Shown here piece after piece: positions 1-64,000 of a stretch of DNA of 64,000 nt. A program made the position numbers and the translations under genes. Numbering within the stretch: the stretch's first letter is position 1; each line of letters begins with the position of its first letter. The stretch is from Salegentibacter mishustinae (GTDB lineage Bacteria; Bacteroidota; Bacteroidia; Flavobacteriales; Flavobacteriaceae): positions 434,001 through 498,000 of the forward strand of contig NZ_LLKN01000002.1 in the NCBI RefSeq assembly GCF_002900095.1, read 5' to 3'. The notes beneath the pieces were generated by a model, which made no database searches, was not told the DNA's origin, and saw nothing but the letters and a program-made list of their open reading frames with translations.

Positions 1-459
1 GATGGGAAGACTGCTTTTGTAGATCCGTTTATTAAAGATTCTAAATTTGGTACGGTTGGTTGTGCTGCTTTAGATAAAAATGGAAATCTGGCCGCAGGAA
101 CCTCAACCGGTGGAATGACCAATAAAAAATGGGGCCGCATAGGCGATGCTCCCATAATTGGCGCCGGAACTTATGCTAATAATAAAACGGCAGCGATATC
201 TGCAACCGGCTGGGGAGAATTTTTTATTCGTGGAGTGGTAGCCTATGATATTTCAGCATTAATGGAATATAAAGAAATGAGTCTGGCGGAAGCTGCAAAA
301 GAAGTGATCCAGAATAAAAACCCGGAACTTGGCGGTAGTGGCGGGATCATCGCAATAGATCACCAGGGAAATGTTTCTATGGAATTTAATACCGCTGGGA
401 TGTACCGTGCAAAAATGAACCAAGACGGCGACCTGGAAATAGGAATCTATAGCGAATAA
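1..459 (+). CDS. Isoaspartyl peptidase/L-asparaginase, C-terminal part (5' truncated by window edge)
   Basis: The reading frame is open from base 1 and encodes the beta-subunit half of an Ntn-hydrolase of the plant-type asparaginase/isoaspartyl dipeptidase family. The autocatalytic cleavage site and nucleophile Thr are visible in a G-TVGCAALD segment (Thr codon at 52-54), followed by the conserved GTSTGGM substrate loop and a GTYAN segment. Enzymes of this family hydrolyse isoaspartyl dipeptides and asparagine after self-cleavage into alpha and beta chains. The alpha chain lies outside the window. An ATG at 115 is internal, downstream of the nucleophile, so it is not the start. The gene ends at an intrinsic terminator 20 bp downstream. 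Whether peptidase or asparaginase activity dominates cannot be told from this part. Confidence 0.9.
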   Translation, partial: DGKTAFVDPFIKDSKFGTVGCAALDKNGNLAAGTSTGGMTNKKWGRIGDAPIIGAGTYANNKTAAISATGWGEFFIRGVVAYDISALMEYKEMSLAEAAKEVIQNKNPELGGSGGIIAIDHQGNVSMEFNTAGMYRAKMNQDGDLEIGIYSE

Positions 460-480
460 CCTTTGAAATAAGATCTTTAC

Positions 481-512
481 AAGCCCAACCTAAACGGTTG
501 GGCTTTTTTTTA
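481..512 (+). terminator. Intrinsic terminator of the asparaginase gene
   Basis: Ten-base arms AAGCCCAACC and GGTTGGGCTT enclose a 5-nt loop and run into eight T residues. Confidence 0.93.
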
Positions 513-530
513 ACTCAATTTTAGAATTCG

Positions 531-554
531 TTAGTTCGGAGAATTCCGAACTAA
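531..554. promoter_or_regulatory. Perfect palindromic operator in the pldA promoter
   Basis: TTAGTTCGGA, 4 nt, TCCGAACTAA: 10-bp perfect inverted-repeat arms. It sits over the expected -33 region of the pldA promoter, whose -7 box is at 558-565. A close copy with the same 10-4-10 geometry lies at 1447-1470 before the GbsR/MarR-type regulator. Inference: this is that regulator's binding site and would act by blocking RNA polymerase. Confidence 0.7.
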
Positions 555-557
555 TTA

Positions 558-565
558 TAATTTTG
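558..565 (+). promoter_or_regulatory. -7 promoter element for pldA
   Basis: TAATTTTG is an exact match to the Bacteroidota -7 consensus TAnnTTTG. The -33 position falls inside the upstream palindrome. The predicted transcript start is about 15-20 nt ahead of the ATG at 588. Confidence 0.65.
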
Positions 566-587
566 CAAACTTCTAAATAATTTACAA

Positions 588-1430
588 ATGAGAAATAAGT
601 ACGGTGTAATTCTAATATTGGTCTTTATATTCTGTTATGGAGAGGTTTTTTCACAACGTTTATCACGTGAAAAAATAAACGATACCATAGAAAATATGCC
701 CACTTTTTCTATTCATAAGGATAATTATTTTATCACGGGAATTTCTACAAATAAAGATCTCAATTCTAAATCTGCAGATGCAAAATATCAAATTAGTTTT
801 AAAGCATTAATTACGCGTAATACCCTACCGCTTGATACCTACTTGTTTCTCACTTATACCCAAAAAGCTTTTTGGAATATTTATGAGTTTTCAAGCCCCT
901 TTCGCGAACTTAATTTTAATCCGGGGGTAGGCTTGGGAAAACCAGTATATAATAAAAATGATGATTTGGCCGGAATGGCCTATTTACAGTTGGAACACGA
1001 ATCTAACGGGCGGGATAGTATTTATTCCCGAAGCTGGAACTCTCTTTCTTTAAGTTATCACACCGCGATAAATAAAAACCTTTTAATTAGTGTAAAAGGC
1101 TGGTTGCCATTTAAATATAAAAAGGATAATCCCGAGCTTATTGATTATGTTGGCTACGGAAAAATAAGCCTTACTTACAATTTAATTCCAGAAAAATTAC
1201 TGGTAGATCTTATGCTTAGAAAGGGAATTAAAAACTGGAATGGAACGGTGCGCACCAGGTTTCTTTATAAACCTTTTAATTCTTCTAATTTCCAGGTAAT
1301 GCTGGAGTGGTATAAAGGAAATGCAGAAAGCCTTATTAATTTTGAAGAAAACCGAAGTATGATTCGCGCAGGCTTCGTTCTAAAATCAGACGAATTAAAC
1401 TTCCTGAAATCGCTTCCCGATGCAATTTAA
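588..1430 (+). CDS. pldA: Outer-membrane phospholipase A (OMPLA family)
   Basis: A 280-residue protein with an N-terminal signal peptide (hydrophobic core about residues 5-19, cleavage likely near FSQ at 21-23). It carries the OMPLA catalytic signature EHESNG, giving His137 and Ser139, with Asn151 exactly 12 residues after the serine as in the E. coli triad His142/Ser144/Asn156. The upstream block YTQKAFWNIYEFSSPFRE is also typical. The family forms a 12-strand beta barrel that hydrolyses phospholipids misplaced to the outer leaflet, usually as a calcium-dependent dimer. The gene is monocistronic by spacing, with its own -7 box and a palindromic operator shared with the downstream regulator gene, suggesting control by envelope stress or lipid-active compounds. 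Function is confident; regulation is inferred. Confidence 0.93.
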   Translation: MRNKYGVILILVFIFCYGEVFSQRLSREKINDTIENMPTFSIHKDNYFITGISTNKDLNSKSADAKYQISFKALITRNTLPLDTYLFLTYTQKAFWNIYEFSSPFRELNFNPGVGLGKPVYNKNDDLAGMAYLQLEHESNGRDSIYSRSWNSLSLSYHTAINKNLLISVKGWLPFKYKKDNPELIDYVGYGKISLTYNLIPEKLLVDLMLRKGIKNWNGTVRTRFLYKPFNSSNFQVMLEWYKGNAESLINFEENRSMIRAGFVLKSDELNFLKSLPDAI

Positions 1431-1446
1431 CAAACCTTTTAGAAAT

Positions 1447-1470
1447 TTGGTTCGGGTTATTCGGAACTAA
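1447..1470. promoter_or_regulatory. Imperfect palindromic operator before the GbsR-type regulator gene
   Basis: TTGGTTCGGG, 4 nt, TCGGAACTAA matches the pldA operator at 531-554 in 8/10 and 9/10 arm positions. A -7-like box TAATTTCG follows at 1475-1482, at nearly the same distance (28 versus 27 bp from the operator start). Inference: autoregulation of the regulator and efflux operon. Confidence 0.65.
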
Positions 1471-1500
1471 ATATTAATTTCGCGCCTTCAATTTATTAAA

Positions 1501-1989
1501 ATGAACAATACGGACTTACAAGCACAAAAAACACGTTTAATTGAAAAATTGGGCGTTCAGTTTGAAAAAGAGCATCAGTTAGCTCCGGTTGCAGCCAGGA
1601 TTTTTGCCACGCTTATTGTTACCGGTAAAAAAGGAATCACTTTTGAGCAATTGGTAAAAGATTTAAATGCCGGAAAAAGTACGGTTTCTACTCATTTAGA
1701 ACATCTTCAAACAACAAACCGTATTGAATACTACACAAAATCTGGAGACAGAAAGCGGTATTTTATTGTAAAACCCGACCTGATGGAAAACCATATTGAT
1801 GAGCTCACCGCGAAGTGGGAAGCTCAAAAATGTATTCATAAAGAGGTTCTGGAATACAAGCAAAAGAGCAACGAATTGAATAAAGAAGATCCGCCTTTTG
1901 ATATGGAATTTCAAAAAAGCCTGTTAGACTTTTTAGATGAAGCAACGGCAGCGCTTAATAAATTAAAGAAGAACATCAACAACCATTAA
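1501..1989 (+). CDS. GbsR/MarR-family transcriptional regulator
   Basis: A 162-residue winged-helix protein of the GbsR-like branch of the MarR superfamily. The HTH lies about residues 40-85 (ITFEQLVKDLNAGKSTVSTHLEHLQ is the recognition region), followed by the wing YTKSGDRKRYF and a C-terminal helical dimerisation tail. It is the first gene of the operon with the RND pump; the adaptor gene begins 15 bp after its stop. In Bacteroidota this regulator type commonly precedes RND or ABC exporters. The palindrome just upstream and its near twin before pldA suggest it represses both its own operon and the phospholipase. The ligand is unknown. Confidence 0.88.
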   Translation: MNNTDLQAQKTRLIEKLGVQFEKEHQLAPVAARIFATLIVTGKKGITFEQLVKDLNAGKSTVSTHLEHLQTTNRIEYYTKSGDRKRYFIVKPDLMENHIDELTAKWEAQKCIHKEVLEYKQKSNELNKEDPPFDMEFQKSLLDFLDEATAALNKLKKNINNH

Positions 1990-2004
1990 TTACAATAAAA
2001 AGCA

Positions 2005-3129
2005 ATGAAAAAGATAATTTATTTCAGTCTGTTTATAGGTGCTGCCGTTTTCACTTCCTGTTCTAACGGGAAAGAAGAACAGCAAGCAGCACAGGGCCAG
2101 GGTGCACAACCACTCCCGGTATTAGAAGTACAAACAAAGACAGTTACCGGTTTCACTTCCTATCCTACCAGTATAGAGGGTGTGGTAAACAGTCAGGTTA
2201 GAGCAAAAGTTTCTGGTTATATCACAGATGTTTTAGTAGATGCAGGAGAAAAAGTAACAAAAGGACAAAGGCTTTTTAAGCTTGAAACAGAATCTTTATC
2301 GGGTGATGCTGAAGCTGCCCAGGCAAATGTAAATGCCGCCCGGGTTGAAGTTGAAAAACTAAAACCCTTAGTTGAAAAAGATATTATTAGTGGAGTACAA
2401 CTACAAACCGCAAAAGCACAGCTCTCCCAGGCCCAGGCTAACTACAACAGTATAGCTGCAAATATTGATTATGCAAATATTAAAAGCCCGGTAGATGGTT
2501 ATGTAGGTAATATTAATTTTCGAAATGGAGCACTTGTATCTCCCGGAGACCCTACACCGCTTACTACGGTTTCCCAAACCGATGAGGTTTATGCGTTCTT
2601 TTCTATGAACGAGAAAGATTATATGAGTTTTCTTCAGGAAACTTCGGGCAGCAGTATAGAAGAAAAGATATCTAATTTCCCAGATGTAAGTTTAATTCTG
2701 GCCAATGGTAAAGAATATGAACAAAAAGGGAAAATTCAAACAATTTCTGGACAAATTGATCCTTCAACAGGTACAGTAACCTTCAGGGCCAAATTTCCTA
2801 ATCCAAATCAACTATTATCTAACGGTAATAGTGGTAAGATTCGAGTGCCACAAACTTTTGAAGACGTAATTGTAGTACCCGAAATCTCAAGTTATGAGCA
2901 ACAGGGAAGAACTTACGTTTACAAAGTTCAGGGTGATAGTTTGGCCGTTTCTACACCAATCACAGAAACTTCAAGAGTAAATAATCTTATTGTTGTTGCT
3001 TCCGGCCTTAAAAAAGGCGATAAAATTGTTGCTCAGGGCGTGGCAAAACTAAGAAACAACACTCCAATAAAACCGCAAGAAATTCCTTTTGATAGTATTG
3101 CGAATTCTATTAATACAGTATTTAAATAA
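2005..3129 (+). CDS. RND efflux periplasmic adaptor (membrane fusion lipoprotein)
   Basis: A 374-residue AcrA/MexA-type adaptor. The N-terminus is a lipoprotein signal with lipobox FTSC (Cys19). Then come the lipoyl/barrel-sandwich half (GYITDVLVDAGEKVTKGQRLF), a short alpha-helical hairpin (about residues 95-145, QANVNAAR and AKAQLSQAQANY) and the second lipoyl half (IKSPVDGYVGN), followed by beta-barrel and membrane-proximal domains. It bridges the inner-membrane pump and the outer-membrane channel. It is encoded 9 bp ahead of the RND gene. The Bacteroidota context does not reveal the substrate. Confidence 0.94.
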   Translation: MKKIIYFSLFIGAAVFTSCSNGKEEQQAAQGQGAQPLPVLEVQTKTVTGFTSYPTSIEGVVNSQVRAKVSGYITDVLVDAGEKVTKGQRLFKLETESLSGDAEAAQANVNAARVEVEKLKPLVEKDIISGVQLQTAKAQLSQAQANYNSIAANIDYANIKSPVDGYVGNINFRNGALVSPGDPTPLTTVSQTDEVYAFFSMNEKDYMSFLQETSGSSIEEKISNFPDVSLILANGKEYEQKGKIQTISGQIDPSTGTVTFRAKFPNPNQLLSNGNSGKIRVPQTFEDVIVVPEISSYEQQGRTYVYKVQGDSLAVSTPITETSRVNNLIVVASGLKKGDKIVAQGVAKLRNNTPIKPQEIPFDSIANSINTVFK

Positions 3130-3138
3130 GACTTTAAG

Positions 3139-6100
3139 ATGCTAAAGAAATTTATAGAAAGACCGGTATTATCTACGGTCGTTTCCATTATAATTGTGGT
3201 ATTGGGTGTGTTGGGAATTTCAACACTGCCTGTAACGCAGTATCCAGATATTGCCCCTCCAACGGTTCAGGTTTCGGCTAATTTCCCGGGGGCAAATGCT
3301 CAAACAGTACTGGAGAGTGTAATTATTCCCATTGAAGAGCAAATAAACGGGGTTGAGGGAATGGATTATATTACCTCTACTGCCAGTAACAACGGTAGTG
3401 CCAGTATACAGGTATTTTTTGACCAGGGAGTAGATCCAGATATTGCCGCGGTAAACGTTCAAAACCGTGTGGCACGTGCTACACCTTTACTGCCGCAGGA
3501 AGTAACCCAATCTGGGGTAACCACGCAAAAAGAACAAACCAGTGCATTGATGTTCTTTACCGTGGTTTCAGACAACGAAGAATATGACGCAACTTTTATT
3601 CAGAATTACCTGAATATTAACGTGATTCCAGAATTACAGCGTATTAACGGGGTTGGGAACGTAAATGTATTTGGCGCCAAGAAATATGCGATGCGAATCT
3701 GGCTTCAGCCTGAAAAATTAGCGGCTTATAATTTAATCCCTTCAGATGTTATTGGAGCTATTAATGAGCAAAGTCAGGAAGCTGCTGCGGGATCTTTAGG
3801 TCAAAATAATGCTGAAGCTTTTGAATATGTACTGCGTTATAGCGGAAGATACCAGGACGAAGATCAATACCGAAATATTATTATTAAAGCCCTTGATAAT
3901 GGGCAATACCTAAGGTTAGACGATGTTGCAGAAGTTGAACTGGATGCCGAAGGTTATAATGTTATTGGATATACCAATGGTAAGCCAGGAGTGAATATGG
4001 CTGTTTACCAAACGCCAGGTTCTAATGCCCAGGAAATTATTGAAAATATTCACCAGAAGCTGGACGAAATGGAAGAAGATTTTCCAACCGGGCTTTCGGT
4101 ATATATAAATTTTGATACCAACGAATTTCTTACCGCTTCTATAGATAAAGTGATTTTAACGCTTATTGAAGCGTTTATACTGGTATTTATTGTAGTTTTT
4201 ATATTTCTTCAGGATTTTAGGTCTACCCTTATTCCTGCTATTGCGGTACCGGTTTCCATAATTGGTACATTCTTTTTCTTAAACCTGTTTGGGTACTCTA
4301 TAAACTTACTAACGCTATTTGCGCTGGTACTGGCTATTGGTATTGTAGTAGATGATGCTATTGTAGTAGTAGAAGCCGTACATGCAAAAATGGAAGAAGG
4401 AGCTAAAGATGCCATAAGCGGTACAAGAAAAGCGATGGACGAAATTACCGGGGCGATTATTTCTATTACGCTGGTAATGGGAGCGGTATTTATTCCCGTA
4501 ACTTTTATCACGGGACCCACAGGAGTTTTCTATGAACAATTTGGGGTGACTTTAATTGTAGCTATTGCAATATCTGCAGTTAATGCTTTAACTTTAAGTC
4601 CTGCGCTTTGTGCCATTTTCTTAAAACCACATCGTGAAGACGAAGAACATAAGAAAAAGAATTTTTTACAGCGCTTCTTTAGTTCGTTTAATACCGCTTT
4701 TAAAGTAACTACTGACAAGTATGTGAATTCCCTTTCATTTTTAAGTAAACATAAGTGGATTACAGGGCTAATCCTTGTAGCTGCGGTACTTGCTATATTT
4801 TGGGGAGCTAAGACTACTCCAACCGGTTTTGTACCAGATGAAGACCGCGGAATATTATTTGTAAATGTTGAATTACCTGCCGGTGCTTCTTTAGACAGAA
4901 CCGTGGGAATTACTTCAGAATTAGAGAAAAAAGCACAACAAATAGAAGGTGTACAGGGTGTTTCTTTAGTAAATGGTTATAGTTTAATTGGTGGAGCAGG
5001 TAGTAACTATGCACTTGGTTTTATTAAATTAGACGACTGGAGTGAACGTGAAGAAGATCACCTATCGGTAGAATCTATCCAGGGACAATTATTTCAAATT
5101 GGCGCTTCATTTTCTGATGCTGAAATGCTATTCTTTTCTCCTCCCAGTATTCCAGGTTTTGGAGTTTCAGGGGGATTTGAAGCTAAATTGTTAGATAGAT
5201 CAGGTGGTAGTTTCCAGGAACTGGATACCCAAACCCAAAATTATATTGCAGCGCTTTCCCAAAGACCGGAAATTCAGTATGCACAAAGTTCTTTCAACAC
5301 AAATTATCCGCAGTATGAAATGGATTTAAATATTCCGAAAGCTAAAGAAGCAGGCGTGGATATTTCTACCATCTTCTCAACATTACAAGGGTATATTGGA
5401 AGTATTTACGCAGCAGATTTCTCTAGATTTGGTAAACAATATCGTGTGTATGTTCAGGCTTTACCTGAAGATCGCGCCGGCACCGACGATTTAAATTCTC
5501 TATTTGTAAGAAATTCCCAGGGAGAAATGGCGCCTTTAAGTGAATTTGTAAGCTTAAAACGGGTTTATGGTCCGCAATCGGTAACCAGGTTTAACCTGTT
5601 TAACTCGGCAACTATAAACGGTGCCCCGGCTCCGGGATATTCTTCTGGAGATGCTATTGCAGCAGTACAAGAAGTAAGTGCAGAATCACTACCCTCTAAT
5701 TTTAGCGTAGATTATAGCGGACTTACCAGGGAAGAAGTTTCAGCAGGTTCACAGACTACTTTTATCTTGATTTTAAGTATTCTGTTTGTTTACTTCATTC
5801 TTTCAGCTCAATATGAAAGTTACCTTATTCCTTTCGCAGTGCTACTTTCATTGCCGGTTGGGGTAATGGGCTCTTACCTGGTAACTAAATTCACAGGGCT
5901 TCAGGCAAATATTTATTTCCAAATTGCTTTAATAATGCTGCTGGGGCTGCTGGCTAAGAACGCAATTCTTATTGTAGAGTTTGCCATGCAACGAAGGCAG
6001 GCAGGCCTTTCTATTGTAGATGCTGCCTTAGAGGGTGCAAGAGTGCGGTTAAGACCTATTTTAATGACCTCTTTTGCCTTTATTATTGGTTTACTTCCTT

Positions 6101-6300
6101 TGGTTTTTGCCGGTGGTACAGGTGCTGCAGGTAACCGCTCTATAGGTACGGGAGCTGTTGGAGGTTTATTAGTTGGTACCATATTGGGAGTTTTTATTAT
6201 TCCAATTCTTTATATCATTTTCCAACATTTACAGGAAAAAATAACCGGGATACCAGAAGCAGCTAAAACAGAAAACAAATCAATTTCTGAAAAAGAATAA
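3139..6300 (+). CDS. RND multidrug efflux pump inner-membrane subunit (HAE1/AcrB family)
   Basis: A 1053-residue protein of the usual AcrB length, with the first transmembrane helix at the N-terminus (FIERPVLSTVVSIIIV), two large periplasmic loops and twelve predicted helices. The proton-relay aspartates are present in the VVDDAIVVVEAVH motif (Asp405 and Asp406). The repeat-defining segment QYESYLIPFAVLLSLPVG and the C-terminal GTGAAGNRSIGTGAVGG region are typical of hydrophobic/amphiphilic efflux (HAE1) pumps rather than metal pumps. It exports drugs, detergents or lipids by proton antiport. It is tightly coupled with the adaptor (9 bp before) and channel (2 bp after). The substrate is not determinable from sequence. 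Confidence 0.95.
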   Translation: MLKKFIERPVLSTVVSIIIVVLGVLGISTLPVTQYPDIAPPTVQVSANFPGANAQTVLESVIIPIEEQINGVEGMDYITSTASNNGSASIQVFFDQGVDPDIAAVNVQNRVARATPLLPQEVTQSGVTTQKEQTSALMFFTVVSDNEEYDATFIQNYLNINVIPELQRINGVGNVNVFGAKKYAMRIWLQPEKLAAYNLIPSDVIGAINEQSQEAAAGSLGQNNAEAFEYVLRYSGRYQDEDQYRNIIIKALDNGQYLRLDDVAEVELDAEGYNVIGYTNGKPGVNMAVYQTPGSNAQEIIENIHQKLDEMEEDFPTGLSVYINFDTNEFLTASIDKVILTLIEAFILVFIVVFIFLQDFRSTLIPAIAVPVSIIGTFFFLNLFGYSINLLTLFALVLAIGIVVDDAIVVVEAVHAKMEEGAKDAISGTRKAMDEITGAIISITLVMGAVFIPVTFITGPTGVFYEQFGVTLIVAIAISAVNALTLSPALCAIFLKPHREDEEHKKKNFLQRFFSSFNTAFKVTTDKYVNSLSFLSKHKWITGLILVAAVLAIFWGAKTTPTGFVPDEDRGILFVNVELPAGASLDRTVGITSELEKKAQQIEGVQGVSLVNGYSLIGGAGSNYALGFIKLDDWSEREEDHLSVESIQGQLFQIGASFSDAEMLFFSPPSIPGFGVSGGFEAKLLDRSGGSFQELDTQTQNYIAALSQRPEIQYAQSSFNTNYPQYEMDLNIPKAKEAGVDISTIFSTLQGYIGSIYAADFSRFGKQYRVYVQALPEDRAGTDDLNSLFVRNSQGEMAPLSEFVSLKRVYGPQSVTRFNLFNSATINGAPAPGYSSGDAIAAVQEVSAESLPSNFSVDYSGLTREEVSAGSQTTFILILSILFVYFILSAQYESYLIPFAVLLSLPVGVMGSYLVTKFTGLQANIYFQIALIMLLGLLAKNAILIVEFAMQRRQAGLSIVDAALEGARVRLRPILMTSFAFIIGLLPLVFAGGTGAAGNRSIGTGAVGGLLVGTILGVFIIPILYIIFQHLQEKITGIPEAAKTENKSISEKE

Positions 6301-6302
6301 CA

Positions 6303-7709
6303 ATGAGAAAGAACAGTATATATAAACTTTTGCTTGGGGGAGCCTTACCATTTTTATTGGTTTCCTGTTTTGCAGCCAAAGATTACGAACGTCCTGAACT
6401 GGAAGAAATTTCAGAAGAACTTTATAGAACAGATAATCTTCCGCAGGATTCCCTGAGTATGGCGGTGATTTCCTGGAAGGAAATTTTCACCGATCCTATT
6501 CTGAAAAATCATATTGAAGAAGGGCTGGAGAATAATATTGATATTCGAATTGCCATACAGCAAATGTTGGCAGCAGAAGCTTACGTAAAACAGGGGAAAG
6601 CAAGCTATTTTCCTACTTTAAATGCGGGACCGGCTGTGAGCCATCAAATCTTATCTCCAAATAGCCAGTTCGGGTCTTTCTTTGATGGAAGTATTACCCA
6701 ATACGATGTAACCGGAAATCTTTCCTGGGAAGCCGATATTTGGGGAAAAATAAGAAGTAACGATCGTGCTTTTACCGCGGCTTATTTACAAAGTGAAGCG
6801 GCTCACAAAGCGGTAAAAACTCAGCTTATTGCGAATATTGCCAGTAATTACTACCAATTGCTGAGCCTGGATGAACAACTTAGAATTGCTGAACAAACTC
6901 TCGAAAACAGGGAAAGCAGCCTGGAAACTACCGAAGCTTTAAAAACAGCCGGGAATGTTACCGAAGTTGGGGTCCAGCAAACCAAAGCACAATTGCATAC
7001 GGCCGAAGCTTTAGTGGTACAGCTTAAAAATCAAATTCGTTTACTGGAAAATTCACTTTCTATACTCCTGGGCGAAGGTCCGCAGGAAATAGAAAGAACC
7101 GAGCTTTCTAAACAGAATATTATCACGCCACTTAATACCGGTGTGCCTTCTCAACTACTTAGAAACCGGCCAGATGTGATCGCCGCAGAGTACGGACTTA
7201 TAAATGCTTTTGAACTCACAAATGCTGCAAGGGCAAATTTCTATCCTTCCCTTACACTAACCGCATCGGGAGGTTTTCAGAGTTTGGAATTAGATAAATT
7301 ATTAAATGCAAACTCTCTCTTTGCTAATTTAGGTGCATCTTTATTGCAGCCAATAATTAACAAAAGGCAAATAAGAACGCAGTATGAAGTTTCACAGGCG
7401 CAACAGCAACAAGCTCTGCTAAACTTTAAACAAGCGATTCTGGTAGCCGGCAGAGAAGTTTCTGATGCGCTTTCTAATTATAAAGCAAGTACAGAACGCA
7501 AGAATATTCTGGAAAACGAATATGAAGCCTATAGTAAAGCATCAGATTTTTCTGAAGAATTGCTTAATAACGGACTCGTAAACTATCTGGAAGTTTTAAC
7601 TGCCAGGGAGAATGCATTAAACTCAAGACTTAATTTGATTAGTGCCGAATACAATAAATTGAATTCCATCGTAAACCTTTATAAAGCCCTTGGTGGAGGC
7701 TGGCAATAA
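6303..7709 (+). CDS. Outer-membrane efflux lipoprotein (NodT/OprM-type TolC family)
   Basis: A 468-residue outer-membrane factor. Lipobox LVSC (Cys22) is followed by two OEP repeats (about residues 60-250 and 270-460) rich in alternating coiled-coil helices. Diagnostic blocks are the early ISWKEIFTDPILKNHIEEGLENNIDIRIA and the second-repeat RNRPDVIAAEYGL, close to the NodT-family RPDI(R/L)AAE motif. It forms the trimeric exit duct for the RND pump encoded directly upstream, with which it is clearly co-transcribed. An intrinsic terminator follows 37 bp downstream. Confidence 0.94.
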   Translation: MRKNSIYKLLLGGALPFLLVSCFAAKDYERPELEEISEELYRTDNLPQDSLSMAVISWKEIFTDPILKNHIEEGLENNIDIRIAIQQMLAAEAYVKQGKASYFPTLNAGPAVSHQILSPNSQFGSFFDGSITQYDVTGNLSWEADIWGKIRSNDRAFTAAYLQSEAAHKAVKTQLIANIASNYYQLLSLDEQLRIAEQTLENRESSLETTEALKTAGNVTEVGVQQTKAQLHTAEALVVQLKNQIRLLENSLSILLGEGPQEIERTELSKQNIITPLNTGVPSQLLRNRPDVIAAEYGLINAFELTNAARANFYPSLTLTASGGFQSLELDKLLNANSLFANLGASLLQPIINKRQIRTQYEVSQAQQQQALLNFKQAILVAGREVSDALSNYKASTERKNILENEYEAYSKASDFSEELLNNGLVNYLEVLTARENALNSRLNLISAEYNKLNSIVNLYKALGGGWQ

Positions 7710-7745
7710 TTTTTGTTGAATTTGTTTTATTAATTGTTGAAGAGG

Positions 7746-7776
7746 CAGCCACGGAATTTTATTTCGTGGCTGTTTT
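7746..7776 (+). terminator. Intrinsic terminator of the RND operon
   Basis: CAGCCACG... and ...CGTGGCTG arms around an AT-rich loop, followed by six T residues. Confidence 0.88.
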
Positions 7777-7849
7777 TTGTTGGAAGAGCAATTTATTTTC
7801 GACTAAAGCAGGAAATTCAGTAACTTTAAGAAAGCTTAATTTAATTATT

Positions 7850-8149
7850 ATGAAAAGCAATTTTAGCGAAATTATAAAAGATGAAAAAGCCGTTTTAGTA
7901 GACTTTCATGCCGATTGGTGTGGGCCTTGTAAAACATTGGCTCCAATTCTAAAAGAGGTAAAAGCCGAATTAGGCGATGCAGTAAAAATCGTAAAGATAG
8001 ATGTAGATAAAAACCAGGAGTTGGCAGGAAAATATCAGGTGCGTGGTGTGCCTACAATGATTTTATTTAAAAACGGGCAACAACTTTGGAGACAATCTGG
8101 AGTTTTACAAAAGGCAGAAATTATTCAAGTGATCAATTCTAAATCCTAA
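7850..8149 (+). CDS. trxA: Thioredoxin
   Basis: A 99-residue thioredoxin with the redox site WCGPC in VDFHADWCGPCKTLAP and the cis-proline GVPT at the usual distance. The start is taken at ATG 7850; the frame is open further upstream but those bases overlap the preceding terminator. The protein has no signal peptide, so it acts in the cytoplasm as a general disulfide reductase. The terminator upstream and the non-coding DNA downstream make it monocistronic. Thioredoxin-fold paralogues exist in most Bacteroidota, so it may not be the only one. Confidence 0.93.
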   Translation: MKSNFSEIIKDEKAVLVDFHADWCGPCKTLAPILKEVKAELGDAVKIVKIDVDKNQELAGKYQVRGVPTMILFKNGQQLWRQSGVLQKAEIIQVINSKS

Positions 8150-8200
8150 GCAAAAAACTTCGGAATATTTAATCACGATTATCGAGTAAAGAAGTTCGTT

Positions 8201-8297
8201 ATTGCGAAGCCGGCTCTAAGGCAATCTACTGTTTTATTAAATTTATTTCAGAAAATATTATCTTACTGAAAACAGATTGCTTTACCGGGTTCGCAAT
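8201..8297. repeat. Long imperfect inverted repeat (dispersed palindromic element)
   Basis: ATTGCGAAGCCGG at the left end is matched by CCGGGTTCGCAAT at the right, and GCAATCT...TGTTTT by AAAACAGATTGC further in, giving a roughly 97-bp foldback between trxA and a convergent gene. It resembles the short intergenic palindromes scattered in flavobacterial genomes. It could also function as a bidirectional transcription stop. Confidence 0.7.
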
Positions 8298-8370
8298 GAT
8301 GTATTATAATTAGTTCATCTACTACAGTTTATCAAAATCTGGCACTTTTAAATCCTCAGATGACCTTCCT

Positions 8371-8670
8371 TTAAAGTTCAGCATCAGTCTTGCTATGCAC
8401 TTCCTGAAATTCAGGCGTTTTTTCTATCAGGCTTTTAGCAAAAGGACATAGCGGAATCACTTTTAGTTTATTTTCTTTTGCAAAATCTACGGTCGCTTTC
8501 ACCATTTTCTTTCCAAGGCCTTTACCTTTAAAATCAGGATCAACTTCTGTATGATCTATAATAAACTTACTTTTCCCTGCCCAGGTATATTCAATTTTCC
8601 CGGCTTGTGTTTCATCTTCTAAAACCTGGAAAAATCCTTTGGTTACCTCATCAATTTGCTCAATCTTCAT
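8371..8670 (-). CDS. Small GNAT-fold N-acetyltransferase (Gcn5-related, YjdJ/At1g77540-like)
   Basis: A 99-residue minimal GNAT protein starting at ATG 8670 (a TTG two codons earlier is less likely). The acetyl-CoA pyrophosphate-binding motif A is visible as VDPDFKGKGLGKKMV, and a late LCPFAKSLIEK segment is typical of this short subfamily, where a conserved cysteine lies in the CPFA block. Members are about 90-110 residues, so the gene is full length. Substrates of the subfamily are mostly unknown. The neighbouring YCII lipoprotein gene lies 33 bp upstream on the same strand. Confidence 0.85.
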   Translation of the reverse strand: MKIEQIDEVTKGFFQVLEDETQAGKIEYTWAGKSKFIIDHTEVDPDFKGKGLGKKMVKATVDFAKENKLKVIPLCPFAKSLIEKTPEFQEVHSKTDAEL

Positions 8671-8703
8671 ATTCAAATATTTAAAATTTCTGTTTGCTTA
8701 GCT

Positions 8704-9204
8704 CTAGTTCAACTTTCCTCCTTTTGCAGTCCACCAGGGGTTAACTTCCACTTCCAGCCTACCGGCTTTTACCATAGGATCTTGCCTGGCCAAACTGTCG
8801 GCTTCTTCCAGGGTGGCGGTATTATAAACCGCAATTCCACGAATATCGCCGTCACCACCAAAGGGTCCAATTAAACTGGCATAACCTTCTTCGGCCATCC
8901 TGCTCAAATAAGCCAGGTGCTCCTTTTGCAAGCGCGCAGCTTCAGTAGAATCCTGACTTCTATTTGCACCACTCTTTAGAAATACCATATAATATTGTTG
9001 CATTAAGTAAGTAGTATCGCCGTCTTCGTATTTAAAGGTTTGATAGCCCTTTTCCTTTAAATCATTTTCTATAGAATCAATATTCATTTTAGATTTTTCT
9101 ACCGCAATTTTTTCGGGTCCAGGGATACCTCGTTCCTGTTCGGGAATATCCTTACACGAAATTAACAATAGAGGAAAAGCCAGTGTATAAATTAGTTTCT
9201 TCAT
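8704..9204 (-). CDS. YCII-related domain lipoprotein
   Basis: A 166-residue protein with a lipoprotein signal (lipobox LISC, Cys17). After a linker, residues about 65-160 form a YCII-like ferredoxin-fold domain (YYMVFLKSGANRSQD, HLAYLSRMAEEGYASLIGPFG, YNTATLEEADSLARQDPMVKAGRLEVEVNPWW). The pattern of a conserved His in the EHLAYL helix and the DP motif before the last strands fits the family. The biochemical role of exported YCII domains is unknown. It is 8 bp downstream of the CYTH gene and probably co-transcribed. Confidence 0.83.
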   Translation of the reverse strand: MKKLIYTLAFPLLLISCKDIPEQERGIPGPEKIAVEKSKMNIDSIENDLKEKGYQTFKYEDGDTTYLMQQYYMVFLKSGANRSQDSTEAARLQKEHLAYLSRMAEEGYASLIGPFGGDGDIRGIAVYNTATLEEADSLARQDPMVKAGRLEVEVNPWWTAKGGKLN

Positions 9205-9212
9205 TCGTAGCG

Positions 9213-9680
9213 TTACCAGTTTTTATAGGGTTTTTTACTTAATTGTGAATTATAATATTTTATTTCCCCGGTTACTTCTCTTCCGAGCCACTGAGGCTTT
9301 TCAAAGGTATCGGTTTCTTTATTAAGTTCTATTTCTGCCACCTTCAAGCCTTCGTTCTCACCATAAAATTCGTCAATTTCAAACACGAAATCTCCTGCTT
9401 TTACCAAATACCGGGTTTTCTCTATAATTCCCGGTTCACAAAGTTCAAATAGTGCTTCGGCTTCGTCTATATCAATTTCCTTTTCCCACTCAAAACGGGA
9501 TAATCCGTTTTTAGAAGATTTTCCTTTAATAGTTAGAAACGCCTTATCACCTGTAATCCTTAAACGAACAGTTCGCTCTGGATGGGTATTTAAAAATCCT
9601 TGTTTTATCCTGAAATTCTTAAAAGCTTCATTTTTAAAATCCTCTGAAACTACAAGGAATTTACGTTCAATTTCCTGCAT
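9213..9680 (-). CDS. CYTH-domain protein (triphosphate tunnel metalloenzyme)
   Basis: A 155-residue single-domain CYTH protein. The hallmark ExExK motif appears at the extreme N-terminus (QEIERKFLV), followed by alternating charged strands typical of the tunnel (RLRITGDKAFLTIKGK, RFEWEKEID, KTRYLV, FEIDEFYGENEGLKVAEIEL). Bacterial single-domain members are usually inorganic triphosphatases; adenylate cyclase class IV is the other option but less likely for this size and context. Its start directly abuts the stop of the SDR gene upstream. Confidence 0.88.
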   Translation of the reverse strand: MQEIERKFLVVSEDFKNEAFKNFRIKQGFLNTHPERTVRLRITGDKAFLTIKGKSSKNGLSRFEWEKEIDIDEAEALFELCEPGIIEKTRYLVKAGDFVFEIDEFYGENEGLKVAEIELNKETDTFEKPQWLGREVTGEIKYYNSQLSKKPYKNW

Positions 9681-10346
9681 TTAGTTATTATGTGCTATGT
9701 TTTTAATTTCGTCTGAAGGGATTCTTTGCACGTCCAACTCGGGTGAATTAGCAATTGCTACCATCGCTTTGGCAATACTTTCAGCTGAAATAGATTTATA
9801 TTTTCTTAAAGTTCCAAGGAAAAATGGATTGACGAAATTCAGCATTATTTTCCCTATTTTTTCAAAACTCCTGCTTTCTTTCCGCTCACCGGTAATAAGA
9901 GAAGGTTGTAGAATATAAGTATGTTTAATTTCCTGCTCTAAAACCTCCTGTTCCATTTTCCCCTTGGTACGATTATAAAATACCCGGCTCTTAGGATTGG
10001 CGCCCAGTGCAGAAACTACAAGGAAAGTATCTACTTTATTCTCTTTACAAAGTTTTGCGGCAGCAATTGGGATTCCACGGTCTATCCTGGTATAGGTTTC
10101 ATGATCTGGAGTTTTACTTTTTGTAGTACCTACGCAACAAAAAACCTCATCGGCAGTAAACTTATCTTTATGCTCTTCAAGTTTAAAAAGGTCTATTAAA
10201 TGTTCCTCGATCTTAGGATTTTCGATTTCCACCGAACTCCTTGAGAAGAGTTTGATCTTTTCATACCTATCGTCTTCCAGTAATTGTTGAAGTAACATCC
10301 CGCCGGTAAGGCCGGTAGCTCCTAAAATTATAGCTGTTTTTGGCAT
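9681..10346 (-). CDS. Atypical SDR NAD(P)-binding protein (HTATIP2/NmrA-like)
   Basis: A 221-residue Rossmann-fold protein. The N-terminal glycine-rich motif GATGLTGG (residues 9-16) binds dinucleotide, and the NRTKGKMEQEV segment supplies the YxxxK-like region in altered form (Asn-Arg-Thr-Lys), as in the HTATIP2/oxidoreductase branch. The VCCVGTTKSKTPD-type loop is characteristic. No substrate is evident. It forms a minus-strand group with the CYTH, YCII and GNAT genes, with no gap before the CYTH gene. Confidence 0.83.
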   Translation of the reverse strand: MPKTAIILGATGLTGGMLLQQLLEDDRYEKIKLFSRSSVEIENPKIEEHLIDLFKLEEHKDKFTADEVFCCVGTTKSKTPDHETYTRIDRGIPIAAAKLCKENKVDTFLVVSALGANPKSRVFYNRTKGKMEQEVLEQEIKHTYILQPSLITGERKESRSFEKIGKIMLNFVNPFFLGTLRKYKSISAESIAKAMVAIANSPELDVQRIPSDEIKNIAHNN

Positions 10347-10503
10347 TATCTTTTATTTTTTTGATCGGTTAATAATTGTTTGTGCCAACAATATTAGCTT
10401 TCAGTAAAGAATATAAACAAAATAAGCCGCCCCACTATGAACCGTAACTAAATTTTAAGAAAGCAAGTTTGATCAAAGTGTTTAGAACAACATTCTGTTT
10501 CTT

Positions 10504-10511
10504 TATTTTTG
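10504..10511 (+). promoter_or_regulatory. -7 promoter element immediately before dinB
   Basis: TATTTTTG matches TAnnTTTG exactly. A TTT triplet sits 20 bp upstream at the -33 position (10481-10483). Only 4 nt separate the box from the GTG start, so the transcript may be leaderless. Confidence 0.5.
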
Positions 10512-10515
10512 TAAA

Positions 10516-11619
10516 GTGAATCAAGAACTTCCACTTCGCAAAATCATTCATATAGATATGGATGCTTTCTATGCCTCGGTAGAACAGTTGGACAATCCCG
10601 AATTACGCGGTAAAGCCATCGCTGTGGGCGGAAGTTCAGAAAGAGGTGTTGTTAGCGCCGCAAGCTACGAAGCGCGTAAATATGGCGTAAAAAGCGCTAT
10701 GAGCAGCGTGATTGCCAAACGCAATTGCCCGCATCTAATATTTGTAAAAACCCGATTTGACCGTTACCGCGAAATCTCGCAACGAATCAGGGAAATATTC
10801 TATGAATATACCGACCTGGTGGAGCCGCTTTCTTTAGATGAAGCTTACCTGGACGTTACCGAAAATAAAAAGGGGAATCCCAGTGCAAGTCTTATTGCCA
10901 AAGAAATTCGAGAAAAAATTAAAGAAAAAACGGGTTTGAATGCTTCAGCCGGGATTTCTATCAACAAGTTTATTGCAAAAATTGCCAGTGATTTTAATAA
11001 GCCCAACGGACAAAAAACGGTAAATCCCGAAGAAGTTGAAGAGTTTTTAGAGGTTTTAGATATCCGAAAATTTCACGGCGTTGGAAAAGTCACTGCAGAA
11101 AAAATGTATATGCTGGGTATTTTCACCGGAAAAGACCTTAAAACCAAAAGCCTGGATTATCTAACCGAAAAATTCGGGAAAAGCGGTTCGCATTATTACA
11201 ACGTGGTTCGTGGCATTCATTTAAGTGAGGTAAAACCAAACCGAATTCGTAAATCGCTTGGTGCAGAACGCACTTTTAATGAAAATATCTCTTCGGAAAT
11301 TTTTATGCTGGAAAGGCTTGAAAACATTGCCGAAGAAATAGAACGCCGACTCAAAAAAAGCAAAGTTGCCGGGAAGACCATTACCCTTAAAATTAAGTAC
11401 AGCGATTTTACACAGCAAACCCGTAGCAAAACGGTTTCATTCTATATTTCCAGCAAAGAATTGATCCTCGAAAATGCGAAGGAATTATTATACCAGGAAA
11501 AAATGAAAGATTCGGTTCGACTGTTAGGAATTTCACTTTCAAATTTAAACACCGACAAAAGCGAAAAGAAACCAAAAGAAGAGAAGGAAATAGAAGTACA
11601 ACTGAAGTTTGAATTTTAA
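10516..11619 (+). CDS. dinB: DNA polymerase IV (Y-family translesion polymerase)
   Basis: A 367-residue Y-family polymerase. The first catalytic acidic block is IIHIDMDAFYASVEQ (Asp14), and the second is SLDEAYLD (Asp108, Glu109). The steric-gate region FYASVE, the helix-hairpin-helix FHGVGKVTAEKM and a C-terminal little-finger domain complete the fold. The length is normal. The start is GTG at 10516; the only downstream ATG would delete the first catalytic strand. It carries out error-prone bypass of DNA damage. No LexA-like box was recognised. The gene converges on pyk with a shared terminator between them. Confidence 0.95.
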   Translation: MNQELPLRKIIHIDMDAFYASVEQLDNPELRGKAIAVGGSSERGVVSAASYEARKYGVKSAMSSVIAKRNCPHLIFVKTRFDRYREISQRIREIFYEYTDLVEPLSLDEAYLDVTENKKGNPSASLIAKEIREKIKEKTGLNASAGISINKFIAKIASDFNKPNGQKTVNPEEVEEFLEVLDIRKFHGVGKVTAEKMYMLGIFTGKDLKTKSLDYLTEKFGKSGSHYYNVVRGIHLSEVKPNRIRKSLGAERTFNENISSEIFMLERLENIAEEIERRLKKSKVAGKTITLKIKYSDFTQQTRSKTVSFYISSKELILENAKELLYQEKMKDSVRLLGISLSNLNTDKSEKKPKEEKEIEVQLKFEF

Positions 11620-11676
11620 ATAGGATTCAATTTCAACCCTATAAAAATTCAACATAATACTTTTGAAACAAAAAAA

Positions 11677-11708
11677 GCCACGAATTCACTAATTGTGAAT
11701 TCGTAGCC
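11677..11708 (-). terminator. Terminator of the pyk operon, possibly bidirectional
   Basis: GCCACGAATTCAC and GTGAATTCGTAGC arms (one mismatch) with a 5-nt loop. On the minus strand it ends in a run of T residues (A-run at 11670-11676 on the plus strand). Confidence 0.85.
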
Positions 11709-11729
11709 TACTCTTTATAAAAATATAAT

Positions 11730-13160
11730 TTATTCTATTTCAGAAACTCTTAAAGTATTCACCATACCTTTTTCACCAATTGGCATTGCTGCAAGATTTA
11801 TGATAAAATCACCTACCTCTACAAAGGTTTTTTCTTTTGCAATTCGGTTAATATCATCAATAGTTTCATCGGTACTTACAAACTTGTCATAATGAAAAGC
11901 TTTAACACCCCAAAGCAAGCTAAGCTGCGATAAAATTCTATTATTAGAAGTAAATACTAAAATATGTGCTTCCGGTCTCCAGGCTGAGATCTGGAATGCG
12001 GTATACCCACTATTGGTTAAAGTACAAATAGCTTTGGCCTTAATTTCATTAGCCATATGCGCCGCGTGGTAACAAACCGCTTTTGTAATGTAACGTTTGG
12101 TGCGAACATGTGGCGGATCGTGAGGAACTTTAATCAAAGGCGAGTTCTCTACGCTCTCTAAAATCTGGGCCATTTTTTGAATAACCTGAACCGGATACTG
12201 CCCTACCGAAGTTTCTCCACTAAGCATCACCGCATCTGCTCCGTCCATTACAGAGTTTGCCACATCATTTACCTCTGCCCTGGTTGGGGTAAGGCTAGTG
12301 ATCATGGTTTCCATCATTTGCGTAGCGATAATTACCGGAATTCTGGCTTTTTTAGCCGTAAGAACCAATTTCTTCTGAATAAGTGGAACTTCCTGAGCGG
12401 GAATCTCTACTCCTAAATCTCCACGTGCCACCATCAAACCATCACAGTAAGCCACGATCTTATCGATATTGGCTACACCTTCCGGCTTTTCAATTTTGGC
12501 TATGATCGGAATTTTATATTCGCTGTGCTTCTTAATTAGATCCTGAAGTTCTTTTAAATCTTCGGCGTGACGCACAAAAGAAAGAGCCATCCAGTCTACC
12601 TGCATCTCACAAGCAAAAATCGCATCTTTCACATCCTTTTCAGTTAAAGCAGGAAGTGAAATATTAGTATTTGGAAGGTTTACACCCTTCTTGGATTTTA
12701 AAGGTCCGCCCTGTATTACACGGGTTTTAACTTCATCTTTTTTATTAGAACTTATTACCTCAAAAATAAGTTTTCCGTCATCTAAAAGAATACGCTCTCC
12801 CGCCGATACATCTTGCGGAAAAGTCTCGTAATTCATATAAACGCGTTCTGCAGTTCCTTTAAATTCCTTTCCGGTAGCAAAAACGATCTCGTCTCCTTCT
12901 GCAACAACCACTTCATCTTTCATTACTCCTACACGAAGCTTTGGGCCTTGTAAATCTCCGAGAATCGCAGCATTATAGCCTTTTTCCTTATTCAGGTCTC
13001 TAATCATTTGGATGCGTTCTTTTACATCGTCATAATTAGCGTGGGAAAAGTTTATTCTAAAAACGTTTACCCCGGCCTGGAGCATTTTATCTAAAGTTTC
13101 TTTGGAACTAGTTGCCGGTCCTAGGGTTGCAACTATTTTAGTCTTCTTATTTGTTGGCAT
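11730..13160 (-). CDS. pyk: Pyruvate kinase
   Basis: A 476-residue enzyme of normal length. Recognisable blocks are VFRINFSHANYDD near the N-terminus, the K+/Mg2+-binding MVARGDLGVEIP and the active-site ATQMMETM, and a C-terminal allosteric domain. It converts phosphoenolpyruvate and ADP to pyruvate and ATP, the last step of glycolysis. It is the last gene of the acpP-fabF-rnc-IPExxxVDY-pyk run on the minus strand; its start overlaps the stop of the preceding gene by one base. This coupling of fatty-acid synthesis, RNase III and glycolysis is a common flavobacterial gene order. Confidence 0.96.
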   Translation of the reverse strand: MPTNKKTKIVATLGPATSSKETLDKMLQAGVNVFRINFSHANYDDVKERIQMIRDLNKEKGYNAAILGDLQGPKLRVGVMKDEVVVAEGDEIVFATGKEFKGTAERVYMNYETFPQDVSAGERILLDDGKLIFEVISSNKKDEVKTRVIQGGPLKSKKGVNLPNTNISLPALTEKDVKDAIFACEMQVDWMALSFVRHAEDLKELQDLIKKHSEYKIPIIAKIEKPEGVANIDKIVAYCDGLMVARGDLGVEIPAQEVPLIQKKLVLTAKKARIPVIIATQMMETMITSLTPTRAEVNDVANSVMDGADAVMLSGETSVGQYPVQVIQKMAQILESVENSPLIKVPHDPPHVRTKRYITKAVCYHAAHMANEIKAKAICTLTNSGYTAFQISAWRPEAHILVFTSNNRILSQLSLLWGVKAFHYDKFVSTDETIDDINRIAKEKTFVEVGDFIINLAAMPIGEKGMVNTLRVSEIE

Positions 13161-13648
13161 TATTCAAAAATTAAATTTTGTTTGGATTTTAATAAATCTG
13201 TATCAATTTTATAAACTGCTCTAACCTGCGGTATCTGGCTTATGGCGTTAACGAGCAAATTGAGGTCTTTTTGATTAAGTTCCTCATCTATTTTAAGAAA
13301 GAAATCTACCTTTTTATATTCAGGCACCAGGTTTACCTGTAGCGGTCTAACTTCTTCTTCTTCAAATAAAGAACCCGCACTTAATATTTTTTGGGATTCT
13401 CCTTTAAATTTATTGGCTACCAGGTGATACGATCTAAAATTTTTCAGATCCTTAAAGGAATAATGAGCGTAGTAAGCTTTTACCGATTTATGGTTGAAGT
13501 CTAAATCCCTACGTTCTCTTTTTAATTGAAGTTTTAGATACTTATTTAGCAAATAAGCCATCTTAAATCCTTCTAAATCACCATAAAGCGCTATGAGCCC
13601 GAATTCATCTTCCTCAACATCTTCCAGCAGCGTTTTATGCAATTGCAT
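13160..13648 (-). CDS. IPExxxVDY-family-like protein (unknown function)
   Basis: A 162-residue protein from ATG 13648 (an upstream TTG is less likely). It has the family's hallmark sequence in variant form, VPEYKKVDFFLKI, where Ile-Pro-Glu...Val-Asp-Tyr is usual, plus the AYYAHYSFKDLKNFRSYHLVANK block. The family is restricted to Bacteroidota and nearly always encoded between rnc and pyk, as here. It has no signal peptide or transmembrane segment. No function is known; conservation of position suggests a housekeeping role tied to its neighbours. Confidence 0.85.
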   Translation of the reverse strand: MQLHKTLLEDVEEDEFGLIALYGDLEGFKMAYLLNKYLKLQLKRERRDLDFNHKSVKAYYAHYSFKDLKNFRSYHLVANKFKGESQKILSAGSLFEEEEVRPLQVNLVPEYKKVDFFLKIDEELNQKDLNLLVNAISQIPQVRAVYKIDTDLLKSKQNLIFE

Positions 13649-13761
13649 AGCTTTCAATTTAAGGTTAAAGATAAGATAAGATTGAGAAAAATGAAGCTTT
13701 ATACCTTCAAAAGTTCATATTTATCTACGAAAACGTTATAGCTTGCGTTAATTTCACAATT

Positions 13762-14493
13762 TTACGTGATTTTATTTTGAAGTGCGTAATAAGCTCTTTT
13801 TGCAGTTTTCTCTTCAGCTTTCTTTTTTGAGGTAGCTCTTGCTTTTGCAACAACCTTATCATCTAACCGCAATTTTACAGCGAAATGTTTTACCTCATCA
13901 TTTCCGGTGTCTTCGTACACCTCAAACTCAAATTCTTTCTTCTCTTTCTGGCACCACTCAATAAAAAGGCTTTTGTAACTTATTACCCGCCCTTCTAATT
14001 GCTCAATATCTACGTAAGGTTCAATTACCCTCTCGTGAATAAAACGTTTACAGTATTTATAACCCCTATCAAGATAGATCGCGCCTATTAAGGCTTCAAA
14101 TAAATTCCCGTGAATATTAGACCCAAATTGATCTTTTGGAATATTAGTTTGCACGTGATCTATAAGTTTAAGATCCTTGCCCAGTTCATTTAAATGCTTC
14201 CGGCTAACAACTTTAGATCGCATTTTGGTAAGATAACCTTCATTACCGCCGGGAACAGCTTTAAAAAGATGGGAAGCGATAACTGCACTTAACATAGCAT
14301 CGCCTAAGAATTCCAGGCGCTCAAAACTTATAGCATTTCCCTTTTCATCTTTAATATTAAGAGAACGATGGGTAAATGCTTTTTGATAGTGAAGCAGGTT
14401 TTTAGGCTTAAAGCCCAGTATTTTGTATAAAACCGAAAAAAAATTCCCGCCTTTACCAGAACGGGAATTTAATATATTTCGAATAACGCCCAT
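13762..14493 (-). CDS. rnc: Ribonuclease III
   Basis: A 243-residue protein. The nuclease signature ERLEFLGDAML (residues about 56-66) carries the catalytic Glu and Asp, and EALIGAIYLDRG the second acidic patch; a double-stranded-RNA-binding domain follows (YKSLFIEWCQKEKKEFEFEV to KKKAEEKTAKRAYYAL). It cleaves double-stranded RNA in rRNA maturation and mRNA decay. It starts 11 bp after fabF stops. The sRNA hairpins elsewhere in this window are of a size it could process, but nothing links them directly. Confidence 0.96.
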   Translation of the reverse strand: MGVIRNILNSRSGKGGNFFSVLYKILGFKPKNLLHYQKAFTHRSLNIKDEKGNAISFERLEFLGDAMLSAVIASHLFKAVPGGNEGYLTKMRSKVVSRKHLNELGKDLKLIDHVQTNIPKDQFGSNIHGNLFEALIGAIYLDRGYKYCKRFIHERVIEPYVDIEQLEGRVISYKSLFIEWCQKEKKEFEFEVYEDTGNDEVKHFAVKLRLDDKVVAKARATSKKKAEEKTAKRAYYALQNKIT

Positions 14494-14504
14494 ATTACAT
14501 TTGG

Positions 14505-15758
14505 TTATTCATCATACTTTTTAAATAATACACAGGCATTATGCCCTCCAAATCCAAAAGTGTTACTCATAACAACTTTCACATCACGTTTTTGAGCCTT
14601 ATTTAAAGTAAGATTCAATTCAGGATCAATATTTTCATCCTTGTGTTCGTGATTAATGGTAGGTGGTACAATACCATGTTGCATAGATAGAATTGCTGAA
14701 ATCGCTTCTACCGCACCGGCAGCACCAAGTAAGTGCCCGGTCATAGACTTTGTTGAATTGATATTTATGGTCTTGGCGTGTTCACCAAAAACCTTGCTTA
14801 TCGCTTTCAACTCGGCTACATCACCTAGTGGTGTAGAAGTTCCGTGCGTGTTAATGGCGTCTACATCTTCGGGCTTCATTTCTGCATTCCTAAGACAGTT
14901 TTCCATAACCGCAACAACTCCATTTCCTTCAGGGTGAGGTGCTGTCATGTGGTAAGCATCAGAAGATAAACCTCCTCCAAGAACTTCAGCATAAATTTTG
15001 GCTCCTCTGGCTTTTGCGTGCTCGTATTCTTCAAGAATAAGTGCTCCACTACCTTCTCCTAACACAAAACCATCTCGCGTAGCATCAAATGGTCTTGAAG
15101 CTGTTTGAGGGTTATCGTTTTGTGTCGATAAGGCATGCATGGCATTAAAGCCGCCCATTCCAGCCATAGTTACCGCTGCTTCTGAACCTCCGGAAACAAT
15201 AATATCACTATGTCCCAGCCTAATATTATTTAGCGCATCTATCATGGCGTTAGCCGCAGATGCACAAGCTGAAACAGTAGTATAATTTGCTCCCATAAAC
15301 CCGTGACGAATAGAGATATTACCCGGGGCAATATCAGCAATCATCTTAGGGATAAAGAAGGGGTTAAACCTTGGTGTACCATCGCCGTTAGCGAAGTTTA
15401 GCACTTCATTCTGAAATGTTTCCAATCCGCCAATTCCGGCCCCCCATATTACACCAACCCGATACTTATCTACGGTATCCAGATTGATGCCGGAATCTTT
15501 TATGGCTTCATCTGAAGCTACAATGGCATATTGGGCAAACCTGTCCAGCCTTCTTACTTCCTTGCGGTCAAAGAAGTCCAGCGGGTCAAAATTTTTGAGT
15601 TCACAAGCGAATTTGGTTTTGAATTTTTCAGTATCGAAATAGGTAATAGGTGCACCACCACTTTTTCCGGCTACCAAAGCCTCCCAATATTCTTCAATAT
15701 TGTTACCAATGGGGGTTAGGGCTCCCAGGCCCGTTACTACAACTCGCTTTAACTCCAT
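14505..15758 (-). CDS. fabF: 3-oxoacyl-ACP synthase II
   Basis: A 417-residue condensing enzyme starting at ATG 15758 (MELKRVVVTGLGALTPIG); a longer frame upstream overlaps the acpP stop and is not needed. The Cys-His-His active site is visible: Cys165 in TVSACASAAN, His in NTHGTSTPLGD and His in KSMTGHLLGAAG. It elongates acyl-ACP with malonyl-ACP in type II fatty-acid synthesis. It is encoded 16 bp downstream of acpP, its carrier-protein substrate, and upstream of rnc. Confidence 0.97.
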   Translation of the reverse strand: MELKRVVVTGLGALTPIGNNIEEYWEALVAGKSGGAPITYFDTEKFKTKFACELKNFDPLDFFDRKEVRRLDRFAQYAIVASDEAIKDSGINLDTVDKYRVGVIWGAGIGGLETFQNEVLNFANGDGTPRFNPFFIPKMIADIAPGNISIRHGFMGANYTTVSACASAANAMIDALNNIRLGHSDIIVSGGSEAAVTMAGMGGFNAMHALSTQNDNPQTASRPFDATRDGFVLGEGSGALILEEYEHAKARGAKIYAEVLGGGLSSDAYHMTAPHPEGNGVVAVMENCLRNAEMKPEDVDAINTHGTSTPLGDVAELKAISKVFGEHAKTININSTKSMTGHLLGAAGAVEAISAILSMQHGIVPPTINHEHKDENIDPELNLTLNKAQKRDVKVVMSNTFGFGGHNACVLFKKYDE

Positions 15759-15774
15759 ATGGTCTATACTCTTT

Positions 15775-16011
15775 TTATTTTTTTGCGTCTTCAATATAAG
15801 AAATTGCCTGACCTACTGTGGCAATGTTCTCAGCCTGGTCATCAGGAATCTGGATGTCGAATTCTTTTTCGAATTCCATGATCAATTCCACAGTGTCCAA
15901 TGAATCAGCACCCAGGTCGTTTGTGAAGCTTGCTTCGTTAACTACCTCGTTCTCGTCAACACCTAACTTGTCAACGATAATCGCTTTTACTCTTGATGCA
16001 ATGTCTGACAT
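15775..16011 (-). CDS. acpP: Acyl carrier protein
   Basis: A 78-residue acidic protein starting at MSDIASRVK (ATG 16011). The 4'-phosphopantetheine attachment site is Ser37 in [13 protein letters not shown]. Length and charge are standard. It shuttles acyl intermediates between fatty-acid synthesis enzymes and heads the operon with fabF. On the minus strand a TATTTTTG -7 box lies upstream (plus coordinates 16042-16049), consistent with a short leader. Confidence 0.97.
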
Positions 16012-16041
16012 AATACTTTTATTTAAATTTTGATTAGGTGG

Positions 16042-16049
16042 CAAAAATA
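16042..16049 (-). promoter_or_regulatory. -7 promoter element for acpP operon
   Basis: Minus-strand TATTTTTG is an exact TAnnTTTG match 31 nt before the acpP ATG. The -33 element is weak. Confidence 0.5.
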
Positions 16050-16159
16050 AAAAACTTTATTTTAAAACCGATTTTTACTTTAAAAATGTGCTCGTAATTT
16101 ACATAAATTTCGTTGAAAGGACTTAATTTTACATTCTAATAATTGTTAACAAGCTTATT

Positions 16160-16759
16160 TTGAGCACTCCAGCACATATTGATCAAAAAAAAATAGTTGT
16201 CTTTGCTTCCGGCTCCGGAACCAATGCTGAAAATATCATTAAATTTTTTCAAAAATCACCCAATGCCAGTGTTGTAGCGGTTTTCTCGAACAAAAGGTCG
16301 GCAAAAGTGCTAAAAAGAGCTCACGATCTAAATGTTAAAGCCCTTCATTTTGATAAGGATGCACTCTATAATAGTTACGATGTTCTGCATGTTTTAGAGG
16401 ATATAAATCCAGATTTAATTGTTTTAGCCGGATTTATGTGGATTTTCCCCGAAGACATTCTAAAAAAATTCCCTGGTAAGATTGTAAATATTCATCCTGC
16501 GCTACTTCCAAAATACGGCGGCAAAGGAATGTACGGTATGAGAGTGCACGAAACCATTATTCAGAATAAAGAAAAAGAAAGCGGGATCAGCATTCATTTT
16601 GTAAATGAAAATTATGATGAAGGCGAAATAATCTTTCAGGCAAAAACAGATGTTTCAGAAGAAGATACGCCAGAAAGTCTCGCAGAAAAAATTCATAAGC
16701 TGGAATACAAACATTTCCCAGAAATCATTCAGCAATTGCTTCAAAAGAAATCCCAATAG
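16160..16759 (+). CDS. purN: Phosphoribosylglycinamide formyltransferase
   Basis: A 199-residue GART from a TTG start (no ATG upstream of the conserved first strand KKIVVFASGSGTNAENII). Key blocks are FASGSGTN (phosphate binding), the folate-site LVLAGFMWIF-type strand, the catalytic Asn/His in NIHPALLPKYGG and the Asp in YDEGEIIFQ. It transfers formyl from 10-formyl-THF in step three of purine synthesis. Divergent from acpP; rnhA follows with a one-base overlap. purD and a purF-like gene are elsewhere in this window. Confidence 0.94.
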   Translation: MSTPAHIDQKKIVVFASGSGTNAENIIKFFQKSPNASVVAVFSNKRSAKVLKRAHDLNVKALHFDKDALYNSYDVLHVLEDINPDLIVLAGFMWIFPEDILKKFPGKIVNIHPALLPKYGGKGMYGMRVHETIIQNKEKESGISIHFVNENYDEGEIIFQAKTDVSEEDTPESLAEKIHKLEYKHFPEIIQQLLQKKSQ

Positions 16760-17226
16760 TGCAAACAGCCCAGGTACACATTTATACCGATGGCGCCGCG
16801 AGAGGAAATCCCGGCCCCGGCGGTTACGGCATTGTAATGGAATGGGTAGGCAAATCCTACCGTAAAGAATTCGCAAAAGGTTTTAAACACACTACCAATA
16901 ACCGGATGGAGTTGCTGGCGGTAATCGATGCGCTAAAAAAATTAAAAAAGCCAGGTGTTTCTGCCATTGTTTTTACCGATTCAAAATATGTAGCCGATGC
17001 GGTAAATAAAAAGTGGGTTTTCGGCTGGGAAAAGAAAAATTTTAAAGATCGAAAAAATGCCGATCTCTGGATCGAGTTTTTAAAGGAAATTAGGAAACAC
17101 GATGTAAGCTTTAGGTGGATAAAGGGACATAACGACCATCCGCAAAACGAACGCTGCGACGCTTTAGCGGTGGCTGCCTCAAAAGAAAAAAGGTTATTGA
17201 TAGACGAAGGTTTTCAGCAAAGCTAG
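16759..17226 (+). CDS. rnhA: Ribonuclease HI
   Basis: A 155-residue RNase H with the complete DEDD site: Asp in YTDGAARGNPGPGG, Glu in NRMELLAV, Asp in FTDSKYV and Asp in ERCDALAVAA. GTG start overlapping the purN stop (TAGTG), which implies translational coupling. It removes RNA from RNA-DNA hybrids. The length matches E. coli RNase HI and no extra hybrid-binding domain is present. Confidence 0.95.
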   Translation: MQTAQVHIYTDGAARGNPGPGGYGIVMEWVGKSYRKEFAKGFKHTTNNRMELLAVIDALKKLKKPGVSAIVFTDSKYVADAVNKKWVFGWEKKNFKDRKNADLWIEFLKEIRKHDVSFRWIKGHNDHPQNERCDALAVAASKEKRLLIDEGFQQS

Positions 17227-17344
17227 ATCCAACTTTCTATTAAAATAAACTCTTTGAAAGCAACCAAGGGTATTTTTGTAAAATAAATCTTGATTTCGGG
17301 AAAAGACTTATAACATTTAAATCTCGATTATCAAGTAATTTTGA

Positions 17345-17375
17345 TTGAGCCCTTGAAAAACAAACTGTATATTTG
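17345..17375 (+). promoter_or_regulatory. Promoter for the PfkB kinase gene
   Basis: TTG at 17345-17347, 20-bp spacer, and TATATTTG at 17368-17375: a full match to the Bacteroidota -33/-7 consensus. The leader would be about 18 nt. Confidence 0.75.
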
Positions 17376-17398
17376 CAGCACATTTTTTAAACCAAATT

Positions 17399-18322
17399 AT
17401 GAGTAAATTACTGATTGTAGGCACTGTAGCCTTTGATGCTATTGAAACCCCATTTGGAAAAACAGATAAAATTCTTGGAGGTGCAGGAACCTATATTGGG
17501 CTTTCGGCCTCGCAGTTTAATGTAGATAGCGCAGTGGTATCTGTTGTAGGAGACGATTTTCCTCAGGAATATCTTGACCTACTTACCAAAAACAATATAA
17601 ATATAGAAGGAATTGAAGTGGTTCCCGGCGGAAAAACCTTCTTTTGGAGTGGCCGTTACCATAACGACCTTAACTCGAGGGATACTTTAGACACGCAGCT
17701 AAATGTACTGGCCGATTTTAAGCCGGTAGTACCAATTGAATATAAAGGCGCTGAAATTGTGATGTTGGGGAACCTGCATCCTTTGGTTCAACTTAGCGTT
17801 TTAGAGCAACTTGAATCTCCAAAACTTGCCATCCTTGATACCATGAACTTCTGGATGGATAATGCCCTGGAAGATTTAATGAAGGTAATTAATAAAGTAG
17901 ATGTGATCACTATTAATGATGAAGAGGCCCGCCAACTTTCTGGCGAATACTCTTTAGCAAAAGCTGCAAAAAAGATCGCAACGATGGGGCCAAAATATGT
18001 GGTGATTAAAAAAGGTGAACACGGCGCATTACTATTCCACGAAGAGCAGGTATTCTTTGCCCCCGCCCTTCCATTAGAAGAAGTTTTTGACCCAACCGGA
18101 GCCGGAGACACTTTTGCAGGTGGTTTTGCAGGATATATTGCAAAAACCGGCGACATAAGCTTTGAGAATATGAAAAACGCCATTATTTATGGTTCTAATC
18201 TCGCCTCCTTCTGCGTAGAGAAATTTGGCACCGAGAGGATGGTAGAACTTTCAGGCGAGGAAGTGGATTCGCGCCTCGAGGAGTTTAAGAAATTAACTCA
18301 GTTTGAAATAGCATTAACCTAA
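17399..18322 (+). CDS. PfkB-family sugar/nucleoside kinase
   Basis: A 307-residue ribokinase-like kinase. The N-terminal substrate half shows LGGAGTYIGLSASQF, and the C-terminal ATP half shows the PfkB signature DPTGAGDTFAGG with the catalytic Asp. The ligand-binding segment GRYHNDLNSRDT is characteristic of a bacteroidetal subfamily often annotated simply as PfkB carbohydrate kinase. Adenosine or another nucleoside is possible given the purF-like gene directly downstream, but the substrate is not readable. It has its own consensus promoter and an intrinsic terminator. Confidence 0.9.
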   Translation: MSKLLIVGTVAFDAIETPFGKTDKILGGAGTYIGLSASQFNVDSAVVSVVGDDFPQEYLDLLTKNNINIEGIEVVPGGKTFFWSGRYHNDLNSRDTLDTQLNVLADFKPVVPIEYKGAEIVMLGNLHPLVQLSVLEQLESPKLAILDTMNFWMDNALEDLMKVINKVDVITINDEEARQLSGEYSLAKAAKKIATMGPKYVVIKKGEHGALLFHEEQVFFAPALPLEEVFDPTGAGDTFAGGFAGYIAKTGDISFENMKNAIIYGSNLASFCVEKFGTERMVELSGEEVDSRLEEFKKLTQFEIALT

Positions 18323-18326
18323 ACCT

Positions 18327-18353
18327 ATGCCCTGAATTTTCAGGGCATTTTTT
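18327..18353 (+). terminator. Intrinsic terminator after the PfkB kinase gene
   Basis: ATGCCCTGAA and TTCAGGGCAT arms followed by six T residues. Confidence 0.92.
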
Positions 18354-18382
18354 ATATAAAACAGGATTGAAATCCTTTTATT

Positions 18383-20281
18383 ATGAGTGACGCCTTAAAA
18401 CACGAATGTGGGATTGCCCAAATACGATTGTTAAAACCCCTGGAATACTATAAAGAAAAATATGGTACAGCCTTTTACGGGATTAACAAAATGTATTTAA
18501 TGATGGAAAAACAGCATAACCGCGGCCAGGATGGCGCCGGTTTTGCTAACATCAAATTAAATACCGCCCCTGGAGATCGCTATATAAGCCGAATTAGATC
18601 TAATGCGGCACAACCAATTCAGGATATTTTTGAGCAGATAAACGGAAGAATTAACGACGAAATTAAAGCCAACCCTGAGTATGCTGATAATGTTGATCTT
18701 CAAAAAAAGAACCTTCCTTATGTAGGGGAAGTTTATCTTGGGCACGTTCGCTACGGGACTTTTGGAAAGAATAGTATAGAAAGTGTACACCCGTTTCTTA
18801 GACAGAATAACTGGATGCATCGTAACCTGATTGTTGCGGGGAATTTTAATATGACCAATGTAAACCAGCTTTTTAATAACCTTGTAGAACTTGGGCAGCA
18901 TCCAAAAGAAAAAGCCGATACCGTTACGGTAATGGAAAAAATTGGTCATTTCCTGGATTCTGAAGTAGAGAAACTCTATAAAAAATTAAAGAAACAGGGA
19001 TTCTCTAAAGTTACTGCTTCTCCTTTAATTGCTGAGAAATTAAACGTGGCAAAAATTCTTAGAAAATCTTCTAAAAACTGGGATGGCGGTTATGCTATGG
19101 CAGGTATGTTAGGCCACGGAGATTCATTTGTTTTACGTGATCCTGCAGGAATTCGTCCCGCGTATTATTACAAAGACGACGAGGTGGTGGTAGTGGCATC
19201 AGAAAGGCCGGTAATTCAAACTGCCTTTAATGTAGACTTTAATGATGTTCACGAATTGCCGCCGGGACACGCTATTATTACCAAAAAAAGCGGAGAGGTA
19301 AATATTAAAGAAATCCTTGAGCCTTTAGAGCGAAAAGCCTGTTCTTTTGAGCGTATTTATTTTTCCCGCGGAAGCGATGCCGAGATCTATAAAGAACGTA
19401 AAATGCTTGGGCGTTTATTGATGCCTGAAGTACTAAAATCTATAAACCACGACACGATCAATACGGTCTTCTCTTTTATTCCAAATACTGCGGAAACAAG
19501 TTTCTACGGGATGGTAGAAGCCGCACAGGATGAATTAAACAAGCAGAAGAACGATGCAATTCTAGCTGAAAAAGATACGTTAACCGATGCGCGACTTCAG
19601 GAAATACTTGCGCACAGGTTACGTACCGAAAAAATTGCGATTAAAGACGTAAAGCTTAGAACTTTTATTACTGAAGATAGCAGCCGGGACGACCTTGTGG
19701 CCCACGTGTATGACGTGACCTACGGGGTGGTTAAACCAGAAGACAGTCTTGTAATTATAGATGATAGTATTGTTAGGGGAACCACTTTAAAGAAAAGCAT
19801 CATAAAAATGATGGATAGGTTAAATCCCCGTCAGATTGTAGTAGTTTCTTCGGCACCACAAATTCGCTATCCAGATTGCTACGGTATAGATATGGCTCGC
19901 CTGGAAGGTCTTGTTGCTTTTAGAGCAGCCCTGGAGCTTCTAAAGGATAATAATCAGTACGATATTGTAGAAAAGGTTTACGAGAAGTGTAAACTTCAGG
20001 TAGATCTTGCCGATGAAGAAGTGAAGAATTTCGTTAAGGAAATCTACGAACCTTTTACCGATGAGCAGATCTCAGATAAAATTTCAGAATTGCTTTGCGA
20101 CACCGATGTAAAGGCAGATGTAAAAGTGATATACCAAACGGTAGATAATTTGCATAAAGCCTGCCCTAAAAACCTGGGTGACTGGTATTTTACGGGTAAC
20201 TATCCAACAAATGGTGGTAATCGCGTGGTAAATAGAGCTTTTATTAATTTCTATGAAGGAAACGAAGGAAGAGCCTATTAA
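18383..20281 (+). CDS. purF: Amidophosphoribosyltransferase (long Bacteroidota form)
   Basis: A 632-residue class-II glutamine amidotransferase/phosphoribosyltransferase. The nucleophile is Cys9 after a short propeptide (HECGIAQIR); the amidotransferase half also shows HNRGQDGAGFA and VYLGHVRYGT. The PRPP-binding loop is VIIDDSIVRGTTLKKS. The protein is about 120-150 residues longer than E. coli PurF, as in a common Bacteroidota paralogue, so the genome may hold a second, shorter purF. It converts PRPP and glutamine to phosphoribosylamine in the first committed purine step. The first of three sRNA units begins within about 10 bp of the stop codon. Confidence 0.9.
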   Translation: MSDALKHECGIAQIRLLKPLEYYKEKYGTAFYGINKMYLMMEKQHNRGQDGAGFANIKLNTAPGDRYISRIRSNAAQPIQDIFEQINGRINDEIKANPEYADNVDLQKKNLPYVGEVYLGHVRYGTFGKNSIESVHPFLRQNNWMHRNLIVAGNFNMTNVNQLFNNLVELGQHPKEKADTVTVMEKIGHFLDSEVEKLYKKLKKQGFSKVTASPLIAEKLNVAKILRKSSKNWDGGYAMAGMLGHGDSFVLRDPAGIRPAYYYKDDEVVVVASERPVIQTAFNVDFNDVHELPPGHAIITKKSGEVNIKEILEPLERKACSFERIYFSRGSDAEIYKERKMLGRLLMPEVLKSINHDTINTVFSFIPNTAETSFYGMVEAAQDELNKQKNDAILAEKDTLTDARLQEILAHRLRTEKIAIKDVKLRTFITEDSSRDDLVAHVYDVTYGVVKPEDSLVIIDDSIVRGTTLKKSIIKMMDRLNPRQIVVVSSAPQIRYPDCYGIDMARLEGLVAFRAALELLKDNNQYDIVEKVYEKCKLQVDLADEEVKNFVKEIYEPFTDEQISDKISELLCDTDVKADVKVIYQTVDNLHKACPKNLGDWYFTGNYPTNGGNRVVNRAFINFYEGNEGRAY

Positions 20282-20321
20282 GTGCATTTAAACAAATTTT
20301 TCTACCTTTCATCTAAAATGA

Positions 20322-20352
20322 TTTTTAGCAGGGCTAAGTTTATATACTTTAG
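20322..20352 (+). promoter_or_regulatory. Promoter of sRNA copy 1
   Basis: TTT at the -33 position (20322-20324), 20-bp spacer, TACTTTAG at 20345-20352 as -7 box (7/8 to TAnnTTTG). The same architecture recurs in copies 2 and 3, with a better -33 in those. Confidence 0.6.
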
Positions 20353-20356
20353 CAGA

Positions 20357-20432
20357 ACCATAAACATAAGTAGGTTAAGTTCATGGTAGATTTGGGGCAA
20401 AAAAAGGTGGATCTAACGATCTGCCTTTTTTT
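20357..20432 (+). ncRNA. Candidate small RNA, copy 1 of 3
   Basis: A predicted 76-nt transcript beginning 5 nt after its -7 box. It contains hairpin 1 (ACCAT at 20357-20361 with ATGGT at 20383-20387, extended by AAC/GTT), a single-stranded segment TAGATTTGGGGCAAA, and an 11-bp terminator hairpin at 20403-20428 ending in seven T residues. Compared with copies 2 and 3 it has one extra A in hairpin 1 and one G-to-A change before the terminator, and is otherwise identical up to the terminator loop. The unit starts right behind the purF-like gene, but the terminator is far enough that it could also end purF readthrough. No known RNA family is recognised. Confidence 0.75.
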
Positions 20433-20654
20433 ATTTTTATCTGAATCTGAAAAATTCTTCAAAGGAAATTACACAGACGAATTGAAAGAAAGCAACTGAG
20501 GATCAATCTCATAAAGTATTATCATAAGAAATTTGATTTAGAAGTGAGTATTAAATCAATTATTCTCGATTCTGGAATGAAATAAAAATTATCCTACATT
20601 AATTTTTGATTATCAATACTTTAAACAAATAAATATGCCTTTGGTCTAAAATAA

Positions 20655-20685
20655 TTGCGAGCAAGGTTTATTCGTTATACTTTAG
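20655..20685 (+). promoter_or_regulatory. Promoter of sRNA copy 2
   Basis: TTG at 20655-20657, 20-bp spacer, TACTTTAG at 20678-20685. A conserved upstream block (CCTTT, 2 nt, TCTAAAA at 20638-20651) is shared with both other copies. Confidence 0.7.
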
Positions 20686-20689
20686 AGTC

Positions 20690-20764
20690 ACCATAACATA
20701 AGTAGGTTAAGTTCATGGTAGATTTGGGGCAAAGAAAGGTGGATCTTACGATCTGCCTTTTTTT
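20690..20764 (+). ncRNA. Candidate small RNA, copy 2 of 3
   Basis: A predicted 75-nt transcript. Hairpin 1 pairs ACCATAAC (20690-20697) with GTT-c-ATGGT (20711-20719) around a 13-nt loop. The linker is single stranded and G-rich. The terminator stem AAAGGTGGATC (20735-20745) pairs with GATCTGCCTTT (20750-20760) with two G.U pairs, then seven T residues. The first 56 nt are identical to copy 3. Homology to copy 3 extends about 100 bp upstream of the start, so the promoter was duplicated with the RNA. Confidence 0.78.
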
Positions 20765-20909
20765 ATGACCTTAGAAAAGCGCTAACTTATCTCCATACAC
20801 CACTCTGCAATTTTTTCCAGTTAAGAAACTCGATAAAAAAGTATTTTTCCTACATTATTTTATGATTTTCAATGCTTTAACAAATAATTATGCCTTTGGT
20901 CTAAAAAAG

Positions 20910-20940
20910 TTGCGAGCAAGGTTTATTCAGTATACTTTAG
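20910..20940 (+). promoter_or_regulatory. Promoter of sRNA copy 3
   Basis: TTG at 20910-20912, 20-bp spacer, TACTTTAG at 20933-20940; spacing identical to copy 2. Confidence 0.7.
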
Positions 20941-20944
20941 AATC

Positions 20945-21018
20945 ACCATAACATAAGTAGGTTAAGTTCATGGTAGATTTGGGGCAAAGAAAGGTGGATC
21001 AATGATCCGCCTTTTTTT
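20945..21018 (+). ncRNA. Candidate small RNA, copy 3 of 3
   Basis: A predicted 74-nt transcript. Hairpin 1 uses 20945-20952 with 20966-20974. The terminator is AAAGGTGGATC (20990-21000) with GATCCGCCTTT (21004-21014), a 3-nt loop and seven T residues. Relative to copies 1 and 2 one G.U pair has become G-C and the loop has changed entirely, so the stem rather than the sequence is conserved. It is convergent with sodA, whose own terminator lies at 21036-21064. Confidence 0.78.
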
Positions 21019-21035
21019 ATTTTAAACATTCTGAT

Positions 21036-21064
21036 AAAAAAAAGACCGCTCTATGGCGGTCTTT
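21036..21064 (-). terminator. Terminator of the superoxide dismutase gene
   Basis: AAAGACCGC and GCGGTCTTT arms with a 6-nt loop. On the minus strand it is followed by eight T residues. Confidence 0.9.
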
Positions 21065-21089
21065 TAATTTATTTAGAAATAACTAATTA

Positions 21090-21698
21090 TTACTTCTGCT
21101 TAGCATATCTGCTTCCTACTTCTTTCCAGTCGATAACATTAAAGAATGCATCAATATAATCTGGACGACGGTTTTGGTAGTTTAGGTAGTATGCGTGCTC
21201 CCAAACATCAATTCCTAAAATTGGAGTTCCTCCGCAGCCAATTCCTGGCATTAATGGATTATCCTGATTTGCAGTAGAGCAAATTTCTACCTTTCCACCT
21301 TCGTGAACACAAAGCCAAGCCCATCCAGAACCAAACTGTCCTGCGGCTGCTTTAGAAAATTCATCTTTAAAAGCTTCAAAAGAACCAAATGCGTTATCTA
21401 TCGCTTTCGCAAGATCGCCTTCTGGTTTCCCGCCACCATCTGGAGACATGATTTCCCAAAATAATCTGTGGTTATAAAATCCGCCACCGTTGTTTCTCAC
21501 AGCAGTATTAGATTTATCAAGATTTTCAAGGATATTCTCTATGGTTTTTCCTTCAAGGTCGGTGCCTTCAATTGCAGCGTTTAATTTCTTAGTATAACCT
21601 GCGTGGTGCTTGCCGTGGTGAATTTCCATGGTTTTCGCATCTATATGTGGTTCTAATGCATCAAAAGCATATTTTAACTTTGGTAACTCAAAAGCCAT
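21090..21698 (-). CDS. sodA: Superoxide dismutase, Mn-type (Fe/Mn family)
   Basis: A 202-residue Fe/Mn superoxide dismutase. Metal ligands are His27 (HHGKHHAGY), His77 (FYNHRLFW), Asp164 and His168 ([10 protein letters not shown]). The glycine stretch NNGGG before the second ligand and Gln145 in NQDNPLM are the Mn-type arrangement rather than the Fe-type. It has no signal peptide and is cytoplasmic, dismutating superoxide to peroxide and oxygen. A minus-strand TAAATTTG -7 box lies at 21737-21744. A cambialistic enzyme is possible. Confidence 0.95.
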
Positions 21699-21736
21699 TT
21701 GTATATATTTTTTTAGTGATTAGTATTAAATTCACT

Positions 21737-21744
21737 CAAATTTA
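21737..21744 (-). promoter_or_regulatory. -7 promoter element for sodA
   Basis: Minus-strand TAAATTTG exactly matches TAnnTTTG, about 39 nt before the start codon. The -33 position has only a TTT. Confidence 0.5.
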
Positions 21745-21864
21745 GGTATTAAGCTATTTAATAAAAATATTTTAGTGTTATAAAATACTTAAAAGCCTAT
21801 ACAGAACACCAAACAATTTTATTTTACCTTTAAAATTCATAATCTCCTTAAAATATAAGCGTTT

Positions 21865-24800
21865 TTGACTAACAATTTTACCATTTACAATGCTTCCGCA
21901 GGATCGGGAAAAACTTTTACCCTGGTTAAAGAATATTTGCTTCTATTATTTAAAAGCGAAAAAAACGATGCTTATAAAAACATTTTAGCAATTACGTTTA
22001 CCAATAAGGCGGTAGACGAGATGAAATCCAGGATTATAAGTAGTTTGAGAGGTTTTACTGCTGAAAAAACTTCGGCTAAAAACAATCCGCTTTTTAAAAT
22101 TATTGCTGAAGAAACCAATTTACCTGAAGCAGCGCTTAAAACTAAAGCCGCAAAGATCCTAAAAAGCATTATCCACAATTACGCAACCTTTGAAGTTTCT
22201 ACTATTGACGGATTTACCCACAGGGTTCTTAGAACTTTTGCTAAAGACCTGGGATTACCCGTAAATTTTGAGATTGCTCTAAATACGCGGCAAATTCTAA
22301 TGGAAGCTGTAGATAGGCTTATAAGTAAAGCCGGCACAGATAAAGATCTCACCAAAGTACTTGTTGCCTTTGCCATAAGTAAAACCGATGATGATAAAAG
22401 CTGGGATATCGCAAAAGACCTTTTTGAAATCTCTGAATTACTTATTGGCGAAAACCATCAGGAAGCATTAAAGCAACTCAAAGGAAAAACTACTGAAGAT
22501 TTCCGGAAATTTAAGGAGAAGATAAGTTCAGAAATTAAAAAGACCGAAGCTATAATTGCGGAAACCAGTACCGAATTTTTTGACCTTGTTGAAAGTAATA
22601 ATATTGAAGAAAAAGACTTTAGCGGCGGATACGTTTATAAACATTTTGTAAAGTTAAGAGATAAAAAGCCTATTGATGGCTTTGAAAAAGCCTGGATGCT
22701 AAAGCTGGAAAGCGCTCCACTTTACACAAAGTCGAATAAAAACCAGGCAGTAAAAGATGCGCTCGATAGCATCCAATCTTTAATAGTTAGTCTTTTTGAA
22801 ATTTCGAAAAGAGCCTATCTAAACCTTGATTTTCTTGAGGCCATTAGAAAAAACCTCACCCAGCTTTCACTTCTTAACGCGATAAACCAGGAAGTGGAAC
22901 TTATCAAAAAGGAACGCAACCTAATTCTAATTTCAGAATTTAACCCAAAAATTAGCGCCCAGGTTAAAGACCAGCCCGCACCATTTATTTACGAAAGGCT
23001 CGGCGAACGCTATCAGAATTATTTTATTGATGAGTTTCAGGACACCTCGCAGATGCAGTGGGAAAACTTAATCCCGCTAATCGATAATAAACTTTCTTCT
23101 GAAAATCCAGGAGATCCGGCAAGTGCTATGCTGGTTGGTGACGCCAAACAATCTATTTACAGGTGGCGCGGTGGAAAAGCCGAGCAATTTATAGACCTAT
23201 GTTTAGAAACCAATCCGTTTAGTATTGAAAAACGAGTAGAAAACCTTCCCAATAATTACCGTAGCGGAAGCCAGATTGTAAACTTCAACAATAGTTTATT
23301 CAATTATGCAGCGGGCACTTTACAACATCCCTCCTATTCCAGTTTATTTCAGGAAAGCAAGCAAAATCCGCAGGCTGGTGACTTTGGCTATGTAAATATC
23401 GATTTTATTGAAGCTGAAAATGCTACCGAAGAACATGAGATTTATCCTGAGAAAATCCTCGAAATAATTCAAAACCTGGATCGGAAAAACTTCAGGAAGG
23501 GAGATATCTGCATTTTAACCCGCAAAAAGAAGGAAGGTGTCACTATCGCAAATTATTTAAGTGAGCATAATATTCCGGTAGTATCTTCAGAAACTTTATT
23601 GGTGGCCAATTCACCAGAAGTGAATTTTATCGCTCATTTACTGGAATTTTCAATAAATCCTAAAGACAATAATTTAAAACTTGAACTATTTGATTTCCTG
23701 GCCGAGTTTTTACAAATAGAAAACCGCTATCCTATCATTTCAGCAAATTTAAAGAAAGACGGCAGGGCATTTTTTCACTGGTTAAAAGATTATGATATCG
23801 ATTTCGACCTTGATAAAATAAGACAACTTTCGGTTTATGAAGCCGCAGAATATATTATTCGAAGTTTTTCTTTAGTAGAAACTTCCAATGCTTATGTGCA
23901 GTTTTTCCTCGATTTTATCTTTGAAAGCACTCAAAAAGCAACCGCCGGTATAGCCGATTTTATCGATTTATGGAAACAAGAAATAGAAAGTCTAAGCATT
24001 GTAGTTCCAAAGGCTGAAGATGCTGTTCAAATAATGACCATTCATAAATCTAAAGGCCTGGAATTTCCGGTGGTGATCTATCCTTATGCTAATTCCGATT
24101 CTAAAAGCACGCGTATGGATTCACTTTGGTTACCCATGGAGGCGCCATTAGATGAAATTCCTATGAATTACCTGAGCGCATCAGATAAAATGCTGAATTG
24201 GGGCCCAAAAGCTTCAGATATTTATTCGGAGTTGATTCATCAAAAAGAACTCGATACTTTAAATGTACTTTATGTAGCCTGCACCCGAGCTTCGCAACAG
24301 TTGTATTTGCTAAGCAAAAAAGAAATAGATGCAAAAGGAAATGAAAAAGCTTATAAGACTTCAGGCTTGCTAATAGGCTTTTTAAAAGAAATTGGAAGAT
24401 GGGATGCCAATATCAATACTTATGAATTTGGTGAAATTGGAAGCCCGGAAATTTCAGAAGAAAGTCATTCAGAAAATATTATTTCAGAAACATTCTATTC
24501 TTCAGCCACGCAAAATAAAGCGGTAAATATCGTGACAAAATCGGGAATGCTATGGGACAGTAAACAGGAAGAAGCCATAGAAAAAGGAGAAATTCTGCAC
24601 GAATTATTGGCGCAAATAAATTATAAGGCCCAGGTAAAACCTGTGGTTGCTCAAGCTATAAACGATGGGATCATCACTAAAGATTCTGCAGAAAAAATAG
24701 AAAAATTGCTTCTTGAAATAACTGATCATCCACAGCTTTCAGCATTTTACACCGAAGAAGCTAAAAATTATAATGAGCGTGACATTTTAACCCCCGAAGG

Positions 24801-24996
24801 CAAAAGATTAAGGCCAGACCGCATTAATTTTTTAGGAAACACGGTGAATATTATAGATTATAAAACCGGGAAATTTGATACCGCTCACGAAACACAAATT
24901 AATACGTATGCCGCGGTTTTAGAAGACGTGGGCTACAGCATAGGAAGCAAAAACCTTGTTTATACAAATAAAGCGCTTAAAGTGCACCTTGTTTAA
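21865..24996 (+). CDS. addA: UvrD/RecB-type helicase-nuclease (AddA-like subunit)
   Basis: A 1043-residue SF1A helicase with C-terminal PD-(D/E)XK nuclease. The Walker A is NASAGSGKT (Lys16). Motif II is FIDEFQDTSQMQW, motif III GDAKQSIYRWRGG, motif V TIHKSKGLEFPVV and motif VI VLYVACTRA. The nuclease shows GEILHELLAQI and the metal-binding NIIDYKTGK with Gln in the HETQINTYA helix. A TTG start is required to keep the first strand. With the AddB-like partner at 27904 it would resect double-strand breaks for recombination. The two are separated by kbl and an OmpA gene, unlike the usual adjacent pair. Confidence 0.9.
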   Translation: MTNNFTIYNASAGSGKTFTLVKEYLLLLFKSEKNDAYKNILAITFTNKAVDEMKSRIISSLRGFTAEKTSAKNNPLFKIIAEETNLPEAALKTKAAKILKSIIHNYATFEVSTIDGFTHRVLRTFAKDLGLPVNFEIALNTRQILMEAVDRLISKAGTDKDLTKVLVAFAISKTDDDKSWDIAKDLFEISELLIGENHQEALKQLKGKTTEDFRKFKEKISSEIKKTEAIIAETSTEFFDLVESNNIEEKDFSGGYVYKHFVKLRDKKPIDGFEKAWMLKLESAPLYTKSNKNQAVKDALDSIQSLIVSLFEISKRAYLNLDFLEAIRKNLTQLSLLNAINQEVELIKKERNLILISEFNPKISAQVKDQPAPFIYERLGERYQNYFIDEFQDTSQMQWENLIPLIDNKLSSENPGDPASAMLVGDAKQSIYRWRGGKAEQFIDLCLETNPFSIEKRVENLPNNYRSGSQIVNFNNSLFNYAAGTLQHPSYSSLFQESKQNPQAGDFGYVNIDFIEAENATEEHEIYPEKILEIIQNLDRKNFRKGDICILTRKKKEGVTIANYLSEHNIPVVSSETLLVANSPEVNFIAHLLEFSINPKDNNLKLELFDFLAEFLQIENRYPIISANLKKDGRAFFHWLKDYDIDFDLDKIRQLSVYEAAEYIIRSFSLVETSNAYVQFFLDFIFESTQKATAGIADFIDLWKQEIESLSIVVPKAEDAVQIMTIHKSKGLEFPVVIYPYANSDSKSTRMDSLWLPMEAPLDEIPMNYLSASDKMLNWGPKASDIYSELIHQKELDTLNVLYVACTRASQQLYLLSKKEIDAKGNEKAYKTSGLLIGFLKEIGRWDANINTYEFGEIGSPEISEESHSENIISETFYSSATQNKAVNIVTKSGMLWDSKQEEAIEKGEILHELLAQINYKAQVKPVVAQAINDGIITKDSAEKIEKLLLEITDHPQLSAFYTEEAKNYNERDILTPEGKRLRPDRINFLGNTVNIIDYKTGKFDTAHETQINTYAAVLEDVGYSIGSKNLVYTNKALKVHLV

Positions 24997-25026
24997 AAGA
25001 AATGTAAGTTTGTAAAAAATAGAATT

Positions 25027-26220
25027 ATGTACGGATCAATAAAACAACATTTAGAAAAAGAGCTGGAACAAATTAAAGACGACGGCCTTTTCAAAAAAGA
25101 ACGAATAATTACCGGCCCACAGGATGCGGTGATCAAAATTTCTACCGGGCAGGAAGTGATTAACTTTTGTGCCAATAATTATTTAGGATTATCCTCCCAC
25201 CCAGAAGTTATAAAAGCCGCAAAAGACACTATGGACACCCACGGTTTCGGAATGTCTAGTGTTCGATTTATTTGTGGAACCCAGGATATTCATAAAGAAC
25301 TGGAGCAAAAAATAGCCGATTTCTACGGAACAGAAGACACCATTCTGTATGCTGCGTGCTTTGATGCGAACGGTGGAATTTTTGAACCCCTTTTAACCAA
25401 AGAAGATGCGATAATTTCAGATTCACTAAACCACGCGTCTATTATTGATGGGGTGCGCTTATGTAAAGCAGCAAGATACCGCTACCAAAACGGCGATATG
25501 GCCGATTTGGAAAAACAACTTAAAGACGCCAATGAAAAAGGAGCGAGATTTAAGCTTATTGTAACCGATGGTGTTTTCTCTATGGATGGGCTTGTAGCTC
25601 CTCTTGATGAAATTTGTGATCTAGCCGATAAATATGACGCACTGGTAATGATAGACGAATGCCACGCTACCGGATTTATTGGAGAAAAAGGAATTGGTAC
25701 CCTGGAAGAAAAAGGAGTGATGGACAGAGTAGATATCATTACAGGAACTCTGGGTAAAGCACTTGGTGGCGCTATGGGCGGTTACACAACGGCTAAAAAA
25801 GAAATTATAGAGTTACTACGACAGCGTTCAAGACCATATTTGTTTTCTAATTCGCTAGCGCCTTCTATTGTAGGGGCTTCGATAAAGGTCTTTGATATGT
25901 TAGAGAACGACAACAGTTTACGCGAGAAACTAAAAAGCAATACTCAATATTTTAAACAGGGAATTAAAGATGCCGGTTTTGATATTATAGATGGAGAATC
26001 AGCAATAGTTCCGGTAATGTTATATGACGCTAAATTATCTCAAAAAATGGCCGACAGGTTACTGGAAGAAGGAATTTACGTAATTGGATTCTTTTATCCT
26101 GTGGTTCCTAAAGAAAAGGCGAGAATTAGAGTACAACTCTCCGCAGCTCATGAGCAGGAACATTTAGATAAAGCTATTGAAGCATTTACAAGGGTTGGCA
26201 AAGAATTAGGAGTAATTTAA
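25027..26220 (+). CDS. kbl: Glycine C-acetyltransferase (2-amino-3-ketobutyrate CoA ligase)
   Basis: A 397-residue alpha-oxoamine synthase. The PLP lysine is Lys244 in [15 protein letters not shown], the same position as in E. coli [27 protein letters not shown] and [10 protein letters not shown] are family blocks. Length and start ([13 protein letters not shown]) match KBL rather than the longer serine palmitoyltransferase. It converts 2-amino-3-ketobutyrate and CoA to glycine and acetyl-CoA in threonine breakdown. The threonine dehydrogenase partner is not nearby. It begins 30 bp after addA. Confidence 0.93.
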
Positions 26221-26344
26221 ACCCAGGACGTTAAAATGGTGTTAGCATAAAAAATTCACTAAAAATAAAGCTTTACAGTTCTTAAAATGCTCTCAAAAAC
26301 GAGACTATTCAAGGGTTTATTAAGAAAACTTTATTATTTTATGC

Positions 26345-26375
26345 TTTGCCAATAAGCATTAACAGTCTACTTTTG
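26345..26375 (+). promoter_or_regulatory. Promoter of the OmpA-family gene
   Basis: TTTG at 26345-26348, 19-bp spacer, TACTTTTG at 26368-26375: a near-ideal sigma-ABfr promoter, giving a leader of about 28 nt. Such a strong match fits an abundant outer-membrane protein. Confidence 0.8.
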
Positions 26376-26409
26376 TTAACAATTAACACTTAAAACTAAA
26401 CTATTGAAT

Positions 26410-27828
26410 ATGAAACATCTTAGCAAAATTTTATTCGCTACAATGTTGGTTCTGGGCATTACTTCTATGAATGCACAGGATGCTAACAATCCCTGGTCTA
26501 TTGGGATTCAAACCAATGCGGTAGATTTCTATCCAACTGGTGAGGATGCTCCATTAGGAGGGACTTTTGATGAGTACTTTAACACTGGAGATCACTGGAA
26601 TATCCTGCCTTCTGTCTCAAGATTAACAGTAGGTCGTTATATTGGTAGTGGTTTTGTATTTGAACTTGCTGGTTCTTTAAACCAAATTGAAGATTATGGC
26701 GATATGGGAGTTCCGCAAATGGCATATTATGCTATAGACGGTTCTTTTAATTACAGCTTAAGAGCTTTACTAAATGACGGGTGGATTGACCCTGTAGTTG
26801 GTATTGGTGGTGGTTACACTAGCATTGCTGATAACGGTGACGCTCCTATCTCAGATCTTAATGCAGCAACGCTAAACGGTAAGGTTGGACTAAACTTCTG
26901 GTTTAGCGACAATATTGCTTTAACATTAGAATCTAACTATAAGCATGTTTTTGATGTTGATGGTGCAACACACTTTCAACACGCCGGTGGTGTAAAATTC
27001 ATGTTTGGAGGAACTGACTCTGATGGTGACGGAATCTACGATAAAGATGACGAATGTCCTGAAACTCCTGGTTTACCAGAATTTAACGGATGTCCTGATT
27101 CTGACGGTGATGGAATCCAGGACCGTATGGATAACTGTCCAGACGAAGCTGGTTTAGCTGAATTTGACGGATGTCCTGATTCTGATGGTGACGGAGTTCC
27201 AGATCCAGAAGATGAATGTCCAGAAGAAGCTGGTTCTGTTGAAATGAATGGATGTCCTGATGCTGACGGCGACGGAGTTGCTGATAACGAAGACGAATGT
27301 CCAAACGAAGCAGGTCCTGCTGAGAACGATGGTTGTCCTTACGAAGATATGGATGATGACGGTGTTCTAGACAAGGATGATGATTGTCCTGAAGTAGCTG
27401 GAACTGCAGCCAACAATGGTTGTCCAGAGCCAGACGTAGAAGTTATCTCTGAATTGAATGAATATTCTCAAACTGTGTTGTTCGACTTGAACAAAGCTAC
27501 AATTAGACAAGAATCTGAAGAGGCTTTAAAGTCTATCGCAGAGATTATGAACGAATATCCTAACACTATCTTCCATATTGAAGGTCACACAGATAGTACT
27601 GGTAGCGCTGAGTATAACGAGAAACTTTCTCGTGAGCGTGCTGCTTCTGTAGAAGCGTGGTTAGAAGAAAATGGTGTACCAAGCAGCAGATTAACTTCTG
27701 AAGGTTATGGTGAAGAAAGACCAATTGCTACTAACAACACTGCAGCTGGAAGACAAGATAACCGTAGAGTAGAAATTTCTTTAGATAAGAATAAAGAAGT
27801 AAAAGATTCTGATTCTTCTATGGAGTAA
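26410..27828 (+). CDS. OmpA-family outer-membrane protein with TSP3 calcium-binding repeats
   Basis: A 472-residue protein starting at ATG 26410. The signal peptide ends near SMNAQ. An eight-strand-type beta-barrel domain (about residues 20-195) is followed by five to six acidic thrombospondin type 3-like repeats of the DSDGDGIxDxxDxCP type (about residues 200-350), each with calcium-coordinating aspartates and a Cys, and by an OmpA_C peptidoglycan-binding domain (VLFDLNKATI, EGHTDSTGSAEYNEKLSRERA, NRRVEI). It anchors the outer membrane to the cell wall. It has its own consensus promoter and terminator, so it is transcriptionally independent of the addAB genes around it. Confidence 0.94.
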   Translation: MKHLSKILFATMLVLGITSMNAQDANNPWSIGIQTNAVDFYPTGEDAPLGGTFDEYFNTGDHWNILPSVSRLTVGRYIGSGFVFELAGSLNQIEDYGDMGVPQMAYYAIDGSFNYSLRALLNDGWIDPVVGIGGGYTSIADNGDAPISDLNAATLNGKVGLNFWFSDNIALTLESNYKHVFDVDGATHFQHAGGVKFMFGGTDSDGDGIYDKDDECPETPGLPEFNGCPDSDGDGIQDRMDNCPDEAGLAEFDGCPDSDGDGVPDPEDECPEEAGSVEMNGCPDADGDGVADNEDECPNEAGPAENDGCPYEDMDDDGVLDKDDDCPEVAGTAANNGCPEPDVEVISELNEYSQTVLFDLNKATIRQESEEALKSIAEIMNEYPNTIFHIEGHTDSTGSAEYNEKLSRERAASVEAWLEENGVPSSRLTSEGYGEERPIATNNTAAGRQDNRRVEISLDKNKEVKDSDSSME

Positions 27829-27863
27829 TTTAATCTTGTAATTAGTTAGATAATTATTATATA

Positions 27864-27892
27864 AAAACGCCTCGGTTCCCGGGGCGTTTTTT
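27864..27892 (+). terminator. Intrinsic terminator of the OmpA-family gene
   Basis: AAAACGCC-t-CGG and CCG-g-GGCGTTTT arms around a short loop, followed by six T residues. Confidence 0.9.
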
Positions 27893-27903
27893 ATTTTTAT
27901 GCT

Positions 27904-30639
27904 ATGGTATCTTTTATTTCAGGAGTTCTTAAGGAACTTATTTCTTCCAAAGAAAATATTTCAGAAACAATCTTTATTCTTCCCAGCAAAAGGGCCGGAA
28001 GCTTTTTATTAAAAGAGCTCTCAGCACTGGGAACACATCATATTTTCGCGCCAAAAGTTTACAGTATCGAAGAATTTACTGAAGTTATTTCTGAGGCCAA
28101 AACTGTAGATAATACCATCACTTTATTTGAATTTTATAAGGTTTATAAAGCAATTACCCCTAAAGAGGCACAGGAAGATTTTGAAACTTTTACGGCCTGG
28201 GCGCAAAGCCTAATTCACGATTTTAATGAAATTGATCGATACTTAATAGACTACAAAAAGTTCTTTAACTACCTGGCCGATATTCAGGACTTAAAACACT
28301 GGTCCATTCAGGAGCCCAAAACAGAGCTCATTAATAATTATTTAGCCTTTTGGAAAAGTCTGCCGGCATATTACGAAGGTTTAAAAAAGGAGTTACTTAC
28401 CAACAATACCGGTTACCAGGGTTTAATTTATCGCCTGGCCTCAGAAAATATTCAAGCTTATGCAAAAAATCATAGCGCTAAACACGTTTTCATTGGTTTT
28501 AACGCATTAAATGCCGCAGAACAACAAATTGTTCAGCATTTGCTTGAAAATGATATAGCCGAGATCTATTGGGATCTGGATGAGGTTTTTGTAAAAGATC
28601 GTCAACACGATGCGTCCCTCTTTATAAATCAGTATTTAAAAGATTGGCCGGTATATGAAAAAAAGAAAGCAAAACTTAGCGTAAACGATTATCATAAATC
28701 TAAAAACATTCATATTACCGGAATTCCCAAAAACGTTGGCCAGGCCAAATATTTAGGCGAATTACTGGCTAATTTAGATGAGGAAACCTTGCAAGAAACC
28801 GCAGTGGTACTGGGGGAAGAAGATCTTCTTTTACCCGTTTTAAATAGTTTGCCGCCCAATGTAAAAGATTTGAACATTACCATGGGATTTCCGCTCAAAA
28901 ACGCGCCCATAGCTTCTCTTTTTGATAGGTTATTCCAAATTCATCAAAATACCGGTTCTGCGTATTATTACAAAGATGTGATTTCGGTAATAAATCACCC
29001 CGCTTTAAGCGAAATTCTAAAGCAGGAAACCGAAGTTTTTATTGAAAAAATTCAGTCAGAAAACACGGTAAACTTATCTTCCGAAGAAATTATAAGTTCA
29101 TTTTCTAATGAAGCAAAACCTTTAATAGAAGCTTGCTTTAGAAATTGGGATAACTCGCCTAAAAAAGCCTTAGAGGCTTTTCAGGAAATTATAAACCAGA
29201 TCAAAATTCATTTAAAAAGCAGTGAAAATAAGCTTGGGCTGGAGTTTTTATATCATTTTCATGTGTTATTTAATAAGCTCGAAAACCTCAATGATGCTTA
29301 TCCGCATTTAAAAAGTATTAAATCGCTGTACCAGTTTTATAAAGAAATAATGAGCACCCAAAGCCTGGATTTCCAAGGAAGACCTTTTAAAGGTTTACAG
29401 CTTATGGGTATGCTGGAATCGCGTGCCTTGGATTTTAAAAATATCATTATTTGTTCGGTTAACGAAGGGGTTCTACCTTCGGGGAAATCGGGTAGTTCCT
29501 TTATTCCTTTCGACCTAAAACAAAACTACAAACTCCCCACCTACAAAGAAAAAGACGCAGTTTATACCTATCACTTTTACCGGCTTTTACAACGTGCTAA
29601 AAATGTGCACTTGCTTTACAACACAGAAACCGACGGACTAAATTCCGGAGAAAAAAGCAGGTTTCTTACTCAACTGGAAATTGAAAAACAACCGGCGCAT
29701 CAGCTCACGCATGCTATGGTAAGTCCAAAAGTTCCGGCGATTAAAAATGAGCTCCGGGAAGTTAGAAAAACTCCTGAAATCATGGAGAAACTCAAGTCGC
29801 TTGCTGCTTACGGTTTTTCCCCTTCGGCATTGACTTCATACATAAGAAATCCGCTAGATTTTTACAGGCAGTACGTTCTTGGGGTGCGTGATAGCGAAGA
29901 AGTGGAAGAAACAGTAGCTTATAACACGCTGGGGACGGTAGTACACGATAGCCTCGAAAATTTCTACAAACCGCTGGAGAATAAGCTGCTCACTTCAGTA
30001 GATATTAAAGCTTTTAAAGCAAAGATCGAAGAAGAGATCACGCTTCAGTTTAAAAAATCTTATATGAACGGGCCCGTAAACCAGGGCAAAAACCTGTTGA
30101 TTTATGAAGTTGCCAAGCGTTATCTCCGTAACTTTTTAAACCTGGAACTAGACCGACTCAAAACCGAAGAAGTTAAAATCTTGAAAATTGAGGAAAATTT
30201 AAAATCTGAAATTAAGATAGAGAAGCTTGATTTTCCGATATTTATGCGTGGAAAAGTAGACCGGGTAGAAAATACTAACGGTATCACCAGAATTATTGAC
30301 TATAAAACGGGAAAGGTAACCCAGGATAAAATTGAAATTGTAGATTGGGCAGATCTCGCTTCAGATTACGATAAATACAGTAAAAGTTTCCAGGTATTAG
30401 CGTATACGAAAATGATGCAAGATCAAAATTCACTGGATTTTCCAGTGGAAGCAGGAATAATTTCATTCAAAAATTTAAAAAGCGGGTTCCTGAAATTCGG
30501 AAAAAAAGATAAACCAAAAACAAAAAATAAAGAAACAGCTATAAATAGGGAAATTCTTGAAGCATTCGAAGTAGAGTTAAAAAAATTAATTATCGAAATT
30601 TGCGAACCTGAAATTCCTTTTAAAGAAAAAGAAATATAA
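27904..30639 (+). CDS. addB: PD-(D/E)XK nuclease protein (AddB-like subunit)
   Basis: A 911-residue protein. The N-terminus (IFILPSKRAGSFLLKEL) is a degenerate helicase-like domain without a proper Walker A, as in many AddB/RexB proteins. The C-terminal RecB-like nuclease is complete: YGFSPSALTSYIRNPLDFY, GTVVHDSLE, the GKVDRV strand, and IIDYKTGK with a following SFQVLAYTKM helix. The usual AddB iron-sulfur cysteines are not seen around the nuclease (Asn stands where the first Cys is expected). It is the likely partner of the AddA-like protein at 21865. An alpha/beta hydrolase gene follows 8 bp later. Confidence 0.88.
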   Translation: MVSFISGVLKELISSKENISETIFILPSKRAGSFLLKELSALGTHHIFAPKVYSIEEFTEVISEAKTVDNTITLFEFYKVYKAITPKEAQEDFETFTAWAQSLIHDFNEIDRYLIDYKKFFNYLADIQDLKHWSIQEPKTELINNYLAFWKSLPAYYEGLKKELLTNNTGYQGLIYRLASENIQAYAKNHSAKHVFIGFNALNAAEQQIVQHLLENDIAEIYWDLDEVFVKDRQHDASLFINQYLKDWPVYEKKKAKLSVNDYHKSKNIHITGIPKNVGQAKYLGELLANLDEETLQETAVVLGEEDLLLPVLNSLPPNVKDLNITMGFPLKNAPIASLFDRLFQIHQNTGSAYYYKDVISVINHPALSEILKQETEVFIEKIQSENTVNLSSEEIISSFSNEAKPLIEACFRNWDNSPKKALEAFQEIINQIKIHLKSSENKLGLEFLYHFHVLFNKLENLNDAYPHLKSIKSLYQFYKEIMSTQSLDFQGRPFKGLQLMGMLESRALDFKNIIICSVNEGVLPSGKSGSSFIPFDLKQNYKLPTYKEKDAVYTYHFYRLLQRAKNVHLLYNTETDGLNSGEKSRFLTQLEIEKQPAHQLTHAMVSPKVPAIKNELREVRKTPEIMEKLKSLAAYGFSPSALTSYIRNPLDFYRQYVLGVRDSEEVEETVAYNTLGTVVHDSLENFYKPLENKLLTSVDIKAFKAKIEEEITLQFKKSYMNGPVNQGKNLLIYEVAKRYLRNFLNLELDRLKTEEVKILKIEENLKSEIKIEKLDFPIFMRGKVDRVENTNGITRIIDYKTGKVTQDKIEIVDWADLASDYDKYSKSFQVLAYTKMMQDQNSLDFPVEAGIISFKNLKSGFLKFGKKDKPKTKNKETAINREILEAFEVELKKLIIEICEPEIPFKEKEI

Positions 30640-30647
30640 AAAAACCT

Positions 30648-31550
30648 ATGGAAATTACTAAAAGAACCAATCTCCAGATTGATGGAAAGCATAATAAGCC
30701 AATTTTAATTGATTTAATATTTAAGGACGATAAAAAGCCAAAACCAATCATAATCTTTTGCCACGGCTATAAAGGTTTTAAAGACTGGGGCGCCTGGGAT
30801 AAAATGGGTGAATTTTATGCAGAAAAAGGTTATTTCTTTGTGAAATTTAATTTTTCTCACAACGGGACCTCTCCAGAAAATCCAACAGAATTTTTAAATA
30901 TTGAAGCCTTTGGCGACAATAACTATATAAAAGAGCTAGACGATCTACAAACAGTGATAGACTGGGTGCTAACACCAGATTTTGACCAGGCTCAACAAAT
31001 AGATGCGAAAAGTATAAACCTAATTGGACATTCCCGTGGTGGTGGTATTGCAATTATAAAAGCGGCTGAAGAAGAAAGGATCGATAAACTTATCACCCTT
31101 GCCGCGGTTAGTGACTTTGCTTCGCGTTTTCCAAAAGAAAAAGAACTGGAAGCCTGGGAGAAAAAAGGTGTACGATACATAAAAAATACGCGTACCGGTC
31201 AGCAATTACCTCATCATTACCAGTTCTATAAAAATTTTAGAGAAAACAGGGAGCGTTTAAATATTCAAAAATCAACCAAAAAACTAGACATCCCTCATTT
31301 TATTGCTCACGGAAGTAACGACACTACGGTTTCTATTGCTGATGCCGGGAATTTATTTGAATGGAGTGCGATCTCGAAATTACTTTTAGTTGAAAATGCA
31401 GATCACGTTTTTGGTATTTCGCACCCCTGGAATAAAGATGAATTAACTAAAGAATTTCAGCACGTTTTAAATAGAACCTCAGAGTTTCTTGCAGCCAGCG
31501 TTCAGGATCTAAAAGACGAATATATAGATAACGACGAAGCTGAATCTTAA
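30648..31550 (+). CDS. Alpha/beta hydrolase
   Basis: A 300-residue hydrolase. The nucleophile elbow is GHSRGGG (about residues 126-132), preceded by the oxyanion-side FCHGYKGFKDWGAW. The acid is in HGSNDTTVSI and the catalytic His in NADHVFGISHPW. It has no signal peptide. Close relatives are annotated as dienelactone hydrolase-like or prolyl oligopeptidase-like esterases; the substrate cannot be assigned. It is likely co-transcribed with addB given the 8-bp gap and ends at a terminator. Confidence 0.88.
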   Translation: MEITKRTNLQIDGKHNKPILIDLIFKDDKKPKPIIIFCHGYKGFKDWGAWDKMGEFYAEKGYFFVKFNFSHNGTSPENPTEFLNIEAFGDNNYIKELDDLQTVIDWVLTPDFDQAQQIDAKSINLIGHSRGGGIAIIKAAEEERIDKLITLAAVSDFASRFPKEKELEAWEKKGVRYIKNTRTGQQLPHHYQFYKNFRENRERLNIQKSTKKLDIPHFIAHGSNDTTVSIADAGNLFEWSAISKLLLVENADHVFGISHPWNKDELTKEFQHVLNRTSEFLAASVQDLKDEYIDNDEAES

Positions 31551-31578
31551 GTTTTTTAAAAATATATTTTCACCAAAA

Positions 31579-31611
31579 GCGGTCTTGAATTAATTTTTAA
31601 GACCGTTTTTT
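31579..31611 (+). terminator. Intrinsic terminator after the alpha/beta hydrolase
   Basis: GGTCTT and AAGACC arms with additional AT pairs (CGGTCTT...TAAGACCG), followed by seven T residues. Confidence 0.82.
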
Positions 31612-31625
31612 TATTTTAAATAAAT

Positions 31626-31730
31626 CGTCATTCTGAATTTAGTTCAGAATCTAATATTTTGATAATCTAAATACGTTAGAATCCCGAAGCAAAATCTCGA
31701 GATAAAGTCTGAAACAAGTTCAGCTTAACG
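31626..31730. repeat. Nested palindromic repeat element
   Basis: Two short palindromes, TCTGAATTTAGTTCAGA and CTGAAACAAGTTCAG, lie in inverted orientation with outer ends CGTCA and TTAACG. Similar CTGAAATAAATTCAGG-type units occur at 50107 and 57050. They look like flavobacterial dispersed intergenic repeats. No gene is present here. Confidence 0.6.
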
Positions 31731-31740
31731 AAAACTTTTT

Positions 31741-31948
31741 AGCCAGCTCCTAATATTTTGAAAATAAAAAAGTCCGGAAACAAAAAAACCACCGCGAAAG
31801 ACGGTGGTTTTGTGGAGAATATGGCCCCGAAGCTTCGGGAGAACCGATGCCTTCCCGATCTAGCATCGGGACGCATTGGCCAGCTTTCAATATTTTGAAA
31901 ATGAAAAAGTTCGGAAATAAAAAACCACCGCGAAAAACGGTGGTTTTG
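31741..31948 (-). repeat. Decayed tandem copies of tRNA-Ala 3' region and its terminator
   Basis: The 81-bp segment 31878-31958 (AGCCAGCT-like D-loop end, spacer, terminator hairpin, tRNA 3' end) is repeated as 31741-31822 with over 85 percent identity. Between them, 31812-31885 on the minus strand aligns to a tRNA-Ala (AGCTGGC, GCG, ATCGGTTC and ATTCTCCA are kept), but the anticodon arm is replaced by the palindrome CCCGAT-GCTAG-ATCGGG and the T arm by CCCGAAGCTTCGGG. Terminator hairpins lie at 31785-31811 and 31921-31947, each 10 bp with a poly-T tail on the minus strand. Confidence 0.7.
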
Positions 31949-32022
31949 TGGAGAATATCGGAGTCGAACCGATGACCTTTTGGCTGCCAGCCAAACGCTC
32001 TAGCCAGCTGAGCTAATCCCCC
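31949..32022 (-). tRNA. tRNA-Ala (anticodon GGC)
   Basis: The minus strand folds as a complete cloverleaf: acceptor GGGGGAT with ATTCTCC (two G.U pairs), D stem GCTC/GAGC, anticodon arm TTTGG-CTGGCAG-CCAAA with anticodon GGC (codon GCC), variable loop AGGTC and T arm ATCGG-TTCGACT-CCGAT. The discriminator is A and CCA is not encoded. An intrinsic terminator follows directly. Confidence 0.96.
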
Positions 32023-32095
32023 AATTGGAAGGCAAATGTAATAATTTTCTGTAAATTCCAACAGATAACTTTTATTTATTATTGTTGATTAAAAA

Positions 32096-32608
32096 ATGAT
32101 TAGAAAAGCTAAGCTTAACGATCTCAGGAAGATCAAGAAACTAACCGAAGCCTGTGCTAAAGCGCTTCAGCAGCAAAATATTTTTCAATGGAATGAACAT
32201 TATCCTTCCCTGGAAAAACTTCAAAACGATATTGAGAAGCAAGAATTATATATTTTTGAGGAAGAGAATATTATTACCGCCATTATAGTCCTTACTCCTA
32301 ATATGGATGAAGTTTACCGAAATATAGACTGGCTAAGCAAAACCGACAATAATCTGTATGTTCACAGGCTGGCCACGCACCCTGAATTCTGGGGAAAAGG
32401 CTATGCCAGGAAAATGATGGATTTTGCTGAAGAATTTGCTAGAAACAAGCATTTTACTTCCGTAAGGTTAGATACTTTCAGTAAAAACACACGCAATCAG
32501 AAGTTCTATGAAGCCCGTAGTTATACAAAACTTGGCGATGTCTATTTTCCGCATAAAAATGAATATCCTTTTCATTGCTACGAAAAACTTTTAGCAACTT
32601 GCTTATAG
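32096..32608 (+). CDS. GNAT-family N-acetyltransferase
   Basis: A 170-residue GNAT protein. The N-terminus MIRKAKLNDLRKIKKL is the typical first strand-helix. Motif A is LATHPEFWGKGYARKMMDFAEEFA with the acetyl-CoA loop WGKGYA, and motif B is VRLDTFSKNTRNQKFYEARSYTKLG. Similar bacterial proteins are of the RimI/YafP-like type with unknown small-molecule or peptide substrates. It stands alone, divergent from the tRNA gene. Confidence 0.88.
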   Translation: MIRKAKLNDLRKIKKLTEACAKALQQQNIFQWNEHYPSLEKLQNDIEKQELYIFEEENIITAIIVLTPNMDEVYRNIDWLSKTDNNLYVHRLATHPEFWGKGYARKMMDFAEEFARNKHFTSVRLDTFSKNTRNQKFYEARSYTKLGDVYFPHKNEYPFHCYEKLLATCL

Positions 32609-32669
32609 GAAAATTGAGAAAAACCCTTAAGAAATTAGTATTGCGATAAGGCTTTACAATAAAGCATTC

Positions 32670-32677
32670 TATATTTG
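32670..32677 (+). promoter_or_regulatory. -7 promoter element for the MATE gene
   Basis: TATATTTG is an exact TAnnTTTG match 20 nt before the TTG start. The -33 region is poor. Confidence 0.5.
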
Positions 32678-32696
32678 CTGCTGAAAATAACCGCTG

Positions 32697-34025
32697 TTGG
32701 AATCTTCTGTTAGTTTTAAAAATATAAACCGAATTGCCATTCCCGCAATTATTGCCGGAATTGCCGAGCCGTTGATCTCCCTTACTGATATCGCGGTAAT
32801 TGGAAATGTAGAAAAAAACTCGGTTGAAGCACTTGCCGCGGCAGGAATCGTAGGATCTTTTCTTTCAGCGATTATTTGGATCGTAGCGCAAACCAAAACC
32901 GCTATTTCGGCAATTGTTTCCCAGCATTTGGGCGCAAACCGAATTCACGCGGTAAAAACCCTTATTCCGCAGGCTATATATTTCAATTTTGCTTTTAGCC
33001 TTGTGATCTATGCTACTACCGCCTTTTTCGCCGAATCAATCTTTAGCGCATATAACGCCGAAGGTTTGATCTTGCAATATTCAGAAGACTATTATCAAAT
33101 CCGTGCATTGGGTTATCCGTTAACTTTGGTGACTTTTGCAATATTTGGCGTTTTCCGCGGACTTCAAAATACGCTTTGGGCAATGAAATGCAGCCTTGCC
33201 GGTGCTGCGGTGAATGTAGGATTAGATTTTCTGCTGGTATATGGAATTGACGGGCTTATTCCGGCAATGCATCTTAAAGGTGCTGCTTATGCCAGTCTTG
33301 CTGCACAAGGGACAATGCTGGTAATGGCCCTTTGGTTTTTCTTTAAAAAAACGCCTTTTCACTTAAAACTAAGTTTGAATATAAATCCGCGTTTAAAAGG
33401 GCTTTTACTTATGGCCGCCAACCTTTTTGTAAGAACGGCTGCCTTAAATTTCGCCATTTACCTGGCCAATGCCTACGCTACAGATTATGGAAAAAACTAT
33501 ATCGCGGCTCAAAGTATTTTGATGAACATCTGGCTTTTCTTTAGCTTCTTTATAGATGGATATGCGAATGCAGGGAACGCCATTGGCGGGAAACTACTGG
33601 GCGCCAGAGATTACAAAAATTTATGGGAACTCAGTAAAAAAATAAGCAAATACGCGGTATTGATCGCTTTTATCCTAATGGCAATTTGCGGACTGTTCTA
33701 CAACCAAATTGGGTTGGTTTTTAATAAGGATGTTGCTGTTCTGGCTATATTCTCATCGGTTTTTTGGATCGTGCTATTAATGCAACCGGTAAATGCCATT
33801 GCCTTTATGTTCGACGGAATCTTTAAAGGTTTGGGAGAGGCAAAGTATCTGCGTAATTTATTGCTGGTGGCCACGTTTCTGGGCTTCACTCCTGCCCTTT
33901 TAATTTCAGATTATTTCGGGTTGAAACTTTACGGAATCTGGATCGCGTTTTTTGTCTGGATGCTTATTCGAAGTGCAGGTTTGGTCATTAAATTCAGAAG
34001 AAAATATTTACAGAAAGAAGTTTGA
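32697..34025 (+). CDS. MATE-family multidrug/toxin efflux transporter
   Basis: A 442-residue integral membrane protein with about twelve hydrophobic segments in two MatE halves (about residues 10-200 and 225-430). The N-terminal IAIPAIIAGIAEPLISLTDIAVIGN is the diagnostic first-helix motif with the conserved Asp, in a DinF/NorM-like arrangement. It exports cationic compounds by Na+ or H+ antiport. The TTG start is fixed by lack of any ATG before the first helix and by a -7 box 20 nt upstream. It is not linked to the RND operon. Confidence 0.92.
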   Translation: MESSVSFKNINRIAIPAIIAGIAEPLISLTDIAVIGNVEKNSVEALAAAGIVGSFLSAIIWIVAQTKTAISAIVSQHLGANRIHAVKTLIPQAIYFNFAFSLVIYATTAFFAESIFSAYNAEGLILQYSEDYYQIRALGYPLTLVTFAIFGVFRGLQNTLWAMKCSLAGAAVNVGLDFLLVYGIDGLIPAMHLKGAAYASLAAQGTMLVMALWFFFKKTPFHLKLSLNINPRLKGLLLMAANLFVRTAALNFAIYLANAYATDYGKNYIAAQSILMNIWLFFSFFIDGYANAGNAIGGKLLGARDYKNLWELSKKISKYAVLIAFILMAICGLFYNQIGLVFNKDVAVLAIFSSVFWIVLLMQPVNAIAFMFDGIFKGLGEAKYLRNLLLVATFLGFTPALLISDYFGLKLYGIWIAFFVWMLIRSAGLVIKFRRKYLQKEV

Positions 34026-34496
34026 GTTTTCAGTTGGCAATCTTTAGTGAGCAGTTTGCAGTCTCAGTGGGATTCAATACAAAAATTTTAAAAAACCGTG
34101 GTGTTGACGTTTCAAAGCAGCGCTTTGGAATCTTTTTCCGCATTATAAGTTTTGTTTTTGCGTTAAAAAATCTTGAAACCCTGGAAAGATTTTAGCAAAA
34201 CAAAACTGGTTTTCAGCTTTGCTGAAAAATACCTTGGAAAAAGCGCCTTTTCTTTTGTTTCGTTTTCTTTTGTATCCGACGAGCAAAGCGAGAGGAATAC
34301 ATAACAAAGAAAATGAAAAATAAGCTGTTCGAAGGTTTTAATTAAATCACTGGTATTCATATTGTAAATAAATTGCATCAATGGTAGAAGAAGATTTATG
34401 TTCTAAAATTGAATTTTAAATTATTGAACCAAAAAAATTTATTTCAGCGTTAATCTTTCTAAATTTGGGTACTCAGCTAACTGAAAAATCAAATTT
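34026..34496. other. Gene-free 470-bp stretch with degenerate repeat-like sequence
   Basis: No convincing gene. A 72-codon frame on the minus strand (34163-34381) has low-complexity Lys/Phe/Ser-rich composition and no family features. The stretch holds a small palindrome TTTTCAGC-TTTGCTGAAAA near 34210-34230, a segment with GAGCAAAGCGAGAGGAATAC of a type often repeated in flavobacterial intergenic DNA, and a CAGTTGGCAATC/CAGTTTGCAGTC near-repeat at 34028-34070. Confidence 0.5.
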
Positions 34497-35264
34497 ATGT
34501 CTACCACACGTGAAAACGGAAGTTTATATACCAATATTGAAAACGGAATCGCCCACTTAGAATTTGGCCATCCTGCCAGTAATTCTTTTCCTTCAGAGTT
34601 ATTAGATCGGCTTGAGAAAGAGTTTCAGAAATTATCTGAAGACGACAGTGTAAAAGTAATTTTATTGAAATCTGAAGGAGAAAAAGCCTTTTGTGCCGGA
34701 GCATCTTTTGACGAACTGGTAGCGATAGAAACCTTGCAGGCCGGAAAATTATTCTTTTCAGGCTTTGCAAAAGTTCTAAATGCAATGCGCAACTGTAAAA
34801 AGCTCATCGTTGGCCGCATCCAGGGAAAAACTGTTGGTGGCGGTGTGGGGCTGGTCGCTGCTTGCGATTATGCCATGGCTACTGATGCTGCTGCGGTTAA
34901 ACTTTCAGAAATCAGTATAGGTATTGGCCCGTTTGTAATTGCCCCCGCCGTAGAGCGCAAAATTGGCGTTGGAGCACTTGGAGAGTTGAGTCTTGCTGCC
35001 CACGAATGGAAAAACGCTTACTGGGCAAAGGATAAAGGCTTATATGCCCGTGTATTTGAAAGTTTAAAAGAACTTGATAAAGAGGTAACGATTTTTACCG
35101 AAAAACTGGCTTCTTATAATCCCGAGGCACTTTATGAAATGAAAAAAATGCTGTGGAAAAATACAGATCACTGGGATGAATTACTGGCTGAAAGAGCTGC
35201 AATTTCGGGAGAATTAGTACTTTCAGATTTTACTAAAAATGCTTTAGCTAAATATAAAAAATAA
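34497..35264 (+). CDS. Enoyl-CoA hydratase/isomerase family protein
   Basis: A 255-residue crotonase-fold protein. The CoA-binding and oxyanion segments are AFCAGASFDELVAIE (first oxyanion loop) and QGKTVGGGVGLVAACDYAMATDAAAVKLSEISIGIGP (second). One acidic residue expected in the hydratase loop is Glu in SEISIGI; the exact reaction (hydratase, isomerase or methylglutaconyl-CoA hydratase) cannot be fixed. It probably acts in fatty-acid or branched amino-acid degradation. Two to three tiny membrane-protein genes follow immediately. Confidence 0.88.
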   Translation: MSTTRENGSLYTNIENGIAHLEFGHPASNSFPSELLDRLEKEFQKLSEDDSVKVILLKSEGEKAFCAGASFDELVAIETLQAGKLFFSGFAKVLNAMRNCKKLIVGRIQGKTVGGGVGLVAACDYAMATDAAAVKLSEISIGIGPFVIAPAVERKIGVGALGELSLAAHEWKNAYWAKDKGLYARVFESLKELDKEVTIFTEKLASYNPEALYEMKKMLWKNTDHWDELLAERAAISGELVLSDFTKNALAKYKK

Positions 35265-35268
35265 AAAT

Positions 35269-35451
35269 ATGCGCTTACTTTACTTGAACACCAACGGCGG
35301 CCAAGTTCAAGATCTGGGGGTTTCTATCGGTTCGGCTTTGGCCGATAATTTCTTGGTACTACTTTTTGGTTTCCTTTTAATTTTAGGACCGTTAATGTTT
35401 TTTCATCGCAGAAGGATCAGAAATAAAAAACTTCATGCTCAAAATGGCTAA
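35269..35451 (+). CDS. Small single-helix membrane protein (unknown), microprotein 1
   Basis: A 60-residue protein starting 4 bp after the enoyl-CoA hydratase stop. One hydrophobic helix (about residues 27-45, ADNFLVLLFGFLLILGPLMFF) is followed by a strongly basic tail HRRRIRNKKLH, predicting N-out/C-in insertion. GVSIGSALADNFLVLL parallels GFTIWEFIADNWLYLM in the next gene, suggesting tandem paralogues. No known family was recognised. Coding is supported by tight spacing and similarity to its neighbour. Confidence 0.6.
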   Translation: MRLLYLNTNGGQVQDLGVSIGSALADNFLVLLFGFLLILGPLMFFHRRRIRNKKLHAQNG

Positions 35452-35532
35452 AAACCACAGCGCAGGAAATTAGCATCATTATAACATATTCCTTAGGGAG
35501 AAAAGTGTAATTTCCACCCTAGAAATAAGCCT

Positions 35533-35721
35533 ATGAGTTTACCACAGGAACATTTACCAAAAGACCGCGACGCAACCAGCGAACAGGAATGGGGTTTTAC
35601 CATCTGGGAATTTATCGCCGACAACTGGCTTTACCTGATGGGTATTTTACTTATTCTTGCCATTTTTCTTTATGCTCGCTATAACTGGAGAAGAAGGCAG
35701 CAAAAAAGCCGCATGAACTAA
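35533..35721 (+). CDS. Small single-helix membrane protein (unknown), microprotein 2
   Basis: A 62-residue protein with an acidic/polar N-terminus (SLPQEHLPKDRDATSEQEW), a helix at about residues 30-50 (ADNWLYLMGILLILAIFLYA) and a basic tail NWRRRQQKSR. It shares the I-x(3)-(I/L)ADN-(W/F)-L pattern with microprotein 1. Its TAA overlaps the ATG of the third gene by one base (TAATG), implying translational coupling. Function unknown. Confidence 0.62.
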   Translation: MSLPQEHLPKDRDATSEQEWGFTIWEFIADNWLYLMGILLILAIFLYARYNWRRRQQKSRMN

Positions 35722-35831
35722 TGGGAGAAGATACCTGGGAATTTCTAAGTTTTCTAAGCGGAATGGGATTCTGGCTTATTTTAGCGCTGGTTTTAATTGT
35801 TGTGGTACTTTATAAAAAATTCAACAAATAA
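35721..35831 (+). CDS. Tiny single-helix membrane protein (unknown), microprotein 3
   Basis: A 36-residue frame starting with ATG 35721, overlapping the previous stop by one base. The N-terminus GEDTWEFLSFL echoes TIWEFIADN of microprotein 2; a helix FWLILALVLIVVVLY follows and ends in KKFNK. The topology (acidic N-terminus, one helix, basic C-terminus) is the same as in the two preceding proteins. Short, so moderate confidence; the coupling supports it. Confidence 0.5.
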   Translation: MGEDTWEFLSFLSGMGFWLILALVLIVVVLYKKFNK

Positions 35832-35909
35832 CCCGCGCAGGCTAATTTCTGCCCAGCCAGAAAAAGCCTTTCTTTGTTTCGAGAAAAATTTAGGAGAAGT
35901 TAATCTCGG

Positions 35910-36566
35910 TTACCTTGTTTTTAACCAACCCGTAATACTTAACCTTGCAGTTTTCACCGGCTTTACTTCGTGTTCCAATACCTGACTTTCAAAAATTACA
36001 ACACGTCCCGGCATTGGATAAATGGCTTTTGAAACCTCAACTCCATTTTCTTCGGAATAAATTACCAATTCCCCTCCATTTTCCGGCTTCCAATCTTCCT
36101 CGTTTAAGTAACAAACCATAGAAAGTTTTCTTCTGCCGTCATTCTGAAAAGTGTCCAGGTGTCGCTGGTAAAAAGTACCTTCTGGATATAGCGCGTAATG
36201 GAATTCTTTAGTTAAAATTCCCAGAAAGCAGGTTTTGTTCAAATACCCTACTAAAGAATTGATTTTGTTGAAAAACAGGTTTTCGGCCTTTCCTGCTTCA
36301 GCTTCGTTAAGCCATAAAATAAAGTCTCCTCTAATAGATTTCGCAACAATTTCATTGGTTTTATTCCCAATGGCTGCCTTTTTGAATTGTGCTTCTTCAA
36401 ATTTTGATTTTAAAGAATTGCGTAGCATTGCCACTTCTTCAGCATTAAAAAATTCGTCTACAATACAATATTGATTTTCAACTAAATCATTAATAATATT
36501 TTCGTAAAAGGGATTTTCTATAAAATCCAGTTGTTCAAAAAGTTCGGGAGTAGTTTCTGTTATCAT
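35910..36566 (-). CDS. 2-oxoglutarate-Fe(II) dioxygenase (prolyl-hydroxylase-like)
   Basis: A 218-residue double-stranded beta-helix oxygenase. The iron triad is His136 and Asp138 (QRHLDTF) with His199 (VLEHEV); Arg208 (ARLSITGW) binds the 2-oxoglutarate carboxylate, nine residues after the last His as in EGL-9/PHD-type enzymes. Flanking NGGELVIY and PMPGRVVIFES fit the fold. Bacterial relatives hydroxylate EF-Tu or other protein prolines, but the target here is unknown. A minus-strand TATATTTG box lies at 36586-36593, divergent from the queD promoter. Confidence 0.9.
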   Translation of the reverse strand: MITETTPELFEQLDFIENPFYENIINDLVENQYCIVDEFFNAEEVAMLRNSLKSKFEEAQFKKAAIGNKTNEIVAKSIRGDFILWLNEAEAGKAENLFFNKINSLVGYLNKTCFLGILTKEFHYALYPEGTFYQRHLDTFQNDGRRKLSMVCYLNEEDWKPENGGELVIYSEENGVEVSKAIYPMPGRVVIFESQVLEHEVKPVKTARLSITGWLKTR

Positions 36567-36585
36567 TTTTCATTAAAAAAACGGG

Positions 36586-36593
36586 CAAATATA
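36586..36593 (-). promoter_or_regulatory. -7 promoter element for the 2OG oxygenase gene
   Basis: Minus-strand TATATTTG, exact TAnnTTTG match 20 nt before the ATG. No well-placed -33 TTG. Confidence 0.5.
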
Positions 36594-36643
36594 CAACAGA
36601 AACATAATTGCAAAACCAAAAAAATATAACGCTAAAAAACCCT

Positions 36644-36651
36644 TAACTTTG
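36644..36651 (+). promoter_or_regulatory. -7 promoter element for queD
   Basis: TAACTTTG, exact TAnnTTTG match, 16 nt before the ATG; the -33 region is poor. Confidence 0.5.
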
Positions 36652-36667
36652 CCAAAAATAACGCGAG

Positions 36668-37141
36668 ATGAGCAAGATTAGAATTACCAAACAGTTCTCT
36701 TTTGAAACCGGCCACGCTCTTTATGGCTACGACGGAAAATGCCGAAACGTCCACGGCCACAGCTATAAACTTAGTGTTTGTGTAATTGGGGAACCTATTA
36801 CCGATAAGGATAATGTGAAGTTTGGGATGGTAATAGATTTTGGAGATTTAAAAAAGATCGTAAAATCTGAAATTGTAGACAAGTTTGACCACGCCACGGT
36901 TTTTAATAAAAACACGCCACATGTAGAGCTTGCTGAAGAACTAAAAAATCGAGGTCACCACGTTATCCTTGTCGAATACCAACCCACCAGCGAAAATATG
37001 GTGGTAGATTTTGCTGAAAAGATTCAAAAACATTTACCCGATCATATAAAACTACACTCGCTAAAACTCCAGGAAACCGAATCCAGTTTTGCGGAATGGT
37101 TTGCAAGCGATCAGGCCCCCCAGCCCCCAAAGGGGGAGTAA
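36668..37141 (+). CDS. queD: 6-carboxytetrahydropterin synthase (QueD)
   Basis: A 157-residue PTPS-fold enzyme. Zinc ligands His16 (FSFETGHAL), His29 and His31 (RNVHGHSY) and catalytic Cys25 (GKCRN) are present; the second catalytic dyad lies in KFDHATV. It makes 6-carboxytetrahydropterin from 7,8-dihydroneopterin triphosphate for queuosine/7-deazaguanine synthesis. The natural C-terminus is around AEWFASD; the last residues QAPQPPKGE and the stop come from a palindromic repeat that begins at about 37115. No other queuosine gene is adjacent. Confidence 0.92.
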   Translation: MSKIRITKQFSFETGHALYGYDGKCRNVHGHSYKLSVCVIGEPITDKDNVKFGMVIDFGDLKKIVKSEIVDKFDHATVFNKNTPHVELAEELKNRGHHVILVEYQPTSENMVVDFAEKIQKHLPDHIKLHSLKLQETESSFAEWFASDQAPQPPKGE

Positions 37142-37210
37142 CCAAAGAAACTCCTTCCCTTTTGAGGGAAGGTGGATTAATCTTCGAGAGAAGATTAAGA
37201 CGGAAGGGTT
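37115..37210. repeat. Palindromic repeat overlapping the 3' end of queD
   Basis: CCCCCAGCCCCCAAAGGGGG is followed by CTTCCCTTTTGAGGGAAGG and then GACGGAAGGG, alternating C-rich and G-rich blocks that can fold on themselves. This is typical of dispersed repeats in flavobacterial genomes. It supplies the queD stop codon. Confidence 0.65.
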
Positions 37211-37283
37211 AAAATCTCAGGTTTTCCAAACCTATAAACTCTTTTCCTAAAATATTTATATTTACAGCTTAGATTTATCATAA

Positions 37284-38042
37284 ATGACTATCCCCGAAGG
37301 CAAAAAAGTTTATTTCTCCAGTGATAATCACCTTGGTGCACCTACTCAAGAAGAAAGCAGGCCAAGGGAAATTAGGTTTGTAAAATGGCTGGATGAAATT
37401 AAAGACGATGCCGCTGCTATTTTTCTCCTCGGTGATCTTTTTGACTTCTGGTTTGAGTATAAACACGCCGTTCCTAAAGGTTTTGTAAGGGTTCTAGGGA
37501 AACTTGCAGAAATTAAAGACAGCGGAATCCCGATTTATTTTTTTGTTGGTAATCACGATTTGTGGATGGAAAATTATTTTGAAGACGAACTTAATATCCC
37601 CGTATTTCGTAAGCCTAAAGAATTTGAATTCAATAATAAAACCTTCCTTGTTGCCCATGGGGACGGCCTAGGACCTGGGGACCACGGTTATAAACGAATG
37701 AAAAAGGTATTTACCAATCCGTTTTCTAAATGGCTTTATCGCTGGTTACATCCAGATTTAGGTATTCCGCTAGCGCAGTATTTTTCAGTAAAAAATAAAG
37801 CGATCTCGGGAGACCAGGAACAAAAATTTTTAGGAGAAGAAAAGGAATGGCTTATTCAATATTGCCGCCGAAAATTAGAAGAAAAGCATTACGATTATTT
37901 CCTTTTTGGCCACCGGCATTTACCCCTGGAAATCGACCTAAACGGAAAATCGACCTATATCAACACTGGCGACTGGATAGACTTTTACACCTACGCAGTT
38001 TTTGATGGTGAGAAGACGGTTTTAAAGAAATTAGAATTTTAA
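37284..38042 (+). CDS. lpxH: UDP-2,3-diacylglucosamine diphosphatase (LpxH family)
   Basis: A 252-residue calcineurin-like phosphoesterase. The metal motifs are Asp14/His16 in SSDNHLG, GDLFDFW, GNHDLWM, VAHGDGLG and GHRHLP, in the order and spacing of LpxH. It hydrolyses UDP-2,3-diacylglucosamine to lipid X in lipid A synthesis on the inner face of the cytoplasmic membrane. The basic amphipathic segment FTNPFSKWLYRWLHPDLG probably contacts the membrane. It converges with a small Cys-containing gene, overlapping by 3 bases. Confidence 0.9.
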   Translation: MTIPEGKKVYFSSDNHLGAPTQEESRPREIRFVKWLDEIKDDAAAIFLLGDLFDFWFEYKHAVPKGFVRVLGKLAEIKDSGIPIYFFVGNHDLWMENYFEDELNIPVFRKPKEFEFNNKTFLVAHGDGLGPGDHGYKRMKKVFTNPFSKWLYRWLHPDLGIPLAQYFSVKNKAISGDQEQKFLGEEKEWLIQYCRRKLEEKHYDYFLFGHRHLPLEIDLNGKSTYINTGDWIDFYTYAVFDGEKTVLKKLEF

Positions 38043-38392
38043 TTCCTCCCACATCCATTTAAATAATTTTCCAGGTTTAATTTAAATAAAGTTCCCTCTA
38101 TTAAATCTGAAATTTGCTCTAGTTCTACTGCACTTACCGCGAAATCCATTTTTTCAAGTGGAGATCTTAATAGAATGTTCCTGCAGGATTTTTCACTACT
38201 ACAATTACCACAATTATAATATTTAGCTGCCTGTATATTGCCGGAGAAACGCTTAATTTCTTCAGGTAACAGATAAAAGCCCATATCCTTAAAAACCATT
38301 TGTATCCTGGCAGGATCAGCATTTGGTAAATTATTTTTCCATCGAAAAGCAATACCTAGCTTATTGTGATAAATTATTGCGACTTCATCCAT
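38039..38392 (-). CDS. Conserved small protein with a Cys cluster (unknown)
   Basis: A 117-residue protein, not recognised with certainty. It has no signal peptide or transmembrane helix. The N-terminal half (VAIIYHNKLGIAFRWKNN, MVFKDMGFYLLPEEIKRF) is followed by a cysteine-rich stretch, YYNCGNCSSEKSC, and a further CGRN at the end, suggesting a metal site. Similar DUF-type proteins are found in Bacteroidota next to housekeeping genes. The gene stands alone between lpxH and recJ on the minus strand. Confidence 0.65.
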   Translation of the reverse strand: MDEVAIIYHNKLGIAFRWKNNLPNADPARIQMVFKDMGFYLLPEEIKRFSGNIQAAKYYNCGNCSSEKSCRNILLRSPLEKMDFAVSAVELEQISDLIEGTLFKLNLENYLNGCGRN

Positions 38393-38542
38393 TTTAAAAA
38401 TAATTTGCTCAATAATCGAGATTGAAACTTCGAAGCTTGCCTTGAAATTTAAAAATCATTTTCATTTTATGACTCGTTCCTTTGCTTCGATATAAGTTAC
38501 CCAAATATAAAATTATTTAAAACGAATCTAAATAGAAGTAAT

Positions 38543-40237
38543 TTATTCGCTGATATCTTTTAATTTTAACTGAATAGAAACATTCCCGTTCCACTCATTT
38601 TCATCTAAAGAATACACTGCTTTAAAAGTTTTCTTTTCTGAAATTGTTTCGAATTTTTCTCCCAGTCCGAAGCCAATCATATCGAACATACCAGATTTTC
38701 CTTGCTGTACAACTTTGCATTTAAGATGGGCTTCATCTGCCCCTACACATTTTCCATAACCGGTATCGGTAAGATTTTGGGTCATAAAAACCGGACTCAT
38801 ATTTCCCGGGCCAAAAGGAGCAAATTGTTTTAGAATTCTAAAGAATTTCGGAGTAATTTCATCCAGATCAATTTCGGCATCTACAGCAATTTCAGGAGTT
38901 AGCAGCCGCCTATCTATAGTTTCAGAAACCACCGACTCAAATTTCGCTTTAAAATTTTCATATTCCGAAGCTTCTAAAGTCAAGCCTGCCGCATATTTAT
39001 GTCCGCCAAACTGCTCAATATGTTCTTTACAGGCCTCCAAAGCATTGTAAACATCAAAACCTTTTACCGAGCGAGCCGAAGCCGCCAGCTTATCACCGCT
39101 TTTTGTAAAAACCAGCGTAGGGCGATAATAAGTTTCGGTTAAACGGGAAGCCACGATGCCTATCACACCCTTATGCCAGTCTTCGTGATAAACCACGGTA
39201 CTATAGCGTTCCTGCTCCTTCAATTCTTCAATTTGATCTAATGCTTCAACCGTAATCGCTTTATCGGTAGTTTTTCTTTCGGCATTAAAATCCTCAATTT
39301 CACCAGCAAACTGCATAGCGGTAGCTTCGTCTTCTTCGGTAAGTAAATTTACCGCGTGCAAGCCGTGCTTCATTCTTCCGGCTGCATTTATACGCGGGGC
39401 AATAATAAAAACCACATCAGTTATCGTGAGTTTATCTTTTTTAACCTGTGCCAGAATTGCTTTAAAACCCATTCTAGGGGCAACATTGATCACGTTTAAA
39501 CCGTGATAGGCCAAAATTCGATTTTCACCGGTAATGGGTACGATATCGGCTCCAATGGCAGTCGCAACCAAATCCAGATAAGGCAATAAAACTTCGGGTG
39601 TCCCTCCTCTTTTAGTGTTTATAGCCTGGATCAATTTAAAACCAACGCCGCAACCACAAAGTTCTTTATATGGATATTCACAATCCTCTCGCTTGGGATC
39701 CAGCACCGCAACAGCTTTAGGAATGTTTTCTCCCGGCCGGTGGTGATCACAGATAATAAAATCGATTCCCTTTTCGGCGGCATAAGCTACCTTATCAATT
39801 GCTTTAATTCCGCAATCCAGGGCAATAATCAATGAAATCTCGTTATCTGCCGCAAAATCAATTCCCTGGTAAGAAATGCCGTAACCTTCAGCATACCTAT
39901 CGGGAATATAGGTCGCGATATTTGGGGTAAGGGTTTTTAAGTAAGAAGACATCAAAGCCACACTGGTGGTCCCGTCTACATCATAATCGCCATAAACCAT
40001 AATATTTTCTTCGGAAGCGATTGCCTGCTGAATTCGGTTTACAGCCACATCCATATCTTTCATCAGGTAAGGATCGTGCAGCTCTTCTAAGCTTGGCCTG
40101 AAAAACTTTTTTGCAGCTTCAAAAGTCATTATTCCACGCTGCGCCAAGAGTGTTGCCACAGGCGTTTCCACCCCTAATTCTTCGGCAAGTTTACTAACAA
40201 CTAAAGAATCGGGTTTTGGTTTTAAAGTCCAGCGCAT
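38543..40237 (-). CDS. recJ: Single-stranded-DNA-specific exonuclease RecJ
   Basis: A 564-residue DHH-family nuclease. Motif I is YGDYDVDGTTSVALM, motif II ALDCGIKA, motif III CDHHRPGE (the DHH), and the DHHA1 half contains IAPRINAAGRM and QFGGHKYAAGLTLE. It degrades 5' single-stranded ends in RecF-pathway recombination and mismatch repair. The length is normal for Bacteroidota. It has a long gap before ade and is probably monocistronic. Confidence 0.95.
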   Translation of the reverse strand: MRWTLKPKPDSLVVSKLAEELGVETPVATLLAQRGIMTFEAAKKFFRPSLEELHDPYLMKDMDVAVNRIQQAIASEENIMVYGDYDVDGTTSVALMSSYLKTLTPNIATYIPDRYAEGYGISYQGIDFAADNEISLIIALDCGIKAIDKVAYAAEKGIDFIICDHHRPGENIPKAVAVLDPKREDCEYPYKELCGCGVGFKLIQAINTKRGGTPEVLLPYLDLVATAIGADIVPITGENRILAYHGLNVINVAPRMGFKAILAQVKKDKLTITDVVFIIAPRINAAGRMKHGLHAVNLLTEEDEATAMQFAGEIEDFNAERKTTDKAITVEALDQIEELKEQERYSTVVYHEDWHKGVIGIVASRLTETYYRPTLVFTKSGDKLAASARSVKGFDVYNALEACKEHIEQFGGHKYAAGLTLEASEYENFKAKFESVVSETIDRRLLTPEIAVDAEIDLDEITPKFFRILKQFAPFGPGNMSPVFMTQNLTDTGYGKCVGADEAHLKCKVVQQGKSGMFDMIGFGLGEKFETISEKKTFKAVYSLDENEWNGNVSIQLKLKDISE

Positions 40238-40371
40238 CGTAAGTTTTTTTCAAAAATACATATAGTATTTCAATACCAATAAGGGGGGAATTCACTAAAA
40301 CAGAATAATAGAAATTTTTCAGCAATTAATAATAATCCCTAATTTCACGCTTTAGGATTTACAGAAAAAAT

Positions 40372-41997
40372 ATGATCAAAATTATACAGGGCCAGCTCGT
40401 AGATATTAAAAACAAGAAGATTTTTCCTGCGGAAATCAGCATCGAGAATGGAAAGATTACAAAGATTGAAGAAAAACAGCACAAGGTAAAAAGCTTTTTA
40501 CTTCCCGGCTTTATAGATGCGCATATACATATAGAAAGTTCTATGTTGGTTCCAACAGAATTTGCAAGACTGGCTGCAATTCACGGTACGGTAGCCACGG
40601 TTTCTGATCCTCACGAGATTGCCAATGTGTTAGGGAAAGAAGGCGTTAAATTTATGATTGAAAACGGACAGAAAAGTCCGTTGAAATTTAATTTCGGTGC
40701 ACCTTCCTGTGTGCCGGCTACCAATTTTGAAACTTCGGGAGCCGTTATTAATGCTGAAGATATTAAAGACTTACTGGCACTTCCTGAAATAAAATATCTC
40801 GCCGAGATGATGAATTATCCCGCCGTGATCTTCAAAGATGAAGAAGTGATGAAGAAAATTGCCTGGGCTAAACATTTTAACAAACCTACCGATGGACACG
40901 CGCCCGGATTGCGCGGAGAAGACGCTAAAAAATATGCTGAAGCCGGTATTTCTACAGACCACGAATGTTATACTGCTGAAGAAGCAGAAGAAAAGCTCGG
41001 TTTGGGTATGAAAATACTTATTCGCGAAGGTAGCGCCGCCAAGAATTTTGAAGCGCTCATAGATCTGCTACCTGAACACTATAAAAGTATGATGTTTTGC
41101 TCTGATGATAAACATCCAGACGACTTGGTTTTAGGGCATATTAACCAGCTTTGTGCCAGGGCGGTTGCAAAAGGTATAGATGTTTTTAAGGTGCTGGAAG
41201 TTGCATGTTTAAATCCTATAGCACATTATAATTTAGAGATTGGACAGTTAAAAGTAGGCGACTCCGCTGATTTTATTTCGGTAAAAGACCTGACTAACTT
41301 TGAAGTTTTACAAACTTATATCGATGGAGAATTAGTTGCTGAAAATGGTAAATCTCATATCAAATCTTCACCATTTGAAAAGCCCAATAATTTTCATACT
41401 TCATCCAAAAATCCGGAAGATTTTAAAATAAAAGCAGCTGGAGAAACCATTAAAGTCATCGAAGCGCTGGATGGTGAACTTATTACTAATGAAATTCAGC
41501 AGAAAGCTTTAGAAAAGAACGGGGAACTAATTTCAGATATTGAAAATGATATTTTAAAAATCACGGTGGTTAATCGCTATGAGGATAAAGCTCCTGCAGT
41601 AGCATTTATAAAGAATTTCGGCTTGAAAAAAGGAGCGATTGCCAGCTCGGTAGCGCACGATTCACATAATATTATCGCTGTTGGAACATCAGACGAAGAG
41701 ATTTGTAACGCGGTAAACCTCATCATTAAACATAAAGGAGGAATTTGTAGCGTAAACGAGAATGATCAAAAAGTGCTACCACTGCCAATTGCGGGAATTA
41801 TTAGCGATAAAGATGGTTGGGAAACCGGTAGATTATACGAAGAAATAGATAAAATGGCCAAAGATTTAGGCAGCAGCTTAAAAGCTCCTTTTATGACGCT
41901 TTCTTTTATGGCACTCTTAGTGATTCCCGATCTAAAACTTTCAGATAAAGGTTTATTCAGCGGAAAAAAGTTTGATTTTGTGAAGTTAGCAGAGTAA
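40372..41997 (+). CDS. ade: Adenine deaminase
   Basis: A 541-residue amidohydrolase of the AdeC type. The metal-binding HxH is DAHIHIE (His51, His53), followed by the highly conserved [34 protein letters not shown] block. Further metal ligands lie in [22 protein letters not shown] and the late [10 protein letters not shown]. The C-terminal domain contains [12 protein letters not shown]. It converts adenine to hypoxanthine, feeding purine salvage. Confidence 0.94.
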
Positions 41998-42014
41998 TTA
42001 ACACCGTTAGCCAA

Positions 42015-42581
42015 TCAATCTATAATTTTATGAATCCTGGTTTGTAATTTGGGTACCACCTCTTGCTCAAACCAGGGATTTTTACTTCTCCAAAAACGGT
42101 TCACCGGCGAGGGATGTGGTAAACACCAATAATCAGGTAGAAAATCCTGGTATGCACTTACTTTGTCGGTAAGATTTAATTTGCCGGGCAGGTAATAATT
42201 TGCTGCGTAGGCTCCAATTAGAATTTTAAGCTGAACATTCTTTAATTCTGAAAGAATAGTATCGTGCCACATTGGTGCACATTCTTTGCGAGGTGGCGCA
42301 TCGCCGGTTTTAGCTTTCCCCGGATAGCAAAATCCCATAGGAAGAATCGCAAAATTATTATTATCGTAAAAAGTTGTTTCGTTTACCCCAAGCCATTCCC
42401 TGAGCTTTTTTCCGCTTTGATCATTCCAGGCAATGCCAGATTCATGAACTATTCTTCCCGGCGCCTGACTTATTAAAACAATTTTAGATTTTTTAGTGGC
42501 TTCTACAATAGGTCTTGCACCAAGCGGCAGATGCTTTTCACAAAATTTGCAGGCCCTGGCTTCTTTTAGCAATTCCTGCAT
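42015..42581 (-). CDS. Uracil-DNA glycosylase family protein
   Basis: A 188-residue UDG-fold protein. The N-terminal Cys pair CKFC is like that of family-4/5 glycosylases, but only part of their iron-sulfur set is visible. The catalytic-region equivalent is ISQAPGRIVHESGIAWNDQSGKKLREWLG, where the usual GEAPG is replaced by SQAPG; the final loop is PHPSPVNRFW. Relatives are usually annotated only as uracil-DNA glycosylase family, so activity is uncertain. It overlaps the rsmI stop by one base. Confidence 0.85.
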   Translation of the reverse strand: MQELLKEARACKFCEKHLPLGARPIVEATKKSKIVLISQAPGRIVHESGIAWNDQSGKKLREWLGVNETTFYDNNNFAILPMGFCYPGKAKTGDAPPRKECAPMWHDTILSELKNVQLKILIGAYAANYYLPGKLNLTDKVSAYQDFLPDYWCLPHPSPVNRFWRSKNPWFEQEVVPKLQTRIHKIID

Positions 42582-43252
42582 TAAGATTTTCCTTTTACCA
42601 CAATCACAATTTCTCCTTTAGGCGGCTTTTTGGTGTAATGCTGAAGAACCTCAGCTGCTGTACCGCGAATTGTTTCTTCGTGAAGTTTAGTAATTTCCCG
42701 CGAAACCGAAACCGGCCTGTCTTCGCCAAAATACTCTGAAAAATGTTTTAAGGTTTTCAGCAATTTATGAGGCGATTCGTAAAAAATCATAGTTCGGGTT
42801 TCTTCCGCAAGTAGATTCAAGCGCGTTTGCCGGCCTTTTTTTACCGGTAAAAAACCTTCAAAAATAAATTTATCGTTAGGAAAGCCACTATTTACCAGCG
42901 CCGGAACAAAAGCCGTAGCGCCCGGAAGACAATCTACTTCTATGCCTGCTTCAACACAAGCGCGTGTTAATAAAAACCCGGGATCTGAAATTGCGGGAGT
43001 TCCCGCATCACTTATTAGTGCTATATTTTCGCCGCTTTTAATCCGTTCAACTATGTGATCTACCGTTTTATGCTCGTTGTGCATATGATGACTTTGCATA
43101 TGCGTACCAATATCAAAATGCTTTAAAAGTTTCCCGCTATTTCGAGTGTCTTCGGCAAGAATTGTATCTACTTCTTTTAGCACTTTCACCGCCCTAAAAG
43201 TCATATCGTCCAAATTTCCTATTGGTGTAGGTACCAGGAATAATTTTCCCAT
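42581..43252 (-). CDS. rsmI: 16S rRNA (cytidine1402-2'-O)-methyltransferase
   Basis: A 223-residue tetrapyrrole-methylase-fold enzyme. The N-terminus LFLVPTPIGNLDDMTFRAVKVLKEVDTILAEDTRNSGKLLKHF and ISDAGTPAISDPGFLLTRACVEAGI (SAM binding) are RsmI hallmarks. It methylates C1402 of 16S rRNA in the decoding centre. It lacks the C-terminal extension of E. coli RsmI. It is transcribed with the coiled hypothetical gene upstream (10-bp gap) and the UDG-like gene downstream. Confidence 0.95.
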   Translation of the reverse strand: MGKLFLVPTPIGNLDDMTFRAVKVLKEVDTILAEDTRNSGKLLKHFDIGTHMQSHHMHNEHKTVDHIVERIKSGENIALISDAGTPAISDPGFLLTRACVEAGIEVDCLPGATAFVPALVNSGFPNDKFIFEGFLPVKKGRQTRLNLLAEETRTMIFYESPHKLLKTLKHFSEYFGEDRPVSVSREITKLHEETIRGTAAEVLQHYTKKPPKGEIVIVVKGKS

Positions 43253-43262
43253 TAAAGCGAAT

Positions 43263-44057
43263 TTAATTACTGAATTTGTTCTCTATTTTGGCCATAAATC
43301 GCTCTTCGTAATCCTCTTTTCCCTCCCAGTGATTATAATCTGGCTTCACCACCAACTGGATGAATTTTTGGGCTTCATCTAAAGAACTAAAAGTATTTAA
43401 CTGGGAAAGTACCCGATTATAATCTGAAGAATTTCCGTCAAATAGATTTTTTATAAATGAAAGTCGTTCGTTAAGCCCAATATTTATTCCTTTTTTCAAC
43501 CTGTCGTTTACAGACTTTGGTCTTTGGTCCTTTTGCCGATTATTCAAGGGTTCGAAATCGGGAAGATTATCATAATCTACCCCAATATTTCTAAAATCGT
43601 TTTTGGGAGCTTCGGTTTTTGGTTTTGGTGGCTCTTCTTCCATTTGAAGAGATTGCTGTTGTGCCGGCTGTGCCTGTGGTTTAGGATTTGCCTGTTCAAT
43701 AAGCTCATCTACACGCTCGGCTTCCGCAGGCATTTGCGCAACGATATCTTTTATTTTTTCGGTATTGGGTTCGGTAATTGCATCGGCATCTTCCCGGTAT
43801 TCGGTTCCATCTGGAGCATAATCGTCACGTTCGTGCTGTACCGGTGTTTTAGCCTGAACTTTCTTCTCAATCTTAGGCGTTGGTGTGGCTTCAGGAGCCT
43901 CAAATGCCTCAAGATTTTTTTCAGTGAAATTCAATATAGAAAGTTGCTCATATAAGGTTGCCGCTTTTAATTTAAGCGCTTTGGTATCTAAATTTTCTTT
44001 TTCAGAAATTATTTCTTCGGCAAGTTTTACTAACTCTTTTTTAAGTCTGTTTTTCAT
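43263..44057 (-). CDS. Conserved hypothetical protein with charged disordered middle
   Basis: A 264-residue protein. Residues about 1-50 are helical (KELVKLAEEIISEKENLDTKALKLKAATLYEQLSIL), the middle is rich in Pro, Gln and Glu and probably disordered, and the C-terminal block (about 175-260) is conserved-looking: RKGINIGLNERLSFIKNLFDGNSSDYNRVLSQLNTFSSLDEAQKFI then NHWEGKEDYEERFMAKI. This C-terminal pattern is common in uncharacterised Bacteroidota proteins next to rsmI. Function unknown. Confidence 0.75.
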   Translation of the reverse strand: MKNRLKKELVKLAEEIISEKENLDTKALKLKAATLYEQLSILNFTEKNLEAFEAPEATPTPKIEKKVQAKTPVQHERDDYAPDGTEYREDADAITEPNTEKIKDIVAQMPAEAERVDELIEQANPKPQAQPAQQQSLQMEEEPPKPKTEAPKNDFRNIGVDYDNLPDFEPLNNRQKDQRPKSVNDRLKKGINIGLNERLSFIKNLFDGNSSDYNRVLSQLNTFSSLDEAQKFIQLVVKPDYNHWEGKEDYEERFMAKIENKFSN

Positions 44058-44192
44058 TTTTCAGCAATATTTATGAACCCACTTTTTATTTAAAGTCTAT
44101 CTCAAGTTTCAATATAACACTTACAAAAAAAGTGCCTTAATATGGTTTAATAACTTTAGTGGTTACCAACCGCTAATGGCTTGTATTTTTAA

Positions 44193-44200
44193 TAAATTTG
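44193..44200 (+). promoter_or_regulatory. -7 promoter element for tdk
   Basis: TAAATTTG, exact TAnnTTTG match about 52 nt before the tdk ATG; no well-placed -33 TTG. Confidence 0.45.
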
Positions 44201-44252
44201 TTCCACCTTTATCAAAAAGGGCAAGTTCCCATTTCGATTTGAAAATTACAAA

Positions 44253-44900
44253 ATGTTTCTCGAAAATACAGTAAATCACGAAGAGCAATTTGGCTGGATT
44301 GAAGTTATTTGCGGCAGTATGTTCTCTGGCAAGACCGAAGAACTAATTCGCCGTTTAAAAAGAGCCCAATTCGCCAAACAAACCGTAGAAATCTTTAAAC
44401 CCGCCATAGACACGCGCTATGACGAGGAAATGGTGGTGTCTCATGATTCCAATGAAATTAGGTCTACTCCCGTTCCTTCGGCTTCCAATATCAGGATTCT
44501 TGCCGATGGTTGTGATGTGGTAGGAATAGACGAAGCCCAGTTTTTTGATGACGAAATTGTAACGGTTTGCAACGATCTCGCCAATAGAGGAATTCGGGTA
44601 ATTGTGGCCGGATTGGATATGGATTTTAAAGGAAATCCTTTTGGCCCTATGCCCTATCTTATGGCTACTGCAGAGTATGTGACCAAAGTACACGCAGTTT
44701 GCACCCGCACCGGAAACCTGGCACAATTTAGCTATAGAAAAGCTGTTAATGATGATCTGGTTTTTCTAGGTGAAAATGAAGAATACGAACCTTTAAGCCG
44801 TGGTGCCTATTACAAAGCTATGCTTAGGGAAAGGGTTAAGAAATTAGATGTGAAAGATGCCGAAGAATTGCAACCTAACCTAAAGAAAAAGAATGCCTAA
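44253..44900 (+). CDS. tdk: Thymidine kinase (type II)
   Basis: A 215-residue type II thymidine kinase. The P-loop [15 protein letters not shown], the acidic DEAQFFDDE and the lasso-domain segment [14 protein letters not shown] are in place. In the lasso only one cysteine remains and the second pair of zinc ligands is missing ([10 protein letters not shown]), so the structural zinc of E. coli-type enzymes is probably lost, as in other Bacteroidota. It phosphorylates thymidine in salvage. The 3' end overlaps alr by 8 bases. Confidence 0.93.
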
Positions 44901-45999
44901 AGCCGAAGAAACCGTTCTGGAAATAGACCTTAACACCTTAGCTCATAATTTTAAAACCATAAAATCGCAGTTAAAACCCGGTGTTAAATTTATGTCGGTA
45001 ATTAAAGCTTATGCCTATGGAAATGATTCTGTAGCAATGGCGAATAAATTAGAAGAACTGGGCACCGATTATTTTGCGGTTGCTTATACCGAAGAAGGCA
45101 TTAGACTGCGGGAAGCAGGAATTAGCAAACCTATTTTAATACTGCACCCACAACCCGTAAATTATCCTGAAATAATTGAACATTGCCTGGAGCCAAATTT
45201 ATACAGTGCAAGAACACTTCAGCTTTTTATAGAGCTCGCTGAAAAGCAAAAACAGAAAAATTATCCGGTGCATCTAAAATTTAATACGGGAATGAACCGT
45301 CTTGGATTTACTGAAGCCAATTATCATCATATTCCAGAGAAATTAAAGAAAACTAAATCGGTAAGAATAGCTTCGGCCTTTTCCCATTTAGCAGCCAGCG
45401 AAGATTGGAAAGAGCGAGAATTTACCCTTTCTCAAATTTATAAATTTAAAGATCTGGCGGGTAAACTTTTGGAAGATATTGACTACGAACCGCTTTTGCA
45501 TCTTTGTAATACCTCAGCGGTTTTTAATTATCCTTCTGCCGCTTTTTCTATGGTAAGAAGCGGTTTGGGACTGTACGGTTTCGCCAATGACGATAACCTC
45601 AACAAGAAACTTAAACCTGTGGGCACTTTAAAGTCGGTAATTTCTCAAATTCAAAACTTGGAAGAAGGAGATACGGTGGGCTATGGCCGTGCTTTTAAAG
45701 CCGAAAAAACGACAAGAATAGCTACCCTTCCTGTTGGCCACGCCGATGGTATAAAACGCATATATGGCCACGGAAAAGCCGGGGTTTTTGTTAATGGAGA
45801 ATATGCTCCTATTGTTGGTAATGTTTGTATGGATATTATTATGATAAACGTGACCCACATTGACTGTAAAGAAGGTGATGAAGTAATAATCTTTGGCGGT
45901 CCCCAACCTGTTCCCGAACTTGCTGCAAAAGGAGGAACCGTTTCTTATGAGCTTATTACCGGTATTTCACAAAGAGTAAAACGGATAATTATTAAATGA
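44893..45999 (+). CDS. alr: Alanine racemase
   Basis: A 368-residue fold-type III PLP enzyme. Lys38 in [10 protein letters not shown] forms the internal aldimine; the glycine-rich VGYGRAF contributes the second-domain substrate site, and [13 protein letters not shown] is also typical. It makes D-alanine for peptidoglycan. Overlap with tdk implies coupled translation. Bacteroidota often carry a MurF-Alr fusion; this is a free-standing Alr. Confidence 0.94.
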
Positions 46000-46005
46000 T
46001 TTTTT

Positions 46006-46033
46006 CTAACCAATTATTGTGTAATTTGGTTAG
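46006..46033. promoter_or_regulatory. Inverted repeat upstream of mscL
   Basis: CTAACCAA, 12 nt, TTGGTTAG: perfect 8-bp arms just after the alr stop and 25 bp before the mscL ATG. It lacks a T-run, so it is more likely an operator than a terminator. Confidence 0.4.
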
Positions 46034-46057
46034 TTACTAACCTAATTAGAATTTATC

Positions 46058-46492
46058 ATGAGTTTTATCCAGGATTTTAAAAAATTTATGCTCAAGGGTG
46101 ATATTATAGCCCTTGCTACTGCGGTGGTGATAGGTGCCGCTTTTAACAAAATCATCGCTTCTGTAGTGGCGGATGTGATTATGCCTATTATTGGTTTAAT
46201 AACAGGTGGAACAGATTTTTCACAAAAATTTATTGCTCTAGACGGAGTTTCTTACGAAACATTAGAAGCTGCAAAAGAAGCTGAAGCCGCTGTAATTACT
46301 TATGGAAATTTAATAGATACCATTATCCATTTTGTAATCGTTGCATTTTTTATATTTTTGGTATTGAGGGCTTACGAAAAGACCAAAAAGGAAAAAGAAG
46401 CTCCAAAATTGGTGGAGCCAAAAGGCCCAACCCAGGAAGATTTGCTAACCCAAATTAGGGATGAGCTAAAAAAACAGAATAGTTCGACTTAA
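46058..46492 (+). CDS. mscL: Large-conductance mechanosensitive channel
   Basis: A 144-residue MscL. The N-terminal amphipathic helix [49 protein letters not shown] covers S1 and the pore-lining TM1; TM2 is [20 protein letters not shown], followed by a charged C-terminal bundle ending [10 protein letters not shown]. The periplasmic loop is slightly long ([14 protein letters not shown]). It forms a pentamer releasing solutes on hypo-osmotic shock. An intrinsic terminator follows. Confidence 0.96.
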
Positions 46493-46554
46493 AAATGTCT
46501 AAAAATACGAGCACCGCTATACTGCTCATTTTAAATAAATCGTAATTTAATTAA

Positions 46555-46584
46555 ACCCCACAGGAAACTGTGGGGTCTTTTTTT
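46555..46584 (+). terminator. Intrinsic terminator of mscL
   Basis: ACCCCACAG and CTGTGGGGT arms with a GAAA tetraloop, followed by seven T residues after a C. Confidence 0.94.
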
Positions 46585-46666
46585 AACGAAAAACACGAAT
46601 TAGTTTAAAAACAATAATTCTTTTCAATTTTAAGGGCTGGGACTATGTAAGTTAAGTTGGGGATAA

Positions 46667-46674
46667 TAAATTTG
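46667..46674 (+). promoter_or_regulatory. Candidate -7 promoter element for asd
   Basis: TAAATTTG, exact TAnnTTTG match 94 nt before the asd ATG. The leader would include a small palindrome TTCCGT-CTTC-ACGGAA at 46738-46753. No clear -33 element. Confidence 0.4.
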
Positions 46675-46768
46675 CGGCTGATTAAATTAACAGGTGTCGA
46701 AAGCTGTTAATACAATTTGAAAAAAGCGTAATAGATTTCCGTCTTCACGGAATGACAAAAATTAAGTT

Positions 46769-47758
46769 ATGAGAATAGCAGTAGTAGGCGCTACCGGAAT
46801 GGTAGGCGAGATCATGTTAAAAGTTTTAGCCGAAAGGAATTTTCCGGTTACAGAATTATACCTGGTTGCTTCAGAAAGGTCAGTTGGGAAAAAGATCAAT
46901 TTTAAAGGAAAAGAATATGAAGTAATTGGTTTGCAAACGGCGGTAGACCTTAAACCAGATATTGCGCTATTTTCTGCCGGTGGAGAAACTTCTTTAGAAT
47001 GGGCTCCAAAATTTGCCGAAAATGGAACAACGGTGGTAGATAATTCTTCGGCCTGGAGAATGGATAAAACCAAAAAATTGGTAATTCCGGAGATTAATGC
47101 TTCAGAATTAACTAAAGAAGACAAGATCATCGCCAACCCAAACTGTTCTACCATCCAGTTGTTGATGGCTTTAAAACCGTTGCACGATGCTTTCAAAATT
47201 AAGCGTGTTATCGTTTCTACTTACCAGTCTATTACCGGTACCGGCGTAAAAGCGGTGGAGCAATTGGAAAATGAATACAAAGGTGAAAAAGGCGAAATGG
47301 CCTATCCTTACCCTATTCATAAAAATGCACTTCCGCATTGTGATGTGTTCCAGGAAAACGGGTACACCAAAGAAGAAATGAAACTTACCAAAGAGACCAA
47401 AAAGATTTTAGGAGATGAGTCGGTATTGGTGAGTGCTACCGCGATTAGAATTCCGGTGGTTGGCGGACATTCAGAATCTGTGAATATCGAATTCGAAAAT
47501 GAATTTGATGAAGCTGAAGTAAGAAAAATTTTAAGTGAATTTCCAGGGGTAACGGTACAGGATAATCCCGTTACCAACACTTACCCGATGCCTATTTATG
47601 CTGAAGGAAAAGATGATGTTTTTGTTGGCAGGATTCGAAGAGATTATTCACAACCTAAAAGCTTAAATATGTGGGTGGTGGCCGATAATCTTAGGAAAGG
47701 GGCAGCTACCAATACCATACAAATTGCCGAATACCTGATTAAAAATAAATTAGTGTAA
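46769..47758 (+). CDS. asd: Aspartate-semialdehyde dehydrogenase
   Basis: A 329-residue enzyme. The N-terminal NADP motif is VGATGMVGEIM, the nucleophile is Cys126 in NPNCSTIQ, and the catalytic His follows in GGHSESVNIEF. It reduces aspartyl phosphate to aspartate semialdehyde for lysine/DAP, threonine and methionine synthesis. It is monocistronic with its own terminator. Confidence 0.96.
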   Translation: MRIAVVGATGMVGEIMLKVLAERNFPVTELYLVASERSVGKKINFKGKEYEVIGLQTAVDLKPDIALFSAGGETSLEWAPKFAENGTTVVDNSSAWRMDKTKKLVIPEINASELTKEDKIIANPNCSTIQLLMALKPLHDAFKIKRVIVSTYQSITGTGVKAVEQLENEYKGEKGEMAYPYPIHKNALPHCDVFQENGYTKEEMKLTKETKKILGDESVLVSATAIRIPVVGGHSESVNIEFENEFDEAEVRKILSEFPGVTVQDNPVTNTYPMPIYAEGKDDVFVGRIRRDYSQPKSLNMWVVADNLRKGAATNTIQIAEYLIKNKLV

Positions 47759-47782
47759 ACGGTAGCAAACAAAAAATTAACT

Positions 47783-47817
47783 AATGCCTGTAAAATTGTA
47801 ACTTACAGGCATTTTTT
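47783..47817 (+). terminator. Intrinsic terminator of asd
   Basis: ATGCCTGTAA and TTACAGGCAT arms with a loop of about 9 nt, followed by six T residues. Confidence 0.92.
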
Positions 47818-47848
47818 AGTACTAACTGTTTGTATCAAAACATAATTT

Positions 47849-50005
47849 ATGAAAAAAACATTACCCGGAATTTTTGCTCTTGCCGTCCTGGCTTCCTGCA
47901 ATGATTCTAAATCAGAAAAAGAAATCAGTTTGAATTATCCTGAAACCAAAAAAGTAGATACGGTAACCGATTATTTTGGAACCGAAGTAAAAGATCCTTA
48001 CCGCTGGCTGGAAGACGATCGTAGCGAAGAAACCGAAGAATGGGTAAAAGCCCAGAATGAGGTAACTTTCGATTATCTAAACAGTATTCCTTATAAAAAA
48101 GAGCTTGAAGAAAGACTTTCAGAAATATGGAATTACGAAAAAATAAGTGCTCCTTTTGAAGAAGGCGATTACACCTATTTCTATAAAAACGATGGTTTAC
48201 AAAATCAATACGTGGTTTATAGAAAAAAAGACAAAGATGGGGAAACAGAAGTTTTCCTGGATCCTAATAAATTCAGTGAAGACGGTACTACTTCTCTTGC
48301 CGGCTTAAGTTTTTCTAAAGATGGCAGCAAAGCCGCTTACGCTATTTCTGAAGGTGGTAGCGATTGGAGAAAAATAATCATTATAGATGCCGAAAATAAA
48401 GAACGTGTAGAAGATACTATTCAGAATGTAAAATTTAGCGGAATTTCCTGGAAAGGAAACGAAGGCTTTTACTATTCAAGCTACGAAAAGCCAGAAGGCA
48501 GCGAGCTTTCGGCAAAAACAGATCAGCATAGATTATTTTACCACAAACTGGGAACTCCACAAAGTGATGACAAAATAATTTTTGGAGATACTGAAGAACA
48601 AAAACATCGTTACGTAGGCGGTGGCGTTTCAGAAGATGATCGGTTTTTATTTATTTCTGCAAGAAACTCAACTTCCGGCGGGAAACTTTTTATGATGGAT
48701 CTCTCCAAGAATAACCCTGAATTGGTTACTATTTTAGACCACGAAAACACCGATAGCTACGTAATTACCAATGAAGACAGCAAATTGTTTATCGTTACCA
48801 ATATGGATGCGCCAAATCGTAAGGTTGTGACCGTAGATGCCGCAAATCCTTCTCCTGAAAACTGGGAAGACTTTATTCCTGAAACCGAAAACGTATTGAG
48901 CCCTTCTACCGGCGGCGGCTATTTCTTTGCCGAATATATGGTAGATGCAGTTTCTGAAGTAAAGCAATACGACTATGACGGAAAATTAGTTCGTGAAGTT
49001 GAACTTCCGGGAATTGGTTCTGCAGGCGGATTTGGTGCAAAAAAGGAAAAAGAAGAATTGTATTATTCTTTCACAAACTATGTGACTCCAGGTACCATCT
49101 ATAAATACAATATTGAAGAAGGGACTTCTGAGGTTTATAACAAACCAAATATAAAATTCAATCCAGACGATTACGAAAGCAAGCAGGTTTTTTACACCTC
49201 AAAAGACGGGACAAAGGTTCCTATGATCATTACCCACAAAAAAGGTCTTGAGCTTAACGGTAAGAACCCAACGATGCTTTATGGTTATGGAGGATTCAAT
49301 GTTAGTTTAACGCCTTCTTTTAGCACCGCAAATGCGATTTGGATGGAACAAGGCGGAGTTTACGCCGTGCCAAACCTTAGAGGTGGTGGTGAATATGGAA
49401 AAGAATGGCATGATGCGGGTATAAAACTTAAAAAACAAAACGTTTTTGACGATTTTATCGCTGCTGCGGAATACTTAATTGAAGAGAATTATACCTCTAG
49501 CGATTACCTGGCCATTCGTGGTGGTTCTAACGGCGGACTTTTAGTTGGCGCAACAATGACCCAGCGTCCAGATCTTATGAAAGTGGCTTTACCGGCCGTT
49601 GGCGTAATGGATATGCTGCGTTACCACACTTTCACTGCCGGTGCAGGTTGGGCGTACGATTATGGAACTTCCCAGGATAGCAAAGAGATGTTTGAATATC
49701 TTTACAACTATTCTCCTGTTCATAACATTGAAAAAGGAACCGAATATCCTGCTACTTTGGTGACCACAGGAGATCACGACGATCGTGTGGTACCTGCGCA
49801 TTCGTTTAAATTCGCTGCTGAATTGCAGGAAAAACATGCTGGGAAAGAACCTGTTTTAATCAGGATTGAAACCAAAGCCGGTCACGGTGCAGGGAAACCT
49901 ACGAAAATGATTATTGAAGAATATGCCGATATTTTTGGGTTTACCCTTTATAATATGGGCTTTGATGTACTTCCAAATAAAACTAAAGAAGAAGTAAAAG
50001 GATAA
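47849..50005 (+). CDS. Prolyl oligopeptidase (S9A), lipoprotein
   Basis: A 718-residue serine peptidase with a lipoprotein signal (lipobox LASC, Cys17). The N-terminal region [14 protein letters not shown] and a seven-bladed propeller precede the alpha/beta hydrolase domain. The nucleophile is Ser560 in [11 protein letters not shown], the acid lies in [12 protein letters not shown] and the His in [10 protein letters not shown]. It cleaves peptides after proline, here on the periplasmic side or surface. The preceding asd terminator makes it a separate unit. Confidence 0.94.
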
Positions 50006-50024
50006 GATACTTTAATCCTAAGTT

Positions 50025-50061
50025 TAAACCTCACAGGTTTCTAAAACCTGTGAGGTTTTTT
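50025..50061 (+). terminator. Intrinsic terminator of the prolyl oligopeptidase gene
   Basis: AAACCTCACAGGTTT and AACCTGTGAGGTTT arms with a short loop, followed by a T-run. Confidence 0.93.
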
Positions 50062-50106
50062 TATATAAATTGGAATAACTAAAAAAAGGTTTTTGAACCA
50101 TACTTA

Positions 50107-50132
50107 GATCCTGAAATAAATTCAGGATGACG
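50107..50132. repeat. Dispersed palindromic repeat unit
   Basis: ATCCTGAAATAAATTCAGGAT with trailing GACG: the same family as units at 31626-31730 and 57050-57070. Confidence 0.55.
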
Positions 50133-50179
50133 TGATAGGAACTTTTTTATTCCCAGCTTTAAGTAAGATTTGGTTAATT

Positions 50180-51277
50180 CTAAAACAAAACCTCATCAAT
50201 TTTTTTTAAAACACTTTCAGGAGAAATACTGCGAATGGCATTCTTATAAGCTTCAGGATATTTATTTCCGTAAACAGAAGTTGGTATTTTTGGATATTGA
50301 GTAAGATCAGGGAGTAAACTGTTACTTTCTGGTTGATTAAAAGGCGCAAACCCCGCATAAGGATGCGTAACACCCCAAATGGTAATCACCGGTGTTCCAA
50401 ACATCGCAGCCATATGGCCATTTCCGCTATCCATAGAAAGCATAGCGTCAAGATTAGCAATAAGCGCAAGTTCTTCGGCTAAAGTCAGTTTTCCGGCAAT
50501 GCTAATCGTGTTTTTAAATTTTTTAGACCAATGTTCTAATTGTTTAGTTTCCTCTTCCCCACCGCCAAACAATAAAACCTTGATTTTTGGATTTTCGCTT
50601 AATCCCTCTAAAACTTCTTCCATTAGATCTGCTGGGTAAGCTTTAGAATTATGCTGTGCAAAAGGCGCAATCCCAAGCCATTTTTTAGGTTCGGTGCCTA
50701 CCAGTTCTCTTATCTTTTCTGAAAGCTTTTCTTTCTTCGGAAATTGATGCTTGCTAAGATCAAGAGGATAACCTAAAGCTTCAAACACATCGGCATAGCG
50801 TTGTATCGTAGGTTTTAATTGCTTAAAGATCTTGTTATTTTCACGGGTGAGCGCTTTCTTTTCATTCCGGCCCTTATCGATTTGCTTTACCGGAATCCCA
50901 AACATATAGAACACCGATTTCAGCACATTACTGCGTAACACATTGTGAAGATCTGCTACTATATCAATTCCTGCATCTCTAAGTTCCTTTGCCAATCTGC
51001 CAAGCCCAATTACCCCACTATGCACCCCTTTAATATCGGTTTTGTAAACCGAAACCCCAGGAATTCCTTTAAACATTGGTTCAAAAAAACCCCGGGTTAA
51101 AACCGTAATTTTTAAGTTTGGATAGCTGGCAGTTAATACCCGCAATACGGGAACGGTCATCGCTACATCACCCATAGCCGATAACCTAATCACGAGAATA
51201 TGAGAAGCGTCCTCTGCCCGCGGCATCTCCCCCGATGGGGAAGAAATATTTTGCATAACGGGAGATTGCTTCTTCAT
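50180..51277 (-). CDS. Glycosyltransferase family 9 (heptosyltransferase-like)
   Basis: A 365-residue GT9 protein. The usual start of the family, ILVIRLSAMGDVAMTVPVLR, appears only after about 25 extra residues (an SPSGEMPR-containing stretch) that include a palindromic repeat. The nucleotide-sugar-binding half has LGIAPFAQHNSKAYP and the late SMDSGNGHMAAMFGTPVITIWG, both diagnostic of ADP-heptose:LPS transferases. It likely adds a sugar to the lipopolysaccharide core. It is downstream of the DUF4254 gene, a very common pairing. Confidence 0.88.
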   Translation of the reverse strand: MKKQSPVMQNISSPSGEMPRAEDASHILVIRLSAMGDVAMTVPVLRVLTASYPNLKITVLTRGFFEPMFKGIPGVSVYKTDIKGVHSGVIGLGRLAKELRDAGIDIVADLHNVLRSNVLKSVFYMFGIPVKQIDKGRNEKKALTRENNKIFKQLKPTIQRYADVFEALGYPLDLSKHQFPKKEKLSEKIRELVGTEPKKWLGIAPFAQHNSKAYPADLMEEVLEGLSENPKIKVLLFGGGEEETKQLEHWSKKFKNTISIAGKLTLAEELALIANLDAMLSMDSGNGHMAAMFGTPVITIWGVTHPYAGFAPFNQPESNSLLPDLTQYPKIPTSVYGNKYPEAYKNAIRSISPESVLKKIDEVLF

Positions 51278-51296
51278 GTTGAATAGTCTTAAAGCT

Positions 51297-51902
51297 TTAC
51301 TTTTTTCTAAGTACTGGATTCAATTCATCGTCATTGTACATTTTCATCTGTCTGTACACTTTCATATATTTTTTTCCGGCAGCAATATCTTCTAACAATT
51401 GGTTTATCGCTGTAGAAAGGTCTACACGCTGTTCCAGCAACACATCAAGCTTAGCTTTACACCTCATCTGGTGCTCTTGCGAGGCGTCTTCCCGGTTGGC
51501 TTCTTCGTGCATATGATAGATCTTCAAAGCTAAAATAGAAAGCCTGTCTATCGCCCAGGCCGGACTTTCAGAATTAATTGTAGCATCAGCCTTTGGCTCT
51601 ACATTTTTAAATTTTTCAAGAAAATAGCTGTCAATATATTCTACCGTGTCAGTGCGATCCTGGTTAGAAGCATCTATCTGTCGTTTTAGCGTCAATGCAT
51701 CAACCGGATCGATATGCTTATCCCTAATTATATCCTCGTAATGCCATTGTACAGTGTCGATCCAGCATTTTCTGTACAACAAATGCTCAATTAGTTCATT
51801 TTCGCTGTCGTAAGGATTTTCAAACGGCTGCTCTACCGTATCTTTTTCGTGATATTTTTCTATTACTTCCTGGAAAATCTTATTTGCTTTATCTGAAAAC
51901 AT
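51297..51902 (-). CDS. DUF4254 domain protein
   Basis: A 201-residue all-helical protein. Family features are the N-terminal FSDKANKIFQEVIEKYHE, LLYRKCWIDTVQWHYEDIIRD, KRQIDASNQDRTDTVEYID and INSESPAWAIDRLSILALKIYHM. It is found in Bacteroidota beside GT9 genes, as here (19 bp upstream of it). No enzymatic motif is visible; an LPS-core-related role is only inferred from neighbourhood. Confidence 0.88.
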   Translation of the reverse strand: MFSDKANKIFQEVIEKYHEKDTVEQPFENPYDSENELIEHLLYRKCWIDTVQWHYEDIIRDKHIDPVDALTLKRQIDASNQDRTDTVEYIDSYFLEKFKNVEPKADATINSESPAWAIDRLSILALKIYHMHEEANREDASQEHQMRCKAKLDVLLEQRVDLSTAINQLLEDIAAGKKYMKVYRQMKMYNDDELNPVLRKK

Positions 51903-51905
51903 AAA

Positions 51906-52916
51906 TTATTTTTTTTCTAAAATGTGGAGATATTCTGTAGTGTTATTGGCCGTATGGTTTCGGTTTTCGGTTCTATCTGCTTTAAATCGCTTATAATTTC
52001 TAGTGACCAAATCGTAATTTCCAAAACGGCTCATTACTTTTTTTATTTCTTCGGAAGGCATTAGACCTTCGTTATTATAGCTGAAAAATATATACCTGAA
52101 ACGGGCATTTTCTACCAGATCCCGAAAAGATTTTTCAACCTCTTTCCTTCTGCAATAATTAGAACGATAATAATCCCGAAGCCCGGTTTTACCTCTGGGT
52201 GCAAAGGTATCATATTTTGCGATGGTATTTAAAATATGGTAGTTCGCGCCATATTGACGCGCATTGTAAGGCGGATCTAAATACAGAATATCCCCTTCTA
52301 TTTCCTTAATTAATTGATTTGCATCTTTTTGAAACACCTTATGTGGATGCGCTGTCAATTCAAATTTAGCCGGTTGCAACTTTAATTCTTTTTGAGCCGT
52401 AGGTTTTACTTTCTTTAAAAAAGCAGCATAAACCGAAGCGGTGTTCGCTACTTTATCGGCACTCTCCAATAAAGAAGCCAGGAGGAAAAAATACTGGTTT
52501 TCCCCTATTTTTTTATTCAATTTCCAATTATCTATTTGCTGCCTAATTGCGTCAATTCTCTTTCCGTTTGCTTCAGAAAAATAGAGCCTGCCAGCCTCAC
52601 CATTTTCGCTGTATTCCTCGAAAACAAAGCCTGTTTTACCTTGAAGGTTATTTAATTCCACCAATAACGCTTCAGATTCCAGATGCTGGTGATTTTCGAT
52701 ATAATTTTTCAGTAAAATATAGCTATAAAACTCAATATCGTTAGCAATCACCGATTTTACTGAAGTTTTAAATTTTCTCCCCACACTACCGGTTCCCGCA
52801 AAGAGATCGCAAAATACCATTTGTGAAAGATCTTCAGAAACCACTTCTGATACGGTAGATTTAATAAAATCTCCAAGCCTATGTTTAGAACCTATATAAT
52901 TCATTTTATCGCTCAA
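51906..52916 (-). CDS. Orphan DNA adenine methyltransferase (D12 class)
   Basis: A 336-residue N6-adenine methyltransferase. The N-terminal MNYIGSKHRLGDFI is the D12 motif X; motif I is FCDLFAGTGSVGRKFK and motif IV LYLDPPYNARQYGANYH. Target recognition residues lie between them and cannot be decoded. No restriction endonuclease gene is adjacent: the next genes are DUF4254 and GT9 (3-bp gap), so it looks like a solitary methyltransferase co-transcribed with envelope genes. Confidence 0.9.
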   Translation of the reverse strand: MSDKMNYIGSKHRLGDFIKSTVSEVVSEDLSQMVFCDLFAGTGSVGRKFKTSVKSVIANDIEFYSYILLKNYIENHQHLESEALLVELNNLQGKTGFVFEEYSENGEAGRLYFSEANGKRIDAIRQQIDNWKLNKKIGENQYFFLLASLLESADKVANTASVYAAFLKKVKPTAQKELKLQPAKFELTAHPHKVFQKDANQLIKEIEGDILYLDPPYNARQYGANYHILNTIAKYDTFAPRGKTGLRDYYRSNYCRRKEVEKSFRDLVENARFRYIFFSYNNEGLMPSEEIKKVMSRFGNYDLVTRNYKRFKADRTENRNHTANNTTEYLHILEKK

Positions 52917-53023
52917 ATCACATCAGCTAATGTGGTTTTACTTTGCTGAAATTGGAATTTTTTTAGTTGTGAAGTTTCAAAAGTAGCAACATATTTTGCA
53001 ATCACCCCCGGGGTTAAACACTT

Positions 53024-53947
53024 TTAAAAAATCAATGGAATGCTCAATGGCATTAAGATAAGCAATGCCAGTAAAACTTCCCGGAAAAGCTTATCGCTTT
53101 TTTGGTCAAAATAAATAGACGCAATAATACTAAGCGGTACAAAAAAGAAAATAAGCTCGCTACCATCTTTGGTTGGAGCAAAAACAGCGACAGCGACAGC
53201 GGTTAATAAACTGAGCAAAACCAGGTTTAAGGAAGGTTTCATAGACACACTTGCTTTGTTCACCACGGCAAAAAACTTAACCAATGTCCAAAATGTGAGC
53301 GCCAAAATTATACTTAAGGGAATAAGAATTTTAGGATTTTGATAATTTGAATAATCAAAATAATTCCACTGAAACCACTCTGAAAATGTATAAAACTGAT
53401 CGTAGGTAATAATGTGAAAATTTTGAGTTAGCGCCGCAACCGCTAAAACGGCAATAGGTGGAATTAACCAGTTTTTAAGTTTTGGCAAATAATATAAAAT
53501 CCCGGCATAAACGACCACTAAAAACAAAATAGACCAGAAATAAAAAAGCGAAGCGATGCAGATCCAAAAGGTAGCGTCAAAGATTTTCTTTTGAGTAACT
53601 TTTTTAGTTTGCAAACTAATAACCCTTCTTAATGCAAAAAGCACACATAAATTCGCGAAAATCGCCTGGTGGTTTCTTAAAAGAGCAAAAAATGAAGCCG
53701 AAAAAATAACAAAAAATAAGATCTTATAAGCGCTACGCTGGGTAAGTTCATTCTTTTTAGCAATAAAATTTAGCACAAAAGCACTAAGGATAAGACTTAG
53801 TAAAACTACCAGCTTTTCTAAAAAATTAAAGATCTCAAATTCCAAAAACCACGCTTTAAAATTGGCGATTATAAAAAATATGATCAAAAAAATAGTGATC
53901 GCTACGCCGTTTACCGGTTTTGATTTGCCAAAAAAGCTTGTTAGCAT
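53024..53947 (-). CDS. Integral membrane protein (DUF6427-like)
   Basis: A 307-residue protein with about ten hydrophobic helices from VAITIFLIIFFIIANF to LLALLILMPLSIPLIF. The start MLTSFFGKSKPVNG with an N-terminal SFFGKSKP segment and the WFLEFEIF region are typical of a flavobacterial DUF family usually placed near purD and a small DUF6341-type gene, as here. No catalytic motif is visible; transporter or polysaccharide-related roles are guesses. Confidence 0.78.
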   Translation of the reverse strand: MLTSFFGKSKPVNGVAITIFLIIFFIIANFKAWFLEFEIFNFLEKLVVLLSLILSAFVLNFIAKKNELTQRSAYKILFFVIFSASFFALLRNHQAIFANLCVLFALRRVISLQTKKVTQKKIFDATFWICIASLFYFWSILFLVVVYAGILYYLPKLKNWLIPPIAVLAVAALTQNFHIITYDQFYTFSEWFQWNYFDYSNYQNPKILIPLSIILALTFWTLVKFFAVVNKASVSMKPSLNLVLLSLLTAVAVAVFAPTKDGSELIFFFVPLSIIASIYFDQKSDKLFREVLLALLILMPLSIPLIF

Positions 53948-54055
53948 TGTGGTTTTTTATATTTTTGTATTCTTAAATACAGCAAAGTTAGTTATTGAAC
54001 GTCTTTAGAGACACTTTAATATAGCTTTGAAAACTTGAACTTAAATTCAAAAATA

Positions 54056-54289
54056 ATGTTAAGAGATATATTTGAAGGTATTGCCTACTTATTTGAAGAA
54101 ATACTTTTCTATCCTTTAGATTTATTAAGAGATCTGGAATTAGAATCCTGGTGGGCTGCAAATGCCTTAAATTTCATTTTTATCCTTGTTGGGCTAGCTG
54201 CATTTGCTTATTGGATGAAGCAACTTAAGCACTACAACGATATTAAAGATGATGATCGTGATCCAACAGCTCACTCTTTTTTAGGATAA
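54056..54289 (+). CDS. Small membrane protein (DUF6341-like)
   Basis: A 77-residue protein from ATG 54056 ([15 protein letters not shown]); an upstream TTG in frame is less likely. One transmembrane helix ([18 protein letters not shown]) is preceded by an acidic amphipathic region and followed by [22 protein letters not shown]. It is conserved in flavobacteria near purD and the multi-spanning gene on its other side. It overlaps the 3' end of purD by 9 bases, convergently. Function unknown. Confidence 0.78.
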
Positions 54290-55555
54290 ATCAAACCCAA
54301 GATCTTTTCTATAATACATCTTATCAAAATGTAGTTTCTCTGCATTTTGGTAAGATTTTTTTAGTGCCTCTTTGTAATCTTTCCCGAAAGAAGTCACCGC
54401 AATCACCCGGCCACCACTGGTCACAATTTTACCGCCTTCATTTTTAGTCCCGGCGTGAAATACAATTGACCCTTCTACTTTATCAAAACCGGTAATTTCT
54501 TTAGATTTCTCATAAGCTTCAGGATAACCTTCAGATACCAACATAACCGTTGCGGAGGTACGCTCATCAAGCTCCAAGCTAGCTTCGTTTAATTTTCCTT
54601 CAGAAACTTTTTCAAAAATGTCTACAAGATCAGATTTTATACGCGGCAGCACCACCTCTGTTTCCGGATCTCCCATTCTTACATTATATTCTATCACGTA
54701 AGGCTCATTATCCACTTTTATTAGCCCAATAAAGATGAAGCCTTTATAATCTATATTTTCTTCCTGAAGTCCTTTTACCGTAGTTTTTACAATTCGTTCT
54801 TCAATTTTCCCCATCAATTCATCATCTACAAAAGGAACTGGAGAGATCGCACCCATTCCGCCGGTATTTAAGCCGGTGTCGCCTTCACCAATTCTTTTAT
54901 AATCCTTGGCGGTTGGCAAGATTTTGTAGTTTTTCCCATCTGTAAGTACAAAAACGCTTAACTCGATGCCGTCTAAGAATTCTTCGATCACCACTTTCGC
55001 GCTTGCTGCACCAAATTTCTTTTCGGCTAGCATATTTTGAAGTTCCTGTTTTGCTTCCTCCAGATCATTTAAGATCAAAACCCCTTTTCCGGCTGCAAGT
55101 CCATCGGCTTTTAAAACATAAGGAGGCTTTAAGGTTTCCAGGAATTTTTTCCCCGCTTCCAGGCTTTTTTCGGTAAAACTCTCATAAGCTGCGGTAGGAA
55201 TTTTATGAATTGCCATAAACTCTTTGGCGCGTTCTTTACTTCCTTCTAAAAGTGCTCCTCTTTTTGACGGGCCAATAACTTTAACTTGCTTTAAAGCCTC
55301 ATCTTCGGCAAAGAAATCGGTAATGCCTTCAACTAAAGGGTCTTCAGGACCTACCACTAGCATTTCGATTTTCTCTTTCAGCACAAAATCTTTAATAGCC
55401 TTAAAATCGGTCACTTTAAGATCAATATTTTCAGCTATTTCAGCGGTTCCAGCATTGCCAGGGGCTACAAAAAGTTGAGAACATTTTGGGCTCTGTGCCA
55501 GTTTATAAGCAAATGTATGTTCGCGTCCGCCGGCGCCAAGAATTAAAATTTTCAT
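54281..55555 (-). CDS. purD: Phosphoribosylamine-glycine ligase
   Basis: A 424-residue ATP-grasp enzyme. Blocks are [36 protein letters not shown] (ATP binding), [17 protein letters not shown] and [18 protein letters not shown]. It makes glycinamide ribonucleotide, the step between the purF- and purN-encoded enzymes also in this window. It is divergent from the PaaK-like gene and convergent with the DUF6341-like gene. Confidence 0.96.
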
Positions 55556-55635
55556 CCTGAAGTGATTTTAGTTATGGCATCAAAAATAATTGTTTGTAAA
55601 TTGAAGCACCAATAATTTGTGATAAAAAAGCCTAT

Positions 55636-56949
55636 TTGCCCTTGGACTGGTTTAAACTTTCGCTGCAGCTTAATAAATTCCCTATAAACCGGGCGCAAAA
55701 GGCATTGGAGGAAATTCAGGAAATCCCGGAAAAACAATACGAAACTTACCTTCTGGAAAAACGAAAGGAAATTGTTGAATATCATCTAAAGAACAATCGG
55801 TTTTATAAGGATTTCTTCGGAAAATCTAATTTCACCACCTGGAGCGAAGTGCCTGTAATGACTAAACCCGATTTACAGCAGAAACTGGAAAACCGACTTA
55901 GTAAAGGCTTTACAAAATCTACCGCTTATATTGGGAAAACCTCCGGTAGTAGTGGCACACCGTTTATTTTCGCTAAAGATAAATTTGCACACGCCTTAAG
56001 TTGGGCTGGATTCCATGAGAGATACCAATGGTTCGGCATTGACCTCAACAAATCCTTACAGGCCAGGTTTTATGGTATCCCCTTAGATTTATATGGAAAT
56101 ATCCAGGAAAGAATTAAAGACCGAATTAGTTTACGCCGCAGGTTTCCCATTTTTGATCTTAGTGAAGAAAAGATGGAAAAATTTCTGAAGCGTTTTCAAA
56201 GATCAGACTTCAGCTATATTAATGGTTACACCAGTGCTGTATTGCTTTTTGCAAAATTTCTGGCCAGTAAAAATCTTATTCTGAAAGAAGTTTGCCCCAA
56301 TCTAAAACTTTGTATAGTTACTTCAGAACGCTTATTTAAAAAGGACAAAGAACTAATGCAAACCGTGTTTGGTGTGCCTGTAGTCAACGAATATGGTGCC
56401 AGTGAAGTGGGACTTATTGCTTTTGAAAACCCTAAAAATGAATGGATAATTAATTCTGAAGATCTCTTTTTAGAGATTCTGGATAAAAATAATCAAGCCG
56501 TTCCTTATGGAACCGAAGGACGTATCGTGATTACTTCACTTTACAATAAAGCCCATCCTATGATTCGCTACGATATTGGCGATAGCGGCATACTTTCTAG
56601 TAAAAGCACTGCAAAAACACCAATTTTAGAAAAATTGATTGGTCGCACCAATGATATCGCTAAACTCCCTGAAGGAAAAGTTGTACCCGGACTTACGTTC
56701 TATTATGTTACCAAAAGCATAATAGAAGACACAGGCAGCATTAAAGAATTTATTGTTAATCAAAATGCACCCGATTCTTTTAAAATTGAATATGTAAGCA
56801 AGGAGAATTTTTCTAAAAATCAGGAACAAAAAATTTTACAGGCCATTGAGACCTATGTGGGGAAAAACCTGAAAGTAACTTTTGAAAGAAAAGATACCCT
56901 TAAAAGAAGTAAAAGCGGAAAGTTGAAACAATTCACTTCAGATTTGTAA
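55636..56949 (+). CDS. Phenylacetate-CoA ligase-like/CapK-family adenylate-forming protein
   Basis: A 437-residue ANL-superfamily protein of the PaaK/CapK type. The phosphate loop is KTSGSSGTPFIFAKD, motif A5 is NEYGASEVG, and A7/A8-like segments are MIRYDIGDSGIL and KLIGRTNDI; C-terminal KRSKSGKLKQF carries the late Lys. The N-terminal INRAQKALEEIQEIPEKQYETYLLEKR is helical. CapK relatives act in surface polysaccharide synthesis, which fits the cluster that follows, but CoA ligation is equally possible. A TTG start is used; the frame closes at a TAA 39 bp upstream. Confidence 0.85.
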   Translation: MPLDWFKLSLQLNKFPINRAQKALEEIQEIPEKQYETYLLEKRKEIVEYHLKNNRFYKDFFGKSNFTTWSEVPVMTKPDLQQKLENRLSKGFTKSTAYIGKTSGSSGTPFIFAKDKFAHALSWAGFHERYQWFGIDLNKSLQARFYGIPLDLYGNIQERIKDRISLRRRFPIFDLSEEKMEKFLKRFQRSDFSYINGYTSAVLLFAKFLASKNLILKEVCPNLKLCIVTSERLFKKDKELMQTVFGVPVVNEYGASEVGLIAFENPKNEWIINSEDLFLEILDKNNQAVPYGTEGRIVITSLYNKAHPMIRYDIGDSGILSSKSTAKTPILEKLIGRTNDIAKLPEGKVVPGLTFYYVTKSIIEDTGSIKEFIVNQNAPDSFKIEYVSKENFSKNQEQKILQAIETYVGKNLKVTFERKDTLKRSKSGKLKQFTSDL

Positions 56950-57027
56950 TTTTTTCATAGCCACGAATTCACGAATATTTTCTGAAAATTGCTTACTTAA
57001 GAAAGTGATGGATAAACCGAAACTTAG

Positions 57028-57074
57028 AACCCGATCAAAATCGGGGCAGGCTCTGAAATAAATCCAGGCTTACG
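57028..57074. repeat. Dispersed palindromic repeat pair
   Basis: CCCGATCAAAATCGGGG followed by CTCTGAAATAAATCCAGG. Same families as at 31626 and 50107; lies between convergent genes. Confidence 0.55.
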
Positions 57075-57078
57075 AAAA

Positions 57079-57852
57079 TCATTTAATCTTCTTTACTTGC
57101 TTCTTTTTTACTAAAAAATGTTCCTTTAAAAATACAAGCATATAACCGGTACTTTTGATGAAGTTGAATCCTAAAATTTTATAGTAAATGTTGAAGTTGA
57201 ATTTCAACATTTCAAGCTTATTCCTGGAGATAGATCCCTTTCTTACCCGATATTTCGCTAAACATTGTTGAATCCCTAACGCCGGTCCACCCTTTTTTAC
57301 AGCTTCCAGCCATAGCGCCCAATCCTGTCTTTTCCTAATTTCGGGAGCATAGATCTTACCTAGTTTTTTAACGCTGTAAATTCCGGTAAGGTTGCCCAGG
57401 TAATTTGATTTGAGCAGTTTTTGATAAGTTAAAGTTGTTAGAGCTTCAATGATTTCATTTCTGGAATTTCCATTTTCGTCTATTTGTAGATAACTGGAAA
57501 AGCAAACCGAAGCATCCTGCTCCTGCATTATTTGAAGCTGGATTTGTAGCTTTTTAGGTTTCCATTGGTCATCTGCATCCAAAAAAGCTATAAAATCGCC
57601 CTGCGCAGCTTTAATTCCTTTATTTCGACTTATTCCTGTGCCGAAATTGTTTTGATTTTGAAGTATATTAATTCGAAAATCTTGCTTTGCTAGTTTTTCA
57701 GCTTTAGAAAAAGTAGTATCTGTAGAAGCATCATCAATAATAAACAATTCCCAATTGGAATATGTTTGAGCAATCACTGATTCCACGGCGGTTTCAATAA
57801 AATCTTCCGCATTAAAAGCGGGCATAATTACTGAAACCAAAGGATTATCCAT
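57079..57852 (-). CDS. Glycosyltransferase family 2
   Basis: A 257-residue GT-A glycosyltransferase. The N-terminus VSVIMPAFNAEDFIETAVESVIAQTYSNWELFIIDDASTD is classical, and the metal-binding motif is FLDADDQW. The later RKRQDWALWLEA segment replaces the usual ED base motif with QDW. It has no predicted membrane anchor. It is the last gene of the polysaccharide cluster, 8 bp after UXS. Confidence 0.93.
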   Translation of the reverse strand: MDNPLVSVIMPAFNAEDFIETAVESVIAQTYSNWELFIIDDASTDTTFSKAEKLAKQDFRINILQNQNNFGTGISRNKGIKAAQGDFIAFLDADDQWKPKKLQIQLQIMQEQDASVCFSSYLQIDENGNSRNEIIEALTTLTYQKLLKSNYLGNLTGIYSVKKLGKIYAPEIRKRQDWALWLEAVKKGGPALGIQQCLAKYRVRKGSISRNKLEMLKFNFNIYYKILGFNFIKSTGYMLVFLKEHFLVKKKQVKKIK

Positions 57853-57860
57853 AATTTGAT

Positions 57861-58850
57861 TTAACGTCTTATATGCCCTGAAAAATCTTTGTGCTCACTT
57901 TTTTCCAGTTCTTCCGCACTCAGGCTTTTAAAATAATTGTAAGTGATTTTCATTCCTTCACTTCGAGAAACTTTTGGTTTCCAGCCTAAAACCTCTTTTG
58001 CTCTACTAATATCGGGTTGTCTTTTAAGCGGATCGTCTGCAGGAAGTTCTTTGTACACGATTACCTGATCGGTACCGGTAAGTTTCAGAATTTCTTCAGC
58101 AAAATCTTTAATGGTAATTTCATCTGGATTTCCAATATTCACAGGATCGGAATAATCGCTTAGCAACAACCTATAAATTCCTTCAATTTGATCGTCTACA
58201 TAACAAAAAGAGCGCGTTTGTAAACCATCACCAAAAATAGTGAGATCTTCCCCACGAAGTGCCTGACCTATAAACGCAGGAATTACACGGCCATCGTTTA
58301 AACGCATCCTGGGACCATAAGTATTAAAAATCCTCGCAATCCTGGTTTCCAAACCGTGAAAGCGGTGGTATGCCATAGTAATAGATTCCTGAAAACGCTT
58401 AGCTTCATCGTAAACTCCACGCGGACCTATGGTGTTTACATTTCCGTAATATTCTTCATTTTGAGGATGAACTTGTGGGTCTCCATAAACTTCAGAAGTG
58501 GAAGCAATAAGAATTCTGGCGTTTTTCTCTTTCGCCAAACCAAGACAATGCAAAGTCCCAACTGATCCAACTTTTAAAGTTTGGATTGGAATTTTTAAAT
58601 AATCTATAGGACTGGCGGGAGAAGCAAAATGTAAAATGTAATCCAGTTTCCCGGGAACGTGAATAAACTTAGTAATATCGTGATGAAAAAATTCAAAATT
58701 ATCCAGCTTAAAAAGATGCTCAATATTCTTAAGATCGCCGGTTATAAGGTTGTCCATCCCAATAATATCATAACCTTCTTTAATAAACCTATCGCATAAA
58801 TGCGAGCCTAAAAACCCGGCAGCACCGGTAATGAGTATTCTTTTTGCCAT
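57861..58850 (-). CDS. uxs: UDP-glucuronate decarboxylase (UDP-xylose synthase, extended SDR)
   Basis: A 329-residue extended SDR. The NAD motif is GAAGFLGSH (residues 8-16), [18 protein letters not shown] and STSEVYGDP are UXS-specific blocks, and the catalytic YxxxK is in [27 protein letters not shown] follows. It converts UDP-glucuronate to UDP-xylose for glycan synthesis. It lies 39 bp after rfbD in the same direction. An NAD-dependent epimerase of other specificity is a lesser alternative. Confidence 0.9.
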
Positions 58851-58889
58851 ATTTTAAATTTGGTTGAAATTAATGAAATTCTTTCAGAA

Positions 58890-59738
58890 TTAAGCATTTA
58901 TCAATTTTTCGAGACTCACTTTCCAGTTAAGAATCGGTTTTGAAAATTGCTGTTCAATTTTGCTTTTATCCAGGACGCTATATTCAGGTCTTGCGGCAAT
59001 GGTCTTAAAATTATTGCTCTTATTTAAAACTATGTCTTCTGAATTTCCCGTACATTCTAAAATCGTCTTTGCAAAATCGTACCAGGTAGCTTCGCCTAGA
59101 TTGCTGAAATGATATAAACCAAAATCTTTATTTTCTGAAGCGATTATTTCTAAAACAAATTCAGCGAGGTCATTAGCATTTGTTGGCGTACCGGTTTGAG
59201 AAGTGGTAATATTGAGCTCCGCATTCTCTTCTATTTTTCTAAGTATCGTCTTATAAAAATTATGCCCGAATTCTGAATACAGCCAGGAAGTCCTAAAAAT
59301 TAAATGTTCTTTTAAAACCTCAGCGATTAAATGTTCTCCCTTTAATTTTGAAGCGCCATAAATGTTAATAGGATTTGTCTTATCGGTTTCTATATAAGGT
59401 TTTTCAGCTTTGCCATCAAATACATAATCGGTAGAAAAATGAACTAAAGTTGCCCGATTTTCATTACAAACCTCAGCCAGGTTTTTCGCTCCTGTTGCGT
59501 TAATTTTAAAGGCTTTTTCTTCTTCAGATTCGGCTTTTTCAACATTGGTATAAGCTGCGCAATTAATTACCCAATCAAATTTTATTTCAGAAAATAGTTT
59601 TTCAAGTTTCGGTTTATCTGTAATATCTGCTTCCGAAGAAGATTTAAAAACAAAATTGCATTCAGTATAATTTTTCGAAATCTTTTTAAAACAAGCTCCC
59701 AATTGGCCAGAAGCACCGGTAACGAGAACATTTTTCAT
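58890..59738 (-). CDS. rfbD: dTDP-4-dehydrorhamnose reductase
   Basis: A 282-residue RmlD-family SDR. GASGQLGACF binds NADPH, followed by CAAYTNVEKAE, STDYVFDGKAEKPY and YGASKLKGE with the YxxxK pair, and FRTSWLYSEFG. It produces dTDP-L-rhamnose from the RfbC product. It overlaps rfbC by 4 bases. The rfbA and rfbB partners are not in the window. Confidence 0.95.
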   Translation of the reverse strand: MKNVLVTGASGQLGACFKKISKNYTECNFVFKSSSEADITDKPKLEKLFSEIKFDWVINCAAYTNVEKAESEEEKAFKINATGAKNLAEVCNENRATLVHFSTDYVFDGKAEKPYIETDKTNPINIYGASKLKGEHLIAEVLKEHLIFRTSWLYSEFGHNFYKTILRKIEENAELNITTSQTGTPTNANDLAEFVLEIIASENKDFGLYHFSNLGEATWYDFAKTILECTGNSEDIVLNKSNNFKTIAARPEYSVLDKSKIEQQFSKPILNWKVSLEKLINA

Positions 59739-60280
59739 TTAAAAATCTCTTTTAAACGTGGTTGTTTTAAATCTTTATCTGAAATAATCATTTCTTCCTC
59801 CGGGAATTCCCAATCTATCGACAGGTCAGGATCGTTATAAATAATGCCTGCTTCAGAACCGGGATAATAATATTCATCGCATTTATAAGCAAAAACCGAT
59901 GTTTCAGAAAGTGTTACGAAACCATGGCCAAAGCCTTTGGGAATATACAGTTGATATAAATTCTCGTGATCAAGAATAACTTTAAAACTCTTTTTAAACG
60001 TTGGCGATTCCGGCCTCAAATCTACCACCACATCTAATACTCTTCCATAAATAGCACGTACCAGTTTGGTTTGGCCAAATTCCCCGGTTTGGTAATGCAA
60101 GCCACGCAAAACCCCTTTATTGGAAATAGATTGATTATCCTGAACAAACTCTTTTTCTATGCCAGTTAATTCTATAAACTTCTTTTTGTGATAACTCTCC
60201 AAAAATAGACCGCGTTTATCTCGAAAAATATCGGGTTTTATGATGAAACAGTCTTTTAAAGGTGTTTCTTCAACTTTCAT
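59735..60280 (-). CDS. rfbC: dTDP-4-dehydrorhamnose 3,5-epimerase
   Basis: A 181-residue cupin-fold epimerase. The active-site His lies in GVLRGLHYQTG, and FGHGFVTLSE and YKCDEYYYPGSEAGI (catalytic Tyr) complete the site. DVVVDLRPESPTF is also typical. It acts ahead of RfbD in dTDP-rhamnose synthesis. The gene starts 3 bp after the upstream DUF gene ends. Confidence 0.95.
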   Translation of the reverse strand: MKVEETPLKDCFIIKPDIFRDKRGLFLESYHKKKFIELTGIEKEFVQDNQSISNKGVLRGLHYQTGEFGQTKLVRAIYGRVLDVVVDLRPESPTFKKSFKVILDHENLYQLYIPKGFGHGFVTLSETSVFAYKCDEYYYPGSEAGIIYNDPDLSIDWEFPEEEMIISDKDLKQPRLKEIFK

Positions 60281-60283
60281 AAA

Positions 60284-61966
60284 TTAAGATTTAAAGATTT
60301 GTTCCAGGATCTTTTCTGTAATTAAATAAGTAGGTTTTACACCCGTGGTTCCCAATCCTCCAGAAGCTAATGTACTACCGGTTTCTAATGGATTATCTGA
60401 AGCGTAATAAGCATATCTCACCTTCACGTCACTATTAATACTGCCTCTTAATTTTGAAGCCGCCTGAATAGCTTTTTGGTAATGTGCACCTTCCATCTCC
60501 AGTCCACTCACATTCCAGGTAGAATCGTGAAAGAATTTAAGAATATCGCGATTTTGAAGTGAAGTTCCTAAAACGGTGATCATCGCACCATCTACTACAG
60601 CAATATCGCTCTCTTCAAGATCGGCACGACTAAGTTCATTTTTAAAAGGATAGTTATCTGCAGTTCCTTCAAATAAATGGGCAGAAGGGATCATAATATC
60701 GCCTTTTCCACCTTCAAGAATCCCGGCTTTCCCCATAATAGAGATAGATTCTACATTCATTTTAATCTCGTTGCCTTCAAAATTGTAAGGTTTCAGCAGC
60801 TCATCCATAGTTTCATAAGCCTGCTCTCCAAAAGCATAATCCATCACGATAATAACAGGTGCCTCTTCTTCGGTTTTAATATCCCATGAGCCGTATTTTC
60901 CGTTTAATTTGGCGGTATCAAAAATTTGCACGTCAATATTGGTTCCACTTTTATCTTCTAAAAAGGTCATCCCATTATCTAAAGCAGATTTCATTACTTT
61001 GCTTCTCAACTCGCCATTGGTACTATTACTTAGCAATTCGTAAATTTCCAGTGGCTTTTTCTTTTTGAGTTCGGTTTTTAAGGCTGAAGGCGTATAAAGC
61101 GTGTTCATTACACTATGCATATTCGCACTAATAATGTGCAACGGCCGGTGCATTAAATTCTCTTTTATAAGATGTTGCTTAATATTATCGGCCCAAATCT
61201 CGCCATGAATATGGTGCCCCAAACGCTCACGTAATACTGGACTAAAAGTTATAATTCTTTTATCGTTATTTACCGTCTCTGCAATTGCCAGCTTCCCTAA
61301 CCAGTAAATTATATTTAAAAACCGTTCAGGGTTTCCCGGTAAGGAGAACTTTGGATAGATATCCTGAACCTCATAGAAAGTTCGGCCTAAAATATTTGCA
61401 GTGTGAGTTAAAGCGATTTCGCGTTGTGCCTGGTCTAAAGGTTCTTCCTGTAAAACAGCTTTTTCCAGTTTTTGCCAGTCTCTGGTAACGCTACCTTCTT
61501 CATCTATAATTACGCGACGCATTATTTTATGAGATTCTACGAACAGAAAAGTAAGGTGTGTAAGAATATCATAGATCTCAGAACGGCCACGGGTTATTTC
61601 AATATTCATTTGCTCATCGTCTATCCTATAGCAGTTACGCCGACGTTTAGGCGGAACAATGGGCTTAAAATGCGAATTACCATAACCTTCATCACTGGTA
61701 AGGTTTATAAACCTGCATTCTTCAATTCCTTTTGGCAAACGGTCTATCACGTAAAGCAATCCGCTTAATTCGGCTTTATCATCAGCAATAGAACCATAAA
61801 TTTCGGGACGAAGAATAAGTAAAGATTCCCTTAGCGTTTCCCCGGAAACTCCCATAGGTTTATAAAAACCACGATTAAAAAGGTGACGCATGGTAATATA
61901 CATACGTTCTATGGCGTGGGTACTTTCCTGGGCGCGGGTGCGGCCTAGTAATTTTAGATTTATCAT
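60284..61966 (-). CDS. Large DUF protein (DUF6909-like) with a nucleoside-phosphorylase-like C-terminal region
   Basis: A 560-residue protein. The first 300 residues are mostly helical (STHAIERMYITMRHLFNRG, YDILTHLTFLFVESHKIMRR) without a recognised domain. The C-terminal half reads like a purine nucleoside phosphorylase/MTA-SAH nucleosidase fold: VIIVMDYAFGEQAYET, IMGKAGILEGGKGDIMIPSAHLFEG and the substrate-site motif GLEMEGAHYQKA (Glu490-Met-Glu492). Its known Bacteroidota relatives are annotated only as DUFs. It sits between GH3 (5-bp gap) and rfbC. Activity is not known. Confidence 0.75.
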   Translation of the reverse strand: MINLKLLGRTRAQESTHAIERMYITMRHLFNRGFYKPMGVSGETLRESLLILRPEIYGSIADDKAELSGLLYVIDRLPKGIEECRFINLTSDEGYGNSHFKPIVPPKRRRNCYRIDDEQMNIEITRGRSEIYDILTHLTFLFVESHKIMRRVIIDEEGSVTRDWQKLEKAVLQEEPLDQAQREIALTHTANILGRTFYEVQDIYPKFSLPGNPERFLNIIYWLGKLAIAETVNNDKRIITFSPVLRERLGHHIHGEIWADNIKQHLIKENLMHRPLHIISANMHSVMNTLYTPSALKTELKKKKPLEIYELLSNSTNGELRSKVMKSALDNGMTFLEDKSGTNIDVQIFDTAKLNGKYGSWDIKTEEEAPVIIVMDYAFGEQAYETMDELLKPYNFEGNEIKMNVESISIMGKAGILEGGKGDIMIPSAHLFEGTADNYPFKNELSRADLEESDIAVVDGAMITVLGTSLQNRDILKFFHDSTWNVSGLEMEGAHYQKAIQAASKLRGSINSDVKVRYAYYASDNPLETGSTLASGGLGTTGVKPTYLITEKILEQIFKS

Positions 61967-61971
61967 TTTTT

Positions 61972-63471
61972 TTATGCTTTTATTATTTTCTCCAGAACTT
62001 CAGCAATTTTACGATCGTTGGCCAGGCGTGGCAGTTTATTTTGCCCGCCCAATTTGCCAATAGATTTCATATACTGCTGAAAACCGTTTTCCGGAACTCT
62101 TGATATTTTTAATGGCTGAAGTATCTTCCCTTCAATAAGATCAAAATAGTAAGAATTTTGCTTTTGAAGACTTTCATCCAGAGTTTTACTGAATTTCGCC
62201 AGATCTTCAGGCTCTTTTTCAAATTCTATAAACCACTCATGATAGGGTAATTCTTCATTTTTAGGGGTAATTTGAGGCGCTACCGTAAACTCGCTAATTC
62301 TCGCCTTGGTTGCTGCAGTAGCTTCCTGCATTGCTTCTTCTACTTCTTTAGCGATCACGTGTTCCCCAAAAGCCGAAATAAAATGCTTAATCCTTCCTGA
62401 AACCATTACTCGGTAAGGATTTGTACTTGTAAATTGTACCGTATCTCCAATATTGTAAGCCCAAAGGCCCGCATTTGAAGAGACCAGCATTACGTAATTC
62501 ACACCCATTTCTACTTCGCCAACTGTAAGTCTTTTAGGATTTTCGTCGAAAAATTCATCTGCTTTTATAAACTCGTAGAACATTCCTGAATCAAGTTGCA
62601 GTAACATTCCTTTTTCGGTTTGTTTATCCTGAAAAGCGAAAAATCCTTCTGATGCAGGATATAATTCTATACTATCTACTTTTCTGCCAATAAGGTTTTC
62701 AAATTTAGAGCGGTAAGGTTCGTAATTTACACCACCGTAAATAAACAAGTCAAAATTCGGGAATAGCTCCCCTACTTTCTTTCCGGTTTTTTGCTGAAGT
62801 TTTTCAAAATACATTTGAACCCAGGAAGGAATACCGCTAATAACGCTCATATTTTCGTTTCGGGTTTCTTCTACGATGGCATCAACTTTAGTCTCCCAAT
62901 CGTCAATACAATTGGTTTCCCAACTTGGCATCCTATTTTTCTGAAGATAGGAAGGCACGTAATGCGCCACGATCCCAGATAAACGACCTAGTTTTACACC
63001 GTTTTTCTCTTCCATCTCGGGACTTCCCTGGAGGAAAATCATTTTTCCGTCTACAAATTTAGCATTTCCGGTTTCAGCGATATAACATAAAATCGCATTC
63101 CTCGCCGCATTTATATGCGAAGGCATAGAATCTTTGGTAAGCGGAATATACTTGGCGCCACTGGTTGTACCCGAGGTTTTAGCGTAATATAAAGGTTTTC
63201 CCGGCCATAATACATCTTCTTCTCCGGCTACCATTTTATCTACATAAAAACGTAATTCTTCATAATCCCGAACCGGTACTTTTTTAGAGAAATCGGCATA
63301 AGATTTAATATTTTTAAAATCGTGATCCTTTCCGAATTTTGTGTCTTTGGCTTTGTCAATTAGTTCCTGAAATACCTTCTTTTGTGTGGCTTCAGGTTTT
63401 GAAGCCCATTTATCTATTTTTTTGCGGATATTTTTAGCAAAAATCTTTGCTCCAAACGACTTTAAAGACAT
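61972..63471 (-). CDS. GH3-family acyl-adenylate-forming protein
   Basis: A 499-residue GH3-fold enzyme related to plant auxin-amino acid synthetases. The ATP/AMP loop is YYAKTSGTTSGAKYIPLTKDS; VDSIELYPASEGFFAFQ and VNYVMLVSSNAGLWAYNIGDTVQF are the later conserved blocks; GRIKHFISAFGEHV links to the C-terminal domain. Bacteroidota GH3 genes are common, usually beside a M23 peptidase as here, and their substrates are unknown. It is transcribed with the DUF gene behind it. Confidence 0.92.
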   Translation of the reverse strand: MSLKSFGAKIFAKNIRKKIDKWASKPEATQKKVFQELIDKAKDTKFGKDHDFKNIKSYADFSKKVPVRDYEELRFYVDKMVAGEEDVLWPGKPLYYAKTSGTTSGAKYIPLTKDSMPSHINAARNAILCYIAETGNAKFVDGKMIFLQGSPEMEEKNGVKLGRLSGIVAHYVPSYLQKNRMPSWETNCIDDWETKVDAIVEETRNENMSVISGIPSWVQMYFEKLQQKTGKKVGELFPNFDLFIYGGVNYEPYRSKFENLIGRKVDSIELYPASEGFFAFQDKQTEKGMLLQLDSGMFYEFIKADEFFDENPKRLTVGEVEMGVNYVMLVSSNAGLWAYNIGDTVQFTSTNPYRVMVSGRIKHFISAFGEHVIAKEVEEAMQEATAATKARISEFTVAPQITPKNEELPYHEWFIEFEKEPEDLAKFSKTLDESLQKQNSYYFDLIEGKILQPLKISRVPENGFQQYMKSIGKLGGQNKLPRLANDRKIAEVLEKIIKA

Positions 63472-63541
63472 AAGTTTTTTTGAAATTAAATGGTATGCTA
63501 TTACTTAAGCAACAGCTTAGCGCTGCAAAGGTCGTGATTTA

Positions 63542-64000
63542 TTAATCAAAATCAATATAATCTGTAGGGTCTACGGGCACGGCTTCATTCCAAAGCTCAA
63601 AATGTAAATGAGGGCCGGTAGTATATTCTCCGGTAGAACCGGCAGTTGCAATAACTTCTCCCCTTCTCACATTTTCGCCCTGTTCTTTAGATAGGGAAGC
63701 GTTGTGCTTGTAAACAGATAACAACCCATATTCATGCTTAATAATAATTACGTAACCGGTTTCTGTAGTCCATTCTGAAAAAATAACACGACCATCGGCT
63801 ACAGATTTAACCGGAGTGTTCTTAGCAACCACAATATCTACAGCATAGTGTTTGTCTTTAGCATCATAGCCTTCAGAAATTGAACCTTTAACCGGTGGAA
63901 ATAAAGAAAAATCTATATTATCTGTAGCAGAGGGCAACACGTTGTATTTATCTTCCTGGGCAACTTCTTCCCGCAAAAGAGAATCGGCGCGAGAGGGTTC
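63542..64000 (-). CDS. M23-family metallopeptidase, C-terminal part (truncated by window edge)
   Basis: The reading frame runs open to the window edge; the only start-like codon inside is a TTG at 63976, so the gene continues beyond. The visible 150 residues hold a LytM/M23 domain: KHYAVDIVVAKNTPVKSVADGRV (the HxxxD zinc motif) and GPHLHFELW (HxH). It cleaves peptidoglycan cross-links or stem peptides, or regulates amidases if inactive, but the ligands look intact. It is encoded ahead of GH3 on the same strand. Confidence 0.9.
   Translation of the reverse strand, partial: EPSRADSLLREEVAQEDKYNVLPSATDNIDFSLFPPVKGSISEGYDAKDKHYAVDIVVAKNTPVKSVADGRVIFSEWTTETGYVIIIKHEYGLLSVYKHNASLSKEQGENVRRGEVIATAGSTGEYTTGPHLHFELWNEAVPVDPTDYIDFD

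Follow-up and report, generated by a model that had tools for sequence, protein, structure and literature searches.

The window, a 64,000-nucleotide stretch of the Salegentibacter mishustinae genome, contains three autonomous small RNA (sRNA) units at positions 20281 through 21018. They lie between two genes that we take, by recognition of their sequences without a family search, to be purF and sodA. Each unit comprises an upstream direct repeat, a promoter, a 5′ hairpin, an exposed AGAUUUGGGGC segment, and a terminator. Coordinates and folds agree with the original prediction, made from the sequence alone, of three units of ~75 nt with promoter, hairpin, exposed segment, and terminator between a purF-like gene and sodA. 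The predicted features are as follows:

18383..20281, + strand: purF, upstream neighbor on the same strand as the units; synteny conserved
20281..20324, + strand: operator-like site of copy 1, a LytTR-like direct repeat with a 20-bp period; PWM score 25.2, the top of the window
20345..20352, + strand: -7 box TACTTTAG of copy 1; TAnnTTnG is kept in 158 non-redundant upstream regions
20357..20432, + strand: sRNA copy 1, from predicted 5′ end to terminator
20357..20387, + strand: 5′ hairpin of copy 1 (fold and consensus structure)
20388..20398, + strand: single-stranded linker AGATTTGGGGC of copy 1 (fold); complementary to the candidate sponge of relatives
20399..20432, + strand: intrinsic terminator of copy 1 (fold); the stem covaries among homologs
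20614..20657, + strand: operator-like site of copy 2; PWM score 22.4
20678..20685, + strand: -7 box TACTTTAG of copy 2
20690..20764, + strand: sRNA copy 2 (hairpin 20690-20719, linker 20720-20730, terminator 20731-20764)
20869..20912, + strand: operator-like site of copy 3; PWM score 17.3, weak by score alone
20933..20940, + strand: -7 box TACTTTAG of copy 3
20945..21018, + strand: sRNA copy 3 (hairpin 20945-20974, linker 20975-20985, terminator 20986-21018)
21090..21698, - strand: sodA, convergent downstream neighbor; synteny conserved

The start-to-start spacing of the sRNA copies is 332 and 254-255 nt, and the hairpins are 30-31 nt long. Alignment upholds the claim that copies 2 and 3 are identical over their first 56 nt and that copy 1 differs by one insertion and one substitution: copies 2 and 3 show no difference from alignment column 2 to 59 (56 nt from the first base of the hairpin), and over that stretch copy 1 has an extra A in the hairpin and an A for G before the terminator. 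All three fold more stably than dinucleotide shuffles (z = -4.0, -3.7, and -5.3 for copies 1 through 3), with 1, 0, and 0 of 200 shuffles, respectively, equaling the native sequence. The S. mishustinae genome (99.96% complete) has these three copies and no others by blastn.

At gathering score, Rfam returned only a tRNA in the whole window and assigned the sRNA units to no family; matches up to E 10 in the sRNA region were all subthreshold. Flavo-1 RNA, described as a motif widespread in Flavobacteriaceae (PMC9723704), is absent from the 48 Rfam matches up to E 10 in 20250-21090.

Conservation and synteny of the sRNA cluster

An 80-nt query gave a match in 31 of 60 genomes, comprising 31 of the 37 in the window's own family (a Flavobacteriaceae-level group, herein f1) and none of the 23 outside it; one of the 31 matches (G029) is a 27-nt partial. 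Conservation in 31/37 genomes of the same family excludes a chance origin of the three units. A covariance model derived from 31 non-redundant sRNA copies (alignment A3) was then run with stricter filters on 395 genomes of the phylum; at E < 1e-12 it identified homologs in 33 of the 41 genomes from f1 and in none of the 354 from outside it. The Rfam and covariance-model check proposed with the original prediction yields a family-restricted set of homologs and no Rfam family. Weak matches (E up to 0.01) occur in three further f1 genomes and in 51 non-f1 genomes, the best of the latter at 4.6e-5; this one (L130 in G173), the one inspected of the 51, proved to be a terminator match without the core. 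At 14 purF loci of f1 genomes that have no strong match we found no diverged sRNA copy (13 of the loci include sequence beyond purF; L268 covers just the first part of the gene), and in L257, L258, and L266 purF adjoins sodA with the sRNA absent.

Scanning named genomes for the exact core returned at least 118 stretches. The 80 matches listed carry the name of a flavobacterial genus or of Flavobacteriaceae/Flavobacteriia, save three Bacteroidetes/Bacteroidota records; the genera are ones we presume to belong to Flavobacteriaceae. Among these 80, purF and sodA are both present in 57, purF only in 12, sodA only in 7, and neither in 4, and wherever one of the genes is seen the cluster lies on the purF strand with sodA convergent. 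Similarly, 60 loci collected by similarity or by the model (within which L004/L090 and L028/L111 overlap) include purF in 57, sodA in 48, both in 47, and neither in 2. The gap from purF to the cluster ranges from 65 to 231 nt, and the purF-sodA locus of relatives carries one to six copies. In two genomes (G021 and G028) purF and sodA are apart, and one sRNA copy remains at each gene. Judged by these comparisons, the predicted sRNA cluster is conserved across much of Flavobacteriaceae.

Within A3, 34 of 38 positions are invariant over the span running from the hairpin's CC to GATTTGGG; this near-constant core stands against 69-78% identity between the window's purF and purF of other genera. In the consensus structure, paired positions of the hairpin vary only by A-U/G-U exchange and one mismatch. 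Free covariation is confined to the terminator, which accounts for all eight pairs with double changes. Because the hairpin pairs are nearly fixed while the terminator covaries, the sequence of the sRNA itself is constrained, beyond its structure. Some copies are degenerate (the third of L121, both of L127, and L129 of genome G391, which is strongly diverged). One copy with the hairpin insertion ACCATAAACAT recurs in 10 of 15 genomes of the same genus (nine in one set, plus L134); by sequence, the copies persist as distinct paralogs within the genus.

We considered and rejected a short peptide beginning at ATGGTAGATTTGGGG. This frame is open in some copies only (17 codons in window copy 2), its length ranges from 6 to 26, and no reading frame is conserved among copies; a coding role is rejected because the GGTA-GATTT and GGTAAGATTT lineages do not share the frame that follows ATGGTA and because lengths vary. 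With conserved promoter, hairpin, and terminator, distinct paralogs, and no conserved frame, the units fit the sibling sRNA family that had been proposed.

Tandem copies, and the few extra copies found away from the locus in single genomes, are also what a mobile or passive repeat without function might leave behind. Such an origin is extremely improbable: the location is fixed across the family (76 of the 80 matches listed touch purF, sodA, or both), promoter, operator, and terminator are kept while the spacers between copies diverge, the paralogs are stable, and the exact 34-nt core was not found in viral contigs. The mobile repeat lacking promoter conservation that the original prediction named as its refutation is therefore not what the genomes contain.

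An operator-like direct repeat upstream of each copy

To describe the upstream region, 265 distinct copies were reduced to 158 regions of <75% mutual identity, from which the PWM was built. These regions share the TAnnTTnG box and, farther upstream, two similar half-sites; this upstream site is more widely conserved than the "-33" TTG. Column autocorrelation over the 158 regions peaks at 20 bp with shoulders at 19 and 21, and none of 2000 column permutations equals the peak. The three sRNA sites rank first through third in the window; copy 1 scores 23.9 under another background, and copy 3 (17.3) lies close to the top unrelated site (16.4).

LytTR sites are described as two repeats of 9-11 nt with an 11-13-nt spacer, the YpdB site being GGCATTTCAT (PMC4847170) and the AlgR site CCGTTCGTC (PMC4064291). 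The sRNA operator resembles these sites as described in having a pair of direct repeats spaced by about two helical turns and half-sites equal or close to GGCATTTCAT and CCGTTCGTC; at 20 bp, its period falls slightly short of that of the LytTR sites in those descriptions. The YpdB-like half-site GCATTTCAT occurs in 14/158 regions against a shuffled mean of 0.055, and the AlgR-like half-site CCGTT[CT]GTC in 4/158 against 0.02. The S. mishustinae genome has eight LytTR genes. In another genome of the genus (G008), an extra sRNA copy (L120) is located ~0.8 kb downstream of a pair encoding a LytTR regulator and a histidine kinase; with several extra copies known, this single association may be due to chance. 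The PWM is not very specific, with 140 sites scoring 11 or more in 654,584 bases of S. mishustinae DNA. Based on the form of the site, we consider a two-component system with a LytTR-type response regulator the most likely controller of the sRNAs.

A complementary element between an ABC-transporter gene and scoB

Partial cores without a terminator, detected with the 80-nt query in three genomes (L128, L133, and L136), were the first trace of a second element. At E up to 0.001, a 146-base query taken from L136 has matches in 97 of the 199 f1 genomes searched; many of these matches represent the sRNA itself, at query positions 67-100. The element set analyzed here consists of the best 30 places with loci (L297-L326), from 30 different genomes. 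Neighboring genes include an ABC-transporter gene in 26 loci and scoB in 26; both are present, and convergent, in 22.

On the strand complementary to the sRNA, the operator model, whose training set was sRNA promoters only, gives at least 11.8 in 30/30 loci (median 14.5). Dinucleotide shuffles of the element windows score 6.5 (sd 2.4), with 2.6% reaching 11.8 and 0.13% reaching 14.5; the mean on the other strand is 4.0 (29 of 30 loci scored), and coding stretches of the same loci give 4.0 (sd 2.5; maximum 13.0 in 300). The distance from the second half-site to a -7-like box is 26 (18 loci) or 27 (8 loci), four of the 30 having no box, whereas the same distance in sRNA promoters is 36 (90) or 37 (28) among the 125 measurable of the 158. 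The element operator is thus one helical turn closer to its box. Taken alone, it again has a repeat peak of 20 bp, which 71 of 1000 column permutations reach. An alternative, that the 3′ UTR of the ABC-transporter gene carries the element as a same-sense decoy, was rejected, as operator and -7-like box are on the opposite strand.

Duplexes between the element and the core of window copy 2 were calculated with intramolecular structure ignored. The best duplex per locus ranges from -34.4 to -52.7 kcal/mol, compared with about -21 (sd 3) for shuffles and -13 to -26 for the reverse strand, and z is below -3 in 30/30 loci. Defining a strong site as one of -28 kcal/mol or better, the element has one such site in 5 loci, two in 19, and three in 6; 297 of 300 shuffles have none. 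The complementarity covers the linker, the loop, and the 3′ arm of the sRNA hairpin. This evidence is partly circular, because similarity to the sRNA core was what brought the loci to light. The 30 loci are also mutually homologous, amounting to one element in 30 genomes; operator, spacing, and synteny played no part in choosing the loci, but they too come from this one element. By these sequence features, the element between scoB and the ABC-transporter gene looks like a co-regulated sponge in some relatives, and we treat it as a candidate for that role.

On the scoB strand, the element follows the scoB stop codon, with scoB in reach in 26/30 loci, and could for that reason be a natural target or part of the scoAB 3′ UTR, in which case the sRNA would regulate scoAB decay and sequestration would be secondary. 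We regard this as quite unlikely. An operator-like site (30/30) and a -7-like box (26/30) precede the complementary sites, and the two or three strong sites found in 25/30 loci suit an independent transcript.

The 146-base query gave no match in seven f1 genomes that lack the sRNA (G016, G017, G018, G024, G029, G030, and G036), nor in sRNA-bearing genomes of the GGTAAGATTT lineage such as G015, G025, and G032; in that lineage a true sponge, if present, should carry the matching extra T, AAATCTTACC, not AAATCTACC. In the Salegentibacter genomes G000 (S. mishustinae) and G003 the 146-base query matches sRNA copies only, and for all 19 inexact core matches in 15 genomes of the genus, plus one in G021, the best operator score ahead of the match is 9.7. 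A combined operator and duplex screen, which recovers 30/30 known elements, was applied to 654,584 bases (about a sixth of the S. mishustinae genome, overlaps kept). It returned 10 rows, representing nine places, the best at -35.3 kcal/mol with an operator score of 13.4, within the score range of the sponge. In eight of the nine both operator and site are inside one long open frame, and in the ninth the site is; because they fall inside long open frames, these places were judged to be chance and rejected as sponges.

Targets, partners, and proposed mode of action

Pairing calculations with S. mishustinae mRNAs revealed no preference for translation starts. Starts of SusC-type genes are not favored (18 vs. 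99 other starts, p = 0.91). For 375 genes, the difference between starts and gene interiors is 1.05 for the linker (shuffles, 1.10, sd 0.24) and 0.36 for the loop (shuffles, 0.77, sd 0.32); the R1 seed of FopS, a Bacteroides sRNA, does show a preference in the same test (-0.24 vs. 0.49, sd 0.30). Compared with mononucleotide shuffles, the linker pairs better both at start regions (-10.8 vs. -9.3, sd 0.65; every fourth region) and at the starts of the 375 genes (-9.1 vs. -8.3, sd 0.45), which we read as an effect of composition because gene interiors pair equally well. The five best linker duplexes among the 375 genes give -18.5, against -16.5 (sd 1.0) for shuffled linkers. Exact 11-mer complements occur at two non-sRNA places in the genome, and their surroundings, inspected without gene calling, have no start-codon context. 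purF gave the best of 117 start-region duplexes and was rejected as a target, since the pairing is with an apparent terminator hairpin of the upstream gene. The data support no mRNA target class.

Hfq was not found in the S. mishustinae genome, and RRM_1 (PF00076) has no match there; the control was positive in 2 of 14 genomes, including Bacteroides. The chaperone of the sRNA, if there is any, would therefore be another protein.

FopS (Rfam RF04319) has the clearest common blocks among the weak Rfam matches to the window sRNA, namely TTCATGG(TA) and AGATTT. It has been described as having a single-stranded 5′ part, RbpB as its partner, and SusC starts as targets (PMC11697453). As described, FopS and GibS of Bacteroides are, like the window sRNA, multicopy Bacteroidota sRNAs that end in a terminator and share short blocks with it, and the FopS model gives weak matches to all three copies (16.5, 17.3, and 19.7 bits; 20.2 for copy 3 alone). 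It is nevertheless very unlikely that these sRNAs form a FopS branch in Flavobacteriaceae that silences SusC-like transporters, and this identity is largely refuted. The scores are far below the gathering cut-off of 56; FopS in that description lacks a 5′ hairpin, which the window sRNA has in all copies and in the consensus structure; and neither an RRM_1 protein nor a SusC preference was found here. We rejected membership on these grounds. Moreover, RF04319 matches 3 of 296 genomes of the phylum and none in f1, and 544 or 71 of 20000 shuffles are as similar as the single FopS-sRNA pair chosen for comparison, uncorrected for the number of families. The sole RF04319 match in another family of the order (L036) reads as a start codon in antisense with a terminator behind it and was judged to be chance.

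Titration of a protein and pairing with mRNA had both been offered as functions for the exposed segment. Pairing with RNA fits better because an element of relatives complements this segment behind a similar operator; titration fares worse for the same reason. A CsrB-like role, in which the RNAs titrate an RNA-binding protein whose site is the GGGG-linker plus hairpin and in which the element of relatives is an antidote RNA, is unlikely in our view. The near invariance of the whole 5′ part in sequence and structure, stem arms included, would suit protein binding, as would the lack of a linker preference for translation starts. Tandem copies would raise the dose of such an RNA. On the other hand, a conserved RNA that complements the linker, loop, and 3′ arm and stands behind a similar operator has the look of a pairing partner, and the motif occurs once per RNA here, unlike in CsrB.

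Gene anatomy, conservation, synteny, operator similarity, and complementarity are established by computation; transcription, the LytTR identity of the regulator, and sequestration we infer. In the mechanism that we propose, a LytTR-type activator would bind the 20-bp-spaced direct repeat ahead of each copy and turn the copies on together, so that copy number would set the dose. The RNA would present a small loop, GUAGG, and the linker AGAUUUGGGGCAAA beside a weak hairpin, and would act in trans, with linker, loop, and 3′ hairpin arm as the segments that pair with other RNAs; the terminator hairpin would both end the molecule and protect it. In some relatives, a matching operator would drive a second RNA with one to three strong complementary sites, which would sequester the sRNA and thereby set a threshold or speed its shut-off. 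In Salegentibacter the sRNAs appear to act without a detectable sponge.

The similar operators and antisense sites of relatives speak for base pairing as the sRNA's mode of action and for a signal that, where the sponge is present, would make both the sRNA and its trap. Against pairing by loop and linker alone, both hairpin arms are nearly invariant, which is more than such pairing requires. We give a probability of roughly 60% to the reading that the units encode sibling sRNAs that work by base pairing, that a two-component regulator controls them, and that a sponge buffers them in some relatives. The stronger proposal, that one LytTR operator design fires both the purF-sodA sRNAs and a multi-site scoB sponge in a good number of genera, is more tentative, and we place it a little short of even odds.

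The closest arrangement in kind appears to be that of Vibrio, in which Qrr1-4 are under LuxO and the sponge QrrX is under the LysR-type QrrT, with Hfq (PMC9732341). By that description, both systems have several sibling sRNAs with a common pairing region and a dedicated RNA that pairs there. They differ in that Qrr and QrrX have different regulators and use Hfq, whereas here the operators are similar and Hfq was not found in S. mishustinae. The candidate flavobacterial sponges mostly have two or three strong sites, and are set beside QrrX by description only. Within Flavobacteriaceae, an atlas of Flavobacterium psychrophilum reports the independent transcripts Rfp1-89, some conserved beyond the species, and a third stem-loop of Rfp18 that pairs with metalloprotease mRNAs (PMC9723704). 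These are likewise sRNAs of Flavobacteriaceae, compared here by description only, and the purF-sodA sRNA may already be one of Rfp1-89. Among publications judged by title and start of abstract, we found no description of the purF-sodA sRNA family or its candidate sponge.

The units represent a new sRNA family of a known kind; the twist is that relatives combine the sRNA with a candidate antisense sponge behind the same operator design. The upstream operator repeat, the family-wide synteny, and the sponge element were not part of the original prediction. Regulatory RNA of Bacteroidota outside Bacteroides is, in our judgment, little explored. The covariance model allows the annotation of many genomes, and a candidate regulator class together with a candidate sponge makes targets, regulator, and the sponge idea directly testable in harmless laboratory flavobacteria. 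If the proposal is true, it would describe an sRNA/sponge switch in bacteria without an Hfq or RRM chaperone (an absence checked in one genome), and a pair of sRNA and sponge, built in and co-regulated, that has persisted throughout the depth of a bacterial family.

Variation at the purF-sodA interval

In two related genomes, G021 (loci L018 and L125; L numbers denote loci read in related genomes, with coordinates local to each) and G028 (L026 and L126), purF and sodA are separated and one sRNA copy is retained at each gene. In L006 (1203-1351), the region upstream of one sRNA copy has the 5' end of the preceding copy fused into it, a pattern as after unequal recombination between tandem sRNA units. 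In the window itself, the interval between the last sRNA and sodA contains a hairpin (21033-21066) that carries runs of T on both strands and is probably the sodA terminator.

Copies away from purF-sodA and the element at scoB

Additional sRNA copies that do not lie at purF-sodA are found in single genomes (L117, L118, L119, L122, L123, L124 and L127); both of those in L127 have a shorter linker (GGGTAAAA). In another Salegentibacter genome (L120, 1250-4071), an extra copy lies downstream of two genes, one encoding a LytTR response regulator and the other a histidine kinase. A second conserved element occupies the interval between an ABC-transporter gene and scoB (L128, ~3960-4031; L133, ~2000-2037; L136, ~2001-2075; L297-L326); here, the strand bearing the operator-like site is the one complementary to the sRNA.

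Look-alikes and diverged cores

In a genome from another family of the same order (L036, 1501-1569), an antisense start codon followed by a terminator mimics the model of the Bacteroides FopS family, scoring 43.9 bits; the FopS model is thus capable of matching antisense starts. Two Salegentibacter genomes (L327, 1219-1235, and L330) carry a copy of the core with one mismatch (GGTAGATATGGGGCAAA), adjoined by an inverted repeat and, as judged by eye, by the apparent beginning of a small reading frame of the HTH type. At purF-sodA in L129 (4004-4072), a strongly diverged sRNA copy has an altered hairpin and retains TTTGGGGGCAAA and the terminator, making it a natural variant useful for mapping the sRNA core.
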